Assembly (NCBI GenBank): GCA_017476665.1
Contig: JAFUZJ010000001.1
Coordinates: forward strand, 1 to 64,000
DNA length: 64,000 nucleotides
Direction: 5' to 3'
From: Lachnospiraceae bacterium
GTDB lineage: Bacteria > Bacillota > Clostridia > Lachnospirales > Lachnospiraceae
The notes under the pieces were generated by a model, which saw nothing but the letters and a program-made list of their open reading frames with translations, did not search any database and was not told where the DNA came from. Below, one piece after another: positions 1-64,000 of the stretch; the first letter of the stretch is position 1; each line of letters starts with the position of its first letter. Position numbers and translations under genes: made by a program.

Positions 1-366
1 AGAAGGCTTTCGGCTTATCATTTACTCTTTCCGTATAGACAAAAATCTGCCGTGTACGCCTTCCTCACACATCCATTATTCTTTTTTCTTCAAAGTGAAT
101 TAAAAGGCGATACGCCAGATATGCACCTGAATTTCTATGTTGATATCATATTACGATTTTTACGTTTTGTCAATACTTTATACAAAGTAAAAAAGACAAC
201 CGGGAAGTTGTCTTTTTTAGAGAAGGTATTTCTTACTTATGGGGTATAGCAAAAAACTATAATGTATTGGGGGGTTACGCATATTATAATAGCATCCCCT
301 ATAGGTTTTGCCAACCCTCAAAATTCACAAAATTCACAAAAGCCATTAAAAGTTTTTGTGCATTTT
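1..366. other. Gene-free flank downstream of ftsH
   Basis: No convincing gene is seen here; the short open frames lack ribosome binding sites and family features. The stretch is AT-rich, holds a terminator-like hairpin at 189-218 and a short direct repeat (aattcacaa twice) near 322-340. The left edge of the window may cut an unseen neighbour. Confidence 0.5.
189..218. terminator. Rho-independent terminator
   Basis: A 12-bp perfect stem (AAAAAAGACAAC with GTTGTCTTTTTT) and 6-nt loop; both arms end in A or T runs, so it could work in both directions. It lies about 150 nt beyond the ftsH stop and probably ends the spoIIE-tilS-hpt-ftsH transcript. Confidence 0.75.
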
Positions 367-2217
367 TCACAGAATCGAACCGCTAATCTCGGTCTGCGTA
401 TAGGAGGGGCGATTGAACAGCGCTTCAAACTCGTCTCTGGTGATCTTTTCTTTCTCCAGAAGAAGCTTCGCGCAGCTGTGAAGCACCTCCATGTGTTCCT
501 CGATGATTTCCTTTGCCTTCGCGTAGCAGTCATCGATGATGGCCTTCACCTCTCTGTCGATCTCCGCAGAAACCGCCTCACTGTGATTTTTCGCATGCGC
601 CAGATCCCGTCCGATGAGCACCTCATTGCTGTCGTCGTCATAACAGATCACGCCGATATTCTCGGACATACCGAACTTCGTCACCATCCTGCGGGCTTCC
701 TTGGTCGCCTTCTTGATATCGCTGGAGGCGCCGGTGGTAATGTCGCCGAAGATAAGTTCCTCCGCTATCCGCCCACCCAGGGAAACCATGATATCCTGCA
801 GCATTCGACCCTTGGTCAGAAACATTTCATCCCGCTCCGGCAAAGGCATGGTATAGCCCGCCGCGCCGGAACTGGTGGGCACAATGGATACGGTGTAGAC
901 CGGACCCACATCGGGCAGCACGTGGAACAGGATTGCATGTCCCGCCTCGTGGTACGCCGTAATCTTCTTTTCTTTGTCCGAGATCACGCGGCTCTTTTTC
1001 TCCGTGCCGATGCCAACTTTTACAAAAGATTCCTGGATATCTTTCTGGGTCAGAAATCCTCTGCTCTCCTTGGCCGCCCGGATCGCCGACTCGTTCAGCA
1101 GATTCTCCAGATCCGCACCCGTAAAGCCTGCGGTGGTCTGGGCAATCTGTTTCAGATCCACGTCCTCCGACAACGGCTTGTTCTTGGCGTGTACTTTTAA
1201 AATCTCCTCCCTGCCCTTCACATCCGGCACGGAAACGGCAACCTTTCGGTCAAACCGTCCGGGACGCAGGATCGCGGGATCCAGGATATCCACACGGTTA
1301 GTGGCTGCCAGCACGATAATGCCCTCGTTCACACCGAAACCGTCCATTTCCACCAACAGCTGATTCAGCGTCTGCTCTCTCTCGTCATGGCCGCCACCCA
1401 TACCGGTTCCGCGGATACGGGCCACAGCATCGATCTCATCGATAAACACGATACACGGCGCATTTTTCTTGGCTTCCTCAAACAGATCTCTCACACGGGA
1501 AGCACCCACGCCGACAAACATTTCCACAAAATCCGATCCGGAGATGGAGAAAAACGGCACTCCGGCCTCCCCGGCCACAGCCTTCGCTAACAACGTCTTA
1601 CCGGTACCGGGCGGTCCCTCCAAAAGCACGCCCTTGGGAATCCTGGCACCGACTTTCGTATATTTGGTGGGCGCTTTCAGGAAATCGACAATCTCCGCCA
1701 GCTCCTGCTTCTCCTCGTCCATGCCCGCCACCTGCTCAAAGGTCGCATTTTTCTCTCCAACGGTCATCTTGGCACGACTCTTGCCGAAATTCATCATCTT
1801 GCTGCCGCCGCCACCGCCGGAGTTCTGGGCGTTCATCATCATAAACAGAAAGATTCCCACCGCCAGTACGATCACCATCGGCAGAAGGCTTGTCAGCACC
1901 CAACTCTCCCGCTGCACATCCTCCGTCAGCGGATCATATCCGTACTCCCGCACTTCCTTTTCCATCTCGATGATATCCGTCACATAGAGCCGTTTCTCCA
2001 TGCCGTTTTTCAGCTGCACCTCCAGATAACCGGTAGGCGTCTCTTTATTCGGCTGGATCACGATGGAAACAATGTTTCCGCCCTCCAAGTCCTTCAAAAA
2101 CCCGTTTTTCGTGTAATTTTCCGCCCCGTTCCGGAACATGCTGAGTCCGATGATCATGATCACCAAGATCACAATCCAGATCAGGTAGGAATTTAAATGC
2201 CTCGTGCTTGTCTTCAC
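367..2217 (-). CDS. ftsH: ATP-dependent zinc metalloprotease FtsH
   Basis: Membrane-anchored AAA+ protease that unfolds and degrades membrane and short-lived cytosolic proteins and acts as a hexamer. Two membrane helices lie near residues 11-27 and 108-128 around a short extracytoplasmic part. The AAA module has Walker A GPPGTGKT (201-208), Walker B IVFIDE (257-262) and the second region of homology around 308-323. The zinc site is HEAGH (423-427). At 616 residues it has normal family length. Translation starts at GTG, eight nucleotides after AGAGGTGA. It is last in the spoIIE-tilS-hpt-ftsH run, the order known from Bacillus. A strongly folded intergenic segment separates it from hpt. Confidence 0.97.
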
Positions 2218-2285
2218 TTATGTCACCTCTGTTTTCTCTAGATATATTACCCCACGGCTGCAAGCAGCCGCAAGGCAGTGTTCCT

Positions 2286-2450
2286 TGACAGTTCAGCCGC
2301 GCCATTCGCAAAACCCGCGCTTCGCGCTTCCTGCGTCTGCTGCGCAGCCGCATTTTGCTCATGAATCGGCGCTCAGTCCGTGGGTATCAGCACACAAAAA
2401 AGTCTGCAAGCAGCCTTTTTTGTGTGCTGATGCCCACGGCTGAACTGTCA
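2286..2450. repeat. Nested inverted-repeat element between hpt and ftsH
   Basis: Positions 2286-2299 (TGACAGTTCAGCCG) are the exact reverse complement of 2437-2450, which overlaps the hpt stop codon. Inside lies a long hairpin at 2378-2439: 16 perfect pairs (2386-2401 with 2416-2431) extended by CCGTGGG/CCCACGG. CTGCAAGCAGCC occurs at 2258-2269 and again at 2404-2415, so the segment is a mosaic of direct and inverted repeats. It could be a MITE-like insertion or an RNA processing or attenuation structure inside the operon. Confidence 0.7.
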
Positions 2451-2975
2451 GTCGTCAAACTCCACAACGCCGATATAGGGCAGATTGCGATATTTCTGGG
2501 CATAGTCCAGACCGTAACCCACCACAAATTCGTCGGGGATATGGAATCCCGTGTAATCCACATCCACATCCACCACACGTCTGTCCGGCTTGTCCAACAG
2601 CGTACAGATCCGCAGGGACTCCGGCTTTCTGTCCAGCATCATTTCCTTCAGATAACTCAGCGTCCTGCCGCTGTCCACAATATCCTCCACCACGAGCACA
2701 TGCTTGCCCTGGATCGGCTCGTCCAGATCCTTGACGATCTTCACCACGCCGCTGGACATGGTCTCGCTGCCGTAGCTGGACACAGACATGAAATCCAGCG
2801 ACACCGGCACCGTAATACGCTTTGCCAGCTCGCACAAAAAGAAGCTTCCGCCCTTGAGTACACACACCAGATGTACCTCCTTGCCGGCGTAATCTCTACT
2901 GATCTGCTCTCCGATCTCCCGGATCCGGGCATCCACATCTTCTTCCGAAATCAGTACTCTAATATGTTCCGCCAT
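2448..2975 (-). CDS. hpt: Hypoxanthine phosphoribosyltransferase
   Basis: Purine salvage enzyme that joins hypoxanthine (or guanine) to PRPP in the cytosol. The PRPP-binding signature VLVVEDIVDSGRT is intact, as are the N-terminal VCVLKGG loop and the C-terminal DEFVVGYGLDY segment that contacts the base. The chosen ATG has CGGAGGAA a few bases upstream; a GTG 18 bases earlier would add six residues but has a poorer site. About 175 residues, normal for the family. It follows tilS with a short gap, as in many Firmicutes, where tilS, hpt and ftsH are co-transcribed. Confidence 0.96.
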   Translation of the reverse strand: MAEHIRVLISEEDVDARIREIGEQISRDYAGKEVHLVCVLKGGSFFLCELAKRITVPVSLDFMSVSSYGSETMSSGVVKIVKDLDEPIQGKHVLVVEDIVDSGRTLSYLKEMMLDRKPESLRICTLLDKPDRRVVDVDVDYTGFHIPDEFVVGYGLDYAQKYRNLPYIGVVEFDD

Positions 2976-2998
2976 CTTTTTCCTCCGTATCACTGCTT

Positions 2999-4423
2999 TT
3001 ACAATATTTCTATCTGTACCTGTAAAATACGCTCTGTCTGTTCTGTCACTTTATAATACTCACTGATCCGATAACCGACCAGCCACAGCACGTGGGAATC
3101 CTCCGCAAGTACCGGAATGCGGTCCCGCTCCCTCGCCGGAATCTTTGCATCCACCAGATAATCTTTGAGCTTCTTGTGGCAAAGCGCTCCCGCCCCATCC
3201 CGGATGGTCAGAAAATCTCCCTCCGCTCTGGTACGCATGATCGGATATTTTTTCATTTTATCATAATCAAACCATTTCGTATACTCATTTTGAGGAAAAA
3301 TCAGATTTTTTTCTTCCCCGGACAGCACATCCTGCCTGGATAAAATTTGAAATTCCACCCGCTGATCGGGATGCACGGATCCCTCCTGCTGCCATGCCCC
3401 CGACATCACCCTTACTTTTCCATACTCCCGCACAGCCCGGATTCCGAAGGGCAGATGGATCTCTCTGTTCCCTTCCCGCGCCAAAAGCTCCAGCAGCGCA
3501 TCCACATGCACACTTGTGATATCTTTCGCCCCCGGCGACAATGCTTTTATCAGCTCATACAAAAGGCGTTTCCGGATCGCCGGATGCAGCAGCAAAAACA
3601 CATCGCAATCCACAATATACGCCTGCCTGGAAACAGCTCCCTCCAGTACACCGGGCATTGCATCCGCCGGCGCGCAAATCTCCTCCGCACACGCCGCCAT
3701 GGCCTGAGCCGTCTGCTCCGCCAGATAATCCTCCGTCTCCGCCAGAAGCTCCGCCGTGCGACCCATATGCCGCACGCAGCCGGACACAATATGCTCCTCC
3801 ACATAGGGCAGAATATGATGCCGGATCCGATTGCGGGTATAGGCGTCCTCCTCATTTGTGTGATCCCGGCAAAAATCCTGTCCCAATTCCTTCAGATAAG
3901 CTTCGATCTCGCTTCGCTCCACACACAGCAGCGGACGGATCACTTTCCCCCGCACCGCCGGAATGCCGGCCAATCCTTTGATTCCGCTTCCCCGGAACAG
4001 ATGAAACAGCATGGTTTCGCTCAGATCGTTCAGATTGTGCGCCACCGCGATCCGGTCAGCGCCGTACTGAACTGCCGCCCTCTCAAACGCTTCGTAGCGA
4101 AATCTCCGCCCCGCCTCTTCCTCTCCGCAGCCCCACTCCGCCGCCAGTGCAGGCACATCCGCCTTTTCCAGGACATACGGAATATTGTACCTGCCGCAGA
4201 GAGATTCCACAAACCGCGCGTCGTCCGCCGCCTCCGGCCGGATCCCGTGATGCACATGGACCACCGTCAGTTCCATCGGATATCTCCGCTTCCATTCCGC
4301 TAAAACAAGGAGCAGACAAACCGAGTCTGCCCCGCCGGAAACACCTGCCACCACGCGATCTCCCGGCTGCAGCATCCCCTGTTCCTTTATATAGTCAAAA
4401 ACTTTGTCCAACAATTTTGTCAT
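2999..4423 (-). CDS. tilS: tRNA(Ile)-lysidine synthetase
   Basis: TilS changes the wobble C of tRNA-Ile(CAT) to lysidine so that it reads AUA instead of AUG. The N-type ATP pyrophosphatase loop SGGADS sits at residues 29-34, and VHVHHGIR and the HNLNDLSET motif follow as expected. The 474 residues include the usual C-terminal substrate domains. It is tightly packed between spoIIE and hpt. Of note, the tRNA array at 45-48 kb includes a tRNA-Ile with anticodon TAT, which would read AUA without this enzyme. Confidence 0.96.
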   Translation of the reverse strand: MTKLLDKVFDYIKEQGMLQPGDRVVAGVSGGADSVCLLLVLAEWKRRYPMELTVVHVHHGIRPEAADDARFVESLCGRYNIPYVLEKADVPALAAEWGCGEEEAGRRFRYEAFERAAVQYGADRIAVAHNLNDLSETMLFHLFRGSGIKGLAGIPAVRGKVIRPLLCVERSEIEAYLKELGQDFCRDHTNEEDAYTRNRIRHHILPYVEEHIVSGCVRHMGRTAELLAETEDYLAEQTAQAMAACAEEICAPADAMPGVLEGAVSRQAYIVDCDVFLLLHPAIRKRLLYELIKALSPGAKDITSVHVDALLELLAREGNREIHLPFGIRAVREYGKVRVMSGAWQQEGSVHPDQRVEFQILSRQDVLSGEEKNLIFPQNEYTKWFDYDKMKKYPIMRTRAEGDFLTIRDGAGALCHKKLKDYLVDAKIPARERDRIPVLAEDSHVLWLVGYRISEYYKVTEQTERILQVQIEIL

Positions 4424-4425
4424 CC

Positions 4426-5724
4426 TTAAGTATTCTCCCAGACCCCCGCCACCAGCACGGTCATATCGTCCTTCACATGACCGCCGCAGGCGTGCAGCGC
4501 TGTCTCTATGATCTTTTCCGCAATCTCACCCGGTCCGATCTCCTGCATATCCGCAATGGTCTCCTCCAGGATCTCCTCCGCATTCTCCTGGGGAAACGCT
4601 GCCAGTACGCCGTCCGTCATCAGAATCACCTGATCGCCGTCGCCTAAAGTACACTCCGTATGCGCTCTCTCCAGATTTCGAAAAATACCCAAAGGCAGCG
4701 AACTCTGCCGGACAGACTCCACGGTCCGCCCGTGTCTGATATAGGAAACCGCCCCTCCCACCTTGAGGAAACGGCAGACTCCGTCATACAGATCCAGCTC
4801 ACACAGATCCAGCGTCGGATGGGAAATGTCCCTCTCCTCCACATAAAACGCCACATTGACCATATCTGCGGCTGCGTAGGGATCATACCCGGCCTCCAGA
4901 AATTTTTCCATCAGATCCAATGCTTTCTCACTGTCCCTGCTGGCCTCCTCGCCAGAGCCTGTCCCGTCGGACAGTAGGAGTGTCATTCTCCCCTTTTCCG
5001 ACTCCAATATGGAATAGTGGTCACCGGACAATTGCTCATCCTCTTTTTTTACCTTACAAAAACCCGTCAGCATCACATACCTGGGCTCCTCCACAAATAC
5101 AAAGCAATGCGGCTCCGCTTCAATCCGCACCGGACTGGCTGCAGACAGTTTCAACCGCCGTCTGAGCAGCACGGAAAGCATGTCCGCCGCAGCGGAGGCC
5201 GGACAGATATCCTCTCTGTCCGTGTAGATCGTCATACAGATCGTGCGGCTGTCATCCCTGTCCGTCAGATAACAAAAATGATCCGCATAAATGCTCTCCG
5301 CCCGCAGCGCATGACGGATCATCTTCTGGTAGCGTTCTTCCATGGGGCGGCACTGCAGCAGTTCATCCGCAAGCTGTGTCATGATCTGCGACATTTCATA
5401 GAGATTGTGCCCGATCATCATGCGGTTTTCCAGGGTCCGGCGCTGCTCCAGCATATCCTGCCTGTCCGTCCCGTTTTCCTGTCCATCCGTTCCTGTTTCC
5501 TGTTGTTCCTCCGTTCTGCTTTCGTGTTCCGCCAGCTCCTGTGCCCGTGCCGCATTCTGCGGACCGTCATCCGCTTCCAGGTATCTGGCCAATTCTTCAA
5601 AACTCTCCGCATAATGCAGGAGCTTCTGTCTGCAGAGCTCCGGGACCCGCATGGAATCCCGTCTGTCCGGCTGCAATACCCTGCCGGATAAAAATCGTTG
5701 TGCTTCTTTTACCGCTGTCAACAT
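4426..5724 (-). CDS. spoIIE: SpoIIE-type PP2C phosphatase, short form without membrane domain
   Basis: In Bacillus, SpoIIE dephosphorylates SpoIIAA in the forespore to activate sigma-F. The C-terminal half is a PP2C/SpoIIE domain: LLLSDGTGSG at about 250-258, LMTDGV and the terminal KDDMTVLVAGVW. The usual SpoIIE has about 800 residues with ten N-terminal membrane helices; this protein has 432 and none that I can see. Residues 60-95 are polar and low complexity. The start has GAGGAG upstream, so it is not simply cut by a missed start. Its position ahead of tilS-hpt-ftsH supports the SpoIIE name, but a soluble regulator derived from it is possible. Confidence 0.8.
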   Translation of the reverse strand: MLTAVKEAQRFLSGRVLQPDRRDSMRVPELCRQKLLHYAESFEELARYLEADDGPQNAARAQELAEHESRTEEQQETGTDGQENGTDRQDMLEQRRTLENRMMIGHNLYEMSQIMTQLADELLQCRPMEERYQKMIRHALRAESIYADHFCYLTDRDDSRTICMTIYTDREDICPASAAADMLSVLLRRRLKLSAASPVRIEAEPHCFVFVEEPRYVMLTGFCKVKKEDEQLSGDHYSILESEKGRMTLLLSDGTGSGEEASRDSEKALDLMEKFLEAGYDPYAAADMVNVAFYVEERDISHPTLDLCELDLYDGVCRFLKVGGAVSYIRHGRTVESVRQSSLPLGIFRNLERAHTECTLGDGDQVILMTDGVLAAFPQENAEEILEETIADMQEIGPGEIAEKIIETALHACGGHVKDDMTVLVAGVWENT

Positions 5725-5877
5725 GGATACTCCTCACTTTATTTCCCCCGAACATATTGCCGGTATACTTTCCCGCCGGCCCGTCCGGATAATTGTGAGA
5801 TATAGTATAATCAGCGGTTGACTCACCTTTTGTCAAAACAGGGCCTCGCCCCGGATTTTTTTTGCGACAAACGTTTC
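5725..5877 (-). promoter_or_regulatory. Upstream region of spoIIE with possible Spo0A-like boxes
   Basis: Read on the minus strand, the gap holds TTTGTCGCAA and TTTGACAAAA, each one mismatch from the Bacillus 0A box (TGTCGAA or its complement), and TATACTATA nearer the gene. Family knowledge says spoIIE is a Spo0A target; the match here is weak and by eye only. Confidence 0.3.
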
Positions 5878-7998
5878 TTACGCTCCGTCCCCTTCGTCCA
5901 GATTCGCCCGGATCGCCTTCACGATCTCCCGGTATTCCAGAATAAATGCCGCGTGCTGTTCCTCCACATACCCGTATCGGCCATCCTTGATGGCATATTC
6001 CAACTCCTTGGCATGCCCGGAAAGCGTGACCGCTCCGATGGTCAGTGCCGTTCCCTTGACGGCATGCACCGCAACCTGATAGTTCGCCCAGTTCTTCTCC
6101 CGAAACAACGTATCCAGCTGCGTGTATTTCGCGCCGTTGACAAACGCATGCAGCATCTTGCGGTAAAATGAGTGATTGCCCATACAATATCGTAATCCCA
6201 GCTCCGTGTCAACGGCCTCCATGGAAAGCGACGCCTTCGCAGAATCTTCCTCCGTGGCAGGCTGCTCCCCCAGCGCAAGCGGCCGGATCAGTTCCTTAGG
6301 GAGATACTTACGTAAAAGTTCATCCATATCCCGGGGTTCGATGGGCTTTGCAAGAAAATCCTGAAATCCCAGCGCCTTGTACTCCGCCGCCGCACCGCTC
6401 AACGCATTGGCCGTAAGCGCAATGATCACCGCCTGCTGACCGCCTGACATTTTCCGCAACCGGTTCATAGTCTCCACCCCGTCCATGCCGGGCATCATAT
6501 GATCCATAAACACAATATCGTACTTGCGTCTCGGGAAATTTACCATCGCTTCCATGCCGCTTCCCGCGCGCACCACTTCAATCTCATACGGCGTCAGGAT
6601 TCCCGCCGCCACCTCCAGATTCATTTCATTGTCATCTACCACGAGCACTCTGGCGCCCTTTGCCGAGAAAGTCACCCGGTAAGCATCCGCCATGGAATCC
6701 TGTATCTTCTCCTCCAGGTCTCCCATGGCCCGCCAGCTCTCCACTCGGCATATGATATCAAAGGAAAACGTCGTTCCCTTGCCGTACACACTCTCCACCT
6801 GGATCGATCCGCCCATCTTTTCAATCAGACTTCTGCTGATCGCAAGTCCCAGACCTGTACCTTCCACGGCACGGTTCTTCTTGGTGTCCACCTGGGTAAA
6901 GCTGGAGAAGATATTCTGCATATCCTCCGGTTTGATGCCGATTCCGGTGTCTATGATCTTTGTCTTGATCCGGCAGTGCTTGCTGTCTGTTTTTTCGTAG
7001 CGCATCTTTAGCTTAATATGCCCTACCTTGGTGAACTTCACGGCATTTCCCAACAGATTGATGAGCACCTGCTTAAAGCGGACCTCATCCCCGTAAAGGG
7101 CATTGGGAATCTCCTCCTCAATGTCCACCTTGAGTTCCACCGGCTTGTCCTGCAGCCGGATCTCCGTCATCGTCACCACATCGTTCAACAGAGAAGCCAT
7201 CAAAAAGGAATCCTCCACCAGCTCCAGCTTCCCGGATTCGATCTTGGAAAAATCCAGAATATCATTGATAATGGAGAGCAACGTCTTCGATGCGGATTTG
7301 ATAAACGCCGCATAACGCCTGGCATCCTCCTCCTTGCTGTCCCGCAGGATAAATTCCGCCATACCGTTTATGGCATTCATGGGCGTACGGATCTCGTGGC
7401 TCATGTTTGCCAGAAAATTACTCTTCGCCTTATCCGCCATCTCCGCCCGTTCCAGTGCATCCACGATCTTCGTCATATCCACGAACAGAATGTTCACACC
7501 GACCACCCTGCCGTCCTGATCCATACACCGGATCGTGATCTGCCAGTCTGTTTTGCGCCCTTTTACTATGCTGCGGGCAAGATACGGCTCCACAGCCTCT
7601 CCCTGCAGCGCCGCGTGACAGTACTCCATAAAGACCTCTAAGTCCGATTCCTCCAGCACGCCGGTCAGCGCATCTTTTAACGGTACTCCCCTGCGGAGCT
7701 TATCCCTGTCATACGTGGTATTATACTCAAAAAACACATCCGACGTCATGGCGGTCTGCAGCTGATCGTCCGTCAGGATCAACAGATACGGCGATGTTCG
7801 AAGCAGCTGGTTATTATAGAACACCTGCCGGATACTGTCCCGCTGGATATAAGCCTGCGTGTGCGCGGCCTGTTCATTGGCCATGCGCAGGATCTCATTG
7901 TCTTTCCTGAGACGCTTTACCTCTCTGTTTAATTTTTTCATTTCCAAAAGCAATTGCTTTTCGTCTTCCACGATCTCCATGCGTTCTGCCACCTCCAA
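5878..7998 (-). CDS. Soluble hybrid histidine kinase (PAS-like, HisKA, HATPase, REC, HPt)
   Basis: Cytosolic multidomain phosphorelay kinase. A coiled coil near residues 5-45 is followed by a PAS-like region (about 60-180), a HisKA with phospho-acceptor His201 in [14 protein letters not shown], an ATPase domain with TGIGI and GTGLGL boxes, a receiver with phospho-acceptor Asp499 in IVFMDHMMPG, and an HPt domain with His645 in VHAVKGTA. No membrane helix is visible. It is the last gene of a minus-strand operon with a FIST protein, a giant kinase and a REC-REC-HD-GYP regulator. All parts of a His-Asp-His-Asp relay are therefore encoded together. The signal is unknown. Confidence 0.93.
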   Translation of the reverse strand: MEVAERMEIVEDEKQLLLEMKKLNREVKRLRKDNEILRMANEQAAHTQAYIQRDSIRQVFYNNQLLRTSPYLLILTDDQLQTAMTSDVFFEYNTTYDRDKLRRGVPLKDALTGVLEESDLEVFMEYCHAALQGEAVEPYLARSIVKGRKTDWQITIRCMDQDGRVVGVNILFVDMTKIVDALERAEMADKAKSNFLANMSHEIRTPMNAINGMAEFILRDSKEEDARRYAAFIKSASKTLLSIINDILDFSKIESGKLELVEDSFLMASLLNDVVTMTEIRLQDKPVELKVDIEEEIPNALYGDEVRFKQVLINLLGNAVKFTKVGHIKLKMRYEKTDSKHCRIKTKIIDTGIGIKPEDMQNIFSSFTQVDTKKNRAVEGTGLGLAISRSLIEKMGGSIQVESVYGKGTTFSFDIICRVESWRAMGDLEEKIQDSMADAYRVTFSAKGARVLVVDDNEMNLEVAAGILTPYEIEVVRAGSGMEAMVNFPRRKYDIVFMDHMMPGMDGVETMNRLRKMSGGQQAVIIALTANALSGAAAEYKALGFQDFLAKPIEPRDMDELLRKYLPKELIRPLALGEQPATEEDSAKASLSMEAVDTELGLRYCMGNHSFYRKMLHAFVNGAKYTQLDTLFREKNWANYQVAVHAVKGTALTIGAVTLSGHAKELEYAIKDGRYGYVEEQHAAFILEYREIVKAIRANLDEGDGA

Positions 7999-8025
7999 AT
8001 GCTCCGCTGCTTTCCTGCTTTATCC

Positions 8026-9222
8026 TCAGAGCGCCAGAATGGTAAAGGTAAAATTATGGAACATATTATAGTCTTTTCCCGACAGATTTCCTTTCACGGG
8101 ACAATACTCCCCGTACGCATACAATCCCATCAGGGAAATGCCCTCCGGCAAACGTCCTTCAAAAGCCTCCACCTCTGCCGATGTATTGCTGGCTAACGCC
8201 AGGAATCTGGCACAGCAGGAATTGCATAACAAGGTGCGATAAGGGTACTCCGACTCCTGTATCTGTTGAAAGATCGTATCAAACGCCTGCTCCACTGATT
8301 TCTTTACATCTGCCCGGTTGATGATGCCGATATTTAAGATTGCCCCCTCCGGGATCACCCCCAGAAAAGAACCGGCTCCCGTCTCCTGGTTGAGCACAGA
8401 GAGATTTCTGGCAACCTCCACAAATTCTCCGTCCCCCTGCTTCACCGTCACCACAAAGGGGGACAACAGATAATCGCCCAGCACGTCCGCCTTATCCACC
8501 ACCATATCTTCTTTTTTCAGCGCATCCAAAAGCGTGCCGTTGCCCAGACGGTACACCACATTGTTCCTGGACTGCGTCACCTCGTAGGAAAAACTGGCCA
8601 TATTTTCCACGGAATTGACGCGAACAAACTTCGGCCGGATCTCACCGGTCACCAACGCCATCACCTGTCCGTTCTTCGTCACCTGCCCATTGCAGAAGAC
8701 GCGGAATCCGTCAAAGCTGAATCCGTCGGAAGCGGTTCCGCCGTAGATCGGCACGCCGTCTGCTGCCGCATTCAGAGCACTGACCAGATTATCTCCCGCC
8801 ACATCTTCCTCCTTCGTCAGCATTCCGCCGTAACTGATCACTAGCTTTACTTCCGCATCCGTCTGTGCCAACAGAGCCCGATAGGTATCCCCGATCTGCT
8901 CCTCATAATTATTGACATTTAATTCGTCCGTCATACCCACTGTGAACGAACAGTCATCCGCGGACAGGAGCATCACCGAAATTCCCGTATTGCAGTATCC
9001 TTCCTTTTCCAAAAGCATCGCCATAGCCGTACAGCCAATGATGGGAAAATCCCACTTCGCAGACAACAGACGGTACAGCTCAGGATACTCCGTCTCCTCC
9101 TCCGTAAACAGGATCGCCAGCGAGTTTTTGCAGAACGCAAACTGTTCCGCCTGCGCAAACAATTCCTCCGCCGCTTCCTCCAAATCATCAATCTCCTCTG
9201 TGTAAATTACTGTGGAATTCAT
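8026..9222 (-). CDS. FIST domain sensor protein
   Basis: Matches the FIST_N plus FIST_C layout: an N-terminal half with [12 protein letters not shown] and GMTDELN-type segments, and a C-terminal half with the cysteine-bearing [17 protein letters not shown] region and [13 protein letters not shown] near the end. FIST proteins are thought to sense small ligands for signalling proteins, often next to histidine kinases and cyclic-di-GMP enzymes, which fits here. Its ATG overlaps the stop of the upstream giant kinase by four bases, so the two are translationally coupled. 398 residues, no signal peptide. Confidence 0.9.
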
Positions 9223-12200
9223 TTTCCGTCCTCCTCTATGATTGTATGGATTTCCTGCAAAACTTTATCGTATTCCCGTAACAGTGCCTCGTGGTGCATG
9301 CGGAGAAACTCCATGTCTCCCGCCTTACCGGCCTGCTCCGACAAAAGCGCCTGATCCGCAAATTCCACCGCGCCGATCATGCGGGAATTTCCCTTGACGG
9401 AGTGCACCGTCACCACATATTGTTTCACATCTTCCGCAGCCAAAGCTTTCTCCAGCTCCGCCTTTTTCGCCGGTCCCTGCTCATAGTACATCTTCAGTAG
9501 TTTCTGATAAAAATCTTTCTTGCCCGAAGCATACTGCATACCGACCTCTGTATGGATCCGCTGCCCGCCGTCCTCTGTCAGCATCTTTTCCGGCGCCGCT
9601 TCTGACAAAGGCTTCCCTCCTGCGGATGTCCCGTCCAAACTTTGTGACACAGGCGTATATTTGATATATCGCTTTAGCAGCCGGATCAGGTCCTTGTACT
9701 CCACCGGTTTGCTCAGATAATCCGTGAACCCGGCCTCCAGGTACATCTCTCTGGACCCCTCTATGGCGTTGGCAGTCAGTGCAATCACCGGCGCATTCCG
9801 GGAAAGATTCTCAATACCCATCTGCTTCATGCATTTTAGGGTTTCAATTCCGTCCATACCCGGCATAAAATGATCCAGGAAAATAATATCGAAACTCTCT
9901 TTTTTCACCAAGGCCAGACATTGCTCTCCGCTCGCCGCCTTTGCAATCCGCAGCTTGGTATCTTTGAGACGCTCCTCAAAGACGATCAGGTTCATCTCCG
10001 TATCATCCACCACCAGAACTTTTACGTTCGGCGCCAGAATACCGGTGAGAATATCCTCCTCATCCGCCTGCGACGCATAGGCTCTGTAATCGCCCACCGG
10101 CTCCTCGGAAACCACTCTCTGGGGCACATATACGGTAAAACAGCTTCCCTCGCCGTAAACACTGGAAAATTCCAACTCGCCGCCCATCTGCTCCACCAGC
10201 CGCTTGGTAATGGTAAGTCCCAGACCCGTGCCCTGAACACTGCGGTTCCGATGCGTATCCAACCGCTCAAAGCCTTCAAATATCTTGTCCCGGTCTTTCT
10301 CTTTGATACCGATACCGGTGTCCTTTACCTGTATCTTCAGACTCAGGATATCTCCCTCTCTGGCTTCTTTTGTGACAGATGACTCTACGCCGCCCTCACG
10401 TGTGTATTTCACCGCATTGGACAGTAGATTCATCCAGATCTGTTTCAGGCGCTTGTCATCACCCCACAGCTTGTCGGGAAGGCTTTCCTCCAGTTTTACC
10501 TCAAACGAGAGCCCCTTATTCCTTGCATTGACCTCTATCATCCCTACCACATCGTTGACCAGTGTTCCCAGAGAATAAGCATCCTCCTCCATCTCCAGCC
10601 GTCCCGCCTCGATCTTGGAAAAATCCAGAATATCATTGATCAAGGCGAGCAGCGTATGGCTGGCACGGTCAATATGAGTCGCATATTCTTTGGTCTTCTC
10701 CTCTCTGGTCTCCCTGAGGATCAATTCGTCCATACCGATCACCGCGTTGATCGGCGTACGAATCTCATGGGACATATTCGCCAGAAAATCACTCTTGGCA
10801 CGGTTGGCCTGTTCCGCCTCCTCCTTGGCTGCGCGAATCTCCTCATACTGTCTGTTGATCAACGCCAGGCTGCCCAGCTTTGCGATCATCCACGCCAGAA
10901 AAGCCACAAAGATGCCGCAGACCGCAAACAGATACACCTTAAAATACTGCCGCTCGAAGATCTGAGCCTCCTTCACCAGTGCGAAAGTCTCCTCCCGGAG
11001 CACTTCATCCGACGTCTCCCCCAGGATCTGCACATGCAGCGTATAATGCCCGTAAGGAAGATTGGTATAGACCACCGACGTCAGCTCATTCTGATGCACG
11101 GTTATTCCGGGGTCATCCATTCCGTCCAGATATACATGGATCAGCGGATTGGACAGGGTGTAGTTTAACACCGCCGCCTGGATCTGCACGCGCCTCGTCG
11201 TTGCCGGAATATGATAGACCTGATCCTCTTCTGATATGACATCATTGTCACAAATTATGGAGCTGATCTTAATATTATAATCCTGCGTATAAGTGTTATA
11301 GTTCTCCGTAGACACCATGCGCACACCGTCATTACAGCACAAAAAGAGCATATCTCCCGTCACCGTATTCCATGCGTTGGCCGTAAGGGATGTGCTGAAT
11401 CCTCTGGTACGGTTTAAGAGCGTATACCTGTATTCCCCGTTTTCGATCAGATCATCCAGATTCACCACATAAATACCGGCACTGGAACTGATCCAGGCTT
11501 CATTCCAATCTGTGACATATATGTCATAATTGTTGCTGTACGGGAACCGGTCCAAGATCCGGATCCGGCTGCCGTCGTCATAATAAATGGCATTGCTGGT
11601 CACATAGAAGTATCCGTCCCTACAGGGTACGATCCGAAGTACCACCAACGTCTGCAGACCCTCCTCTATACCGATATGTCCTACCACTTTTCTGTCCCGA
11701 ATCACATAAATACCGTCCCCGTCAGAACCGGCCAGTATCGTTCCGTCGGCCTTCTCCACCAGTGTCAGGATCTGCGCCGTCATCAAACCTTCGCTCTCCC
11801 CAATGGTATCGATCAGCCTGCCGTTTTGAAAATAATTCAGTCCCACATTGCTGGCCGCAAGGATCGTCTTGTCGGAAAGCTCAAGGGTCATGCGGAATCT
11901 GCCGCCCAGTGTCCCCGCCGTGGTCTCATTGTAACAGGTCACCTTTCCCTGCGGATCGATCTGCACCAGACCGTCCTTTCCGTAGGTGCTCACCCACACA
12001 TTGCCGGCACTGTCCCGGGAGATATTGCGGACACGCACACCTGCAAATCTCTCCAGGAAATCATAGCTGCGCTTCTGATCCGTACGCACATCCACCACCG
12101 CAAGCCCATCATCCATACCGATATACAGATCGTCTCCCGCAAGCAGCAGCGCATTTACCACATTGCCGGACAGTCCTGCTTTTTTAAACAGATCAATAAA

Positions 12201-15200
12201 CGGATTGGGCGAAAACTTGATCACACCCTGCTTGTTGGATACAAACCAGATGTTCCCCTGATAATCCACCAGCATATCCGACACCGAATTTTCAAACCCG
12301 CTCACAGTCATGTCCGTAAACCGACCCCTGCTGTCCACAAACCCCATGCCGTTTTCCTGACAGATGAAATATCCGTTCTCCGCCTCATAATAGCGGATCA
12401 TATTACAATAAGCATAGTTTTCCGTATCCACCTTCCTGCCATGCCGGATAGCCGATCCGTCAAAACGGATAAACTCCATCTGATCAGTGGAAGTGCCTGC
12501 CAGAAAGTTACCGTCTCCTCCCCGGGCAATGGAAGCATAATACACGCCGGAACCGTCCGCAAACCGCTCCTTGCACAGCATGTGATCCTTTTGAATAAAG
12601 AAAAGCACGCCGCTGTTGGTCACGCCGCCCACCGCTCCGTTTCCTGCGTTCACCAAAGTACGGATAAAACTGATGTCGGTCCACTGATCACAGGTGGTAA
12701 TGTTCCCCTGCGGATCAATGATCGAAAGATAACCCGCTGTGCCCACATAAATATTGCCGTCATCATCCTCGCAGAGCGCGCGGATGGAATTTCCCGCCAG
12801 ACCGTCTTCCATGGTATAGAAACGGATATTGCCATCCACCGGATCATAGCATCCCACACCGCTGTCATTAGTGCCGATCCACAGTTTTCCCCTGCTGTCC
12901 ACATAGAACGCCATGACGTTGCGGATCCGTTCATCCAGCTCCATCGCTTCAAAATGAGAGCCGTCATAGCGATAAATTCCGGAATAGGTACCCACCCAGA
13001 TATATCCCTCCGGCGTCTGGGCAATGGCATTGATCTCAATGGCTGCCAATCCGTCATCCGTGTCATATAGGATCGTTTCATACTCCGACATATAATCCGC
13101 CGCCTGTACGGTCATGCCGCCATGCATCATCAACACCAATCCGGCTGCCAGCAGGATGCCTGCTGCCGGTGCAAAAACCATGCTCCCCGGCCCTTTTTTA
13201 GGATGCTTCGCCCGATACATCCTGCCCGCCCGAATGAAAAGCATGGCAATGAAAAGACTCAACGCCTTATCCGGCATATCTACAAAAGCCTCCCCCAAAA
13301 AACTGCAGACAATCTTGATACTGATGCCCTGGGACAGCATATCCACCAGACCGTCCCCCCAGACATTTCCGGTGTATCCCTGATAGAAGATCAGATTGAG
13401 CGGCGTGGACAAAACTACCGCCACCAGCCCGGAAAAGACCGCCGTGGCAATCGCCTGAAATGCATCGGTCTTTCGTTCCCTGGGGAAAAAGTATCCCACC
13501 GAGAGACCGATCCCTACATTCACCAGCAGATACCAGAAAGACACCGGGGTTGCAAACCCCAGGATCACATTTATCATACCGCCTGTGATCGCTCCGGCAA
13601 TGGGACCCAAAAGAATTGCCGTGAGGAAAGTCCCCACCGCATCCAGCCAGAACGGCAGCGACAGTTTTGCGGCCAAAAATCTGCCGCCGTAATTGATCAG
13701 CACCCCCAACACGATCAGTGCGATGTTACTCTTTGTAACTGGAAACGTCCATCTGCTCTTTTTCCCTCTGATCTCGTCTGTTTCCTCCTGCTTCCCCTTT
13801 TCCTCTGACAGAGGCTCCTTCTCATCTGCCATAGACTTAACTGCAGGAACGGTCTCCGGCTCCGCAGGCGCTTTCGTTTCATCCGTCTGCTGTTTGGGCA
13901 GATACACCGTAAAACGGCTTCCCTTCCCATAAGTGCTGTCCATGGTGATCGTACCGTTCATCCGGTCCACCAGGCGCTTTGTCAGCGCAAGTCCCAGCCC
14001 GGCGCCCTGGATCGTACGGTTCTTTTCCAGATCCAGCCGCTCAAAATCTTTGAACATCTTCTGCTTATCTTCCTCCCGGATCCCGATACCCGTATCGCTC
14101 ACCGCAAATTTCACAAAAGAACCACCGGCTTCCCGCTCCTCCTGCTGCACCTCCAGTTTCACGCTGCCCTGCGATGTAAACTTGATCCCGTTGGAAACCA
14201 GATTCACCAGGATCTGCCGGGTACGGTCCACATCTCCGTAGAGCTGATCCGGCAATGCTTCGTCCACCGAAACCGTAAACTCCAGCCCCTTCTCCTGTGC
14301 CAATCCGTCAAACATATGCCGGAGGTCGCTTATGACCTCGGACAGGGAATAAAAGGTTTCCTCCAGCTGTAGTTCGTTCTCCTGTGTCTGTGAAAAGTCC
14401 AAAATCGTATTGACCAGCGAGAGCAGCATATGTCCGGCGCGATCAATATGCATGGCATGCTCCCTGGTGCGCTCCTCCCCGGTCTCCTTTAAGATCAGCT
14501 CATCCATGCCGATGATCGCGTTTAAGGGCGTGCGCAGCTCATGAGACATATTGGTCAGGAACTCACTCTTGACCTTATTGGCCTTCTCCGCCGCCATTCG
14601 GGCCTTTTCCGCCTCATTCCAGGCTTTCTGCAGTTCGTCCGAACGTCTGGCTTTTTCCTCCGCGACCTGCGCCTCTTTTCTCGCATCGTCCAGGCGCTCC
14701 AGCATCTGATGGGAAATACCTGCCACCACTGTACAAATCGTCGTCATCGTCACCGCTTCGATCAAAAAACCCATGGATCTGGAGATCCACCAGATCATGG
14801 GCGTATCAAACTCCCCGTGATTCGCGCCGTTTGCGCGGAAAAACAGAGAGAGCACGATCATCAGATAACTGATAACTGAAATTTTCAGCGTAAATTTTTT
14901 GTCATAAAAAAGCAGACTTGTGACCATAGCCAGGGCATAAGTCATATAAATACCGATATTTTCATTCGTGGCAAGCATGGCGATCACCGTGCCCAGCCCG
15001 ATCACACATACATACCGCCTGATTCTGGGGGAAACTCCCAACCGCTCCGTCACAGTGGGCAGCCACAGGATCACAAAACTGGCAGCAGCCATCTGCCATA
15101 ATGTCTGATACGGAATCTGAAAAAACCCGGTCCTATTCCCAAGATAAATAAACGGAAAAGCCAGCCAGAGCCATCGCATAACCACGGTAATGCTTTTCAA

Positions 15201-15248
15201 AACTCTCAGATCATTTTCATAAAAAATGTCCTTCTCCTCAGTTTCCAT
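9219..15248 (-). CDS. Giant double hybrid histidine kinase with ECF-S-like and beta-propeller parts
   Basis: A 2009-residue fusion. Residues 20-175 hold about six membrane helices, then a HisKA with His236 ([14 protein letters not shown]) and a complete ATPase domain. After a linker, about 508-700 is a second membrane block resembling substrate-binding S components of ECF transporters ([20 protein letters not shown]). About 725-1400 holds ligand_bind/reg_prop beta-propeller repeats ([16 protein letters not shown] and similar) and a Y_Y_Y-type domain. One more helix precedes a second HisKA (His1494), ATPase, receiver (Asp1792) and HPt (His1949). Hybrid propeller kinases usually carry one kinase core; two cores plus an S-component-like block is unusual. 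The frame is open throughout. Confidence 0.92.
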
Positions 15249-16638
15249 CCTTGCTTCCCCTCATCCGGTAGTCTTTATCTTCATCGATCATCTGTAACAT
15301 GACCTCTGCGACCCTGGGGTCAAACTGCGTTCCCTTGCCCCGTTCGATCTCCTCCCGCACAATATGCTGCGGCAGCGCTTTCCGATAACTCCTGTCCGAG
15401 GACATGGCATCATAACAGTCCGCCACACAGATGATCCTTGCAATCTCCGGAATATCCTCCCCTGCGATCCCGTCGGGATATCCCTTACCGTCGTAGCGCT
15501 CATGATGCCAGTGGGCACCGATGGAGAGAGACGGCATCTCCGAAATCGTACTCAGAATATTGTGACCCATGATGGTATGATTCTTGATCGCATTATATTC
15601 TTCCTCTGTGAGCTTTCCCGGCTTATTGATGATCTCGATGGGAATGCCGATCTTTCCCACGTCATGCAGAAGCGCGATATTATAGATCTCATTCGTTTCT
15701 GCCTCCGGTTTGCCCAGCCGTCTGGCCAGTTCCTTCGAATACTCCGCCACACGCTTAGAATGTCCGTTGGTATAGGAATCCTTGGCGTCGATAGCTCCCG
15801 CCAGTGCGTAAATGACCTGGTTGGAAAGCTTGCGTATCTTCTGATTACTCTCCAGAAGCGCCTCCGTCTTGCGCTCCACCTCATCCTGCAGGGAATCCTG
15901 TAAATGCTTTAATTCCAGTAATCTGCGGATCCTTTCCAGCGCAACCTCCATCACAAAAGGTTTGGCAATGAAATCAATGGCTCCGGCTTTAAAAATCTTC
16001 GCTTCCGTGTCCACATCATCATCTGCCGTCAGAAATACCACCGGCAGATTCTCGCACCCATCCATCTCATGGATCTCTTTCAGTACCTCCAACCCATCCA
16101 TACCCGGCATATGCAGATCCAGCAATACCAGATCCGGCTTCTCGTTTTGAATGGATTGCAGTGCTTCCGATCCCGAGGACGCAGTACGCACATGATAACG
16201 GATGCCGAAAAGTTCTTCGGTTGCCATCAGGTTCATGGGCTCGTCGTCCACTGCCAGGATCAGTTCCTTCTCCCGGGCCTGAAGCGCCTGACGCACGGCA
16301 CCGATCAGATCCTCCGGCAGGGCAGGCTTGCGGATAAAATCAAGGGCGCCCAGTCGGATCGCATCCGACATATCCGCTCTGTGGGACGATGCCGTGAGAA
16401 ACACCGTTTTGATCTCTCTGATCTTGGGAATGTCCCGGATCTGCTCCAACACCTGGATTCCGCTCATATCCTGCATTTCAATATCCAAAAGCAGCAGATC
16501 ATACGGCTCCCTCATCAACATCGCGATGCAGTCTTCGCCGCTGGATGCCGTTGAAACATCATATTTCATCTCAGACAGCACCATATCTGTCACCATGAGA
16601 TTCATTTCGTCATCATCAACAATCAGTATTTTCGCCAT
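15238..16638 (-). CDS. Response regulator with two receivers and HD-GYP phosphodiesterase domain
   Basis: Predicted phospho-signal output that hydrolyses cyclic di-GMP. Receiver 1 has its acceptor at Asp52 ([10 protein letters not shown]), receiver 2 at Asp174 ([10 protein letters not shown]), followed by a short coiled coil (about 240-270) and an HD-GYP domain with HD at 325-326 ([11 protein letters not shown]) and GYP at 386-388 ([10 protein letters not shown]). First gene of the sensory operon; its end overlaps the start of the giant kinase. Two receivers fit two separate phosphate sources, matching the two kinase cores downstream. Confidence 0.94.
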
Positions 16639-16666
16639 TCTTTTTTCTACTGCCTCCCTGTGAAAT

Positions 16667-16682
16667 CTTGATATATATCAAG
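16667..16682. promoter_or_regulatory. Perfect 16-bp palindrome upstream of sensory operon
   Basis: CTTGATATATATCAAG lies 29 bases ahead of the response-regulator start codon. It has the size and symmetry of a dimeric repressor or activator site, but its AT core could also serve as a -10 region. No regulator can be assigned. Confidence 0.4.
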
Positions 16683-16693
16683 CCCTGTATAGC

Positions 16694-16745
16694 AAAAAAG
16701 GGACTGTCACTCTGGCTTTTTTATCAGCCGGGGCGGCACTCCCTT
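16694..16745 (-). terminator. Terminator of the hup-divIC transcript
   Basis: On the minus strand AAGGGAGTGCC pairs with most of GACAGTCCCTT and is followed by a run of T; a small GGCT...AGCC hairpin is nested inside. It lies between the divIC stop and the sensory operon. Confidence 0.65.
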
Positions 16746-16758
16746 CTATCTCTCTGCC

Positions 16759-17076
16759 TTACTTTTCCTGTTGAAACACGAGCTCTCCCTCATATACCAG
16801 CCCAAGTTTCTCTTTCGCTACTTCCTCATAATACTGTTTCGTCTGGGAACGCTTGCGAAATTCTTCAATCTCATCCGATCTTTTCTGCTCCGCCAAAATC
16901 TGCTCCTGCAGCTGCTCGATCTGTACATCCTTTTCCGCAATCCTTCGATTGATCTCCACACTGCGCATGCCCACAGCAATCGTGATCAGGCATACAACCA
17001 TAACCACCAGGATCATACTGAAGCGGTTCTGCGTTCTCTTCCGATATGCAACTTTTTTCTTCGAAACTTTTTCCAT
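16759..17076 (-). CDS. divIC: Septum formation initiator DivIC/FtsB-type
   Basis: A 105-residue bitopic division protein: basic N-terminus, one membrane helix at about residues 21-41, then a coiled coil (about 45-75) and a short extracytoplasmic tail. DivIC pairs with FtsL and FtsQ/DivIB at the septum. Gene order rqcP-yabP-yabQ-divIC is the classic Firmicute arrangement and supports the name. Confidence 0.9.
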   Translation of the reverse strand: MEKVSKKKVAYRKRTQNRFSMILVVMVVCLITIAVGMRSVEINRRIAEKDVQIEQLQEQILAEQKRSDEIEEFRKRSQTKQYYEEVAKEKLGLVYEGELVFQQEK

Positions 17077-17088
17077 ATAAACGTACCC

Positions 17089-17592
17089 CTATGTTTCTAT
17101 ATTATGCATTTTTTTCTTTGCCGTCAACTGCTTTTTGAAAAAATGTCTGCGAATTTCCCGTTTTTTCAGCATTTTTACGGCATGTCTTCTGACGGCCCGC
17201 TCCCCTTTTTCATACATTTTATGCATAATTTTTATCACTGGATGCATAAAAAAACACAATATCTTGTTTAGTATCCCCTTCACCTTACACAATATATAGG
17301 ATAACAACCGGGAAACATGCTCTACAAAAAAAGAGCTCACAAGCTTTCGGTACAGAAACATTCCCACGAGTGCTCCGAATACCGCAAACCATCTCAAAGT
17401 GCCGTTGCTCTCATGATACATCAGCAAAAACACCTTCAACGCACAGTACACCCAGAAGATCATATCCTCCAGGGACACCATAAATTCTCCCTGAGGTATC
17501 ACCCGTCTGAAAATGCGCAGCAGATCGTATACAAAGGTGACATAGATTCCGGTCAAAAAGGATAAAAGCAAAAATTCATTTTCACTTGTCAT
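17089..17592 (-). CDS. yabQ: Spore cortex protein YabQ
   Basis: Integral membrane protein needed for spore cortex formation in Bacillus. The first 95 residues hold three or four hydrophobic helices, typical of YabQ, followed by a basic C-terminal tail rich in Lys and Arg. I chose the ATG behind GGGAGAATG; an upstream GTG overlapping the yabP stop is less likely. Directly between yabP and divIC. Confidence 0.88.
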   Translation of the reverse strand: MTSENEFLLLSFLTGIYVTFVYDLLRIFRRVIPQGEFMVSLEDMIFWVYCALKVFLLMYHESNGTLRWFAVFGALVGMFLYRKLVSSFFVEHVSRLLSYILCKVKGILNKILCFFMHPVIKIMHKMYEKGERAVRRHAVKMLKKREIRRHFFKKQLTAKKKMHNIET

Positions 17593-17614
17593 GAAACATT
17601 CTCCCGTCCGGACG

Positions 17615-17902
17615 CTAACCAAACAGTTTGTTCAGCAGAGATTCTCCTTTTTTGGCAACGTTTGACACATCAGAATATGTAAAGCTGTCAATTTTTCCCT
17701 CCACATCCACTTCGCCTTTATCCAGTGTCAGCCTGCTCACATGCAGATCATCCCCTTTGATCATCAGCATCCCCTGCTCTGTCTCCAGCAAAATCTCATG
17801 AATATCAAAGGAAAGGACATCGTTTACTCCTGTCAGGGTACTGTTTTTGCGGTTGATCATGGTGAGTTTATGCGTGCGTGTCGTAGAATTCAGGTCTTCC
17901 AT
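17615..17902 (-). CDS. yabP: Sporulation protein YabP
   Basis: Short soluble protein with the YabP fold: INRKNSTLTGVNDVLSFD followed by an acidic beta-rich segment. In Bacillus it is needed for cortex synthesis in the mother cell. The chosen ATG has GGGAGGTG nine bases upstream. Neighbours rqcP and yabQ confirm the assignment. Confidence 0.92.
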   Translation of the reverse strand: MEDLNSTTRTHKLTMINRKNSTLTGVNDVLSFDIHEILLETEQGMLMIKGDDLHVSRLTLDKGEVDVEGKIDSFTYSDVSNVAKKGESLLNKLFG

Positions 17903-17968
17903 GGGCAACACCTCCCGATATTTCTAATTCAATATATGTGGTATGCCCCAAAATAGAACTGATTCCGC

Positions 17969-18208
17969 CTACACGTAACGAAATAACTCCTTTGCCTCCT
18001 CCTTGCGCACCGTCTCCTGCACATCAAGCACCTCTACTTTTACTTCCTTGTTGCCAAAAGAAATCGTGATGATATCCCCCTCCTTCACATTGGCGGAAGC
18101 CTTCGCCGGCTTGTCATTGATCAGCACTCTGCCGCTGTCACAGGCTTCATTCGCCACCGTCCTGCGCTTGATCAGACGGGACACCTTTAAATATTTATCC
18201 AATCTCAT
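17969..18208 (-). CDS. rqcP: S4-domain RNA-binding protein RqcP (YabO/HslR family)
   Basis: A 79-residue protein consisting of one S4 domain starting MRLDKYLKVSRLIKRRTVAN. In Bacillus, RqcP binds the stalled 50S subunit with RqcH and helps add alanine tails to nascent chains during ribosome rescue. It is the standard partner of the yabP-yabQ-divIC group. Confidence 0.93.
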   Translation of the reverse strand: MRLDKYLKVSRLIKRRTVANEACDSGRVLINDKPAKASANVKEGDIITISFGNKEVKVEVLDVQETVRKEEAKELFRYV

Positions 18209-18275
18209 AATATCTACCCTCTCTGTATTTATACTTTATCAGACATTTGCGAAACTCCTTTTTGCTAGTACCGAA

Positions 18276-18427
18276 TTGTGTATATTGTACAATTCGTAGG
18301 CGGGGCGTAGCGAGACGTCGGTACTTAGACTGCGTACTTTGCAGTCTTAGTACCGTTATGTCGAGGTCAAGAGCATCAAGGATGCTCTGCGAAAGCGTCC
18401 CCGCATAGAAACGTACAATATACACAA
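18276..18427. repeat. 152-bp multi-branched inverted-repeat element
   Basis: Bounded by a perfect 15-bp inverted repeat, 18276-18290 (TTGTGTATATTGTAC) and 18413-18427. Inside, GCGGGG pairs with CCCCGC. Two further hairpins lie within: GGTACTTAGACTGC with GCAGTCTTAGTACC (one mismatch), and GAGCATC with GATGCTC. The folded form would be a closed stem carrying two arms. It fits a MITE-like repeat or a structured RNA in the hup-rqcP gap. No protein-coding sense is seen. Confidence 0.65.
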
Positions 18428-18460
18428 TGCCACTTGCGCAGAGCCTCGTTCCGCAACAAT

Positions 18461-18510
18461 GAAAAAGGCATGTCCCCCGCCAGAATCCTGACCGATGTGA
18501 CATGCCTTTG
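18461..18510 (-). terminator. Terminator downstream of hup
   Basis: AAAGGCATGTC at the hup side pairs with GACATGCCTTT on the minus strand, 11 bp, followed by TTC. It would separate hup transcripts from the rqcP operon. Confidence 0.75.
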
Positions 18511-18534
18511 CTTTCCGTTCAAAATAGACGAATA

Positions 18535-18807
18535 TTAGTTCAGAGCATCCTTCAAAGCCTTACCACCCTTGAACTTAGGTGCCTTGGAAGCCTTGATCTT
18601 CATGGTCTTGCCGGTCTGAGGATTTCTGCCCTCTCTAGCTGCTCTCTTGGAAACTTCAAAAGTACCAAAACCAACCAACTGAACCTTGCCACCCTTCTTA
18701 AGCTCTCCGGTCACAACGTCAACAAAAGCCTTCAGAGCCTTCTCGCTGTCCTTCTTGGAAAGTCCTGCCTGCTCAGCCATAGCTGCGATCAATTCTGTCT
18801 TGTTCAT
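18535..18807 (-). CDS. hup: DNA-binding protein HU
   Basis: A 90-residue histone-like protein with the family pattern: MNKTELIAAMAEQAGLSKKD at the start, GFGTFEVSKRAAREGRNPQTG in the DNA-binding arm and KFKGGKALKDAL at the end. It bends and compacts DNA as a dimer. It precedes the rqcP-yabP-yabQ-divIC run, as is common in Clostridia. Confidence 0.98.
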   Translation of the reverse strand: MNKTELIAAMAEQAGLSKKDSEKALKAFVDVVTGELKKGGKVQLVGFGTFEVSKRAAREGRNPQTGKTMKIKASKAPKFKGGKALKDALN

Positions 18808-18851
18808 TCTTTCTAACTCCTCCTACAATAGGTTTTCTGGTTTCTACACTG

Positions 18852-18880
18852 AGTGTATTTGTATTACATGCGTTTTTCAA
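18852..18880 (-). promoter_or_regulatory. hup promoter
   Basis: On the minus strand TTGAAA and TACACT are separated by 17 bases, about 45 bases upstream of the hup start. It is the best sigma-A-like pair in the gap. Confidence 0.55.
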
Positions 18881-18968
18881 GCGCTATATACATATATATC
18901 GTGTTTCTTTTCGTTTGTCAAGATATTTTCCAAACAATTGACGCATTTCTGCCATTTTTCTGATTTTT

Positions 18969-20333
18969 TCAATTTTCCGTTGAAACTGCGCTGTCTGTCA
19001 CTGCACTGTCCGTCACTGTGCCATCCGCCGCTTCCAGTTCGGCAAATGAGAACGAAATGTCCTTCTCCTCGTCATCCACCTGGATCGTATAACTCCGGGT
19101 GGTATATCCTGTTTTGCGCAGCGTGAGCACATGGGCTCCGGATACTTTCTTGAAAGAACAAGGCACAATGCCCACATAATTTCCGTCCAGGTAAGCCTCA
19201 ACCCCTTCCGGCGCATCCAGGTGAACCTTATAGGAATCTGACGACACATCTGTCACTTCTGTTTTGTCGGTTTCCTCTCCCGCCACCGATTCCAACACCA
19301 CATTAACTCCTGCGGAGGCCTGTCCTACCCGCAGGTACTGGGTAATGGATTTATACCCGTCCGCCTTCACAATCATCTGATGGATCCCGTATTCCAAAGT
19401 GACCGGTTCCGACACATCCGTGATCACACCGTCCAGATACACCTGTGAACCGGAAGGACTCATGGAAAAGATCAGCATCCCTTTCTGAATCTCGGCAACC
19501 TCCAGATCTCCGATGTCAAGAGCGGTTTCCTCATTGCGGTAAATAGTCACATTCTTTACACCGCCTCCTCCCCTGTGAGAAATGTTCACCTGATAAGACC
19601 CCTCCGGCAGCGTCAGGAGCATGTCGTCCGTGATCCGCTGGATCGCAGACTGTCCGATCTCAATCCAACCTCCCACAAAGTTTTCATCGTTCACCAGCCG
19701 CAGATACCCGTGTCCCTTCGCAACCTTCACACTCAGCACCTGCTTGTCCAGCCCCTGAAAATCCAACACGTCGCCGGGATTGATGTCCATCTTCTCAATG
19801 GCCCGCCCCATGGAAAAATACTGCGTATTTTCCGTCAGCTTGTAAATATCTTCCCCGACCTTCACCTCACTGCGCACATAGTTGATCTCATAACGGGAAA
19901 TTCCCTCGTTTTTCCACGCCTCCGCGCTCTGCTTCATGCTGGTGAGGTGCCTGGTTCCCTTCAGAAAAGAAACATCTACGATATCTCCCTCCGCGATCTG
20001 CTCCAGAGATACACTTTCTCCGTACTTGTCATACAGATGCGTCGTGCCGTCCATGGAAAGCGTATAAGTCCTGCTCCTGTTCAGATTTAACAGCGTCACC
20101 TTTTTCTCTTTTTTATCTTTTTTGACCAAAACAGCCGTATCCGTGGAATCATAACTCTCCGGCGTGGTCACGCGAAATCCCGTATCCACCCTGTTTTCTG
20201 CAGAAGAAGACGGTTCGGGCTGCGGTTCCTGCTCCGTCCGCCCGCCGCAGCCTGCCGCAAGCGCCAGAACCATCGCCCCAACTGCCAGGAACACCAGATT
20301 CTTACTGCGCAAAATTATTTTTATCCTTCCCAT
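18969..20333 (-). CDS. PEGA-domain lipoprotein
   Basis: Exported protein anchored by lipid: a hydrophobic leader ends in the lipobox LAAGC near residue 30. The middle part is beta-rich. Two PEGA-type repeats follow, one with MSPSGSQVYLDG and YGIHQMIVKADGYKS, the other with DAPEGVEAYLDGNYVG and GAHVLTLRKTGY. PEGA domains are small surface beta domains. The C-terminus repeats TDSAV. I placed the start at the ATG preceded by AAAGGAG; an in-frame start 33 bases upstream exists. It lies ten-odd bases after a CotS-like gene, so the two may be co-transcribed. Function unknown. Confidence 0.75.
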   Translation of the reverse strand: MGRIKIILRSKNLVFLAVGAMVLALAAGCGGRTEQEPQPEPSSSAENRVDTGFRVTTPESYDSTDTAVLVKKDKKEKKVTLLNLNRSRTYTLSMDGTTHLYDKYGESVSLEQIAEGDIVDVSFLKGTRHLTSMKQSAEAWKNEGISRYEINYVRSEVKVGEDIYKLTENTQYFSMGRAIEKMDINPGDVLDFQGLDKQVLSVKVAKGHGYLRLVNDENFVGGWIEIGQSAIQRITDDMLLTLPEGSYQVNISHRGGGGVKNVTIYRNEETALDIGDLEVAEIQKGMLIFSMSPSGSQVYLDGVITDVSEPVTLEYGIHQMIVKADGYKSITQYLRVGQASAGVNVVLESVAGEETDKTEVTDVSSDSYKVHLDAPEGVEAYLDGNYVGIVPCSFKKVSGAHVLTLRKTGYTTRSYTIQVDDEEKDISFSFAELEAADGTVTDSAVTDSAVSTEN

Positions 20334-20375
20334 GCCGTATCTTACTCCTTTTGTATCTCCCGACAACGGCTCTTT

Positions 20376-21401
20376 CTAAAAATGATTTCGAAACACCGCA
20401 TCCAAAAACGCCTGCTTTTCCGATTCCTGCTCCACCACTTTTTCCAGTTTCTCCAGATTTCTGCCGGGTATCCATGCCTTCCCGGAATTATAATAGAAAT
20501 TAATGATCTTCCAGAACTTTTCCGGATAGGCAAGCCGATAATAAAGATCAATCCTGCTGAACGCAGACAAAGGTCTCAACTCCTCATAGGCCTCCAGAAG
20601 TTCCCGCCCCAGAACAACGGACCAATTGCTTTTCTCCAGGAGTTTTCGCAGGAACAGGTACAAATCCCGCACCGGATCGTCCGCAATACATTTTTCAAAA
20701 TTAGCCACAAACCAACCCGCATCCGTATAAAAAAGATTATGATACTGGTAATCCCCGTGACAATATGTCACGTTCTGCGCCCGGTTCCCTTCCGCCGGAT
20801 ACAGATCCTCATACTTCTGCCATTCCTCCGAAAGTACAAGTGCCTGTTCCAGAAAAGGATCAAAATTCTGCTGCAGATAAATCTCAAACCATGTCTTCTG
20901 ACTGCGTTTTTTCAGATAGTTCCGCACCCGCTTCAGCTCCCGGTTTCGTTTCCCATACTCCATACCGGGACGGAACAAAAATCCGGAATGCTCTGTGCTC
21001 CCTGCCTCCGCGGCCGGAAGCTCCATATGTGTATGCAGCTTTGCCAGTACCCGCACTGCCTCAAGGCATTCCCGCCTTTCGTTGATGTTGCATTCCCGTC
21101 CTTCAGTGTAAGTCTTGAGAATATATCTGACACCGTCGTGATCCGTGACAAACAGCTCTCCCTCTTTATTGGGCAGAATCTGCTCCACCCGGACTTCATC
21201 CTCTTTCTGAAGGTGTTTCAGCAGCCGGTCCTGCAGCTGTAATCTTTCCATCGCATCCGAATGCGGATTTCCGGAATATTCTTTGAAGATCAAGCACCCC
21301 TCGGGCGTATCACACAAAAGCGCCCCCCGCCCTTTTCGGGTTTTCAAAATCTCCACATCATACTGTTCCAGCAGATTAACCGCTCTGTCATTCACCTTCA
21401 T
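20376..21401 (-). CDS. CotS-like spore coat or aminoglycoside-phosphotransferase-fold protein
   Basis: 341 residues with the kinase-like fold of the CotS family. YCHGDYQYHNLFY holds the catalytic-loop HGDYQYHN and VANFEKCIADDPVRDLYLFL the following metal-binding region. In this region FEK replaces the usual (I/L)DF(D/E), which suggests weak or absent kinase activity. CotS proteins are inner-coat components in Bacillus. The nearby sporulation genes fit, but a small-molecule phosphotransferase cannot be excluded. Confidence 0.8.
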   Translation of the reverse strand: MKVNDRAVNLLEQYDVEILKTRKGRGALLCDTPEGCLIFKEYSGNPHSDAMERLQLQDRLLKHLQKEDEVRVEQILPNKEGELFVTDHDGVRYILKTYTEGRECNINERRECLEAVRVLAKLHTHMELPAAEAGSTEHSGFLFRPGMEYGKRNRELKRVRNYLKKRSQKTWFEIYLQQNFDPFLEQALVLSEEWQKYEDLYPAEGNRAQNVTYCHGDYQYHNLFYTDAGWFVANFEKCIADDPVRDLYLFLRKLLEKSNWSVVLGRELLEAYEELRPLSAFSRIDLYYRLAYPEKFWKIINFYYNSGKAWIPGRNLEKLEKVVEQESEKQAFLDAVFRNHF

Positions 21402-21454
21402 ACCCTCCTGACTAAAGTGCTAATCTACTTTATGAACCTGTGCTTCAAATTATG

Positions 21455-23608
21455 CTATTCCTTTTTCAGTTCTTCCAAAAGTCTTTCCTTCGTGTTATAT
21501 TCGGGCTGATCCAATACTAATTCTAAAAGCTGCTGCAGCTTTTGCCCGATCTCTGGTCCCGGCCGGAATCCCAGCGCGATCAGATCTTTCCCGGATACCG
21601 CCAGATCCTTCAGGGACAAGCACTGCTTTTGTGCTATGATCTCACGATAGATCCGCTCCCATTCATCTATCATTTCCAGTTTTTCACGGCGCAGAAAATC
21701 GCTCTGTGCCAGCACATCCGCGCGCTTCACCGGAAAGATCAAGGGAAACACATCTTCCCCGATCCGGTTGACGGCACGCCGCACTATCCTGGCATCCGGC
21801 TCCACGGAATTCCCGTAATCGTGATATAGCACGATCTTACACACCTTATAAATCGTATCATTGTCAAAGCGAAGCCTGTGCAGGATTTCTCTCGCCATGA
21901 CCTCACCCGCTTCGTTATGCCCATGGAAATGCGTGATCCCGTCCGCATCCGTCTGAAGCGTAGCCGGCTTTCCGATGTCATGCAGAAGCATAGCAATCCG
22001 GTAAATGCGGTCCGGCTCGATCTCCAATACGGAATGTAAAATATGCTCTCCGACATTGTACCTATGGTGGGGATGATTCTGAGGCGTGTTCATACACACG
22101 TCAAATTCCGGCAAAAAAACCTTCGTTACGCCCATTTCATAGGCATCCCGCAGATAGTCCGGGTGGGGCGACACTAACAGCTTCACCAGTTCCACCTGGA
22201 TCCGTTCCGCGCTGATGGCAGCCAGCTTCGGCGCCAGCTTGCGGATTGCCGCTTTTGTATCCTCCTCGATTGTGTAGCCCAACTGTGCCGAAAACCGGAT
22301 CGCCCGCATGATGCGCAGCGCATCCTCCGTAAAGCGTTCCTCCGCGTTTCCCACACATCGGATCAGTTTCCGCTCTATATCCTCCAACCCGCCATACAGA
22401 TCCACCAATCCGGTCTTCTCATTGTATGCCATGGCATTGATGGTAAAATCCCGCCTCCTCAGATCCTCCCTCAGATTCGGTGTGAAGATCACCTCCGTGG
22501 GATGCCTGTTGTCCTCATATTTTCCGTCAATCCGGTATGTTGTGACTTCAAAGCCTTCCTTATCCAGCATCACCGTCACCGTACCATGCTGAATCCCCGT
22601 GTCGATGGTGCGGGGAAAAAGCGCTTTGACCTCCTCCGGCTTTGCGGAAGTTGTGATATCCCAATCTTCCGGTTCCCTGCCCAGAATGGAATCCCTGACA
22701 CAGCCGCCCACAATATAAGCCTCATACCCTGCGGATGTGATCCTGTCAATGATCTGTTGTGCCTTCTCGGGTATGGATATTTTAATCTCCCGGGCCTTAT
22801 CATTTAAAAGAAACTTCTCCATCACTTTCACCAATCCGTCCCGGTCATTGGTGTCCGTAATATAGTCAGCCGCTTCCTTCACCGCAGGCTGGGCATTCCC
22901 CATGGCGACGCCTATACCCGCATATCTGATCATGGAAATATCGTTGAATCCGTCTCCGCAGCAGATCGCATCTTCCCTGGTCAGACCGATGGTCTCCAGC
23001 ATACGGTCCAGCGAAGTCGCCTTGTCCACATTTTTCGGCATAACCTCAATGAAAAAAGGTTCCGACCGATAGACACTGAGGATATCTCCGTATTTTGCCG
23101 CCAATTCCCGCTCATAGTCCTCCGCTTCTTCGGGCGGTGCAGTCAACAGGCATTTATTGACCTCAAAATCCACAAATTCCGGAAAATGTTCCACCACCCG
23201 CACTTCCATTCCGTTGATGCGGGATTCAATCTGCACATACTCGTCCGGCGCAAAAGCCGAAATGATATGATCGCCGAAATACGTCACCAGCCCGCATCCA
23301 TGCTCCGCGGCAAACCGGTACAATCCCGGAATGATCTCCGCAGGCAATGTGCGCTGATATACAATCTCACCGGTCCGGCACTCCACGATCCGCCCTCCGT
23401 TAAAAGATAACAGGTACCCGCCGTATTTCTCCAGCTCCAGCTCTTTCTCATAACGGTACATTCCCGGTGTGGGCCTTCCCGACGCCAGTATCACTTTATG
23501 TCCGCGCTTCAAAGTCTCCCGGATCGCCTGCCTGGTGGCAGGTGTGATCTCCTTCCGGGAGTTTGTCAACGTACCATCTATATCCAATACCAATACTTTT
23601 TCGTCCAT
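21455..23608 (-). CDS. cca: Fusion of Cof-type HAD hydrolase with CCA-adding tRNA nucleotidyltransferase
   Basis: Residues 1 to about 265 form a HAD IIB hydrolase: DIDGTLTNS nucleophile loop, SGRPT, and CCGDGFNDISMI near 240. From about 285 a complete CCA-adding enzyme follows: VGGCVRDSILGREPEDWDIT with the catalytic carboxylates, then RRDFTINAMAY, RFTEDALRIMRAIRF, and an HD domain with MLLHDIGKP. It would add CCA to tRNA 3' ends. That matters here because nearly all tRNAs of the array at 45-48 kb lack encoded CCA. At 717 residues it is about 265 longer than a normal Cca. No stop or second start with a good site separates the halves. Confidence 0.92.
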   Translation of the reverse strand: MDEKVLVLDIDGTLTNSRKEITPATRQAIRETLKRGHKVILASGRPTPGMYRYEKELELEKYGGYLLSFNGGRIVECRTGEIVYQRTLPAEIIPGLYRFAAEHGCGLVTYFGDHIISAFAPDEYVQIESRINGMEVRVVEHFPEFVDFEVNKCLLTAPPEEAEDYERELAAKYGDILSVYRSEPFFIEVMPKNVDKATSLDRMLETIGLTREDAICCGDGFNDISMIRYAGIGVAMGNAQPAVKEAADYITDTNDRDGLVKVMEKFLLNDKAREIKISIPEKAQQIIDRITSAGYEAYIVGGCVRDSILGREPEDWDITTSAKPEEVKALFPRTIDTGIQHGTVTVMLDKEGFEVTTYRIDGKYEDNRHPTEVIFTPNLREDLRRRDFTINAMAYNEKTGLVDLYGGLEDIERKLIRCVGNAEERFTEDALRIMRAIRFSAQLGYTIEEDTKAAIRKLAPKLAAISAERIQVELVKLLVSPHPDYLRDAYEMGVTKVFLPEFDVCMNTPQNHPHHRYNVGEHILHSVLEIEPDRIYRIAMLLHDIGKPATLQTDADGITHFHGHNEAGEVMAREILHRLRFDNDTIYKVCKIVLYHDYGNSVEPDARIVRRAVNRIGEDVFPLIFPVKRADVLAQSDFLRREKLEMIDEWERIYREIIAQKQCLSLKDLAVSGKDLIALGFRPGPEIGQKLQQLLELVLDQPEYNTKERLLEELKKE

Positions 23609-23680
23609 TCCTTACCTCATGTAACAACCGCAGGTCTTTTCGTCATAGTCTTTTTTATCATATCACAATTTTTTAAAAAA

Positions 23681-23708
23681 ACAAAGACCATCGATCGATG
23701 GTCTTTGT
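23681..23708. terminator. Bidirectional terminator, 28-bp perfect palindrome
   Basis: ACAAAGACCATCGA and its exact complement form a palindrome flanked by A and T runs. On the minus strand it directly follows the foldase gene and is trailed by seven T. Confidence 0.85.
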
Positions 23709-23716
23709 GATATATG

Positions 23717-25141
23717 CTATTGCTGTTCGTCCTGCTCCGCCTCAACCTTCAGATAGTTCAGATGTCCCTTTTCATCTGCCACCGTGATGCCTTCCGAAAT
23801 CTTTTCTTCATATGCACTCTCGTTCTGGCTGCTCAGGGTGCTGATAATGCTGGCCTTCCAGGACACCTCTCCCTGTCCCGCATAATAGAAGACATAACTT
23901 ACATCGGAACTCTCCGGTGTAATCAGTGTTACATCTCCGATCTGACGTGCCGGATCGGACAGCCAGGCTTCTGCCTCCGACTCCAGATTGCCGGGCATGA
24001 TATTCTCATAATAACCCTCGGTTGCTCCGTTGGAATCATATTTTTTAACCAACTCCTGAAATCTCTCTATGGTCGCTTCCCCGGCGTTCCACTCATCCAG
24101 GATCTCCTGTCCGTTGTTATCCTCGGTGATGATCGCATAAACATTGACCGTAGCTTCCTCATCCAGATACCGCTTTACAAAACGGAGCGCATGATAAGCA
24201 TGCCCGTCTGTATCCTCCACAACCGTCTGGTCTCCTGCCTTTCGGCTGTCATCAAACAGCCAATCCGAAAACAGATACGAAATAGCATCCCTGGTCTCAT
24301 TTACCAGCAGATTTCCGCTCTGGGTAACCGTACTCAGCGCTTCATTTGCTTCCGCCGATGCCTGATTCATCGCTGCCTCGATCTGCTCATCTGTGGGATC
24401 CTCCGCCGGAATCTCAGCCTCAAAAGATTCAATATAATAATCGACCGAATCATAGCTTGCCTTATTCTCATCGTAATATGCCTGTACTTCTTCGTCAGAC
24501 GGTTTGAAATCCTCCGATTTCTCATCCATATAGGCGGCAATATATGCATTCTCAGTAATATACTTTTTAATATCACTCAATGTTGCATATGCACCATAAC
24601 GACTCTTGAGATATTCCCTTGCGGAAACCCCTGCCTCCTTGGCATTCTCCTGCAGAGAATCGTTGAACTCCTCCACATCCGAAGCCGTATCATAGACAAA
24701 GCCGGCCGAAGAAGCATCTGCCAGAATCCCTTTGTAGGTCTTGAGATTATTCACTGCCTCCTCTTCAAAATAGTCCTTCCAGGTCAACGTGTCCGAATAT
24801 TGCTGCGTTGCAAGATCAGAATTCACATCCAATCCGAAATAAGACGCATAAGACCCATATGAACTTAAGAAACTGTTCACTGCGTTGCTGTAATAATAGT
24901 CAAATTCCTCTCTGGTTATATCGGAGCCATTCACCTTGATCCAGCTTTCATTTCTATGTACATAATTCAGAATCGGATAAGACGCGATCCAGGCCACAAT
25001 CGCGATCACAACCACCACTGTGATCGCAGTGGTCCTCATCCTGCTCTTTCTCTCCTGCTCCTTCGCAGCTTTTCTGCGCTCTACCTTCAGATCATATTTG
25101 GTGACAACTTTTTCTTTATTCCCGTTCTCTTTGCCGGACAT
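23717..25141 (-). CDS. Membrane-anchored SurA/PrsA-like foldase
   Basis: Basic cytosolic N-terminus of about 33 residues, one membrane helix (about 36-56), then a long acidic extracytoplasmic domain. The layout (WIKVNGSDITREEFDYYY then helical SurA_N-like segments, a central region where a parvulin domain would sit, and a return of helices) matches SurA_N/PrsA-type foldases. I do not see all parvulin active-site residues, so isomerase activity is uncertain. A terminator follows the gene. Confidence 0.72.
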   Translation of the reverse strand: MSGKENGNKEKVVTKYDLKVERRKAAKEQERKSRMRTTAITVVVVIAIVAWIASYPILNYVHRNESWIKVNGSDITREEFDYYYSNAVNSFLSSYGSYASYFGLDVNSDLATQQYSDTLTWKDYFEEEAVNNLKTYKGILADASSAGFVYDTASDVEEFNDSLQENAKEAGVSAREYLKSRYGAYATLSDIKKYITENAYIAAYMDEKSEDFKPSDEEVQAYYDENKASYDSVDYYIESFEAEIPAEDPTDEQIEAAMNQASAEANEALSTVTQSGNLLVNETRDAISYLFSDWLFDDSRKAGDQTVVEDTDGHAYHALRFVKRYLDEEATVNVYAIITEDNNGQEILDEWNAGEATIERFQELVKKYDSNGATEGYYENIMPGNLESEAEAWLSDPARQIGDVTLITPESSDVSYVFYYAGQGEVSWKASIISTLSSQNESAYEEKISEGITVADEKGHLNYLKVEAEQDEQQ

Positions 25142-25400
25142 TTTTCAAATATCTCCTTCCCAAAAACACTGTTACTGACTGTGCTCCCACAGTGCTCTAT
25201 ATTTTATCGCATTTTTCCCAAAATGAAAAGCGATTTCACAGATTTTTCTCATTTAATGTTACAGTTCAGTCTATATACACAACCTGCCCCGCCCATTCTG
25301 TCAAAGGGATTCCGCACCCGTTCCTCGCAAAGGGTGAGCCCGGGTTCCACCGTTTCCCCACACTGCCAGGATCACGACAAAAAACAATATTGCAAAAAAA
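25142..25400 (-). promoter_or_regulatory. Foldase upstream region with promoter and GC-rich block
   Basis: On the minus strand TTTTCA and TAAAAT with 17-base spacing lie near 25205-25235, a fair sigma-A promoter for the foldase gene. Further upstream, about 25290-25375 is markedly GC-rich between AT-rich flanks and can form CACCC/GGGTG and ACCCG/CGGGT pairings. I do not recognise an RNA family; SRP RNA and 6S RNA hallmarks were looked for and not found. Confidence 0.35.
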
Positions 25401-25430
25401 GATTGCATTCCTTTTTGCCGGAATGCAATC
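25394..25430 (-). terminator. Terminator of the cytidylate-kinase-like gene
   Basis: GATTGCATTCC pairs perfectly with GGAATGCAATC over an 8-base loop and is followed on the minus strand by seven T. Confidence 0.88.
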
Positions 25431-25448
25431 CCGATAAATCAATCCTCA

Positions 25449-25934
25449 TCAGATCAACTCCACCTTTTCAAAATACCGCATCAGGATATCCGCACAATTC
25501 TCAATCCCCAACTTGGAGGTGTCTAAGATCATGTGATAATTGTTCACATCCCCCCAGAGTTTTCCGGTATTTTCATTATAATATGCCGCCCTCGCCTTGT
25601 CATTCTCCTCCAGCATGATCTTCGCGTCCTCATAGGACAGATCCTCTTTTTTCATGATGCGCTGAATGCGGTCTTCCCTGTCCGCCACAATATAAATATT
25701 GAACACATTCGGCTGCCCCGCCAGGATCTCCGACGCACACCGCCCCAAGATAATGCAGGGATTCTCTGCCAGCTTTTTGATCACCTCGGACTCCGTGGCA
25801 TAAGAACTCTCCTCCATCTGATGTTCAATATAAGCCTTGTCATACACCGGAATGTCCAGCTTCTCAGATAACTCTTTCGCGATCAGGCTGGCACCCGTGC
25901 CAAACCTGCGGCTCATCGTAATCACCAGATTCAT
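25449..25934 (-). CDS. Cytidylate-kinase-like family protein
   Basis: 161 residues resembling the Cytidylate_kin2 group: MNLVITMSRRFGTGASLIAKE as a divergent P-loop with GTGAS, CIILGRCASEIL, and a DREDRIQRIM lid. Members are shorter than true CMP kinases (about 225 residues) and their substrate is not settled. It stands alone with its own terminator. Confidence 0.75.
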   Translation of the reverse strand: MNLVITMSRRFGTGASLIAKELSEKLDIPVYDKAYIEHQMEESSYATESEVIKKLAENPCIILGRCASEILAGQPNVFNIYIVADREDRIQRIMKKEDLSYEDAKIMLEENDKARAAYYNENTGKLWGDVNNYHMILDTSKLGIENCADILMRYFEKVELI

Positions 25935-26049
25935 CTGTATTCCTCCAAACGTATTCTCTCCCGCCTATCATAACATATATTTTTCCACGGTACAAGAACC
26001 CATTTTTTGCAATCGTATTTTTCGTGATCACTTGTATGCCAGCTTCTGC

Positions 26050-27900
26050 TTATCTATTTGTTTTCCTTTTATTTTCCGCTATGAATAATGCCATCAATGC
26101 CATTCCTGATATACACAGAATACCAATCCACAGTCCAATATAACTCTCATCACCTGTCTTGGGCGAAGATATATTGTCGTTTGAATTACCCTTATCTGCA
26201 TTTTCGTTATCACCATTGTTCCCGTCAGATGTGTCTTCATCTGACGAGCTGTCAGTACCTAAATCATCGGGACTCGAACTGTTATCAGGTGTTGTGGCAG
26301 CCTTGATATTCAACTTGGTTTCGGTTGTTCCGTCTGCAAATATAGCCTTTACGGTATGCTCACCGGTTGTGAGAGTTTCAAGGAACCCTGCCTTAAGCGC
26401 CAGTTTTAAGCTGCCTGCTGCGGCTGTGTAATTTGCAGCGTCAACCGTTTTTCCGTCGATCTCCACGCCTGTGAACAGGCCGAAAGTCTTGTCATCCTGC
26501 ACGCTGCGGTTTACGGTGAATGCAACGTTTTCGGTGCTGCCTTTTGTCCAGTTGACCGTCTGAACTGAAAAGGTGTATTCCGGAATAGGCTCCGGCTCTT
26601 TCTCAACGGCTGTCAACACCGGCTTCATCGTCTGAAGATCCTTGGTATCAGTGACATTCAGTATATTCCCGGTAAGCTTATAATCTTCGCTGTCCAGCTC
26701 GACGGTATAACTGCCCTCAGGAATGTTATAGAGTGTTATACCGCCTTCGGGGTATGCCATCTGCCCGGTCAGCTTTCTGTAATCCAACTTGAAATAGAAC
26801 TGTGCGCCTGTCCTTCCGCCGCCTCCTCCGCTACGGTGAGTAAAGTCGGAATGAAACTTAACATCCGGGTTGTCCTTATTGACCCAAATCTCGATATATT
26901 CGCCGTTGTTGCGTGGTACCTCAAAGGTGATCGCCCCGCCTGCGCTGAAGCAGTATGTGTATGCCTCATAACCTTCCTCGTCCTGACAGCCGATTAGCGG
27001 GTACTTAACTTCATTTGTATAGCCTCCGTTAATCGTGAGATCACTGTTAAATCCGAAAGACTCAAATTCGGAATAAGGAATCCGTATTTTGACATACTCC
27101 GTGGGCTTGTCATGAGATCTGATATAAGTGGCGTTAATATTGTATCCGCCGTTGAGACGCAACACCAGTCCGCTCTCCGACGAATAGCTCAGATAGTTTC
27201 TGCCGCCGTAATCCTTCAGCACATACTTGGGGTAGAGTGGATCGTCATCAGCATACTTCTCCTCACCTTTAGGACATATCTGTATGTTTGCAGAGCGTTT
27301 CTCTCCCCTGTCTGCCACCTCGCTGCAGACATCGAGCAGCACCTGATTTGCAGGAACCGTTACGGTGTCAACAACTTCATAACTCTCCCAGTCAAAATAA
27401 GCGGCATAGCCGGTACCGTTGGGCAACAGCCGATACTCGCTCTCACCGTTATCGGTTGATACAATAAAGCCGCTGGTGTCGAGGGGTGCCGCACCGTACA
27501 GTGCAGTCAGGTCGATTGGGTCACTTACAAACTTTATATCCTTATCCGCTGATCTGAACTTGGCTCCGTTGTCGCTTGTGCTGCCGGTAATATCATAGAT
27601 ATACGGATAGCTGTCGTCTGCAAATTCGAAGCTGTCGGCAGCGCCCTTGAAGGTACCTAGCGCAGTTCCGTCCTTCTTCAGAGTAAAGGTAAGCGCTGAT
27701 GCGTCTATATCGCCCGCATCAAGCGTGATATTCAGATACGGCTTATTGACCTGAATTGTTCCCGTTTGTCCCAAAGGCTTTGCACTTTCAATATCTTCTT
27801 TGTAGAAATGTACCAGCTGTGACGCCGAGACATTCATTGCAATCATTGAAGTCGCCAGCACCACCGCCGAAAATAATACAATGATTTTTTTGTGTTTCAA
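26050..27900 (-). CDS. Cell-wall-anchored surface protein with X2/Ig-like domain
   Basis: Exported protein: signal peptide at residues 1 to about 28 (ending NVSASQ), a long beta-rich region, a domain like CBM-X2/Ig (about 480-570, EYTFSVQTVNWTKGSTENVA), then a Ser/Asp/Asn-rich stalk, SPKTG, a membrane helix and a KRKTNR tail. SPKTG is a variant of the sortase LPXTG signal. I start it at TTG at 27900, which has GGAGGAGG upstream; earlier in-frame ATGs have no such site and would spoil the signal peptide. The gene is more AT-rich than its neighbours, which may mean transfer. Binding target unknown. Confidence 0.78.
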   Translation of the reverse strand: MKHKKIIVLFSAVVLATSMIAMNVSASQLVHFYKEDIESAKPLGQTGTIQVNKPYLNITLDAGDIDASALTFTLKKDGTALGTFKGAADSFEFADDSYPYIYDITGSTSDNGAKFRSADKDIKFVSDPIDLTALYGAAPLDTSGFIVSTDNGESEYRLLPNGTGYAAYFDWESYEVVDTVTVPANQVLLDVCSEVADRGEKRSANIQICPKGEEKYADDDPLYPKYVLKDYGGRNYLSYSSESGLVLRLNGGYNINATYIRSHDKPTEYVKIRIPYSEFESFGFNSDLTINGGYTNEVKYPLIGCQDEEGYEAYTYCFSAGGAITFEVPRNNGEYIEIWVNKDNPDVKFHSDFTHRSGGGGGRTGAQFYFKLDYRKLTGQMAYPEGGITLYNIPEGSYTVELDSEDYKLTGNILNVTDTKDLQTMKPVLTAVEKEPEPIPEYTFSVQTVNWTKGSTENVAFTVNRSVQDDKTFGLFTGVEIDGKTVDAANYTAAAGSLKLALKAGFLETLTTGEHTVKAIFADGTTETKLNIKAATTPDNSSSPDDLGTDSSSDEDTSDGNNGDNENADKGNSNDNISSPKTGDESYIGLWIGILCISGMALMALFIAENKRKTNR

Positions 27901-28040
27901 TTTTCTTACCTCCTCCAAACAAAATGCACACCGCACAGGGCATTGTTTTGCCATCTTTCTTGTAAAATTAATATGTATAATAAATAATATAAATATGATA
28001 TATTCAATCATTATATATTTAGCATATTATCAGATGGTTG

Positions 28041-29441
28041 TCAATGGATTGAGAAGAAAATTGATACTTTCTCCGGAAACAGCTTCTTCCTGTATCCCGC
28101 ACTCAAAAAAGGCACCGCCAACAACACCGCCTTGCACACATTGTCAGCGATCATACAATACCACACTTCCCGAAGCCCCAGATGCCAGATCCGCACGCAG
28201 ACATAAGTCAGCAGGATCCGCACGCCCCACATGCTGATCGTCTCCACATAAAACGCATATTTCGGTCTGCCCAGCCCATAAAAAATACCCTCCATGACAA
28301 CCATCAGCCCGAAAAACGGCTCCGAAAAAGCTACCAGCCTTAACATTTCCGATCCAATCCTCGCCGCCTGTTCACTGGGCGTAAACAGACACATCAAAGG
28401 ATACGCCACAAAATACAGGACCACCCCGCTTAAAATCATCATCCCGATGGTAAGCGCCACGCTCAGCCGACACACCTGCTCAAATTTTTTCCGGTTTCCC
28501 TCTCCCAGCGAAATCCCTACCAGCGTGGAAGTCGCCATTCGAAGTCCATACCCCGGAATGTAAAAGATCGTCTCCGCCGTCACCGCGATCGAATGCGCCG
28601 CAAAAATGGTATTTCCCATTCCTGTCACCAGACTGGCAAACACCACATATCCAAAGCAGGAAGCCACATTCGTGCCCAGCACCGGAATACTGATCCGCAC
28701 ACATTCCTCCGCAATAGGCCTGTCCCACCTGCAATCCTTCCAGGCAAAGTAAAGAAGCTCCTTTTTGCGAAAAGCCACAAACATGCAGATTCCCGCCAAC
28801 CCATACGAAATCGCCGACGCGATGGCCGCACCGTTTACTCCCAATGCCAGCGTATAGATCAGAACATAATTCAGTCCCACATTCAGAAAATTAGCACACA
28901 GATTGATGACCATGGGCGTCTTCGCATCCTTTGTCGCCCGGATTGAAGCCCCCAGGATCGAACTGCAGGACCGGAATACCATGGGCACACTGATAATGAA
29001 AAAATATGTGGACGCCTGCCTCTGAATGGATATGTCCGCCCCCATCCACACCGGAATATAAGAGCTGAGCGCCATCGATACACCGCCCAACACCAACCCG
29101 CAGATTGCCGCCAAAAGCAACACCTGACTGGCAACCCGCTTTATTTTCTCCTTATCCCCACTGCCCACCGCCTGCGCGATCAGTGACAGCGCCGCAATGG
29201 ACAATGCCGCCGGTACACTGTTTATCAGCCAGGTCACCGTGGTAGTCACACTGACACTGGCCGTGGCATTCTCACCCAGCCTTCCCACCATAGCGGTATC
29301 CACATACTGCAACAGCGTAGAAAGCATCTGCTCCAATATGGTGGGAATCGATAAATTCACCAACGACCAAAAAATACTTTGTCGAATTTCCTCTTTTTTA
29401 TTTTGTAAATCCTTCACAAATCCACTATATCCTCCCGTCAT
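28041..29441 (-). CDS. MATE-family multidrug/sodium antiporter
   Basis: 466 residues with about twelve membrane helices in two similar halves. ILEQMLSTLLQYVDTAMVGRLGENA near the start is the typical MATE N-terminal helix. Such proteins expel cationic drugs or metabolites using sodium or protons. No regulator is adjacent and the substrate cannot be told. Confidence 0.92.
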   Translation of the reverse strand: MTGGYSGFVKDLQNKKEEIRQSIFWSLVNLSIPTILEQMLSTLLQYVDTAMVGRLGENATASVSVTTTVTWLINSVPAALSIAALSLIAQAVGSGDKEKIKRVASQVLLLAAICGLVLGGVSMALSSYIPVWMGADISIQRQASTYFFIISVPMVFRSCSSILGASIRATKDAKTPMVINLCANFLNVGLNYVLIYTLALGVNGAAIASAISYGLAGICMFVAFRKKELLYFAWKDCRWDRPIAEECVRISIPVLGTNVASCFGYVVFASLVTGMGNTIFAAHSIAVTAETIFYIPGYGLRMATSTLVGISLGEGNRKKFEQVCRLSVALTIGMMILSGVVLYFVAYPLMCLFTPSEQAARIGSEMLRLVAFSEPFFGLMVVMEGIFYGLGRPKYAFYVETISMWGVRILLTYVCVRIWHLGLREVWYCMIADNVCKAVLLAVPFLSAGYRKKLFPEKVSIFFSIH

Positions 29442-29446
29442 TTATC

Positions 29447-30061
29447 CTATAATATTGCCCAGAGCGCAAAAATAAGTGTCACTACTACAAGCACCAATAT
29501 CGCCTTTCTGGCCCATGCTGGAAATTCTTCCGTCCTTTTCCTGAAAACAAAAAGAATGATTCCTACTGCAAGGATCAATACTCCTGCTGTCAACTTCACT
29601 ACCCCGTCCTGAACATAGTTGAGTTCAAGTACCCTGCCCGGTTCTAAAGCTAACTTATATCCGCTTTCAGCCGCATTATATGCAACCTGACCGGCTCTTT
29701 GTGCAAGCTCCTTCTCAACGTCATAATCACCTGCCCGCTTTGCCAATCCCTTGACTGACACACTATTCCCATTCGCCATACCATTTGAGTCAAAATGATC
29801 TGTAAGCCACTTTTTCCCTGCATGTATGGTATAAATACAACCGGTTTCCTCATTGATTCCAATATAGTAATAATCTTTACCTGTTGGAATGATTCCGTTA
29901 ATACTGTTTTCAACAATTAACAACTGCGCCGCTGCGTCAATAGATATTTCATGAACATCCTTTGTGTTTGTTAAATCCATAATACTCATCACAAAAAAAA
30001 CGCCTATAAACGATGCAACCAATATAATATATAAAATTGTTTTCAAAAATCTGTTTTTCAT
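29447..30061 (-). CDS. Membrane protein of unknown function
   Basis: 204 residues: one N-terminal helix (about 8-28), an extracytoplasmic domain of about 120 residues with GKDYYYIGINEETGCIYTIHAG, and two C-terminal helices (about 153-172 and 186-203). Its start overlaps the stop of the zinc-ribbon gene by four bases. I do not recognise a family. Likely works with the three genes upstream. Confidence 0.7.
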   Translation of the reverse strand: MKNRFLKTILYIILVASFIGVFFVMSIMDLTNTKDVHEISIDAAAQLLIVENSINGIIPTGKDYYYIGINEETGCIYTIHAGKKWLTDHFDSNGMANGNSVSVKGLAKRAGDYDVEKELAQRAGQVAYNAAESGYKLALEPGRVLELNYVQDGVVKLTAGVLILAVGIILFVFRKRTEEFPAWARKAILVLVVVTLIFALWAIL

Positions 30062-30531
30062 TCAGATACCCCTTCCCGTAGATATCCTAAATTTTTTAGT
30101 TTCCGGATGTACTCATCACTACTGATACGAACCCTGGATTCTTCCAGCAATCTCTCATATTTTCGCTTTTTACTTCCCGTGAGAATTCGGATCAGATCAA
30201 TGATTGCACCGATTATCAACGCAAGACCTAACAACAGGATCACCGTCGGCAAAAGCCACTGCATAGAATCGGGTGTTCCAAGCATACGCATTCCAAACAG
30301 GTAAAATCCTCTCCACGCTATCAAAACGCCGATAATGAACAGAAAAATTCCGTTTGTTACTTTGAATTCTGCCTCCGGAATCCCTTCGATTGCCAACTCG
30401 TGACATCTTGGGTCTATGTATTCTTTCCCGCATTTTTTGCAGCATGCGACAGGACTTTTATATTTCCTTTCATATTTTTCATACTTGAGTAGTTTTCTTC
30501 CACAATTTTTACAATATATTTCGTATGCCAT
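30058..30531 (-). CDS. Zinc-ribbon membrane protein of unknown function
   Basis: 157 residues. Cysteines at YCKNCGRK and CCKKCGKEY form a zinc-ribbon-like pair near the N-terminus, and two membrane helices follow (about 62-82 and 90-112), then a basic tail. Part of a four-gene operon with overlapping or close ends. Confidence 0.7.
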   Translation of the reverse strand: MAYEIYCKNCGRKLLKYEKYERKYKSPVACCKKCGKEYIDPRCHELAIEGIPEAEFKVTNGIFLFIIGVLIAWRGFYLFGMRMLGTPDSMQWLLPTVILLLGLALIIGAIIDLIRILTGSKKRKYERLLEESRVRISSDEYIRKLKNLGYLREGVSE

Positions 30532-30589
30532 AATAATCCCTCTTGCTCTTTGTCAGTTCAATGTATAAATCTTCCGTCCGGATACCCGG

Positions 30590-31048
30590 CTACCCCTGCT
30601 CACCAAGCTTTGTACGCGCCAGACTCGCCACATTCAACGCCGGAACGAATCCACTGTCGATCTCCAGCGCGCTTTTTGCGTATGCATAAGCCTCTTCCGC
30701 TTCATTTTTATCCAGCAAAAGCGCCGCCAGGTTTGCGTATGCGTAGGCATTTTTACTGTTTACGCGAATTGCATTCCGATACGCATTTTCCGCAAGCTCA
30801 ATGCGGCCTGCGTTTTTATAATTGAGTCCCAGATTGGACCATGCCCGCGAGTTATTATTGTCATACATCAATAACTCCTCGTATGCTGCAATGGCCTCTT
30901 CATACCGATCCCTTTCCGAAAAACACACTGCGCGAAACATCAGTACGGCGCTATAATCCCCGGAAGAAGTACAAAGAGAGTGCAGGCTGTCCAGCAGGAC
31001 AACTGCATCGTCATAACGGTTATCATTATAAAGGGAAATCGCGCGCAT
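30590..31048 (-). CDS. Tetratricopeptide repeat protein
   Basis: 152 residues made of about four TPR units (AVLMFRAVCFSERDRYEEAI, NSRAWSNLGLNYKNAGRIEL, NAYAYANLAALLLDKNEAEE). TPRs bind partner proteins. Its ATG overlaps the TGA of the small membrane gene upstream, so translation is coupled. Partner unknown; the zinc-ribbon and membrane neighbours are candidates. Confidence 0.85.
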   Translation of the reverse strand: MRAISLYNDNRYDDAVVLLDSLHSLCTSSGDYSAVLMFRAVCFSERDRYEEAIAAYEELLMYDNNNSRAWSNLGLNYKNAGRIELAENAYRNAIRVNSKNAYAYANLAALLLDKNEAEEAYAYAKSALEIDSGFVPALNVASLARTKLGEQG

Positions 31049-31269
31049 CAGTAATTTTCGCGCCTTCCTGTCATCCTTGAACGCATCTCCTCAAAAATGC
31101 CGTTTCGTCTGCGAAAACCGAAGATCGCATAAATATAGATCACGATAACATATGCTCCCTTTATCAGCAGTTTTGTATTGGACGGATCGGTGATCAACGT
31201 AGCAATCTCTACTCCTACTATGAGGATCAAAATGATAATATACAATATCTTTAACTTAGATTTCGGCAT
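31048..31269 (-). CDS. Small membrane protein
   Basis: 73 residues with two hydrophobic helices (about 8-25 and 36-52) and a basic tail. First gene of the four-gene operon ending at 29447. Not recognised. Confidence 0.6.
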   Translation of the reverse strand: MPKSKLKILYIIILILIVGVEIATLITDPSNTKLLIKGAYVIVIYIYAIFGFRRRNGIFEEMRSRMTGRRENY

Positions 31270-31318
31270 ATCTGGTCTCCCGCCTGGATCTTATCCCTCA
31301 AACTATAACCCGACAAAA

Positions 31319-31350
31319 AAAGCATTAAAAATGTAGTATTTTTAATGCTT
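31319..31350 (-). terminator. Terminator of the interrupted tRNA-Arg gene
   Basis: AGCATTAAAAAT pairs with ATTTTTAATGCT over a 5-base loop and is followed on the minus strand by T7. It sits just beyond the tRNA fragment's 3' end. Confidence 0.85.
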
Positions 31351-31354
31351 GAAA

Positions 31355-31397
31355 CGTTGGTGAGGCGACTCGAACGCCCGATCTTTCGCTTAGGAGT
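31355..31397 (-). pseudogene. 3' half of tRNA-Arg(CCT), probable attachment site (left end of element)
   Basis: On the minus strand ACTCCTAAGCG holds the anticodon loop with CCT, followed by a variable loop, a good T arm (GGGCG TTCGAGT CGCCT) and CACCAACG as the acceptor's 3' strand plus discriminator. The 5' half is absent: bases before the anticodon loop do not pair with the 3' strand of the stem. Many integrases insert at tRNA 3' ends and leave such a scar at one end with an intact copy at the other. The chromosome continues to the left and the element to the right. Confidence 0.75.
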
Positions 31398-31399
31398 TA

Positions 31400-31703
31400 A
31401 ACTAAACCAAAAATTTTGAACATATTGTGTGTGTTCGCTCCCAGCAAAATCTCTGTTAAACAAAAAAGCCTTTTCTTTCTGGTTTTTTTGGAAAGCACTC
31501 ATTTTTATGTAACAACAAAGCATTTTTAATACTATTCAGTTTTTTTACTAATATTAGCATAATAATCAGCAAACCAGGTTATTACCATCGGTTCTTACAC
31601 CTTTTTATTAGCTACTGCATTATAATAGGAAGAAACTAATCTCAATTTCTATTATTCTCTAAATAATAGTAGCATAAATTCTTACTACAGACAAGGAGGG
31701 ACT
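31400..31703. other. AT-rich left end of the integrated element
   Basis: No gene is supported here. The stretch is AT-rich, with TATAAT at 31621-31626 and no good -35 element. GGAGGGAC precedes the first element gene. Integrase-binding arm sites may lie here but none can be identified by eye. Confidence 0.4.
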
Positions 31704-32876
31704 ATGGACTATCAGCTACAAGTGAAACAGATTGTAGATTACCCACGATGCCGCATTTATCGTGAGTTTATACGATCTTTAATGAAGGACAGGGACATCC
31801 GCACTACCGGATGTTCCTATTTATTTTACTACATGACACTATGCTCCTATGCAAACTTCCGCTCCTCTTACCGGAAACTGGAAGGAATATCCTACCTGAT
31901 AGAACCCGGGGAGTGGATCTGCCGTACTTCAGAGCTGTCGGAATGGTTTCGTGTCCGGTTTAAGCACCAGGCAATCTCCATTATGGATGATCTAGCGCGG
32001 CAGCAACTTATCATATACAGCAGACTGGGACGAGGAAATCTGATCAAATTCTCAATCTGCGACTGGAAAAAGCACAATACAGCCCTTGAATACAACTACC
32101 CATGTCTAAAGGATGTGGGGTTTTTCTTTTTTCCGGTCGCAAAAGTACATGAACTAATCAGCCTGGGGCGGTGTTCGGAAATGGACATAGTGCTGGATCT
32201 GTGGATACATGCCATTTACAATGACGAACAGGTTGAAGGCTCCGAGCTGGGACCGGTGGTTTATTTTCGGGACAATACCGGAAATCCGGTCTTAAACTAT
32301 GCGGATCTGGCTCTCAGATGGGGCATTTCCAAGGCTACTGTCTGCCGAATACTTAACAAATTACAGGATAAGGGCTATCTCAGCCTCATTTCCTTCACCG
32401 GCAGGCATGGAAGCATTATCTACCTGAAGAATTACCTTTCAACCATGTTCCAGATCAGTGATGTAATGATAGATAAGGAGGAGGTTTCCATGAAATTTCA
32501 GGTTCCGGTACATATTAAAGCTACCAAAGATCCTGTAAAGCACTTTATACAGGAGGAGCAGATCATCATAGCCGGCTCTGAGGACAGCGTTCCAAATGAT
32601 CCACTTAGCGTTTCAAAAAATGACATTCTCATCATGGTTGAAAAAGTGGCTCAGATTCTTGCCACACAAGGAATTCCATGCTGTGAATGTCCCAAAACAC
32701 AATATAAGTTATATCCATTATCCGACTGCAAAGAGCCTAAAGTATCTTACACTATGGAGATCTGCTGCTCAGGTCGGGATCCCGCCTACCGGTTTGAGCT
32801 GACCATATCACCGGCTTCCGATGCTGACTGTCCAGATAAGCAACAACAGACAAGAAAGGAAGAAAACCATGACTGA
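31704..32876 (+). CDS. Winged-helix protein, possible replication or regulatory protein of the element
   Basis: 390 residues. The first 130 look like an alpha-rich DNA-binding module, and residues about 195-250 a winged helix (YADLALRWGISKATVCRILNKLQDKG). The C-terminal 150 residues are unassigned. Ribosome site AAGGAGGGAC lies upstream. It is the first gene inside the element; that position often belongs to a regulator or replication protein. I cannot assign a family. Confidence 0.6.
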   Translation: MDYQLQVKQIVDYPRCRIYREFIRSLMKDRDIRTTGCSYLFYYMTLCSYANFRSSYRKLEGISYLIEPGEWICRTSELSEWFRVRFKHQAISIMDDLARQQLIIYSRLGRGNLIKFSICDWKKHNTALEYNYPCLKDVGFFFFPVAKVHELISLGRCSEMDIVLDLWIHAIYNDEQVEGSELGPVVYFRDNTGNPVLNYADLALRWGISKATVCRILNKLQDKGYLSLISFTGRHGSIIYLKNYLSTMFQISDVMIDKEEVSMKFQVPVHIKATKDPVKHFIQEEQIIIAGSEDSVPNDPLSVSKNDILIMVEKVAQILATQGIPCCECPKTQYKLYPLSDCKEPKVSYTMEICCSGRDPAYRFELTISPASDADCPDKQQQTRKEENHD

Positions 32877-33420
32877 AAAAAAAATTGAAATGTTAAAAGA
32901 ACAGGATAATCCTCTATTCCACGATACCTGGAAGCTCCTAAAAAACTACCGGGATGCTGTCTGGAACCTGGAGCTTGCCGTCCAGCAGGTGCGGAACTCC
33001 TTCGAGATCGAGTATGGGAATAGTATCGAGGAGTTTCTGGACTCTATGTACCTTGCCGGTGCGGACATTGGAGGCTCCAAGCTGGAAAGCTACGCAAAGA
33101 GTATTGAACGGAGCAATAAGATGCTGAATCTGCTCAACATGGCTGTTGACACCATGCGGACCAAGCACAAGCACGGGGAACAATACTACTGGATCCTGTA
33201 TTACAGCTATCTCTCCCCTCAGCAGCTCCAGAATACTGATGAGATCATAGAAAAGCTGGAACCCCATATCGTCAATATTTCCCGGCGAACCTACTACCGC
33301 AAGCGTCCAGAGGCTGTGCAGGCTCTCAGTGCTATCCTCTGGGGATACACCTCAAAAGACTGCCTGGAGATGCTGGACAGATTTTTTCCGGAGCATAGGG
33401 AAGAAAAGGCACAGAATTGA
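32869..33420 (+). CDS. Sigma-region-4/ArpU-like protein of unknown function
   Basis: 183 residues, helical, with a C-terminal stretch (SRRTYYRKRPEAVQALSAIL) resembling the helix-turn-helix end of phage late activators of the ArpU/RinA sort. The ATG overlaps the TGA of the upstream gene and has AGGAAG ahead of it, so the pair is coupled. It could activate the downstream transfer operon; this is inference. Confidence 0.55.
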   Translation: MTEKKIEMLKEQDNPLFHDTWKLLKNYRDAVWNLELAVQQVRNSFEIEYGNSIEEFLDSMYLAGADIGGSKLESYAKSIERSNKMLNLLNMAVDTMRTKHKHGEQYYWILYYSYLSPQQLQNTDEIIEKLEPHIVNISRRTYYRKRPEAVQALSAILWGYTSKDCLEMLDRFFPEHREEKAQN

Positions 33421-33449
33421 CATCAAATCCGAACAAAACGGCATAATAA

Positions 33450-33483
33450 TGCGATTTACACCGCATTTTCCCTATGCTACAAT
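33450..33483 (+). promoter_or_regulatory. Promoter of the conjugation operon
   Basis: TTTACA (33455-33460) and TACAAT (33478-33483) with exactly 17 bases between. The 14 bases TGCGATTTACACCG spanning the -35 box are identical to those of the Tad operon promoter at 54504, which suggests shared control. Confidence 0.75.
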
Positions 33484-33576
33484 GACCATGCTCATATTTA
33501 TGCCTGCATTCAGGCAGCCCCATACATCTGTTCACGCGGATGTTTTTTTATGCAGAAAATTTCTGCACACATGAAG

Positions 33577-33602
33577 GACCGGTGCCGTTTTTGGCGCCGG
33601 TT
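33577..33602 (+). promoter_or_regulatory. Leader hairpin ahead of the conjugation operon
   Basis: ACCGGTGCC pairs with GGCGCCGGT (one G-T) over GTTTTT, within a leader of about 140 nt; GCAGAAATTTCTGC-type symmetry lies just upstream. It could be an attenuator or an mRNA-stabilising stem. Confidence 0.4.
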
Positions 33603-33627
33603 CTATCACATTTTTAGGAGGTAAACA

Positions 33628-34020
33628 GTGAAAAATCAAGAAATCACCGAACTTGGGAACAAACTTCCCGCCAAAAAGAAGCTCCAATTACCCTGGGATA
33701 AGATCCTGATGGGCGCATCTGCATTCCTCTATGGATTTGCCCTATACACACAGCCGGTCTATGCCGACGATATGTGGACAAAAGCAGAGGCGATCATGAA
33801 GGATGTCTATGGCAAGATCCTCGGGATCTCCACCATTGCAGCTATCGTCTGTGCGTCCGTCGCCTTGCTTCTGATGAACTTCAGCAAGTCCGGCAAGACC
33901 GTGGACGAATCCAGGGCCTGGCTCAAGCGTATTGCAATTACCTGGGCGATCCTGAACGGACTCGGCTTTATCATGGCTTATATCACACCGTTTTTCAACG
34001 GCGGCAAGTGGACGGGCTGA
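33628..34020 (+). CDS. VirB2/Maff2-like conjugation membrane protein
   Basis: 130 residues: a cleavable-looking leader ending near VYADDMW (about residue 46), then two hydrophobic helices (about 68-90 and 103-125) separated by a basic loop. This is the plan of VirB2/TrbC-like pilin subunits and of the small Maff2-type proteins that open transfer operons of Clostridia conjugative elements. First gene behind the 33450 promoter, with GGAGG upstream. Confidence 0.7.
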   Translation: MKNQEITELGNKLPAKKKLQLPWDKILMGASAFLYGFALYTQPVYADDMWTKAEAIMKDVYGKILGISTIAAIVCASVALLLMNFSKSGKTVDESRAWLKRIAITWAILNGLGFIMAYITPFFNGGKWTG

Positions 34021-34036
34021 CAGGGAGGTGGCCTAA

Positions 34037-34747
34037 ATGGGAATACTTGACGGCATTGTAGAATGGATTGCCGAACAGGTCATGAGCGGACTGGATTTCA
34101 TCAACACATCCGTACTCGGCAGCCTTGGGTGTGACATGAACACATTTCTGCGGTATTTCCCGGCAGCCGAAAGCATGTATGGGATTATGGTTGCCACCGC
34201 TATCGGACTCACACTGCTCAACTGGGTATGGCAGCTGTTCAAGAACTTTGGCTTCATTGCAGGTGTGGAGGCGGAAGATCCCATCAAGCTCAGTATCCGC
34301 TCCGTCCTGTTCATCGGGCTGATCTATTACTGTGATGAGATCACAGACCTGATCTTAAAGATAGGCGGAACTCCTTATAGCTGGATACTGGATTCAGACC
34401 TGCCAGCCTTAAATTTTGCAAGCTTCAACTCCGCTGTCATCATGATCCTGCAGCTTTCCGCAAACCAGGCTGTTACACTGGTTGCACTGATCCTTGTACT
34501 GATCCTGGCCTGGAATTATCTGAAGCTTTTACTGGAAGCAGCAGAACGATATGTACTTTTGGGCGTCATCATTTATACTGCCCCCATTGCCTTTGCCACC
34601 GGTGCGTCCCAGTCCACCTCCAATGTGTTCAAATCCTGGTGCAGGATGTTAGCCGGACAGGTGTTCCTGCTGATCATGAACGCCTGGTGCCTGAAGCTGT
34701 TCACTACCATGGTTGGCACTTTCCTTGCCAACCCGTTATCACTGTAA
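34037..34747 (+). CDS. VirB6/TrbL-like conjugation channel protein
   Basis: 236 residues with about five membrane helices, matching the VirB6/TrbL proteins of Tn1549/CTn-type elements (the CD1112-like group). VirB6 proteins form the inner-membrane part of the DNA channel. Spacing to neighbours is short and GGAGG precedes the ATG. The next gene has a similar glycine-rich tail as that found in longer TrbL proteins, so the function may be shared between the two. Confidence 0.78.
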   Translation: MGILDGIVEWIAEQVMSGLDFINTSVLGSLGCDMNTFLRYFPAAESMYGIMVATAIGLTLLNWVWQLFKNFGFIAGVEAEDPIKLSIRSVLFIGLIYYCDEITDLILKIGGTPYSWILDSDLPALNFASFNSAVIMILQLSANQAVTLVALILVLILAWNYLKLLLEAAERYVLLGVIIYTAPIAFATGASQSTSNVFKSWCRMLAGQVFLLIMNAWCLKLFTTMVGTFLANPLSL

Positions 34748-34757
34748 GGAGGACACC

Positions 34758-35645
34758 ATGAAAAGAAAACTACGGAAATATTCCATATTTCTCAGTACAG
34801 CAATCCTCACCCTGTCTGTTCCCATGACAGTCCTGGCAGACAATGAGGCTGAACCGGATCCAAGGGCTGCCGCAGGAAACCTCTTTGTCTGGTTCCTATG
34901 TGCCATTGCGTTCCTGAAGGTGAGCCAAAAGATAGACAGTTTTATGTCCAGCCTCGGTGTAAATGTAGGAAGGACAGGCGGTTCCATGATGGCAGAACTT
35001 CTGATCGCCGCAAGAGGGCTCACATCCGCAAGAAATATAGTGGGCGGAGGCGGCTTTGGAGGCGGATTCTCCAGGGGTGGAGGCGGCATGGGAAATGCAT
35101 CACTTTTCGCCGGTGGACTTGCCGGAGCAGTTGGGCGCAGGTTTACCCAGAGTGCCATGAACACCATGACAGGACGCTCCAACAACCCGATCACCAGGCG
35201 GGCATTTGAGTCCTCCATGCGCCAGGGCGGAGATTTTGCCAACGGTGTCACCAGTGCTGTTGCCCAGGGAAATATCTCATATACCGGTTCCATGACCGGT
35301 CCCCAGGCAGCACAGGCGCTGTCTTCCTATCTGGGACACACGGGAATGGCGGATGCGCCTTCGTTTTCGGATGTGGAGATCGGCGGCGGGAGGATCATGG
35401 GGACGGAGACCTCTGTGAATCACCCTAATGGTGCTGCCTTCGGGATGTACTCCACGGATCAGTACATGGCTCCGGATGGGGAGTATGAAACCATCACTAC
35501 CGCTGACAATGCTACATGGTACAGGCAGTATGCAACGGATACGGTGGAACGGACACCTTATATGACAGGGGAAGGCAAGATTGCCTACCACGAGAATATC
35601 GTTCAGAAGCTCCCGAACCTTCCGAAAAGAAAGGACAGGGTATAA
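34758..35645 (+). CDS. Exported glycine-rich conjugation-operon protein
   Basis: 295 residues. Signal peptide or anchor at about 1-28 (ending TVLADNE), another hydrophobic segment (about 40-55), then a glycine-rich stretch (GGGGFGGGFSRGGGGMG) and a soluble tail. I take the ATG after AAGGAGG. Proteins with such tails accompany VirB6 in related elements; the exact role is unknown. Confidence 0.65.
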   Translation: MKRKLRKYSIFLSTAILTLSVPMTVLADNEAEPDPRAAAGNLFVWFLCAIAFLKVSQKIDSFMSSLGVNVGRTGGSMMAELLIAARGLTSARNIVGGGGFGGGFSRGGGGMGNASLFAGGLAGAVGRRFTQSAMNTMTGRSNNPITRRAFESSMRQGGDFANGVTSAVAQGNISYTGSMTGPQAAQALSSYLGHTGMADAPSFSDVEIGGGRIMGTETSVNHPNGAAFGMYSTDQYMAPDGEYETITTADNATWYRQYATDTVERTPYMTGEGKIAYHENIVQKLPNLPKRKDRV

Positions 35646-36857
35646 ATGGCTCAGAATGAAAATGAACAGCAGTCTTCTTTCTCCCGCATGGCTTCCGCTG
35701 CAGGCGCAGCCCGGGGGGCTGTGAAAGCCGGGAAAGCCCTTGCAAGTACAGCAAAAGGCGCCGCAGCCGGCCCGTATGGTGTGCTGGCGGCAGGATTATG
35801 GGAGAACCGTCACACCGTTGCCAAGATCACCGCAGCGTTAGGTACTCTCCTGCTCATCCCAGTTGCATACATTATGATGCTCCCGTCCCTGGTCTTTGGG
35901 AATGGCGGCCTGGATGATGTCCCAAGGGATGTCCTGCGGGATAACAACGTGATCATGGGCAATATCTCAGAAACAGAGAGTGCCATCGAAGAGATCCTGC
36001 AAAAAAAGCATAATGCGGTCATCAAAAAAATAGAGAACGAAGGCTCCCATCTGGGAAGGCACTGTGAATACAGCATCACCGACGAATTTGCAGACCGCAT
36101 CATTTATGAAAGCACGCTGATCATCTCACAATTTTGTGCCTCCACCGGCAACTACAAGGACATTAACCTGAAACAGCTGAAAAAAGTGCTGGATACAAAG
36201 ACGGAAAACATTTTTTCCTATACGGTCACCGTCACGGACAGGGAGGAAACGGATGAGAAGACAAAAAAGACCTATACTGTCCACCACTATGAATACACGG
36301 TGCATTACGCAGGCGACAGCTATTATGCGGACAACGTGTTTGAGCTTGATGAAACCAAAAAGACACTCGCGTCAGAATATGCCAAAAACCTGCACATTTT
36401 CCTCTTTGATACCGTTTATCAGGTCAAGTACAATCCAGACCTGCTCCCCGGAGAGACCGGTTCCGCAGCTGTGGAGCTTGCCCTGACAAAGCTGGGGACA
36501 CCTTACAGCCAGGAATACCGGAACCAGGAAGGATACTTCGACTGCAGCTCCTTCACTTACTGGGTCTATGACCAGTTAGGCTTAAACCTCTCCTATGGTG
36601 GCGCCAACACTGCGGCTGCCCAGGGACGGTTCATCATGGAGAATGACCTTGCGATTGCCTATGAGGATCTGGCACCCGGCGACCTGGTCTTCTATTCCTT
36701 TAAGGTCAACAACCGCTTCCTGAACATTGACCATGTTGCCATTTATGCGGGAGACGGGTATGTCGTGGACGCTTCCTTTTCCAAAAAGAAGGTCGTCCAC
36801 CGCCAGATCTACAACACCGGCAATATTGTCCTCTGCGGCAGACCATACAAAAACTGA
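35646..36857 (+). CDS. NlpC/P60 cell-wall hydrolase of the conjugation machinery
   Basis: 403 residues. A basic, Ala-rich N-terminus is followed by one membrane helix (about 61-83), a stalk, and a C-terminal NlpC/P60 domain from about residue 278. Its catalytic cysteine is in GYFDCSSFTYWVYDQL, the histidine in NIDHVAIYAG. It would cut peptidoglycan to let the transfer channel through. Same layout as CD1108-type proteins of C. difficile elements. Confidence 0.9.
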   Translation: MAQNENEQQSSFSRMASAAGAARGAVKAGKALASTAKGAAAGPYGVLAAGLWENRHTVAKITAALGTLLLIPVAYIMMLPSLVFGNGGLDDVPRDVLRDNNVIMGNISETESAIEEILQKKHNAVIKKIENEGSHLGRHCEYSITDEFADRIIYESTLIISQFCASTGNYKDINLKQLKKVLDTKTENIFSYTVTVTDREETDEKTKKTYTVHHYEYTVHYAGDSYYADNVFELDETKKTLASEYAKNLHIFLFDTVYQVKYNPDLLPGETGSAAVELALTKLGTPYSQEYRNQEGYFDCSSFTYWVYDQLGLNLSYGGANTAAAQGRFIMENDLAIAYEDLAPGDLVFYSFKVNNRFLNIDHVAIYAGDGYVVDASFSKKKVVHRQIYNTGNIVLCGRPYKN

Positions 36858-36873
36858 ATATTGGAGGTAACTC

Positions 36874-39825
36874 ATGTCAAGAAACGACGAAAACGACATT
36901 TATGTCATACCGCCAAACTTTATTGAGACCGGGACAGTCTTTGGCGGCACGATCAAATTAAGGAATGCCGCTGAAGCCACAGTGATCGCACTGCTCATAG
37001 GCATTCCCGTATTCCATATCCCGGTCTCCCTGACAGCAAGGATCATCATAGCCTGCCTCACGGTCCTGCCCACCACCCTTTTTGCCCTGATCGGCATTGG
37101 CGGGGAGAGCCTTTCTTCTTTTGTGCTGAACTTCTTTCTGTTCCTGAAAAACCGCCGGATCGTTGGCATCACGGAGGATGAACCAAAAGAAAAAGAGCAG
37201 GAAAAGGCAAGGAAACACTCTACAGTAAAGAAAACCAGGCCACAGAAAACGAAAAAAGAGAGTTTTTCCGAGGAATTTGGCGACCACGCTGACAGGCGGC
37301 AGACCAGAAATGAGCGCAGGCAGACAGACAGCGGACCGGCCGCCTCGTCTGTGGCAAGACCTGCAGATATGCTCAACCCTGTGGCATCCTACCTTCCGAT
37401 CCGGAAGATCGAGAATGGCATCATCTATACCAAAGACCACCGCTACGTGAAGGTCATCGAAGTCATGCCCATTAACTTCCTGCTTCGGAGTGCAAGGGAA
37501 CAGCGCAACATCATCTACTCCTTTGTTGGCTACCTGAAGATCAGCCCCGTCAAGCTGCAGTTTAAGGTCCTCACCCGACGGGCGGACATCAACAGGCACC
37601 TTGAGACCACCCGTGAGGAAATGAAAACGGAAACCGACGAGCGCTGCCTTACCCTCCAGCGGGACTATGAAAACCTGATCCGCCAGATCGGTACCAAAGA
37701 GGCGATCACAAGGCGTTTCTTTATCGTCTTTGAGCATGAGCCGCTTACGGCAAACCGGGGGAATGAGGAAAAAGAAGCGATCACCGCCCTGGCTACTGCC
37801 GTCCGTACCGCTGAAACCTACCTGCGGCAGTGTGGGAATGAAGTGCTCACGCCGGATAACGAGGACGAAATGGCAACGGAAGTCCTTTACAGCGTCCTAA
37901 ACCGTCGTTCCAGCACCACTAAGCCCCTACATGTGCGGATAAACGAGGTCGTGGGGCAGTATGTCAACGCCGGGAAACGGGAAGACCTTGACCACATCCC
38001 CGCCATGGAATTCATGGCACCGGAGTCCATTGACTACACCCACGGCAGCTATGTGGTGATCGACGGAGTGTACCAGACCTATCTGCTCATACCCTCTGAA
38101 GGCTACCGCCCACAGGTTTACGCAGGCTGGATCTCGCTGTTGGTAAATGCCGGAGAGGGGATCGACGTGGACATCTTCTTTGACAGGCAGCCTAAAGACC
38201 GCATCCAGCAAAAGCTCGGACAGCAGCTTCGGATCAACCGTTCCAAGATCAAGGACACCTCGGACACCAACTCGGACTATGACGACCTGGACGGTGCTAT
38301 CCGCTCCGGCTACTACTTAAAGGACGGACTTGCCTCCAATGAGGATTTTTACTATATGAACATCCTCATCACCATCACGGGGGACTCACTGGATGAGCTG
38401 GAATGGCGCACCTCGGAAATGAAAAAGCTCCTGATCTCAAGGGACATGGACATCATCCACTGCCATTTCCGCGAGGAGCAGGCACTGCTCTCCTCCCTGC
38501 CCCTGGTTTCGTTAGATAAAAGCCTGTTTGAACGTTCCAAGCGGAACATCCTCACCACCAGCGCGGCAGGCTGCTACCCGTTCACTTCCTTTGAGATGTG
38601 TGACGATAACGGCATCCTGCTGGGAGTGAACAAACACAACAACTCCCTGATCATCGTGGACATCTTCAACTCACGGGTCTATAAGAATGCGAACATGGCA
38701 ATTTTAGGCACTTCCGGTGCCGGAAAGACCTTCACGATGCAGCTCATGGCTCTCAGGATGCGACGGAAGAACATACAGGTATTTATCATTGCCCCCCTGA
38801 AAGGGCATGAGTTCCACCGCGCCTGCACCAATATCGGCGGGGAATTTATCCAGATCTCCCCTGCCTCCAAAAACTGCATCAATGTGATGGAGATCCGGAA
38901 GGTGGATTCCTCCGCCAATGACCTGTTGGACGGACCGCAGACGGAGAAATCAGAGCTGGCAGCCAAGATCCAGCGGCTCCACATCTTCTTTTCGCTGCTG
39001 ATCCCTGACATGACACATGAGGAAAGACAGCTTCTTGATGAGGCCCTGATCCAGACCTACAAGCAAAAAGGGATCACCCACAACAACGAAAGCCTGCTCG
39101 ATCCTGATGCGCCGGACAGATACAGGGAAATGCCCGTGTTAGAAGATGTTTACAATATTCTCCTAAAAAACCCGGACACCAAAAGGCTCGCCAATATCAT
39201 GAACCGACTGGTACACGGCTCCGCATCCACCTTCAACCAGCACACGAATGTCAATCTGGACAACAAATATACCGTGCTGGACATTTCGGAGCTGACAGGG
39301 GATCTGCTGACAGTGGGTATGTTTGTCGCCCTGGATTATGTCTGGGACAAGGCAAAGGAGAACCGCACTGTGGAAAAAGCCATCTTCATTGACGAGACAT
39401 GGCAGCTCATAGGAGCTTCCTCCAACCGTCTCGCAGCGGAGTTTGTCCTGGAGATCTTCAAGATCATCCGTGGTTATGGCGGTTCTGCGATCTGCGCCAC
39501 CCAGGATCTTAACGACTTCTTTTCGCTGGATGACGGGAAATATGGCAAAGGGATCATCAATAATTCCAGGACTAAGATCGTCCTGAACCTTGAGGATGAG
39601 GAGGCAATGCGGGTACAGAATATCCTGCACCTTTCCGAAGCAGAGACCATGGAGATCACCCATTTTGAACGGGGAAACGGACTCATCTCGACCAACAACA
39701 ATAATGTGACTGTGGAGTTCAAAGCCTCAGAGCTGGAAAAAGAGCTCATCACCACCGACAGGGAGGAGTTAAAGCGGCTTCTGGAAAAGGAAAAGCTGCG
39801 GCAGTCTGTGGCAGGAGCAGTTTAA
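36874..39825 (+). CDS. PrgI-VirB4 fusion, conjugation ATPase
   Basis: 983 residues. The first 100 match the small membrane protein PrgI (YVIPPNFIETGTVFGG, two helices at about 30-48 and 52-75), which in related elements is a separate gene just ahead of virB4. After a charged linker (about 108-165) follows a complete VirB4/TraE ATPase with Walker A GTSGAGKT (612-619), a Walker B in KAIFIDETWQLIGA and the ICATQDLNDF motif. It powers assembly and DNA transfer at the membrane. Confidence 0.93.
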   Translation: MSRNDENDIYVIPPNFIETGTVFGGTIKLRNAAEATVIALLIGIPVFHIPVSLTARIIIACLTVLPTTLFALIGIGGESLSSFVLNFFLFLKNRRIVGITEDEPKEKEQEKARKHSTVKKTRPQKTKKESFSEEFGDHADRRQTRNERRQTDSGPAASSVARPADMLNPVASYLPIRKIENGIIYTKDHRYVKVIEVMPINFLLRSAREQRNIIYSFVGYLKISPVKLQFKVLTRRADINRHLETTREEMKTETDERCLTLQRDYENLIRQIGTKEAITRRFFIVFEHEPLTANRGNEEKEAITALATAVRTAETYLRQCGNEVLTPDNEDEMATEVLYSVLNRRSSTTKPLHVRINEVVGQYVNAGKREDLDHIPAMEFMAPESIDYTHGSYVVIDGVYQTYLLIPSEGYRPQVYAGWISLLVNAGEGIDVDIFFDRQPKDRIQQKLGQQLRINRSKIKDTSDTNSDYDDLDGAIRSGYYLKDGLASNEDFYYMNILITITGDSLDELEWRTSEMKKLLISRDMDIIHCHFREEQALLSSLPLVSLDKSLFERSKRNILTTSAAGCYPFTSFEMCDDNGILLGVNKHNNSLIIVDIFNSRVYKNANMAILGTSGAGKTFTMQLMALRMRRKNIQVFIIAPLKGHEFHRACTNIGGEFIQISPASKNCINVMEIRKVDSSANDLLDGPQTEKSELAAKIQRLHIFFSLLIPDMTHEERQLLDEALIQTYKQKGITHNNESLLDPDAPDRYREMPVLEDVYNILLKNPDTKRLANIMNRLVHGSASTFNQHTNVNLDNKYTVLDISELTGDLLTVGMFVALDYVWDKAKENRTVEKAIFIDETWQLIGASSNRLAAEFVLEIFKIIRGYGGSAICATQDLNDFFSLDDGKYGKGIINNSRTKIVLNLEDEEAMRVQNILHLSEAETMEITHFERGNGLISTNNNNVTVEFKASELEKELITTDREELKRLLEKEKLRQSVAGAV

Positions 39826-39858
39826 TAATACATAATATCTACTTAATAAATATGTATT
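39826..39858 (+). repeat. AT-rich inverted repeat after virB4
   Basis: TAATACATA and TATGTATTA, nine pairs, span a 15-base loop. No T run follows the right arm closely enough for a standard terminator; it may be a weak terminator or an operator. Confidence 0.35.
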
Positions 39859-39952
39859 ATCCCGCACATCCCCCGCTATTTCCTTGTAGCCACTAGGGAA
39901 AATAGCTTTTTATATGTAAACAATACTTATTCAATACGTAAAGAGGTATGCC

Positions 39953-40474
39953 ATGCACTTATATCAAAAAGAACATGAAAACCACCTGTCCGGGATCACA
40001 AGGCTGGTATCCATGTACCAGGCAATCTCCACAGAGCAGATAAACCGTTTTTATCCGGAGCTGCCAAGAGACAAGCTGATGCTGCTCGTCCGCCGCCTGG
40101 AAAAGAACGGCCGCATCACCTTTGATCCAGAGAGGGAGCTGCTCCTTTATACAAAGGACTGCACCCCCGATCCATCCATGATGAAGGCCCTGTGGGTGCT
40201 CACGGACTTTGTGGACGCACTGACCTACCATACCATCAGTGATTTTCCCGTAACCCTGACCTTCTATACGGACTCCGATGCCTATGAGGTCATCCATGTC
40301 CCGCCGGAAAAGGAAATGCTGATGAACCATGCCCTCTCCCTGAAAGAAGGGACAGAAAAACGGCTTGCCATAGTAGATAGTACGGAGCAGATACCTCGCC
40401 TTACCTTCCCGGACATAGCCGCCTTCTGTACGGTCACGGATACCGGACAGGTGCAATATTTCAAGAAACAATAA
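39953..40474 (+). CDS. Conserved element protein of unknown function
   Basis: 173 residues with an N-terminal winged-helix-like stretch (QINRFYPELPRDKLMLLVRRLEKNG) and a beta-rich tail with FTFY-like strands. DUF5697-like proteins of Clostridia elements have this shape, but I hold that loosely. It precedes two further genes of the same type of context and the virD4 gene. Confidence 0.55.
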   Translation: MHLYQKEHENHLSGITRLVSMYQAISTEQINRFYPELPRDKLMLLVRRLEKNGRITFDPERELLLYTKDCTPDPSMMKALWVLTDFVDALTYHTISDFPVTLTFYTDSDAYEVIHVPPEKEMLMNHALSLKEGTEKRLAIVDSTEQIPRLTFPDIAAFCTVTDTGQVQYFKKQ

Positions 40475-40490
40475 GGAGAACCTGACAACT

Positions 40491-41153
40491 TTGGATAGAT
40501 TTACTTACATTCAACGCCTCTCAAGAATAGAGGACGACCTGCCGAAACTCGGCAACACAATCAATGCCTTAAAGATCACAGATGCAGGCATTTACGGACA
40601 AAATCTGGAAGCACTGGGCATTGATGCGGCAAGGCGTGCGGAACGGATCGCCTGCTCCCTGCGGAACCTCATTTTTGCTGCAGACCTGGTGGCACCGCCC
40701 ATTCTCATGGAGCAGGTGGCACAGGAGCAGGGGATCACCATCACGCACACCGCGGAGCTTGTGGAGATCACACTGCCCGGGCTGATGCCGAAACGCACGA
40801 AAAAAGGGAACACCACATACCTGACAGACCCGCTTTATTACAGCCTGGAGGCATACACAAAAGAACAGGAGCTGCCCCACTTTGAGGAATGTGTCGTGTG
40901 CTTTACCCATGTATTCGACAAAAAGCTGTCTGCCAGACGGATCCGGGATTATGACAACCTGGAATGCAAACAGATCCTTGATACAGCCTCCGGGTTCCTG
41001 ATGACGGATGACAGCGGGCTTTTATGCGATGCCTACCACTCCACCAGACTGGGCGAGAAGGACTGCACGATCCTCTCCATCATGGAGCGGAAGCACTTCC
41101 CGAAGTGGCTGAAAGAACAGGAAAAAGGGACGAATCCCTTGTCCGTTTTTTGA
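40491..41153 (+). CDS. Conserved element protein of unknown function (TTG start)
   Basis: 220 residues starting at TTG with AAGGAG about eleven bases upstream. Mixed alpha/beta with no signal or membrane helix. FTYIQRLSRIEDDLPKLGNT begins the protein. Not recognised. Located between the virB4 and virD4 groups. Confidence 0.55.
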   Translation: MDRFTYIQRLSRIEDDLPKLGNTINALKITDAGIYGQNLEALGIDAARRAERIACSLRNLIFAADLVAPPILMEQVAQEQGITITHTAELVEITLPGLMPKRTKKGNTTYLTDPLYYSLEAYTKEQELPHFEECVVCFTHVFDKKLSARRIRDYDNLECKQILDTASGFLMTDDSGLLCDAYHSTRLGEKDCTILSIMERKHFPKWLKEQEKGTNPLSVF

Positions 41154-41165
41154 CCGGATTTTCCC

Positions 41166-41187
41166 AAAAATTTCGGACATGGGTAAA
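41166..41187 (+). repeat. 22-bp motif copy 1 (AAAAATT..GGA.ATGGGTAAA)
   Basis: Matches 54447-54468 at 19 of 22 positions; the differences are three C/T changes. Additional GGGTAAAA copies lie nearby (41268 direct, 41240s inverted). It may be a binding site for an element-encoded protein, or part of an origin of transfer. Confidence 0.5.
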
Positions 41188-41325
41188 AATCGCCTCCAGA
41201 CCGCCTGTTATCACGCTTTTTTAACCCTGCCAACCGGGCCAATTTTACCCGAGTTCCAGTCGAGTAGGGTAAAAACATCACATTCCGACCACCTGTGTCC
41301 ACCACAACACAAAGGAGGTGTACCA

Positions 41326-42444
41326 TTGATTATTTCGCCCACCGCCCAAACCCTGCTGACGCTGACTGCGCTCTCCGGAGAATGCAGCACTGATGTCCCA
41401 GCGCTCTTAGGGGTGGCTGACAGTTACCGCGAAAAGTTTATAAGAAAACTAAAGAACGACAACCTGATCAAAATGCATTCAAAGGACGGACTCAAAGGCT
41501 ACCGTCTCACTCCTGCCGCAAAGGAACTGCTCCGCTTTGATGATCCTAAACGGTTTTTATTCTTCCTGACGGGCAGCTCCGATACCAACAGACCGCGAAG
41601 CGACCTTCCCCGAAGGCTCCGCCTGCAGCACGCCTCCATTGTTTATGCCACGTTCTTAAATGCCGGCATAACCATATTCCGGGACGAAAAGCCCCTGATC
41701 TTCCGTCCGGATTTTCGGGATACCGCCATCCTGCCCCTGCCGGTCTTCTACCACTCCAGGGAAATCAAGGAACTGGGGGATGAACATACCAAGATCAATA
41801 ATTCCCGCATCCAGGGCATCCTGCTGGCACCGTCCTGTATCTATGCAGTCTTTTATACCGGGGATTCCCTGCTCAAGTGGGAATACCGGACGGAGCTGCG
41901 CGTGAAAGCACTATTAAACTACCACGCCGGCCGGAGTGTTCTCTCCAGGGGACGAGTGGAACCGGCTTATAATCCTGACACCCCCATTAAAGCGCTGTTT
42001 ATCGGAAAAGGCATGGGGACGGCACTGAAGTTATTGACCAGTACCGGCGGATACCAGAAAAGCTACTTCCATCTGGACAAAAGCTTTGATTATTTCCATT
42101 ATATCCCCTCTGATCCTGCTGGGGAAACCCTGTTAAGGGTCCTCTGCTCCCCGGAGCTGATGAAAGATCTGAAGACCTTGCTCCTCTCTGACCTGCATCC
42201 GCCCTGTATAGATCTCCCTCTGGAGCATGACGCGGTAACGGAGGACGGACTGCCGGTCCTGCTGGCTTTTGACTTTGACATGCTCCGTCTTGTACGCTTC
42301 CATACTGCCTTATCGTTTCAGGCGCTGCGGGGACATCTCATCTGTTTTGACTTCCAGGCAGATGTGCTACGTGAGTTTTTTGGAGCGGACATAGAGATCG
42401 AGACCATTGACCTGAAAAAATTTGAAAGGAGGTTTTTACCCTGA
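41326..42444 (+). CDS. Winged-helix protein upstream of virD4, possibly replication-relaxation type
   Basis: 372 residues from TTG preceded by AAAGGAGGTG. The first 75 residues form a winged helix (AQTLLTLTALSGECSTDVPA to YRLTPAAKELL); the rest is alpha/beta with no clear motif. Such N-terminal winged helices occur in replication-relaxation proteins of plasmids and elements. Its TGA overlaps the CTG start of virD4, so the two are coupled. Confidence 0.6.
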   Translation: MIISPTAQTLLTLTALSGECSTDVPALLGVADSYREKFIRKLKNDNLIKMHSKDGLKGYRLTPAAKELLRFDDPKRFLFFLTGSSDTNRPRSDLPRRLRLQHASIVYATFLNAGITIFRDEKPLIFRPDFRDTAILPLPVFYHSREIKELGDEHTKINNSRIQGILLAPSCIYAVFYTGDSLLKWEYRTELRVKALLNYHAGRSVLSRGRVEPAYNPDTPIKALFIGKGMGTALKLLTSTGGYQKSYFHLDKSFDYFHYIPSDPAGETLLRVLCSPELMKDLKTLLLSDLHPPCIDLPLEHDAVTEDGLPVLLAFDFDMLRLVRFHTALSFQALRGHLICFDFQADVLREFFGADIEIETIDLKKFERRFLP

Positions 42445-44408
42445 ACCCTAACTTAAAGAAAAAAATCTGCCTGTTTGTCCTGCTTCCCCTGCTCCTGTTC
42501 TGCCTTGCCTACGCAGGCGGGTATGTGGCACAGCTTTTGCACAATTACCGAGCATGGTCTGACGCAGGCGGCACTCCGGGCATGGGTTCTTCGCCCCAGC
42601 TTCCCTCCGGCTCTGTTTCCTCCTGCCTGAGCGCCCTCACCCTGTTCCCTTACAGCATCTACGGGATATTGGTCTGCGTAAGCGGCGCAGGACTCCTGCT
42701 CTTTATGGTGATGCGCATGGGCCTGGACGGCCGGGGCATCTATGACCGGGAAAGGAACCTGACCTACTCCGAGAAGGGAACCTATGGGACTTCCGGTTTC
42801 ATGACAGGCGCAGAGATGGATGGGGTGCTGGAGTTAGTCCCCCATATCTCTGACTGCAGGGGTGTCATCCTTGGAACCCTTCAGGGGAAGGCGGTCTGTC
42901 TCCCGGAAAAGACCAGGATGAACCGGAATGTGGCTGTCTTTGGCGCCAGCGGGAGCATGAAAAGCCGCGCATACGCCCGGAATGTGATCTTCCAGTGCGT
43001 CAAGCGCGGGGAGAGCCTCATCATCACCGATCCCAAGTCAGAGCTATATGCTGATACAAGGATCTATCTGGAGAACAACGGATACACCGTGAAGGTCTTT
43101 AACCTGATCAATCCGGAAAACTCTGACAGCTGGAACTGCCTGGCAGAGGTCGAGGGACAGGAGATCATGGCGCAGCTCTTCAGCGATGTCATCATCAAGA
43201 ACACCGGATCTGCCAAAGGGGACCATTTCTGGGACAATGCCGAGATGAACCTGCTGAAAGCTCTGGTATTGTATGTGGACCAGGGTTTCCCACCGGAGGG
43301 CAAGAATATCGGACAGGTCTATAAGCTCCTCACCATGAACTCCGAAAAGGAGCTGAACAGCCTGTTTGACCTGCTCCCGCTCACCCATCCGGCAAAAGCC
43401 CCCTATAATATCTTCAAACAGGCATCCGATGCGGTGCGCGGCGGTGTCATCATCGGACTCGGAACAAGGCTGCAGGTATTCCAGAACCGCCTGATCCGCG
43501 ACATCACCAGCCATAATGAGATCAACCTGACACTGCCGGGCCAGCAGAAATGCGCTTATTTCTGCATCACTTCGGATCAGGACTCCGCCTTTGACTTCCT
43601 CTCCTCCCTGTTCATGTCCTTTGTGTTCATCAAGCTGGTGCGCTATGCGGACAAATACGGGGACTGCGGAAGGCTGCCCGTGCCGGTACACATCCTGGCA
43701 GACGAACTGGCAAACGGGGGCTGCACCATTGCTGACCTGACCAAAAAGATCAGCACCATCAGATCCCGGTGCCTCTCCATCAGCTGTATCTTCCAGAACC
43801 TGCCACAGATGCAGAACCGCTACCCCTTAAACCAGTGGCAGGAGATCATCGGCAACTGTGACACCCAGCTCTTTCTCGGATGTACTGACCAGATGACGGC
43901 AGAATTTATCAGTGACCGCAGCGGTGAGGTGAGCATCGCTGTATCCACCCAGGCAAAACAGCTCAATACCTGGAGGATCTCCGACTACACTCCGGAATAC
44001 CGGGAAACCCACTCCGTCGGGAAACGCAAGCTCCTGACTCCGGACGAAGTGCTGCGCCTTCCCCTGGATGAGGCCCTGATCATCCTGCGCGGGCAAAAGG
44101 TGCTGAAGGTGGGGAAATTTGACTACACCCTGCACCCGGAGAGCAAGAAGCTCACACCCTGCCGCGCCAGCGACCACGTACCGGAATGGCGCAGGGAACC
44201 GGAAACAGCAGAGCCGGACTATACCGCCCTGCTAAAGCCGAAGGCAAAACCCAAAGCACGAAAAACGCGATCGGATCCTTTGGTCAAGACCAGCGAACCT
44301 TCACCTGCAGACCAGCCTTTTTCCCCGCAGGCGCCTGAAACAGCGGATCTGAAGGACGAAAACCAATGCAAAATCGTAAGGACGGACAAGCGCTCTATCA
44401 TGTCCTGA
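42441..44408 (+). CDS. VirD4/TraG-type coupling protein, CTG start
   Basis: Brings the transfer DNA complex to the channel. I start it at CTG (42441), which overlaps the upstream TGA as CTGA and has AAAGGAGG nine bases before. This gives a first membrane helix (KKKICLFVLLPLLLFCLAYA) that a later GTG at 42525 would remove. A second helix lies at about 64-84. The P-loop region GASGSMKS (168-175) has Met where most have Gly, as in CD1115-type VirD4 of Clostridia elements. The Walker B-like segment is VHILADELANGG. Confidence 0.88.
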   Translation: MNPNLKKKICLFVLLPLLLFCLAYAGGYVAQLLHNYRAWSDAGGTPGMGSSPQLPSGSVSSCLSALTLFPYSIYGILVCVSGAGLLLFMVMRMGLDGRGIYDRERNLTYSEKGTYGTSGFMTGAEMDGVLELVPHISDCRGVILGTLQGKAVCLPEKTRMNRNVAVFGASGSMKSRAYARNVIFQCVKRGESLIITDPKSELYADTRIYLENNGYTVKVFNLINPENSDSWNCLAEVEGQEIMAQLFSDVIIKNTGSAKGDHFWDNAEMNLLKALVLYVDQGFPPEGKNIGQVYKLLTMNSEKELNSLFDLLPLTHPAKAPYNIFKQASDAVRGGVIIGLGTRLQVFQNRLIRDITSHNEINLTLPGQQKCAYFCITSDQDSAFDFLSSLFMSFVFIKLVRYADKYGDCGRLPVPVHILADELANGGCTIADLTKKISTIRSRCLSISCIFQNLPQMQNRYPLNQWQEIIGNCDTQLFLGCTDQMTAEFISDRSGEVSIAVSTQAKQLNTWRISDYTPEYRETHSVGKRKLLTPDEVLRLPLDEALIILRGQKVLKVGKFDYTLHPESKKLTPCRASDHVPEWRREPETAEPDYTALLKPKAKPKARKTRSDPLVKTSEPSPADQPFSPQAPETADLKDENQCKIVRTDKRSIMS

Positions 44409-44439
44409 CTATAAAACCACAAAGAAAAGGAGAAATGTT

Positions 44440-45669
44440 ATGCCCAGAAAAGCAAAAGTACAAGAACCCCTCACTGAAGAAACCATCCTGACAGAAGAAC
44501 CTGTCATGGAGGAGACGCCCAATGATGCTCCTGAGCCGGAACCCACTGGAGAGCAGGACGCACCTGTCGAATCAGATGATGCTCCCGAACAGGAGGACTC
44601 ACCTATCGGATCAGTTGATACTCCTGAATCGGAAGAGCCTGAAGCATCTGATGACATTCAGGAACCGGAAACACCGGATGAGCAAAAGGCTATTGAGCCT
44701 AAGAAAACGAAGGAAAGACCTGCCCCTACCTCCAAGAAAGAAACGAAGCAGCCGGCAAAATCCCCTGCGCCTTCTACCATCCTCACCTTGAATGTGGATG
44801 ACGAGGTGGAAACGCCCCAGAGCCGCGAGGATACCATCTGGCATGAACTGCAGAATGCATACCGCACCCATAAGATACTCACTGGCATCCTCGGCGGTAT
44901 TGAAAGATCGGAAAATGGCAGCACCATCGTTGTCATCTACTATAAGGAGATGCGCGTGGTCATCCCTCTGTCTGAGATGATGATCAACCTGCCCCAGGAC
45001 GACGCCCACGACTACGGTGAACTTAACCTTCGGCAGAACAAGATCCTGGGAAATATGCTCGGATGCGAAGTTGATTTCCTGATCAAAGGACTGGAAAATG
45101 CCAGCCGCAGCGTTGTGGCCAGCCGCAAAGATGCCATGCTGAAGAAAAGGCAGATCTTCTACCTGCCTGATGCTAACGGCAACTCCCGTGTCTGCGAAGA
45201 CCGGATCGTGCAGGCAAGAGTAATCGCTGTGGCCGAAAAGGTAGTCCGTGTGGAGATCTTCGGTGTGGAATGTTCCATCCTTGCCCGCGACCTTTCCTGG
45301 GACTGGCTCGGTGATGCTACCGAAAGCTTCCATGTAGGCGAACAGCTCCTTGTCAGGATACTGAGCGTGAAATGCAATTCTGTAGATGACATCTCGGTAA
45401 AGGCTGATGTCAAGAGCGTGGATGGCAACAGCAAGACCAACCTGAACAAGTGCAAGATCCAGGGCAAATATGCCGGAACCATCACTGACATCTATAAGGG
45501 AACCGTCTTTGTACGGCTCCATATCGGAGTCAATGCCATTGCCCACTCCTGTTATGACAGCCGGATGCCCGGAAAAAAAGACGAAGTGAGTTTTGTGGTG
45601 ACGAAGATAGATGAGGAGCGGAATGTAGCAGTCGGACTGATCTCCCGCATTATCAGACAGAACATATAA
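44440..45669 (+). CDS. S1-like RNA-binding protein with acidic N-terminus
   Basis: 409 residues. About 1-110 is acidic, Pro/Glu-rich and probably disordered, ending in a Lys-rich patch. The rest looks like three OB/S1-type units (starting near ILTGILGGIERSENG, VQARVIAVAEKVVRVEIFGV and IQGKYAGTITDIYKGTVFVR). S1 domains bind single-stranded RNA. It ends against the tRNA array, separated only by a shared terminator. A link with translation of element RNAs is inference. Confidence 0.68.
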   Translation: MPRKAKVQEPLTEETILTEEPVMEETPNDAPEPEPTGEQDAPVESDDAPEQEDSPIGSVDTPESEEPEASDDIQEPETPDEQKAIEPKKTKERPAPTSKKETKQPAKSPAPSTILTLNVDDEVETPQSREDTIWHELQNAYRTHKILTGILGGIERSENGSTIVVIYYKEMRVVIPLSEMMINLPQDDAHDYGELNLRQNKILGNMLGCEVDFLIKGLENASRSVVASRKDAMLKKRQIFYLPDANGNSRVCEDRIVQARVIAVAEKVVRVEIFGVECSILARDLSWDWLGDATESFHVGEQLLVRILSVKCNSVDDISVKADVKSVDGNSKTNLNKCKIQGKYAGTITDIYKGTVFVRLHIGVNAIAHSCYDSRMPGKKDEVSFVVTKIDEERNVAVGLISRIIRQNI

Positions 45670-45675
45670 ACAAGC

Positions 45676-45715
45676 ATCAGGAGCAGACAATCTATATTTC
45701 TTGCCTGCTCCTGAT
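45676..45715. terminator. Shared terminator of the S1-like gene and the tRNA array
   Basis: ATCAGGAGCA pairs with TGCTCCTGAT (10 bp). It lies between convergent transcripts, just beyond the last tRNA. Confidence 0.75.
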
Positions 45716-45724
45716 TATCTTCAG

Positions 45725-45795
45725 CAACCCCTGTGGGAGTCGAACCCACACTGTCGGAACCAAAATCCGATGCGCTGCCGTTACGCCAAGGGGCA
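45725..45795 (-). tRNA. tRNA-Gln(TTG)
   Basis: Anticodon stem TCGGA/TCCGA closes loop TTTTGGT. T arm GTGGG TTCGACT CCCAC. The first acceptor pair is unpaired T-T, common for weak Gln ends. No encoded CCA. Last locus of block 2. Confidence 0.88.
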
Positions 45796-45802
45796 ATATA
45801 AG

Positions 45803-45874
45803 TACCTGTACCTCGAATCGAACGAGGATCATGAGGGTAGAAGCCCCATGCTCTATCCTTTAAGCTACACAGGC
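45803..45874 (-). tRNA. tRNA-Arg(TCT)
   Basis: Loop CTTCTAC in stem TGGGG/CCTCA. Acceptor GCCTGTG pairs with TACAGGT using G-T at both ends. Discriminator A, no CCA. Reads AGA/AGG. Confidence 0.88.
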
Positions 45875-45878
45875 GAAA

Positions 45879-45950
45879 CAGGCGTTAATGGGGTCGAACC
45901 ATTATTTCCGGAGTCAGAGTCCGGTGCACTGACCATTGTGCTAAACGCCT
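45879..45950 (-). tRNA. tRNA-Gln(CTG)
   Basis: Loop CTCTGAC in stem CCGGA/TCCGG. Perfect acceptor AGGCGTT/AACGCCT. Discriminator G, no CCA. Second Gln isoacceptor of the array. Confidence 0.9.
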
Positions 45951-45968
45951 ATATTATTTGGACCTAGA

Positions 45969-46062
45969 TGTCGATGCCGAGACTCGAACTCCGATTGTGC
46001 GAACTGTAACCGCAGGGTCTATCCCAAGAAACGTTCTTTGTTTCTTTTTAGCCCACACCGAC
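45969..46062 (-). tRNA. Aberrant tRNA, anticodon loop reads ACA (Cys), hairpin inserted in D loop
   Basis: Acceptor GTCGGTG/CATCGAC pairs fully, with a T-A that can make an eighth pair. Anticodon stem TGCGG/TCGCA closes TTACAGT, so the central triplet is ACA. T stem CGGAG/CTCGG has one G-G mismatch. A 7-bp hairpin (46026-46046, AAGAAAC and GTTTCTT) sits within the D loop, making the gene 94 nt long without a long variable arm. It may be a damaged tRNA, a processed precursor, or a decoy. Confidence 0.55.
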
Positions 46063-46068
46063 ACAAAA

Positions 46069-46139
46069 AGTTCCCAGAGCGAATCGAACGCCCATCTGCT
46101 GGGTTGCAGCCAGCCGTCTTGCCTTTGGACTATGGGAAC
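46069..46139 (-). tRNA. tRNA-Cys(GCA)
   Basis: Loop CTGCAAC in stem GCTGG/CCAGC. Acceptor GTTCCCA/TGGGAAC. Discriminator T, the expected U73 identity base for cysteine. No CCA. Confidence 0.92.
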
Positions 46140-46144
46140 AAAAA

Positions 46145-46215
46145 TTGTGATGGAGGGAATTGAACCCTCATTGTCCGCGTATCAGACGGATTTCCTACCA
46201 TTGAAAGACATCACA
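46145..46215 (-). tRNA. tRNA-Ile(GAT)
   Basis: Loop CTGATAC in stem TCCGT/GCGGA. Acceptor TGTGATG/CATCACA, discriminator A, no CCA. Confidence 0.92.
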
Positions 46216-46216
46216 G

Positions 46217-46311
46217 CGCAGCTCCTGGGACTTGAACCCAGACACCAGGGAAATGCCCCGATTACTCAGAGATTAGCAATCTCCTGCCTTACCAGTTAGG
46301 CTTAGAACTGC
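46217..46311 (-). tRNA. tRNA-Ser(GCT)
   Basis: Loop TTGCTAA in stem GGAGA/TCTCT, long variable arm, acceptor GCAGTTC/GAGCTGC, discriminator G. Reads AGC/AGU. No CCA. Confidence 0.92.
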
Positions 46312-46312
46312 A

Positions 46313-46388
46313 TGGGGTGTCCGACGGGACTCGAACCCGTAACCTGCGGAACCACAATCCGCTGCTCTACCATTTGAGCTACGACCAC
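46313..46388 (-). tRNA. tRNA-His(GTG)
   Basis: Loop TTGTGGT in stem GCGGA/TCCGC. Discriminator C73 as expected for His. This is the only locus of the array with an encoded CCA. One acceptor mismatch (G4-A69). The base before G1 is T, so G-1 must come from processing or addition. Confidence 0.9.
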
Positions 46389-46390
46389 AG

Positions 46391-46475
46391 CGCAGAGCAA
46401 GGGACTCGAACCCTCATTGCCTCACGGCTACACTGCCTTTCCAAGACAGCCTCTTACCAATTAGAGTAACTCTGC
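46391..46475 (-). tRNA. tRNA-Ser(GGA)
   Basis: Loop TTGGAAA in stem CTGTC/GGCAG, long variable arm, acceptor GCAGAGT/GCTCTGC, discriminator G, no CCA. Confidence 0.9.
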
Positions 46476-46480
46476 ATAAA

Positions 46481-46563
46481 CGCCGCCTACAGGACTTGAA
46501 CCTGCACAACCTCTCGGTTTATCCGCTTTCGGGGCGGACGCCTTACCATTAGGCAAAAGCGGC
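46481..46563 (-). tRNA. tRNA-Ser(CGA) with C33
   Basis: Stem TCCGC/GCGGA closes loop CCCGAAA, so position 33 is C instead of the nearly universal T. Long variable arm, acceptor GCCGCTT/AGGCGGC, no CCA. Confidence 0.85.
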
Positions 46564-46574
46564 ATCATATATAG

Positions 46575-46652
46575 CACTGAGAGGGGGATTTGAACCCCAA
46601 AGGGTTCTCCGGTTTTCAAAACCGGTGCATTCATCCACTCTGCCATCCCAGC
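46575..46652 (-). tRNA. tRNA-Ser(TGA)
   Basis: Loop TTTGAAA in stem CCGGT/ACCGG. Acceptor GCTGGGA/TCTCAGT with a G-T end, discriminator G. First tRNA of block 2, 11 nt downstream of the attenuator's T run. Confidence 0.9.
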
Positions 46653-46663
46653 ATTTTTTCAAC

Positions 46664-46698
46664 AAAAAAACCTTTCCAGATCATGAAATCCGAAAAGG
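46664..46698 (-). terminator. Attenuator terminator ahead of tRNA block 2
   Basis: On the minus strand CCTTTTCGGAT pairs with ATCTGGAAAGG, 11 continuous pairs including two wobbles, loop TTCATG, then T7. Its 5' arm and loop contain GATTTCATG, which can instead pair with CATGAAATC at 46751-46759 inside the leader ORF. Lies between the leader ORF and tRNA-Ser(TGA). Confidence 0.82.
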
Positions 46699-46725
46699 CT
46701 ACCCGAACAGATATGAAGCTGGTTT

Positions 46726-46839
46726 TTATACTTTCTGCTTCAACCTTCTTGATTTCATGCGCACTATAACAGACCATCTGCTAATTCGATGGCTACACTG
46801 GGATGAGCATGAAATTTGGCCGAAATTAACGTTTTTCAT
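46726..46839 (-). CDS. Putative 37-residue leader peptide controlling tRNA block 2
   Basis: ATG at 46839, TAA at 46728-46726, weak AAGGAAGGG upstream. Codons 8-23 read Q-I-S-C-S-S-Q-C-S-H-R-I-S-R-W-S. All but Trp are amino acids carried by the tRNAs immediately downstream (Ser, His, Ile, Cys, Gln, Arg). The ORF contains segment A (46807-46815, ATTTCATGC) and segment B (46751-46760, GCATGAAATC); B pairs with A or with the terminator arm. This is the layout of amino-acid operon attenuators. Translation is not proven. Confidence 0.6.
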   Translation of the reverse strand: MKNVNFGQISCSSQCSHRISRWSVIVRMKSRRLKQKV

Positions 46840-46869
46840 TGATTCTGGTTTCCCTTCCTTGTTTTTTAT

Positions 46870-46898
46870 ATTATATGTCATTTTACTTTTCATGTCAC
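46870..46898 (-). promoter_or_regulatory. Promoter of tRNA block 2 leader
   Basis: GTGACA and TATAAT with exactly 17 bases between on the minus strand; start expected about 46863, 24 bases before the leader ATG. Confidence 0.75.
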
Positions 46899-46917
46899 TC
46901 TACCTGAAGTAGAATAA

Positions 46918-46989
46918 TCGGGACATTCGGACTTGAACCGAAAACCTGCCGCGTATAAGACGGATGCTCTGCCATTGCGCTATGTCCCA
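46918..46989 (-). tRNA. tRNA-Ile(TAT)
   Basis: Loop CTTATAC in stem CCGT/GCGG plus one unpaired outer position. Acceptor TGGGACA/TGTCCCG, discriminator A. Anticodon TAT would read AUA directly; most bacteria use Ile(CAT) modified by TilS. No CCA. Last tRNA of block 1. Confidence 0.85.
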
Positions 46990-46990
46990 G

Positions 46991-47063
46991 TGCCCGCACG
47001 GGGGCTTGAACCCCGAACCTTCGGATTAAGAGTCCGCTGCTCTACCATTTGAGCTATACAGGC
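46991..47063 (-). tRNA. tRNA-Lys(CTT)
   Basis: Loop CTCTTAA in stem CGGA/TCCG, outer pair G-A mismatched. Acceptor GCCTGTA/TGCGGGC with wobble pairs, discriminator A, no CCA. Confidence 0.87.
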
Positions 47064-47084
47064 GTATCCGCAGTATCCTGCAAG

Positions 47085-47156
47085 TGCGCCTGGAGGGAGT
47101 CGAACCCACGGTATACGGGTTAAAAGCCCGTTGCCATTCCGCTTGGCTACAAGCGC
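47085..47156 (-). tRNA. tRNA-Lys(TTT)
   Basis: Loop CTTTTAA in stem ACGGG/CCCGT. Acceptor GCGCTTG/CAGGCGC, one T-stem T-T mismatch, discriminator A, no CCA. Confidence 0.88.
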
Positions 47157-47227
47157 ATATCTTTGCTTATCTTCCGTTTTATGCTTATCTTCTGTTTTCG
47201 TTTCATCTTTCAAATCCTCCTCTATAG

Positions 47228-47325
47228 TTGCGGAAATGGGAGTCGAACCCAATATTTCAAAAGAATTGCTCAGCAATTCTTTACTTATAGAGGCTCGCGT
47301 GATATTCCGTTCAACTCTTCCGCAA
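47228..47325 (-). pseudogene. tRNA-like locus, type II shape, anticodon arm not foldable
   Basis: Eight perfect acceptor pairs (TTGCGGAA/TTCCGCAA), a T arm TGGG TTCGACT CCCA and a 10-bp variable-arm-like hairpin (AAAGAATTGC/GCAATTCTTT). The 35 bases between acceptor and variable arm have the right length for D and anticodon arms, but no anticodon stem forms. Type II form and its block-1 leader (five Leu codons in the control stretch) make a former or altered tRNA-Leu possible. That assignment is inference. Confidence 0.5.
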
Positions 47326-47329
47326 TAAG

Positions 47330-47400
47330 CTCCCTCCCCGGGAATCGAACCCGGATACCGTGATTAACAGTCACGTGTCCTACCGTTGAACGAGAAGGAA
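47330..47400 (-). tRNA. tRNA-Asn(GTT)
   Basis: Loop CTGTTAA in perfect stem CGTGA/TCACG. Acceptor TTCCTTC/GGAGGGA, discriminator G, no CCA. Confidence 0.92.
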
Positions 47401-47403
47401 TCG

Positions 47404-47462
47404 TTGAAGTCATAAGGTCCGATATTTTGTAGATCAGATGGCTGCCATTACCTTATGCTTCA
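47404..47462 (-). other. Short tRNA-like foldback between Asn and Asp tRNAs
   Basis: CATAAGGT and ACCTTATG close an eight-pair stem around about 36 bases containing a second stem CTGAT/ATCGG. There is no T arm. It may be a remnant of a tRNA or a processing spacer. Confidence 0.35.
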
Positions 47463-47463
47463 G

Positions 47464-47538
47464 CGCCCTGTACGGGATTTGAACCCGTGGTCTCCTGCGT
47501 GACAGGCAGGCGGGGACGGCCATCTCCCCTAACAGGAC
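47464..47538 (-). tRNA. tRNA-Asp(GTC)
   Basis: Loop CTGTCAC in stem CCTGC/GCAGG. Acceptor GTCCTGT/ACAGGGC, discriminator G, unusually long D stem (GGGGA/TCCCC). No CCA. Confidence 0.9.
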
Positions 47539-47542
47539 AATA

Positions 47543-47615
47543 TGGAGCTGATGAGGCTTGAACTCACGACCTCCTGCTCGCAAGGCAGGCGTTCTCCCAG
47601 CTGAACTACAACCCC
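47543..47615 (-). tRNA. tRNA-Ala(TGC)
   Basis: Loop CTTGCGA in stem CCTGC/GCAGG. Acceptor GGGGTTG/CAGCTCC contains a G3-T70 wobble, the alanine identity pair. Discriminator A, no CCA. The only non-Ser four-box tRNA in the array. Confidence 0.93.
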
Positions 47616-47619
47616 ATGA

Positions 47620-47701
47620 TGGACCGGGGAGGACTCGAACCTCCGGTGTTTCTCCGTGGGTGATTTACAGTCACTTGTCTTCGCCGCTGGACTACCGATC
47701 C
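47620..47701 (-). tRNA. tRNA-Tyr(GTA)
   Basis: Loop CTGTAAA in stem GTGA/TCAC, long variable arm, acceptor GGATCGG/CCGGTCC, discriminator A, no CCA. Confidence 0.92.
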
Positions 47702-47744
47702 ATGTTTTTTACTATTCTGTTTGTCAAATGTCTTTTAGCTTGTT

Positions 47745-47775
47745 GGGATCAGGGGAAGCGCCAACTTCCTGATCC
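47745..47775. other. Stable spacer hairpin within tRNA block 1
   Basis: GGGATCA plus GGAAG pair with CTTCC plus TGATCCC (12 pairs, two-base bulge) between Tyr and Glu(CTC). No T run follows on the minus strand, so it is more likely a processing or stability element than a terminator. Confidence 0.45.
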
Positions 47776-47807
47776 CCAGTTTTATAAAATTTTTCCCCAT
47801 AGGGACG

Positions 47808-47881
47808 TACTCCGTGCCGGATTTGAACCGAGCATCTCCGCCTTGAGAGGGCGACGGCGTAGCCAATTTGCCTAACGGAGC
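47808..47881 (-). tRNA. tRNA-Glu(CTC)
   Basis: Loop CTCTCAA in stem CGCC/GGCG. Acceptor GCTCCGT/ACGGAGT, discriminator A, no CCA. Confidence 0.9.
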
Positions 47882-47885
47882 ATAA

Positions 47886-47958
47886 TAGCACCTGCGGGAA
47901 TTGAACCCGTCTTTTCCAGCTTGAAGGGCTGGCGTCCTAGCCTTTAGACCAAGGTGCC
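47886..47958 (-). tRNA. tRNA-Glu(TTC) with C33
   Basis: Stem CCAGC/GCTGG closes loop CCTTCAA, so position 33 is C. Acceptor GGCACCT/AGGTGCT, discriminator A, one T-stem mismatch, no CCA. Confidence 0.87.
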
Positions 47959-47961
47959 AAG

Positions 47962-48034
47962 TGGGTGGTAACGGTACCGACCCGTTCTCTGTGGTTCTTC
48001 AGACCACCGCTTTCACCATGTAAGCTAACCACCC
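47962..48034 (-). tRNA. tRNA-Phe(GAA) with non-standard T loop
   Basis: Loop CTGAAGA in perfect stem GTGGT/ACCAC. Acceptor GGGTGGT/ACCACCC, discriminator A. The T stem AACGG/CCGTT closes GTCGGTA instead of TTCGANT, losing the T54-A58 pair. First tRNA of block 1. Confidence 0.85.
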
Positions 48035-48102
48035 TTTGTTCTTTGAAGTGGCTGCTTCTAAATCGTTCATGTCCCATTGTGTTTTCCTCCATCAAACCAT
48101 TA

Positions 48103-48145
48103 AAAAAGGGAACTGTCTTTGGTTTATTCCTCAGACAATTCCCTG
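48103..48145 (-). terminator. Attenuator terminator ahead of tRNA block 1
   Basis: On the minus strand GGGAATTGTCT pairs with AGACAGTTCCC, 11 continuous pairs with one wobble, followed by T6. Its 5' arm TTGTCTGA and GGG can instead pair with TCAGACAA and CCC at 48194-48204 within the leader ORF, with a two-base bulge. Confidence 0.82.
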
Positions 48146-48172
48146 GATTTCTGCATTCACAAACGGACGGTA

Positions 48173-48361
48173 TCATCCACCGTTTCTGCACCTGGGTTGT
48201 CTGATCACAGCATGATATTTTTCTTCCAATTTGGATATAAGGTCATAATCATAGCGCTCCAAATCCATAATAAAGGCAAAATTTGCGCGCAGGAAATCAA
48301 GGCTCATAAACAGTGAGCTAAGGCAATTCATATTCTGCTTTTGAACTCTTGTCTTCTGCAT
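48173..48361 (-). CDS. Putative 62-residue leader peptide controlling tRNA block 1
   Basis: ATG at 48361 with GAGGAG nine bases upstream. Codons 21-51 are dense in Asp, Phe, Ala, Asn, Ile, Glu, Tyr and Lys (for example F-A-F-I-M-D and E-R-Y-D-Y-D): 21 of 31 are amino acids of the block-1 tRNAs, and five more are Leu. The antiterminator segment (48194-48204) starts about 20-30 nt before the stop codon, the same geometry as in the block-2 leader. It could instead be an ordinary small protein; I recognise no family. Confidence 0.6.
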   Translation of the reverse strand: MQKTRVQKQNMNCLSSLFMSLDFLRANFAFIMDLERYDYDLISKLEEKYHAVIRQPRCRNGG

Positions 48362-48397
48362 GATCTTTCTCCTCATCCAAATTCTTAACTGTAACAA

Positions 48398-48456
48398 AAA
48401 AGGAAGCGCTCCTATTTCTTTGTATCAAAAAGAAAAGGATTGGCGCTTCCTTTGAA
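48398..48456 (-). terminator. Long hairpin with T run at the 5' end of the block-1 leader
   Basis: AAAGGAAGCGC pairs with GCGCTTCCTTT, with further inner pairing, then T6 on the minus strand. It follows the BlaI-like gene and begins where the 48460-48488 promoter should start its RNA. So it either ends BlaI transcripts, forms a 5' cap structure of the leader RNA, or is a first attenuation step. Confidence 0.65.
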
Positions 48457-48459
48457 AGT

Positions 48460-48488
48460 ATAATAGCACTGAAAAAAACATCTGTCAA
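48460..48488 (-). promoter_or_regulatory. Promoter of tRNA block 1 leader
   Basis: TTGACA and TATTAT with exactly 17 bases between on the minus strand. It is one of the best sigma-A matches in the window. Confidence 0.8.
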
Positions 48489-48544
48489 CTACTTTTTTGA
48501 AAAATTTTTTTCTCCCCAAATGGTGAAACACCGCCAAACAGCTA

Positions 48545-48955
48545 TCAAAGTGTCTTCTCATACTCCCTGACCGCTTTTTTCATCTGCGCGATTTCATTTT
48601 TCTTTTCCGCATCTGACTCCGTATCCATCTCCAAAAGGTAGGCACATACATCCCTTAATGAAACAATGTATGCTACGCTGCTGTACATCTGCTTGAAATG
48701 CTCCGTAATTGTCTCCAGACATGTTGCGCTTGGCTTATACATCCTGCTCAGAACTTTTCCACTATGGGTAACACCATCCACTTCCACAAGATTTTCCCGC
48801 AGCATCTTTCTGAGAACGGCCGTAACCGTACTTTGTGTGAGTCCCTTTCTCCTCCCCACGATCTGCGTTGCAGTAAGGCTCTTATCCGATCCACATAAAA
48901 TAGATAAAACGTCCATCTCTCTCTGATTAAGCAATTTTCTTTCCTCCATAATCAT
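48545..48955 (-). CDS. BlaI/MecI-like winged-helix repressor
   Basis: 136 residues. The first 75 form a BlaI-type winged helix (LNQREMDVLSILCGSDKSLT, then a recognition helix in GLTQSTVTAVLRKMLREN). The C-terminal half is helical and acidic. BlaI-type repressors bind as dimers and are often cleaved by a partner protease, which is not seen here. It lies upstream of the tRNA array in the same direction and may regulate it or itself. Confidence 0.75.
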   Translation of the reverse strand: MIMEERKLLNQREMDVLSILCGSDKSLTATQIVGRRKGLTQSTVTAVLRKMLRENLVEVDGVTHSGKVLSRMYKPSATCLETITEHFKQMYSSVAYIVSLRDVCAYLLEMDTESDAEKKNEIAQMKKAVREYEKTL

Positions 48956-49067
48956 TACTTTTCAAGATTATCATAGCATCATTTCTTAAATTATAGAGTT
49001 TATAACTCTATTTGTCAATGTAGGCACCTATTTCATTTATACTATTTTCAAAAGGAAGGATACCTAA

Positions 49068-49292
49068 ATGAGATATAATGAGCGCATTCGGGAACTGAGG
49101 GAAGATCGTTCCCTCAAACAAAAGGAAATAGCTGAACTTTTGAATATCGGACAACGTACCTATTCTGATTATGAATCAGGCAAAACGAGGATACCTTTGG
49201 ACAGTATATTGGTTTTGGCTCGATTTTATGATGTGTCGATGGATTATATCACAGGGGCAAGCGATAAATATGCAAAATATCCCAAAAGATAA
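49068..49292 (+). CDS. XRE-family helix-turn-helix regulator
   Basis: 74 residues, essentially one HTH_3 domain (LREDRSLKQKEIAELLNIGQ, YSDYESGKTRIPLDSILVLA). AAGGAAGG precedes the ATG. Small regulators of this size control prophage and element genes. It diverges from the BlaI-like gene. Confidence 0.85.
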   Translation: MRYNERIRELREDRSLKQKEIAELLNIGQRTYSDYESGKTRIPLDSILVLARFYDVSMDYITGASDKYAKYPKR

Positions 49293-49329
49293 AGGAGACT
49301 GCAACTGGCCATATGTTGCTATCTCCTTT
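49291..49329 (+). terminator. Terminator after the XRE gene
   Basis: AAAGGAGA and TCTCCTTT enclose GCAAC/GTTGC; a T-rich stretch follows. Confidence 0.65.
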
Positions 49330-49684
49330 TAATTTTCTCTTTATTTCCTGAATTATTCTATATATTGTATTTTTCATATTGACTTATACTATATCTTGTG
49401 TTATTCTCATTTTGTTATTGTTATTTGTGAAATCCTCGCAGGAACTCACACGCAGTTTATGATTGTATGCAGTCAGACCGTATAAAGCGCCCGCTTTATG
49501 CCTTCTGGCTTTTTTATTGCTCCCACTTATGGCAATAGGAGTCATTTTACAGCATAGCTGCACGCAGGACAGGAAGAAATTCCGGCAAAACCGGAACTCT
49601 CCTGTCTTTTTTATTTTCACAATGAAATCCTGATCAGGAAGCGCAGATCACAATAGCAAAAACAAAAGAATGGAGGTGGATTGA
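49330..49684 (+). promoter_or_regulatory. Leader region of ligA with promoter and terminator-like hairpin
   Basis: No gene is supported. TTGACT (49379-49384) and TATTCT (49402-49407) are 17 bases apart. ATAAAGCG/CGCTTTAT lies near 49480-49498. A strong hairpin with GACAGGA/TCCTGTC and TCCGG/CCGGA arms, followed by T6, occupies about 49569-49616, between promoter and gene. If the promoter is right, ligA would also be subject to termination control. Confidence 0.5.
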
Positions 49685-51721
<2,037 letters not shown>

Positions 51722-51746
51722 ACATTACTAAATACTCCAAAATGCT

Positions 51747-51773
51747 AGTAGCTGTCCATTACGGGCAGCTACT
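51747..51773. terminator. Bidirectional terminator between ligA and a small membrane gene
   Basis: AGTAGCTG pairs with CAGCTACT, followed by T5 on the plus strand. It spans the stop of the convergent gene. Confidence 0.7.
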
Positions 51774-52061
51774 TTTTGGGGGATGAACATACTTTTCATC
51801 ATATTCCTGCAGCATTTTACGGCATTCTTCCCTAATAGCTTCTATCTCCTCCTCTGTTGGTTCAACCTCAAACCATATCGGTCCCCATGCTGCCCAATAT
51901 AAAAGGATTAGGGCAACTGCAATATGATCTCCCAAAGTAAGTGGAAGAATGAATGCGATAACAACCCATGTCACCACATAACCGGTAAGGATACCCGTAT
52001 AGATAAGAAACAGAAGCTTTTTATACCTTTTCTGTCGTTTGTAATATTCCTTAATACTCAT
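51759..52061 (-). CDS. Small membrane protein of unknown function
   Basis: 100 residues with a basic N-terminus, two membrane helices (about 16-38 and 44-63) and an acidic C-terminal tail (EPTEEEIEAIREECRKMLQE). It diverges from an XRE regulator, with two operator-like repeats between. Not recognised; a toxin, immunity or regulator-partner role is possible. Confidence 0.6.
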   Translation of the reverse strand: MSIKEYYKRQKRYKKLLFLIYTGILTGYVVTWVVIAFILPLTLGDHIAVALILLYWAAWGPIWFEVEPTEEEIEAIREECRKMLQEYDEKYVHPPKSSCP

Positions 52062-52090
52062 CTCATTGCCTCTCCCTTAAATTTTCATTT

Positions 52091-52156
52091 TGTCCTGTTA
52101 TAAGACATAATTTTCTAAAAATTAGTCTAACATATTACTTGTCCTATAACAAGACA
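52091..52156. promoter_or_regulatory. Paired 17-bp operator-like sites
   Basis: 52091-52107 reads TGTCCTGTTATAAGACA and 52140-52156 reads TGTCCTATAACAAGACA. Each has TGTC and GACA ends; the first, reverse-complemented, matches the second at 15 of 17 positions. They lie in the divergent gap ahead of an XRE regulator, so autoregulation is likely. Confidence 0.65.
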
Positions 52157-52178
52157 CTTCAAGGAAGGGATGGGTGCT

Positions 52179-52436
52179 ATGCCGCGTATTATAGACGGCA
52201 ATCAGTTTAATCTGGTTGGAGACAAAGTAAAACTGTATCGCAAACAGCGCAGAATGAGTCAGAAGGAACTTTCGGAGAAACTTGAAATGCTGGCGGTCTA
52301 TATTTGCCGGGGTTCTATATCCCGCATAGAGGATGGTTCCCGTACTGTAACCGACATAGAGTTGTATGGTCTGGCAACCGTTCTCGGCGTCCCGGTACAA
52401 GCATTGTTTCCTGATGATATGAATAAGTCCTCATAA
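52179..52436 (+). CDS. XRE-family helix-turn-helix regulator
   Basis: 85 residues with one HTH domain (VKLYRKQRRMSQKELSEKLE, GSISRIEDGSRTVTDIELYG). I prefer the second ATG, nine bases after AAGGAAGGG; an ATG at 52170 is directly against that site. Its probable operators are at 52091-52156. Confidence 0.83.
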   Translation: MPRIIDGNQFNLVGDKVKLYRKQRRMSQKELSEKLEMLAVYICRGSISRIEDGSRTVTDIELYGLATVLGVPVQALFPDDMNKSS

Positions 52437-52437
52437 C

Positions 52438-52467
52438 AAAAGCGGATGTCACACTGCACCCGCTTTT
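52438..52467. terminator. Terminator between XRE gene and YolD-like gene
   Basis: AAAAGCGG pairs with CCGCTTTT; T and A runs flank both sides. It separates convergent genes. Confidence 0.7.
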
Positions 52468-52471
52468 TCTC

Positions 52472-52873
52472 TCAGACCTCAATTTTTACAACTTCTCCTG
52501 CCGGAATGACCGTCTGATCCTTCATAATAATCAGTTTCTTATTCTCATCTACCCTACGCACCGAGCCCTTTACTGTCTCATATCTTCCGCCATCCTTACA
52601 CTCATCTGGGATAAAATACGTGATAGATACCTCTTTTCTTCCAGCACTTTCCTTCAGCTCACAAAACTGTACATCCAGCATCTCCAGCTCCGCCTCGTCC
52701 AGAATGATCCTCTCATCTGTCAATCGCTCCGTTTCCGCCACTGCCTCCTCGTATCCGGATAATGCTGCGAAAGGTGAAAACTGCGCTGCCCGGTTTAACA
52801 TGCTCATGCGAGGATGTTTTTTTGATTCATGGTGCGGATGATCCATGATATCCTCATAAGTGTCCTGACTCAT
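52472..52873 (-). CDS. YolD-like protein
   Basis: 133 residues with the family segment RMSMLNRAAQFSPFAALSGY near residue 22 and a C-terminal beta part. YolD-like proteins are found with UvrX/DinB-type polymerases and are often compared to UmuD, without its protease activity. Its start overlaps the end of the polymerase gene by four bases. Confidence 0.85.
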   Translation of the reverse strand: MSQDTYEDIMDHPHHESKKHPRMSMLNRAAQFSPFAALSGYEEAVAETERLTDERIILDEAELEMLDVQFCELKESAGRKEVSITYFIPDECKDGGRYETVKGSVRRVDENKKLIIMKDQTVIPAGEVVKIEV

Positions 52874-54384
52874 GCTTTGTGCCCTCCTATCTGAAGATTT
52901 CTCTCAATCGTCATTGCTCCCTCCTGCAGATCTGTTCCCTTCAGTACCGCATTCTTCCCGAATTTTCGCTTGATATGCAGAACTGCCCGCTGCAGGCTGC
53001 GTTCTTTTTCGAGAGCTCGTCTTGTCTGCTCCCTCTCCGCCTCCAATGCGGCATAATCTGTGAAAAGATCGAGTTGCTCGTACTTCTGCCCCTGTAAAGT
53101 CTCTGCCTCTTTTTCCGGCACGACCCTGCATGCCGCTATCACTACCCTGCGGACTAGAAGGTTTGGATCCGTTATCTTTCTATACAGCTCCATCACCGCC
53201 TCGGAGATCAGCCTTGTGGAAGACATCTGCCGTTCCAGGTTGACCGTCCCGTGGGCATGTTTCGGCACTAGCCTGCCATAATGATCCATACGGATCTCCC
53301 CATGGTACTTACTCCGGATGGACGGATCCATCAGGCTTTCCACATCATACCCTATCGTCAGTACCATCTGGTCAGTCACAAGCTCCTTTTCCACCAGATC
53401 CAATGTCAGAAGCTCTGTCATCTCCCTGACAATGATGGCAGCCTCCTCATAGTGGTACGGCCGTTGAAGAACCTGCCCTGAGCTTAAACTGTTATTCTCC
53501 GGGCGGTACTGTTTGATCAGGTCTATGGTACACGGCTCCCATCCCCATGCGTGGTCGATCAGAAGTTCCGCGTTGACGCCGAAAACTTTATATAACAGAT
53601 CTTCATTGATCTCTGAGTAACGCGCCACATCCCCCATGGTGAGCAGACCATTCCTGTATAGCCTCTGTTCCGTCCCATGCCCTACCCTCCAGAAATCAGT
53701 AAGCGGTGTATGCGACCAGAGCTGCTTCCGGTAAGACTTTTCATCCAGCTCAGCTATCCGCACCCCGTCTGCATCAGCAGGCAGGTGTTTAGCCACTATG
53801 TCCATCGCTACCTTGCAAAGATACAAATTTGTACCAATCCCTGCCGTTGCAGTGATACCTGTCTGTGACAGCACATCCCGGATCATGGTGACAGCCAGCT
53901 CATGTGCTGTCATGTGATAAGTCTCCAGATAATGGGAGACATCCATAAAAACCTCATCGCAGGAATAGACATGCACATCCTCCGGCGCCACATACTTCAG
54001 ATATATCTTGTAAATCTCTGTGCTGTACTTCATGTAAAGCGACATTCTGGGCGGAGCAATGATATAATCCAACTCCAGCGCCGGGTCTGCATTCAAAAGT
54101 ACCGTATCATAGGATTTTCCGGTAAACCTACGTTGTGGAGCCTGGCTCCTCCTCTGTGCATTGAGCAGCTTCACCGCCTGGATCACTTCAAACAGCCGCG
54201 GTCTTCCGGATACACCATAACTCTTGAGTCCCGGTGACACTGCCAAACAGATCGTCTTATCTGTCCGGCTTGCGTCTGCTACCACAAGATTTGTGGTAAG
54301 CGGATCCAATCCCCGCTCCCTGCACTCCACGGAAGCATAAAAAGACTTTAAATCAATCGCTATATACCTGTAATCCTCACCCAT
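52870..54384 (-). CDS. Y-family translesion DNA polymerase (UmuC/UvrX type)
   Basis: About 504 residues. The first catalytic Asp is in AIDLKSFYASVECRERG (Asp11), the second acidic pair in VYSCDEVFMDVSHYL. Thumb and little-finger regions follow. It copies past damaged DNA with low fidelity. The chosen ATG lies 15 codons inside the longest frame, after GGGGATGGGG; the longer start is possible. An SOS box and a good promoter lie upstream, so the polymerase-YolD pair is probably damage-induced. Confidence 0.9.
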   Translation of the reverse strand: MGEDYRYIAIDLKSFYASVECRERGLDPLTTNLVVADASRTDKTICLAVSPGLKSYGVSGRPRLFEVIQAVKLLNAQRRSQAPQRRFTGKSYDTVLLNADPALELDYIIAPPRMSLYMKYSTEIYKIYLKYVAPEDVHVYSCDEVFMDVSHYLETYHMTAHELAVTMIRDVLSQTGITATAGIGTNLYLCKVAMDIVAKHLPADADGVRIAELDEKSYRKQLWSHTPLTDFWRVGHGTEQRLYRNGLLTMGDVARYSEINEDLLYKVFGVNAELLIDHAWGWEPCTIDLIKQYRPENNSLSSGQVLQRPYHYEEAAIIVREMTELLTLDLVEKELVTDQMVLTIGYDVESLMDPSIRSKYHGEIRMDHYGRLVPKHAHGTVNLERQMSSTRLISEAVMELYRKITDPNLLVRRVVIAACRVVPEKEAETLQGQKYEQLDLFTDYAALEAEREQTRRALEKERSLQRAVLHIKRKFGKNAVLKGTDLQEGAMTIERNLQIGGHKA

Positions 54385-54414
54385 AACCCCATCCCCTTCC
54401 CAAGGTGTATTTAC

Positions 54415-54443
54415 ATTATCGAACAAATGTTCTTATATGTCAA
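54415..54443 (-). promoter_or_regulatory. Promoter of the polymerase operon with LexA-type SOS box
   Basis: On the minus strand TTGACA and GATAAT are 17 bases apart. CGAAC-AAAT-GTTC at 54420-54432 (plus strand) matches the Gram-positive LexA/DinR box CGAAC-N4-GTTCG except for the last base, and lies within the promoter. Confidence 0.78.
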
Positions 54444-54446
54444 TAT

Positions 54447-54468
54447 AAAAATTCTGGATATGGGTAAA
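54447..54468 (+). repeat. 22-bp motif copy 2 (AAAAATT..GGA.ATGGGTAAA)
   Basis: 19 of 22 positions match 41166-41187. It lies between the divergent polymerase and Tad promoters. Likely a protein-binding site of the element. Confidence 0.5.
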
Positions 54469-54503
54469 TGTTGGCACATTTTAGTCCCAACTTGACACCC
54501 TTT

Positions 54504-54537
54504 TGCGATTTACACCGAAAATCCACTGTGATAGAAT
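54504..54537 (+). promoter_or_regulatory. Promoter of the Tad pilus operon
   Basis: TTTACA (54509-54514), 17 bases, TAGAAT (54532-54537). TGCGATTTACACCG around the -35 is identical to the conjugation promoter at 33450. A hairpin TTGGCGCAG/CTGCGCCAA lies in the leader at about 54567-54604. Confidence 0.75.
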
Positions 54538-54628
54538 CAGTATCGTGAAAAAATATGGACAGCTTTTTGGCGCAGTTAGGGATCCCCGCTCCTTCCTGCG
54601 CCAATCTTGTTGTCAGGGAGGTGAAAGT

Positions 54629-55054
54629 TTGAAACAAAAACTAAAGAAACTGCTTGCATCCGAAAGAGGTGACTCCTCTTATATCAGCAGCTTCGTCTTT
54701 ATCCTGGTGGCGGTGATCCTGATCGTCTTCATCATAAAAGTATTCCACATCATATCCGTCAAACAGGAGATGGACATGATCGCAGACCAGCTCGTCAAGC
54801 AGATCCAGCTAAACGGAGGGACGAGCGCAGATACGACAGCTCTGTTCACATTTCTTTCCGGCCAGATACAGGATGTGGAGAACCTGCAGTACACCGTGAC
54901 CTGCTCCGGCTCAAGCGCACGCATCCAGATTGGCACACCCTTCTATGTTACCGTTACGGGCAGGTGCCATCTCGGAGGCTTCTGGCGGTTCAACCTGGTC
55001 CCGATTGATGTCAGGGCACAGGGCGCTGGCGTGAGCGAACATTACTGGAAGTAG
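54629..55054 (+). CDS. TadE-like pilus protein (TTG start)
   Basis: 141 residues from TTG with GGGAGGTG ahead. A short basic leader ends in ASERGDSSY, followed by one membrane helix (about 17-38) and an exported beta-rich domain. This is the plan of TadE/TadF minor pseud-pilins, whose leader is cut by the prepilin peptidase. First gene of the Tad operon. Confidence 0.75.
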   Translation: MKQKLKKLLASERGDSSYISSFVFILVAVILIVFIIKVFHIISVKQEMDMIADQLVKQIQLNGGTSADTTALFTFLSGQIQDVENLQYTVTCSGSSARIQIGTPFYVTVTGRCHLGGFWRFNLVPIDVRAQGAGVSEHYWK

Positions 55055-55069
55055 GGGGTAAGGAACGGA

Positions 55070-55555
55070 ATGAAGAGAAACAGGATACTGAAGAACGAAC
55101 GGGGTGACATCTCCTATTACACCATCTTCGTCATTGTGGCAGTCAACATGATCCTGGGGTTCCTGCTCTTATATGCCTCAGTCAAGATCAACTGCATGAA
55201 CATCAGGAATGCCGCAAAGATGGAGCTGAACAATGTGAGCGCCAGGATCTACGCGGACACCTTCCACTCCCAGCGTGAAGCCAACCTGGATTCCTACATG
55301 GATGACATCCATTTGAGTACCGCCTATCAGAATGCCCTGCGGGCAGGCTTCATAAGCGGACTGCAGGAACGCATCGAGCTGGCGAACGATGCCTATACGG
55401 TAAGCAATATCAACTTAAGTTTCACAAAAGGCACTGACAAGATCGAGTACGTGATGACCTGTGATGCCACCTTCCGCGTGCGGATGTTCGGGGAATTATT
55501 CCCACCCATTGTGCAGCACATCCGGCTCACAGGAACCCACAACACCAAGTATTAA
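55070..55555 (+). CDS. TadE/TadF-like pilus protein
   Basis: 161 residues with the same leader style (LKNERGDISYYT), one membrane helix (about 16-38) and an exported domain. Pairs with the previous gene; such proteins usually come as TadE and TadF. Ribosome site AAGGAACGG precedes the ATG. Confidence 0.75.
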   Translation: MKRNRILKNERGDISYYTIFVIVAVNMILGFLLLYASVKINCMNIRNAAKMELNNVSARIYADTFHSQREANLDSYMDDIHLSTAYQNALRAGFISGLQERIELANDAYTVSNINLSFTKGTDKIEYVMTCDATFRVRMFGELFPPIVQHIRLTGTHNTKY

Positions 55556-55630
55556 AAATTAGGTGTTGGCTTTTGGAAGGATGTTGCGTATATTATAGTA
55601 TGGACAAGAAAAAGAATGGAGGAACTGCTT

Positions 55631-56215
55631 ATGAAAAAGAAAAATCTGATCGTCATCACGGCACTGTCCGCTTCGTGTGTGGCAGTCCTTGCCGCCGTAT
55701 TCGTTTTAACCCGCGAGCCGAAGGACGAATTCGCCCCCGCCGCTGCTGATACTGCACCTTCAGCTGCCACCTGGACCGATATTTCAGAACCGGAAGTATC
55801 TGTTCCTTATACCAAACCGGAGACATCCACACAGGTAAAGGGATCTACGGCTGACCAGACGCAGACGGTGGTCACTGAGAACGAAAACGGATCCACCACA
55901 AGCCTCTCCGACAGCACTACAAAGGAGGAGGCTGCGGCAGAGAAACCTGCGGACAAGCCCAAGACAGAGGATGACACCACTGACAAGAACAACAAGCCGG
56001 ACTATGGAGGCAACAAACCCTCTGACAACAAGCCGGGAGATGCCGGAAACCAGGACAGCACACCGCCTGCGGGCAATCCCGGTGGAAACAGCGGTCATGA
56101 AGGACAGGTTTATGATCCCGTATTCGGTTGGGTGACTCCCGGGCGTACCGTACAGGATACCATAGACAGTGACGGCGACATCAACAAACAGATCGGATCC
56201 ATGGGCGGAAACTGA
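55631..56215 (+). CDS. Anchored low-complexity protein of the Tad operon
   Basis: 194 residues: one membrane helix (about 5-25), then Thr/Ser/Asp/Lys/Pro-rich low-complexity sequence (about 60-160), ending in a short conserved-looking tail (YDPVFGWVTPGRTVQD). I start it at the ATG after GGAGG. DUF6550-like proteins in similar operons have this form. Probably a stalk or spacer at the surface. Confidence 0.6.
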   Translation: MKKKNLIVITALSASCVAVLAAVFVLTREPKDEFAPAAADTAPSAATWTDISEPEVSVPYTKPETSTQVKGSTADQTQTVVTENENGSTTSLSDSTTKEEAAAEKPADKPKTEDDTTDKNNKPDYGGNKPSDNKPGDAGNQDSTPPAGNPGGNSGHEGQVYDPVFGWVTPGRTVQDTIDSDGDINKQIGSMGGN

Positions 56216-56300
56216 TCCGCACTGTGACCGAATCATACAAGGAAGGCATGAGACCTGCTCTCATGTCTTTTTTTGTGCCCTGAAAGGAGAACCAATTCAC

Positions 56301-58049
56301 ATGAAAAAAATAAAATCCAGACTTTATCCACTGCTCCTGTCCCTGATGCTCCTGTTATCCATACCGCTCACAGCTCATGCGACCGGAAGCGGGAACATAG
56401 ACAGTGGCGGAGGCAGCATGGGAGACGGCAACTCAGAAGATGTCTGGCACCGGCTCGATGGAGTGCGCATCACCGTGGTCACGACCGACGGAGCTGTTGT
56501 ATCAACGCCGTTTGACCTGTCAAACGCCAACATCCCTGCAAGTATCATGAATTTTGGCAAGGTCTGCAAACTCCAGTATGCTGCAGGTGCAGGGCTTTCC
56601 CTTTCCGACACCTACGCCTACTCCAAGCCCGGCACTGCCCTGCCGCATATCGTGAGCTCCAACAGTGTCAGGGCAAGCATTGACGCGATCAAGCGGTATT
56701 TCTGTTCGGAATACGCCGCAAAGCTTGTGGCGGAAAAAACCGGCATTGCCTTTGATGACCTGATCGGCGGAAGCTACAAGCTCCTGATCGAACCCGTCGC
56801 CTACTTTACCTTTGGCGGCGTGGATTATGCCATGACAGCCCATGAAGCGGCAATGTATGACATCCAATCCGGAGGACAGCTCCGCCGAAGGATGCCGTCC
56901 CTCACCCATAAGAACCTCCCCCTGGCACTGTTCCTGGAGACAGCAGACTTAGGCTATCCTGCCTGGACCGGTCCGACCACCGAGCGGGTGAGCAGTTCTG
57001 ACATCATTGCCGCCCTTGGCATGGGCATTGTGAGCTATGCGGATGTCCCGGAGGAGATGCTGCAGGCGCCGGACTACACCTACCGGGTAGATACGGATGT
57101 CATCACCAGCATCATGCTCTCCACAACAGATGAGATTAATCCCGATGATCCGGCCAGCGTGACCTTCCATATTGATGGCAGGGACTACACCGTGGATGAC
57201 ATCGTGATCCCGGAGAACGGCTCCCAGGTGGTCTGGGTGAAATGGCACACGCCGGATACCCCGACCACTATCCCAATCACAGTTACTTTGGACGGCGGGA
57301 GCACGGCAAAAACAAGCTTTATCGCCAGGGTGGTCTCACTGGAGGAGAACCTCCCCCCTGATCCGCTTGCAACGGACACCAATCCCAGGTTCACTATCCC
57401 TTCTGTTCCGTCCAACCCGTTAAAGCTCTCTGCTTCCTGGAGTGTCTGGAGCGCCCGCTGGCATCCCTTCTGGGAATGGGAAAGTGACTGGGAGTGGGAA
57501 GATGATGACTGCGACAGCAGCTGTCCCGCAGACTGCGACGGCGACCACGGGCACTGGGAAGACAACGGGGAATGGGTGGATCATGGATGGTATGACTTTA
57601 CCTCCACCGAATACTCCGCTTCGCTGAGCGCGGACATGGAGATCCATCCGGACGACATCGTGCCCACCGCCCAGGGCGACCTAATGAAGAGCGGCTATGG
57701 CATCAAGGAGGATGTGACTGCGCGCTTCCACGCTAATGCACCCTCCAGCCACTTTACGCCGGTACAGACTGCCGTTTCCTACTTCCCGGAGTTTGACTAC
57801 GACAGCTACTGGCGGCTGCTCGTCTGCGACGGCGGGAACCCTGCACACCTGTACTTCAAGCCGAATGAATATTCCACCTACGGACGGAATGTACATTTCA
57901 CGCCGGTCTGGTATCCGGATGACGCCTATACTGTCTATACCTACGTTATCGATGCATGGACTCCCTCCGGAATGCTGTCCATGAACGTAACTGACTCCAT
58001 ACAGATCCGTGGCAGCCTGTATGATGACTGGTATTCCAAGCGTGAATAG
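56301..58049 (+). CDS. Secreted protein of the Tad operon, unknown function
   Basis: 582 residues with a classical signal peptide cut after PLTAHA (about residue 28). The rest is beta-rich, with a Trp/Glu/Asp-rich and Cys-bearing insert (WEWEDDDCDSSCPADCDGDH) at about 395-425 that could bind metal. No membrane helix or sortase signal at the end. It may be an adhesin or a pilus-associated protein. Confidence 0.65.
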   Translation: MKKIKSRLYPLLLSLMLLLSIPLTAHATGSGNIDSGGGSMGDGNSEDVWHRLDGVRITVVTTDGAVVSTPFDLSNANIPASIMNFGKVCKLQYAAGAGLSLSDTYAYSKPGTALPHIVSSNSVRASIDAIKRYFCSEYAAKLVAEKTGIAFDDLIGGSYKLLIEPVAYFTFGGVDYAMTAHEAAMYDIQSGGQLRRRMPSLTHKNLPLALFLETADLGYPAWTGPTTERVSSSDIIAALGMGIVSYADVPEEMLQAPDYTYRVDTDVITSIMLSTTDEINPDDPASVTFHIDGRDYTVDDIVIPENGSQVVWVKWHTPDTPTTIPITVTLDGGSTAKTSFIARVVSLEENLPPDPLATDTNPRFTIPSVPSNPLKLSASWSVWSARWHPFWEWESDWEWEDDDCDSSCPADCDGDHGHWEDNGEWVDHGWYDFTSTEYSASLSADMEIHPDDIVPTAQGDLMKSGYGIKEDVTARFHANAPSSHFTPVQTAVSYFPEFDYDSYWRLLVCDGGNPAHLYFKPNEYSTYGRNVHFTPVWYPDDAYTVYTYVIDAWTPSGMLSMNVTDSIQIRGSLYDDWYSKRE

Positions 58050-58518
58050 CATTTCCTTATGCTACTATGCCGGGACATTGGCATTTCTTGCACTCTTTGC
58101 CCGGTATGATGCAAAGCACCACAAAGTCCGTAACAGGTCTCTGATCCTATTCCTCCCCTGGTGCTTTGTCTCCATACCGGTCCGGGTGTATGCAGGTGTA
58201 TCCCCGTCCCTCCTCTCCGCCAGCCTGACTGCCCTCTTAGGCTTTCTTGCCGGCGGCGGACTGTTCCTGATCACCGCCATTGCCACAAAAGGCGGGATCG
58301 GGGGCGGGGACATCAAGCTGGTGGCACTCCTTGGGCTCTGCTATGGGATGGAGCAGACTGCAACTTTAGTGACCATTGCCTGCCTCATCGCCCTGATCCA
58401 TGTGTCAGACATTGCTGAAAAACAAGGCAGGATACCCAAGAATATTCCCTTTGTGCCCTACCTTACTGCCGGCTGCCTGATCCAGACCATCATCCTGCTC
58501 TATTTCTGGGGAGAATGA
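58042..58518 (+). CDS. Prepilin peptidase, A24 family (TadV/CpaA type)
   Basis: About 158 residues with several membrane helices. The two catalytic aspartates are in FARYDAKHHKVRNR and in the GGGDIKLVALLGL (GxGD) motif. It would cut the leaders of the pilin and TadE-like proteins encoded around it. The start is unsure: GTG 58042 overlaps the previous stop, and ATG 58024 or 58021 is also in frame; none has a clear ribosome site. Confidence 0.88.
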   Translation: MNSISLCYYAGTLAFLALFARYDAKHHKVRNRSLILFLPWCFVSIPVRVYAGVSPSLLSASLTALLGFLAGGGLFLITAIATKGGIGGGDIKLVALLGLCYGMEQTATLVTIACLIALIHVSDIAEKQGRIPKNIPFVPYLTAGCLIQTIILLYFWGE

Positions 58519-58554
58519 ACGACCAAACAAATTATAAAGGAGAAATGAACCAAA

Positions 58555-59406
58555 ATGAAAATGAACAACCGATTTATTTACGGTATTTTAAGCATTGTGC
58601 TCGCCGCCGTCATCGCTTTCATCAGCATCTCGGTGGTCACCCGCGCCACGAACGGGACGAAAGATATCGTCCGCGTGAAGAATGCGGTAAACCGGGGAAC
58701 CCGCATCACTGAGGATGACCTGGAGATCGTCAAGGTCGGCAGCTTCAACCTGCCGGAAAACGTCGCCAAAAAGATTGAGGACGTGGCAGGCACCTATGCA
58801 GCCACAAACCTCTGTCCGGGGGACTACATCCTGCCCCAGAAAGTGAGCAGCTCTCCCCTGTCATCCGACCAGACCCTGAACCATATCCCCGATGGCAAGG
58901 TTGCCATCTCCATCACGGTGCAGCATCTTGCAAACGGCCTGTCAGACAAACTGGAAAGCGGCGACATCATCCGCCTGTTCCACTATGACAACACGACAAA
59001 TGTGATCGATCCCGTGGTGGACATCCCTGAGCTGCACTTCATGAAGGTGCTCTCTGTCACGGACTCGGACGGCCTGGATATCGACTACACCACCCCGCCT
59101 GCAGAGGATGAGGAACGCCAGCAGACCGCAACCATCACCCTCCTCGCTTCCCCGGAGCAGGCCCTGCTCTTAACCCGCTTTGAAAATGAAGGCGTCCTGC
59201 ATGCCGCCCTGGTGAGCAGGGGCAATGAGGCGCTTGCGGATGAACTGCTGGAGAGACAGGACAGCCTCTTACTTGAGATGTATGCAGATCTTGACGGGGA
59301 CGGCACACCCGACGGGGAATACACGCAGGAGAACCTTCCGGAAAACACGGGCGCACCTTCTGAAACAGCGGCAAATGCCGGGGAGACGAAAGGGGGCGAC
59401 CACTGA
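58555..59406 (+). CDS. CpaB/RcpC-like pilus assembly protein with SAF domain
   Basis: 283 residues: one N-terminal membrane helix (about 5-26), then a SAF/CpaB domain (VKNAVNRGTRITEDDLEIVK, GDYILPQKV). CpaB links the pilus machine to the cell envelope. AAAGGAG precedes the ATG. Its end overlaps the start of the TadZ-like gene. Confidence 0.85.
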   Translation: MKMNNRFIYGILSIVLAAVIAFISISVVTRATNGTKDIVRVKNAVNRGTRITEDDLEIVKVGSFNLPENVAKKIEDVAGTYAATNLCPGDYILPQKVSSSPLSSDQTLNHIPDGKVAISITVQHLANGLSDKLESGDIIRLFHYDNTTNVIDPVVDIPELHFMKVLSVTDSDGLDIDYTTPPAEDEERQQTATITLLASPEQALLLTRFENEGVLHAALVSRGNEALADELLERQDSLLLEMYADLDGDGTPDGEYTQENLPENTGAPSETAANAGETKGGDH

Positions 59407-60305
59407 TGGCCAAGATCGTCACCGTATGGGGAAATCCCGGCTGCGGGAAATCCATGTTCTGCTGCAATCTCGCCAAAGTCCTCACCTCCGGCAAGGACAA
59501 AGCGATCATCATCAATGCGGACTCCAGCACTCCCATGCTGCCCGTCTGGATGCCTGACCGCATCCTGGAAGCTTCCGCCTCCATCGGGAACGTGCTCTCG
59601 GGACTGGAGATCAATACGGCCATCATCGCGGAAAGAGTCATGGTCTTAAAGGATTATCCCTTTATCGGCGTGATGGGCTTTGCTGCTGGAGAAAATCCCT
59701 TCTCCTATCCGGAATTAAAGTATGACCGAATCCGGCTGTTCATCTCAGAGGCTTCCAAGCTGGTGGATTACATCATCCTTGACTGCAGTGCCAACATGCT
59801 GAATTTCTTTACCCCGACCGCGATAGAGGCTGCGGACCTGGCTGTCCGCATCATCACGCCGGATCTCAGGGGACTCAATTACCTGCGGGCGCACCAGGCC
59901 CTGCTCACGGATGAGAAATTCCATTATGACAGGCATCTCACCCTGGCAGGCATGGCGCGTCCCTTCCATGCACTGGACGAGATGGATCATCTGATCGGCG
60001 GATTTGACGGACTGCTCCCCTATGCAAAGGAGATCGAGCGCTGCGGAACGGAGGGAAGAATGTTCCAGGCGCTCGGTTACTGCAACCAGCGCTACTTAAA
60101 TTCCCTGCATCTCGTTGCAGATACCCTTGAAAGACTGGGCATGCCGGAAGATGGGCCGAAGCCGGAGGAGACACCGGAACCAGAATATGAAGCTCCCGTC
60201 CAGGAAGAATTCCGGGATAAAGGCGTGGACATCATTCCCGGGAAAAAATGGGCAGTAAACCAAAGAAAGGAGCGCACCAGAAATGGCAATGGAATCCTTA
60301 AATGA
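59406..60305 (+). CDS. TadZ/CpaE-like ParA-fold ATPase
   Basis: 299 residues with a P-loop at GNPGCGKS (9-16) near the N-terminus and IILDCSANML as a Walker B-like strand. TadZ/CpaE proteins place the pilus machine in the cell. It lacks the receiver-like N-terminal domain of CpaE. Overlaps tadA by 23 bases. Confidence 0.8.
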   Translation: MAKIVTVWGNPGCGKSMFCCNLAKVLTSGKDKAIIINADSSTPMLPVWMPDRILEASASIGNVLSGLEINTAIIAERVMVLKDYPFIGVMGFAAGENPFSYPELKYDRIRLFISEASKLVDYIILDCSANMLNFFTPTAIEAADLAVRIITPDLRGLNYLRAHQALLTDEKFHYDRHLTLAGMARPFHALDEMDHLIGGFDGLLPYAKEIERCGTEGRMFQALGYCNQRYLNSLHLVADTLERLGMPEDGPKPEETPEPEYEAPVQEEFRDKGVDIIPGKKWAVNQRKERTRNGNGILK

Positions 60306-61677
60306 GATGTTCTTTACCTCATCCGTGAGCGAGGATATGACCTACGACCAGATCCTTGAGGATGTCCAGAAATACTGCACACAGAACCATTCGGACAAGC
60401 TTTCCACGGAAGGCAACCAGGATGAAGCAAGGAAGCTTTTGCGGGAATTCATCTCCCAGTATATCCTGAGCAGATCCTACCATGTGGAAGGACTCTCCAC
60501 AGATGAGCTGTGCGACACGCTCTACGAAGATATGGCAGGCATCTCCTTCTTAAAGAAATGGATCTACAAGGAAGGCGTGGAGGAGGTCAACATCAATGCC
60601 TATGACGACATTGAGGTGATCATGAGCGGCGGACGTTCCATGAAGATACCAGACCGTTTCCAGTCCCCCCAGCACGCCATCGATGTGACCAGGAGGCTCC
60701 TTAGTTCCTGCGGCATGGTCATAGATGACACCATGCCCTCCGTCATCGGGTTCCTGGACAAGAACATCCGTATCTCTGTGGATAAGACGCCCATCGTGGA
60801 TGCGGATGTGGGGATCAATGCCTCCATCCGTATCGTCAACCAGCAGACTGTGACCAAGGACAAGCTCATCGCCTCCGGCTCTGCCACTGAGGAGATGCTG
60901 GATCTTTTGACCTGCTGTATGCGGTACGGCGTGTCCGTCTGCATCGCAGGAAGCACAGGATCCGGCAAGACCACCGTGATGAGCTGGCTCCTGTCCATGG
61001 TACCCGACAACCGCAGGCTCATCACCATTGAGGAGGGGAGCCGGGAATTTGACCTGATCAAGCGGGACAAGGACGGACATGCCGTCAACAGCGTGGTGCA
61101 CCTATTGACTCGTCCCCATGAAAACCCGTCCCTCGACATCGACCAGGATCTTTTGCTGGAACGGGTGCTCAGAAAACATCCGGATGTGATCGGCGTCGGT
61201 GAGATGCGCTCCGCCAAGGAAGCCCTGTCCGTAGCGGAAAGCTCCCGTACCGGACACACCGTCGTCACCACCATCCACTCCAATTCCTCAGAGTCCACTT
61301 ACCGCAGGATGATGACACTGGCAAAGCGCAAATACAACATGGCCGACGACATCCTGATGCAGATCATGGTGGAGGCATACCCTATCGTGGTCTTCACCAA
61401 GCAGCTGGAGGACGGCAGCCGCAAGATCATGCAGATCATCGAGGGCGAGGACTACCAGGACGGGAAGCTCCTCTACCACCCGCTCTACCAGTTTGACGTT
61501 ACAGACAACCGGACGGACGAAAACGGGAAAGTCACTGTCATCGGAAAGCACAGGCGGTTAGGCGATCTTTCCGAGACACTGAAGAAACGGATGCTGGACA
61601 ACGGCATCCCTGCCACCAAGATCAAGCCGTTTTTAACACACAAGACGGCGGAAAAACAAGAAAAAGGAGGTGCCTAA
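60283..61677 (+). CDS. TadA/CpaF secretion ATPase
   Basis: 464 residues of the type II/IV secretion ATPase superfamily. Walker A GSTGSGKT (223-230), Asp and His boxes in ITIEEGSREF and in HTVVTTIHSNSSESTYRRM, and Walker B near HPDVIGVGEMRSAKE. Powers pilus assembly as a hexamer. AAAGGAG precedes the ATG. Confidence 0.93.
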   Translation: MAMESLNEMFFTSSVSEDMTYDQILEDVQKYCTQNHSDKLSTEGNQDEARKLLREFISQYILSRSYHVEGLSTDELCDTLYEDMAGISFLKKWIYKEGVEEVNINAYDDIEVIMSGGRSMKIPDRFQSPQHAIDVTRRLLSSCGMVIDDTMPSVIGFLDKNIRISVDKTPIVDADVGINASIRIVNQQTVTKDKLIASGSATEEMLDLLTCCMRYGVSVCIAGSTGSGKTTVMSWLLSMVPDNRRLITIEEGSREFDLIKRDKDGHAVNSVVHLLTRPHENPSLDIDQDLLLERVLRKHPDVIGVGEMRSAKEALSVAESSRTGHTVVTTIHSNSSESTYRRMMTLAKRKYNMADDILMQIMVEAYPIVVFTKQLEDGSRKIMQIIEGEDYQDGKLLYHPLYQFDVTDNRTDENGKVTVIGKHRRLGDLSETLKKRMLDNGIPATKIKPFLTHKTAEKQEKGGA

Positions 61678-61680
61678 AGC

Positions 61681-62601
61681 ATGTTCTGGATGCAGCTGTC
61701 AGTTTTTTTATTGCTCGTAAACGGGCTGTTCACCCTGTTAGGCGTGAAGTTCACCGACTTCCTCCATGTCCTCTCCTTCTCCAGGAAAAGTTCCCTGAAG
61801 GATGACATGGACGTAATGCTCGGCAGGCCTGCCAAAAACTTTTTTGACAGGGAGACCATGGAGATCGAACAACTCTTAGAAGCGACCGGCAGGGCCGGCA
61901 GGTTCGGGTTAGTAAAGCAGGTATCCGTCTTCCTGTTTGCTGCGGGAGCTGCCATAGCCTTTTTGTTGAACAACCCTTTCCTGATCCCGGTCCTCGGTGC
62001 AGGCTTTGCCTTCGCCCCGGTCTGGTACCTGCGTTCCACCGCTTCCGCCTATAAAAAGCACTTAAACGAGGAGCTGGAGACGGCGATCTCTGTCATCACC
62101 ACCTCCTATTTAAGAAGCGGGGATCTGCTCAAAGCCATCAAGGAAAACATACCGTACTTAAATTTCCCGGTGAAATCCCACTTTGAGGCTTTTATCACAG
62201 ACTCGGAGATGCTCAATGCAAACATGATCTCCAACATCAACTCGCTGAAGATGAAGATACCAAACCGTGTCTTCCATGAGTGGTGCAATACCCTGATCCA
62301 GTGCCAGAGTGACCGGAGCATGAAGAATACCCTGACCTTTACGGTACAGAAATTCTCTGACCAGCGTATCGTACAGTCAGAGCTGGAGGCGATCATCAAC
62401 GAGCCCAAGAAGGAAGCGATCACCATGATGTTCCTCGTGATCGCCAATATCCCGATCCTGTATGTCCTGAACAAGTCCTGGTTCGAGACACTGATGTTCA
62501 CCACCCCCGGCAAGATCACGCTTGCCATCTGTGCTGCAGTGATCCTGTATTCCTTCACCCGGATCATGCAGCTCTCCAAACCCATTGAATATGGGGAATG
62601 A
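61681..62601 (+). CDS. TadB-like membrane protein (GspF fold)
   Basis: 306 residues with membrane helices near 3-22, 81-117, 245-262 and 276-295 and a cytosolic GspF-type segment between. Works with TadC as the inner-membrane platform. AAGGAGG precedes the ATG, four bases after tadA. Confidence 0.85.
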   Translation: MFWMQLSVFLLLVNGLFTLLGVKFTDFLHVLSFSRKSSLKDDMDVMLGRPAKNFFDRETMEIEQLLEATGRAGRFGLVKQVSVFLFAAGAAIAFLLNNPFLIPVLGAGFAFAPVWYLRSTASAYKKHLNEELETAISVITTSYLRSGDLLKAIKENIPYLNFPVKSHFEAFITDSEMLNANMISNINSLKMKIPNRVFHEWCNTLIQCQSDRSMKNTLTFTVQKFSDQRIVQSELEAIINEPKKEAITMMFLVIANIPILYVLNKSWFETLMFTTPGKITLAICAAVILYSFTRIMQLSKPIEYGE

Positions 62602-62664
62602 CAAGGCAGATGCGCCGTTCCTGCCTGCCATGCTACTTAAACGGCGCAGAAAGGATAGAACAAT

Positions 62665-63540
62665 ATGCCCCCAATACTATATGCAGCCGCATTTTTTGCA
62701 GGGATTGGTTTCTACAACCTGATCTGCGCATTCACGGATGTGCCGACCGCCAGGACCTCCCGCATGATGATGCTTGCCAAGAAACAGACCGGCACCGTGG
62801 ATGACAAGCTCTTTGATGTCTATGTCACACGGGTTGCCCAGTACCTTGCACCCTTCCTGCACCTTGATCCCATCAGGCGCGGAAAACTGGAGGCTGACTT
62901 AAAGATAGCCGGCATCCCGCTGACACCGGAAGCCTACACGATGAAAGCCTTCCTCACTGCTGCAGCTGTCTTTGTATGCGGCCTGCCCTGCTTATTCCTC
63001 ATGCCCCTGTTCGGCATGCTCCTGTGCGGAGCCTCAGTGTTAGTATGGTTCACAACCTACTCCAAGGCATCCGACATCGTGAAAAAAAGGAAAAAGCTCA
63101 TTGAGGCGGAGCTGCCCCGGTTTGCCGTGAGCATCCAGCAGAGCCTTGAGACAGACCGTGATGTCCTGAAGATCCTGACCTCCTACCGCAAGATCGCAGG
63201 GGTCCACCTGGCACAGGAACTCGATACGACTATTGCTGATATGCGGACGGGCAACTATGAAAATGCCCTGCTCCACCTGCAGAACCGCGTCGGCAGCACC
63301 ATGCTCTCAGACATCGTGCGCGGGCTGATCGGCACACTGCGGGGCGACGACCAGCAGATGTATTTCAAGATGCTGGTATTCGACATGCGCCAGATCGAAC
63401 AGAGCAACTTAAAGAAGGAAGCCGCAAAGCGCCCCAAGAAGATGCAGAAATATTCCATGACAATGCTGTTCTGCATCCTTTTGATCTATGTGGTGGTGCT
63501 CTCCGTGGAAGTCGTAGGCTCCCTGGGCTCCTTCTTTTAA
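62665..63540 (+). CDS. TadC-like membrane protein (GspF fold)
   Basis: 291 residues, same plan as TadB: helices near 3-20, 92-128 and 270-288, and a GspF-type cytosolic domain (PRFAVSIQQSLETDRDVLKI). Tad systems use a TadB/TadC pair. AAAGGAT precedes the ATG. Confidence 0.85.
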   Translation: MPPILYAAAFFAGIGFYNLICAFTDVPTARTSRMMMLAKKQTGTVDDKLFDVYVTRVAQYLAPFLHLDPIRRGKLEADLKIAGIPLTPEAYTMKAFLTAAAVFVCGLPCLFLMPLFGMLLCGASVLVWFTTYSKASDIVKKRKKLIEAELPRFAVSIQQSLETDRDVLKILTSYRKIAGVHLAQELDTTIADMRTGNYENALLHLQNRVGSTMLSDIVRGLIGTLRGDDQQMYFKMLVFDMRQIEQSNLKKEAAKRPKKMQKYSMTMLFCILLIYVVVLSVEVVGSLGSFF

Positions 63541-63573
63541 CCGGCTTCAGGCTTTCAAGGAGGTGGTGCCTAT

Positions 63574-63720
63574 GTGACCAGGATAACAGGAACCCGTAAA
63601 CCCGCCAGAGCAGGATGTGCACAGCCCATCCGGCCATCCTTCCTGCCCCGGCAACTCAAGCAACCAGTAAACAAAAAAAGGAGAACAATTCAAAATGAAA
63701 AAGTTTATGACAGCAACTAA
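63574..63720 (+). CDS. Possible 48-residue basic peptide
   Basis: GTG preceded at 10 bases by AAGGAGG (63557-63563). The frame runs over the start of the pilin gene and ends in TAA at 63720. The product is rich in Arg, Lys and Pro. The same ribosome site also faces ATG-TGA at 63572, a start-stop pair. Either may affect translation of the pilin gene; coding is uncertain. Confidence 0.25.
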   Translation: MTRITGTRKPARAGCAQPIRPSFLPRQLKQPVNKKRRTIQNEKVYDSN

Positions 63721-63916
63721 AAACAAAGCAGACAGAGCATTCATCCGCATGAAGAATGTACTGGCAAACGAGCGCGGAGACTTCTACATCTCTGACGGCG
63801 TGAAGATCATCATTGCCGTCGTCCTGGGCGCACTGCTCCTCGCAGCCCTCACAGGCCTGTTCAACAATACGGTCATCCCCCGCATCACGCAGGAGATCCA
63901 GAACCTCTTTGCATGA
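63695..63916 (+). CDS. Tad/Flp-type pilin-like protein
   Basis: 73 residues: a basic leader, LANERGDFYISD, then a hydrophobic helix (about 38-57) and a short tail. The NERGD junction resembles those of the two TadE-like proteins, so the same prepilin peptidase may act on all three. Likely the main or minor pilus subunit. AAAGGAG precedes the ATG. Confidence 0.75.
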   Translation: MKKFMTATKNKADRAFIRMKNVLANERGDFYISDGVKIIIAVVLGALLLAALTGLFNNTVIPRITQEIQNLFA

Positions 63917-63933
63917 TCCACGGAGGGCACCGC

Positions 63934-64000
63934 ATGGACAGTATGCTGAGTATCAGCTTTAAGACGATATCCAACTTCATGGAGGCGGCGGGAGGAAACT
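63934..64000 (+). CDS. Start of a further Tad-region gene (cut by the window)
   Basis: ATG 63934 with CGGAGGG upstream begins MDSMLSISFKTISNFMEAAG and runs off the right edge. Too short to assign. Confidence 0.55.
   Translation, partial: MDSMLSISFKTISNFMEAAGGN

Follow-up and report, generated by a model that had tools for sequence, protein, structure and literature searches.

The trp, his and leu leaders of Escherichia coli are ribosome-mediated transcription attenuators. The locus described here resembles this type of attenuator in its short leader open reading frame (ORF) with control codons, its mutually exclusive RNA segments and its intrinsic terminator. It differs in that the controlled genes would be tRNA genes, not biosynthesis genes, in that the control codons span a whole tRNA block, and in that one pairing segment (B) lies inside the ORF. 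T-box leaders of Firmicutes are leader RNAs with a terminator that sense tRNA, whereas sensing here is predicted to go through the translating ribosome, and the leader has no Rfam match. All 20 Rfam gathering matches in the window (the whole 64,000-nt stretch of Lachnospiraceae bacterium DNA analyzed here) were tRNAs, with none at the leader and none to a T-box model.

A leucine-rich attenuator peptide has been described in a member of the Firmicutes, Staphylococcus aureus (PMC5794164). The trn operon of Anabaena comprises 26 tRNAs on a megaplasmid and is reportedly kept silent by the TrcR repressor until translational stress (PMC10272220). An accessory tRNA array that is kept silent and induced by stress is predicted here too; the control in Anabaena is by a DNA-binding repressor, whereas the predicted control here is by a leader in cis that senses single codons. 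Clusters of tRNA genes in phages and plasmids answer tRNA-cleaving defenses (PMC10264068, PMC11555353, PMC12803027). These clusters are likewise accessory tRNA genes, some of them large arrays on mobile elements, but leader-peptide control does not appear in the parts of that literature covered.

Among the literature matches listed, which cover subscription journals thinly, we found no leader peptide controlling tRNA genes. The mechanism proposed below is already known; its target (tRNA genes) and its design are new. If the proposal is true, these would be the first tRNA genes under leader-peptide attenuation known to us, and the regulated product would be the sensed molecule. It would also give a testable answer to why mobile elements carry large tRNA arrays, namely as a silent stock freed blockwise upon tRNA loss, and the leaders would be natural reporters of tRNA depletion.

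A candidate leader within a tRNA array

ARAGORN detected an array of 20 tRNA genes on the minus strand of the window, from 48034 to 45724 (~2.3 kb). The leader of the Ser block sits within this array and has ten tRNAs upstream of it. The array is flanked on one side by a VirB4/TraG-type ATPase, a VirD4-type coupling protein and an S1-domain protein, and on the other by an NAD-dependent DNA ligase and an impB/mucB-type polymerase. It is a dense tRNA run on a conjugative (mobile) element. The same genome (G000) carries a second tRNA array on contig C21. Genome-wide, we counted at least 68 tRNA matches (150 of 172 candidates scored), of which 20 belong to the window array, another 20 to C21 and the remaining 28 to other parts of the genome. 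Plasmid and phage blastn searches returned tRNA-sized matches only, covering at most 7% of the query (best 20 of 190 and best 20 of 132 records). When the short flanks of sibling arrays were compared with 12 proteins of the window element, the polymerase alone matched (26%, G137). Where records of sibling arrays are named, they are Lachnospiraceae; two of them are filed as Acetatifactor and one is labeled as from sheep rumen.

Table 1. Features of the tRNA array and its candidate leaders in the window
Feature	Position	Strand	Remarks
Main array promoter, TTGACA-17-TATTAT	48460..48488	-	11/12 consensus match
ORF0, 62 aa, first ORF of the array	48176..48361	-	conserved ...IRQPRCRNGG end
Terminator-like hairpin T1, between ORF0 and Phe/Glu ORF	48107..48144	-	-19.6 kcal/mol
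ORF before Phe/Glu block, MGHERFRSSHFKEQ...	47937..48077	-	runs through tRNA-Phe
Lys-block ORF, MKRKQKISIKRKISKDMRL	47147..47206	-	ends 10 nt inside tRNA-Lys(ttt)
Ser-block leader promoter, GTGACA-17-TATAAT	46870..46898	-	11/12 consensus match
Leader ORF, 37 codons, MKNVNFGQISCSSQCSHRISRWSVIVRMKSRRLKQKV	46726..46839	-	control codons 8-23
Segment A (ATTTCATGC), predicted partner of B	46807..46815	-	A:B-bearing helix paired in 98.6% of cells, six arrays
Segment B (GCATGAAATC), predicted partner of A or C	46751..46760	-	
Segment C, terminator 5' arm and loop, predicted antiterminator partner of B	46682..46690	-	96.3% of cells paired, six arrays
Intrinsic terminator with T7, just upstream of tRNA-Ser(tga)	46664..46700	-	100% of cells paired, six arrays
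Regulated (Ser) block	45724..46652	-	Ser(tga,cga,gga), His, Ser(gct), Ile(gat), Cys(gca), ACA-anticodon tRNA, Gln(ctg), Arg(tct), Gln(ttg)
ACA-anticodon tRNA, palindromic D-loop insert	45969..46062	-	ACG in six sibling arrays; not in ARAGORN list

The promoter, the 37-codon ORF, segments A, B and C and the terminator were all found on the minus strand where the initial annotation had placed them (Table 1). Only two promoters reach an 11/12 match in the region 45600-48700, one before the leader (46898-46870) and the main array promoter (48488-48460), and NTGACA-N17-TANNNT directly precedes the Ser-block leader in 7/7 arrays. Beside the -35 element of the Ser-block promoter, we noticed by eye a small dyad, CTAC..GTAG (46899-46914), which is changed on both sides in the G045 array (GCTACC/GGTAGC) and is a possible operator.

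A short ORF with a putative ribosome-binding site lies between promoter and terminator, as in attenuators of this class. The window has GAAGG 14-18 nt upstream of the leader ATG, a loose spacing, and sibling leaders have purine-rich sites. Folded as a single strand, the leader RNA gave z = -2.4, with 4/200 shuffles folding as well. The terminator helix has 12 pairs (-12.9 kcal/mol at 39 °C) and is followed by the T7; from the end of the terminator to tRNA-Ser(tga) (46652) there are 11 nt. Because of this position, the downstream block would need read-through, barring a promoter within the tRNAs themselves.

Leader codons and conservation among related arrays

We searched 138 genomes of one Lachnospiraceae genus and obtained matches to the leader region in seven. 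Intact leaders number six, in five genomes (the window and C21 in G000; G011, G018, G045 and G155). The seventh array, in G137, keeps its tRNAs, and one deletion inside its leader ORF removed A together with the control codons. We dropped G146 as a homologue, as its match is 28 nt long with no tRNA in the 13 kb of sequence around it. In a search of 99 genomes including 38 outside the genus, the three matches in the latter were 40-55 nt long and lay at the tRNA end of the query. A pattern scan of the genome collection returned 25 stretches; of the first 12 read, four are true leaders (L026, L036, L039 and L040, which are the G018, G011, G155 and G045 arrays, respectively) and eight are not. None of the other 13 has B or continues like the leader, and these were rejected.

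The leader is conserved in the six arrays, whereas the spacer 3' of its stop codon has diverged. The consensus of the control run is Q-I-S-C-S-S-Q-(R/C)-(S/N)-(H/Q)-(R/Q)-I-(S/I)-R-W-(S/L/F). For the six leaders, which are related and are not independent samples, pN/pS was 0.30 (0.105/0.327 when A and B are excluded). In the terminator, 6/12 pairs show a change on one side that preserves pairing, and none is changed on both sides (six arrays). Double compensatory changes were found in none of A:B, B:C and the terminator among the six arrays, and G018 has one pair broken in A:B and one in B:C; covariation carries little weight here because A, B and C are almost invariant. The mutually exclusive A:B, B:C and terminator helices are nevertheless predicted to be kept in the homologues. 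The reading of the initial annotation required homologues to retain the ORF, the A/B/C pairing and the codon content of the leader, and 6/7 arrays do so.

The control codons match the product of the genes downstream. In the window, 14/16 codons of the run 8-23 are read by tRNAs of the downstream block and 0/16 by the ten upstream tRNAs (ARAGORN tRNAs, plain wobble rules), in agreement with the claim of the initial annotation that the run is, but for one codon, drawn from the downstream set; CGA and TGG have no reader in that block. Counted by tRNA, 9/10 downstream and 0/10 upstream genes have a codon in the run, Ser(cga) being the downstream exception (ARAGORN-detected tRNAs). The corresponding counts of ARAGORN-detected tRNAs, downstream versus upstream, were 7/7 versus 0/8 in C21, 6/6 versus 0/11 in G018, 8/9 versus 2/16 in G045, 9/9 versus 0/1 in G011 and 10/11 versus 1/16 in G155. 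Detected tRNAs read 8/16 control codons in C21, 9/16 in G018, 10/16 in G045, 13/16 in G011 and 14/16 in G155. The unread codons of C21 are CAA, ATT, TCA, CGC and CGA; in its block, Ser(tga), Gln(ttg) and Arg(acg) are present as pieces of interrupted genes, and an interrupted Ile gene was seen by eye. All 16 core residues belong to the block set (binomial 1.1e-9 against the element's own composition, for a run picked after inspection).

Some codons and tRNAs do not correspond. The Trp codon had been described as outside the tRNA set, which holds for the window, G045 and G155, three arrays that retain the codon without a tRNA-Trp, and fails for C21, G011 and G018, where tRNA-Trp is present. The G045 leader retains TCA and TCT codons though its array lacks Ser(tga) and Ser(gga). 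G018, in contrast, shows a correspondence: tRNA-His was not detected there, and CAG stands at the position of the His codon of the other leaders.

In the tRNA list of the initial annotation, the second Cys tRNA (46062-45969) needs correction. This gene, missed by ARAGORN, lies between Cys and Gln(ctg) and has the anticodon loop TTACAGT (ACA, codon UGU) in the window, whereas its orthologues in six arrays have CTACGAC (ACG, Arg). In the leader, codon 15 (codon 17 of G011 and G155) reads TGT in the window, against CGC or CGA in all five of the remaining intact leaders, and it is the sole residue difference between the 16-residue runs of the window and C21. The joint change of codon 15 and anticodon is a single event; the tRNA is possibly decaying and the co-change possibly fortuitous because the gene has a D-loop insert, shared with C21, and a diverged sequence.

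As a control, we scored the gap ORFs of 81 viral tRNA arrays (89 loci), 59 of them with a scorable ORF, in the same way as the window's. One viral locus, L175 (1.1e-11), beats the window (3.7e-9), and the next viral score is 5.5e-7. Under the same scoring, C21 (2.4e-9) and G155 (9.3e-10) are window-like, whereas G045 (1.6e-7), G018 (1.2e-5) and G011 (1.8e-4) show little or no excess, so that three of the six fall inside or near the viral range. The scores of G011 and G018 lie there in part because blocks were cut at gaps of at least 200 nt, which interrupted tRNAs create. Scans of viral contigs with four DNA patterns and one protein profile found no array with these leaders; among 59 viral pattern loci, L075 has three tRNAs and the others have none. 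In the L175 locus (785-1173 of a viral contig), a Cys/Tyr-rich ORF (MVYYYCHYCPYCGCCKVCPRDPHCVCYYC) precedes Cys and Tyr tRNAs, from which a second small ORF separates it. This ORF may reflect chance, a Cys-rich peptide or a similar leader.

Modeled ribosome switch and proposed mechanism

To model a ribosome on the leader, we treated the RNA as covered to 13 nt past the first base of the A-site codon and folded the remainder at 39 °C. In the window, the modeled probability of the terminator, P(terminator), was 0.86 without a ribosome. With a ribosome at codons 2-6 it rose to 0.98-1.00; it was 0.67 for codon 7, fell to 0.03-0.33 over codons 8-23 and returned to 0.98-1.00 over codons 24-38. The initial annotation had proposed that stalling at the control codons disrupts the terminator, and the model reproduces this, opening over codons 8-23 and neither before nor after. 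Recoded or reordered leaders fail to do so: none of 300 synonymous recodings and none of 300 codon-order shuffles reproduced the switch when scored with the window's thresholds at six control and three early codons, and those opening at control codons at all numbered 18 and 1, respectively.

The terminator is predicted to open with a ribosome at the control codons clearly in 4/6 arrays at equilibrium and partially in 2/6. C21 was modeled as open at codons 6-24, G045 at codons 7-23 (0.44 at 24) and G155 at codons 10-25 or 26 (0.57 at 9, 0.25 at 26). In these three arrays P(terminator) was at least 0.83 before the open zone, boundary codons excepted, and at least 0.95 after it. The equilibrium switch was partial in G011 (0.52-1.00 over the control codons) and partial and uneven in G018 (0.20-0.88 over the control codons, 0.60-0.64 at early codons). 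When only the RNA up to C was folded, before the 3' arm is made, the modeled B:C probability was 1.00 at control codons in all six arrays. The G137 leader, which has no A, was modeled as open without a ribosome (P(terminator) 0.0) and closed with a ribosome at codon 9 or beyond.

These data suggest that the Ser tRNA block is probably under ribosome-mediated transcription attenuation by the leader ORF, a reading based on the sequence, its conservation and the predicted switch, that is, on comparative and computational evidence. The leader is presumably both transcribed and translated. A polymerase starting from the promoter at 46898 would meet the terminator just ahead of the tRNAs. With no ribosome on the leader, or with a ribosome past codon 23, A:B would pair or B would be covered, and the terminator would form. 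A ribosome waiting at any of codons 8-23 for a missing charged tRNA would hide A, so that B:C would pair and the terminator would open. The Ser, His, Ile, Cys, Gln and Arg tRNAs, and Trp too in some siblings, would then be made. Because nearly every tRNA of the block has at least one codon in it, the control run would work as an OR gate over the block. We infer that the natural trigger is tRNA loss, for example through cleavage by toxins or defense nucleases, and not amino-acid hunger, because the run polls many codons and the product is tRNA.

Other reading frames of the arrays and alternative readings

Leader-like ORFs before other blocks of the same arrays were not mentioned in the initial annotation. 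An ORF reading M-L-(R/L)-L-R-L-x-L-Q-(L/M)-N lies ahead of the Leu block in C21, G018, G045, G155 and G137, and its 3' end lies 39 nt inside tRNA-Leu(taa) in C21, G018, G045 and G137, the four read through. The window has neither Leu block nor Leu ORF, and the G011 contig begins past that place. The Leu excess is modest against the element's composition (binomial 0.0017-0.06 per array). A Lys ORF precedes the Lys block in 7/7 arrays, with a gap of 58 nt in G155. We observed AAG codons in the Lys ORFs of the window (2), C21 (2) and G045 (4), the three whose blocks contain Lys(ctt), and no AAG in those of G011, G018, G137 and G155, where Lys(ttt) is the sole Lys tRNA. The Lys/Ile excess is clear in the window, C21 and G045 (binomial 3e-6 to 6e-4) and not in G011, G018 and G137 (0.11-0.29). 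By eye, no terminator was seen separating either the Leu or the Lys ORFs from their tRNAs. Both ORFs look like further sensors with an output step other than that of the Ser block.

Beyond the Ser block, we regard as evenly balanced the broader proposal that the arrays are modular, self-sensing tRNA replacement kits. Each block would be led by an ORF made of its own tRNAs' codons, codons and anticodons would co-evolve, and loss of any tRNA of a block would switch on that block. Attenuation would be the means of the Ser block; the Leu and Lys blocks, and possibly the Phe/Glu block, would use a different route, such as ribosomes that run into the first tRNA or are kept back from it. Pairing between leader and tRNA was rejected as the mechanism for the Leu, Lys and Phe/Glu ORFs, being inconsistent across arrays.

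The ORF before the Phe/Glu block was rejected as a cognate leader: its excess is marginal (0.04-0.05) and it fits the Ser-block set about equally (0.025-0.28). Its pattern occurred in the window's genome only among 397 family genomes. ORF0 is present in 9 copies in 6/138 genus genomes, each followed by tRNA genes, and in these 138 genomes it was found nowhere except before these arrays; among 299 family genomes it was found in the window's genome only. Its length is 62-65 aa, the IRQPRCRNGG end is kept in 8/9 copies, 28 residues are invariant in five copies, and the G137 copy had no Pfam match. ORF0 and T1 were rejected as a second attenuator, with no clear ribosome-dependent switch in the window, G018, G045 or G155; P(T1) was at least 0.89 throughout these four arrays except at three G018 codons (0.70, 0.65 and 0.49). 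A further terminator-like hairpin was seen by eye right behind the main array promoter (48396-48450).

The same attenuator might sense ordinary amino-acid starvation, with the rise in tRNA supply as a by-product. Leaders of the trp/his type behave in this way, and an uncharged tRNA would cause a stall like that of an absent one. We consider this unlikely, however, as the run samples seven amino acids and, for a single amino acid, more than one isoacceptor (TCA, TCC, AGC; CAA, CAG), which would be superfluous for a sensor of a single amino acid, and more uncharged tRNA would presumably bring no relief. A decay of the arrays, with the leader left as a remnant of past regulation, would account for the interrupted tRNAs in the window, C21, G011, G018 and G137 and for the missing control codons of G137, yet six leaders remain open and constrained though the spacer diverges, and we judge a relic quite improbable.

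Terminators and short ORFs are common, this terminator does follow an upstream tRNA block, and a scan of the region turned up 5 terminator-like sites where 3.2 were expected. The terminator could be an ordinary one serving the upstream tRNAs, beside an unrelated small ORF with chance pairing, the downstream tRNAs being made by read-through. The conserved promoter that separates the upstream block from the ORF, the pN/pS of 0.30, the codon match and the switch controls make this highly unlikely. It is barely credible, finally, that the ORFs encode small functional peptides such as regulators instead of being leaders. ORF0, a conserved protein whose terminator shows no clear switch, fits such a role, but the Ser, Leu and Lys ORFs track the tRNAs of the block that each precedes, and the 3' end of the Leu ORF falls within a tRNA gene.

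Several minor features recur in the arrays. The tRNA genes are often interrupted by short loop palindromes, in the window at 45969-46062 and ~47228-47325, in C21 (L015), and in L017, L018, L052 and L125; these interruptions were mostly found by eye, and Arg(acg) was aligned. The interrupting hairpins differ in sequence within C21. One shared hairpin (CCGGATCNNNGATCCGTGCGC) recurs in G018, G011 and G137, and all 6 copies in those three genomes lie within tRNA arrays. A small Cro/CI-type HTH protein lies between the terminator and the first tRNA in C21 and G018 (L015 ~3953-4177, L018 ~3750-3975), and a ribonuclease H-like protein (PF04308; G045 copy scanned) lies inside several arrays (L015 5210-5716, L019 3509-4000, L126 1622-2113). 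By eye, a conserved element of ~62 nt (window 47401-47462), unlike a normal tRNA in that no T arm was seen, stands mostly just 5' of tRNA-Asn. Its outer stem is TGAAG/CTTCA, and its second stem varies with pairing kept (TAAGG/CCTTA, TAGGG/CCCTA, GGGG/CCCC). Most arrays also have a conserved hairpin like GGGGATCAGGAAGTTGGCGCTTCCCCTGATCCC after the Glu tRNAs (window 47703-47806), with a stem that differs on both sides (by eye).
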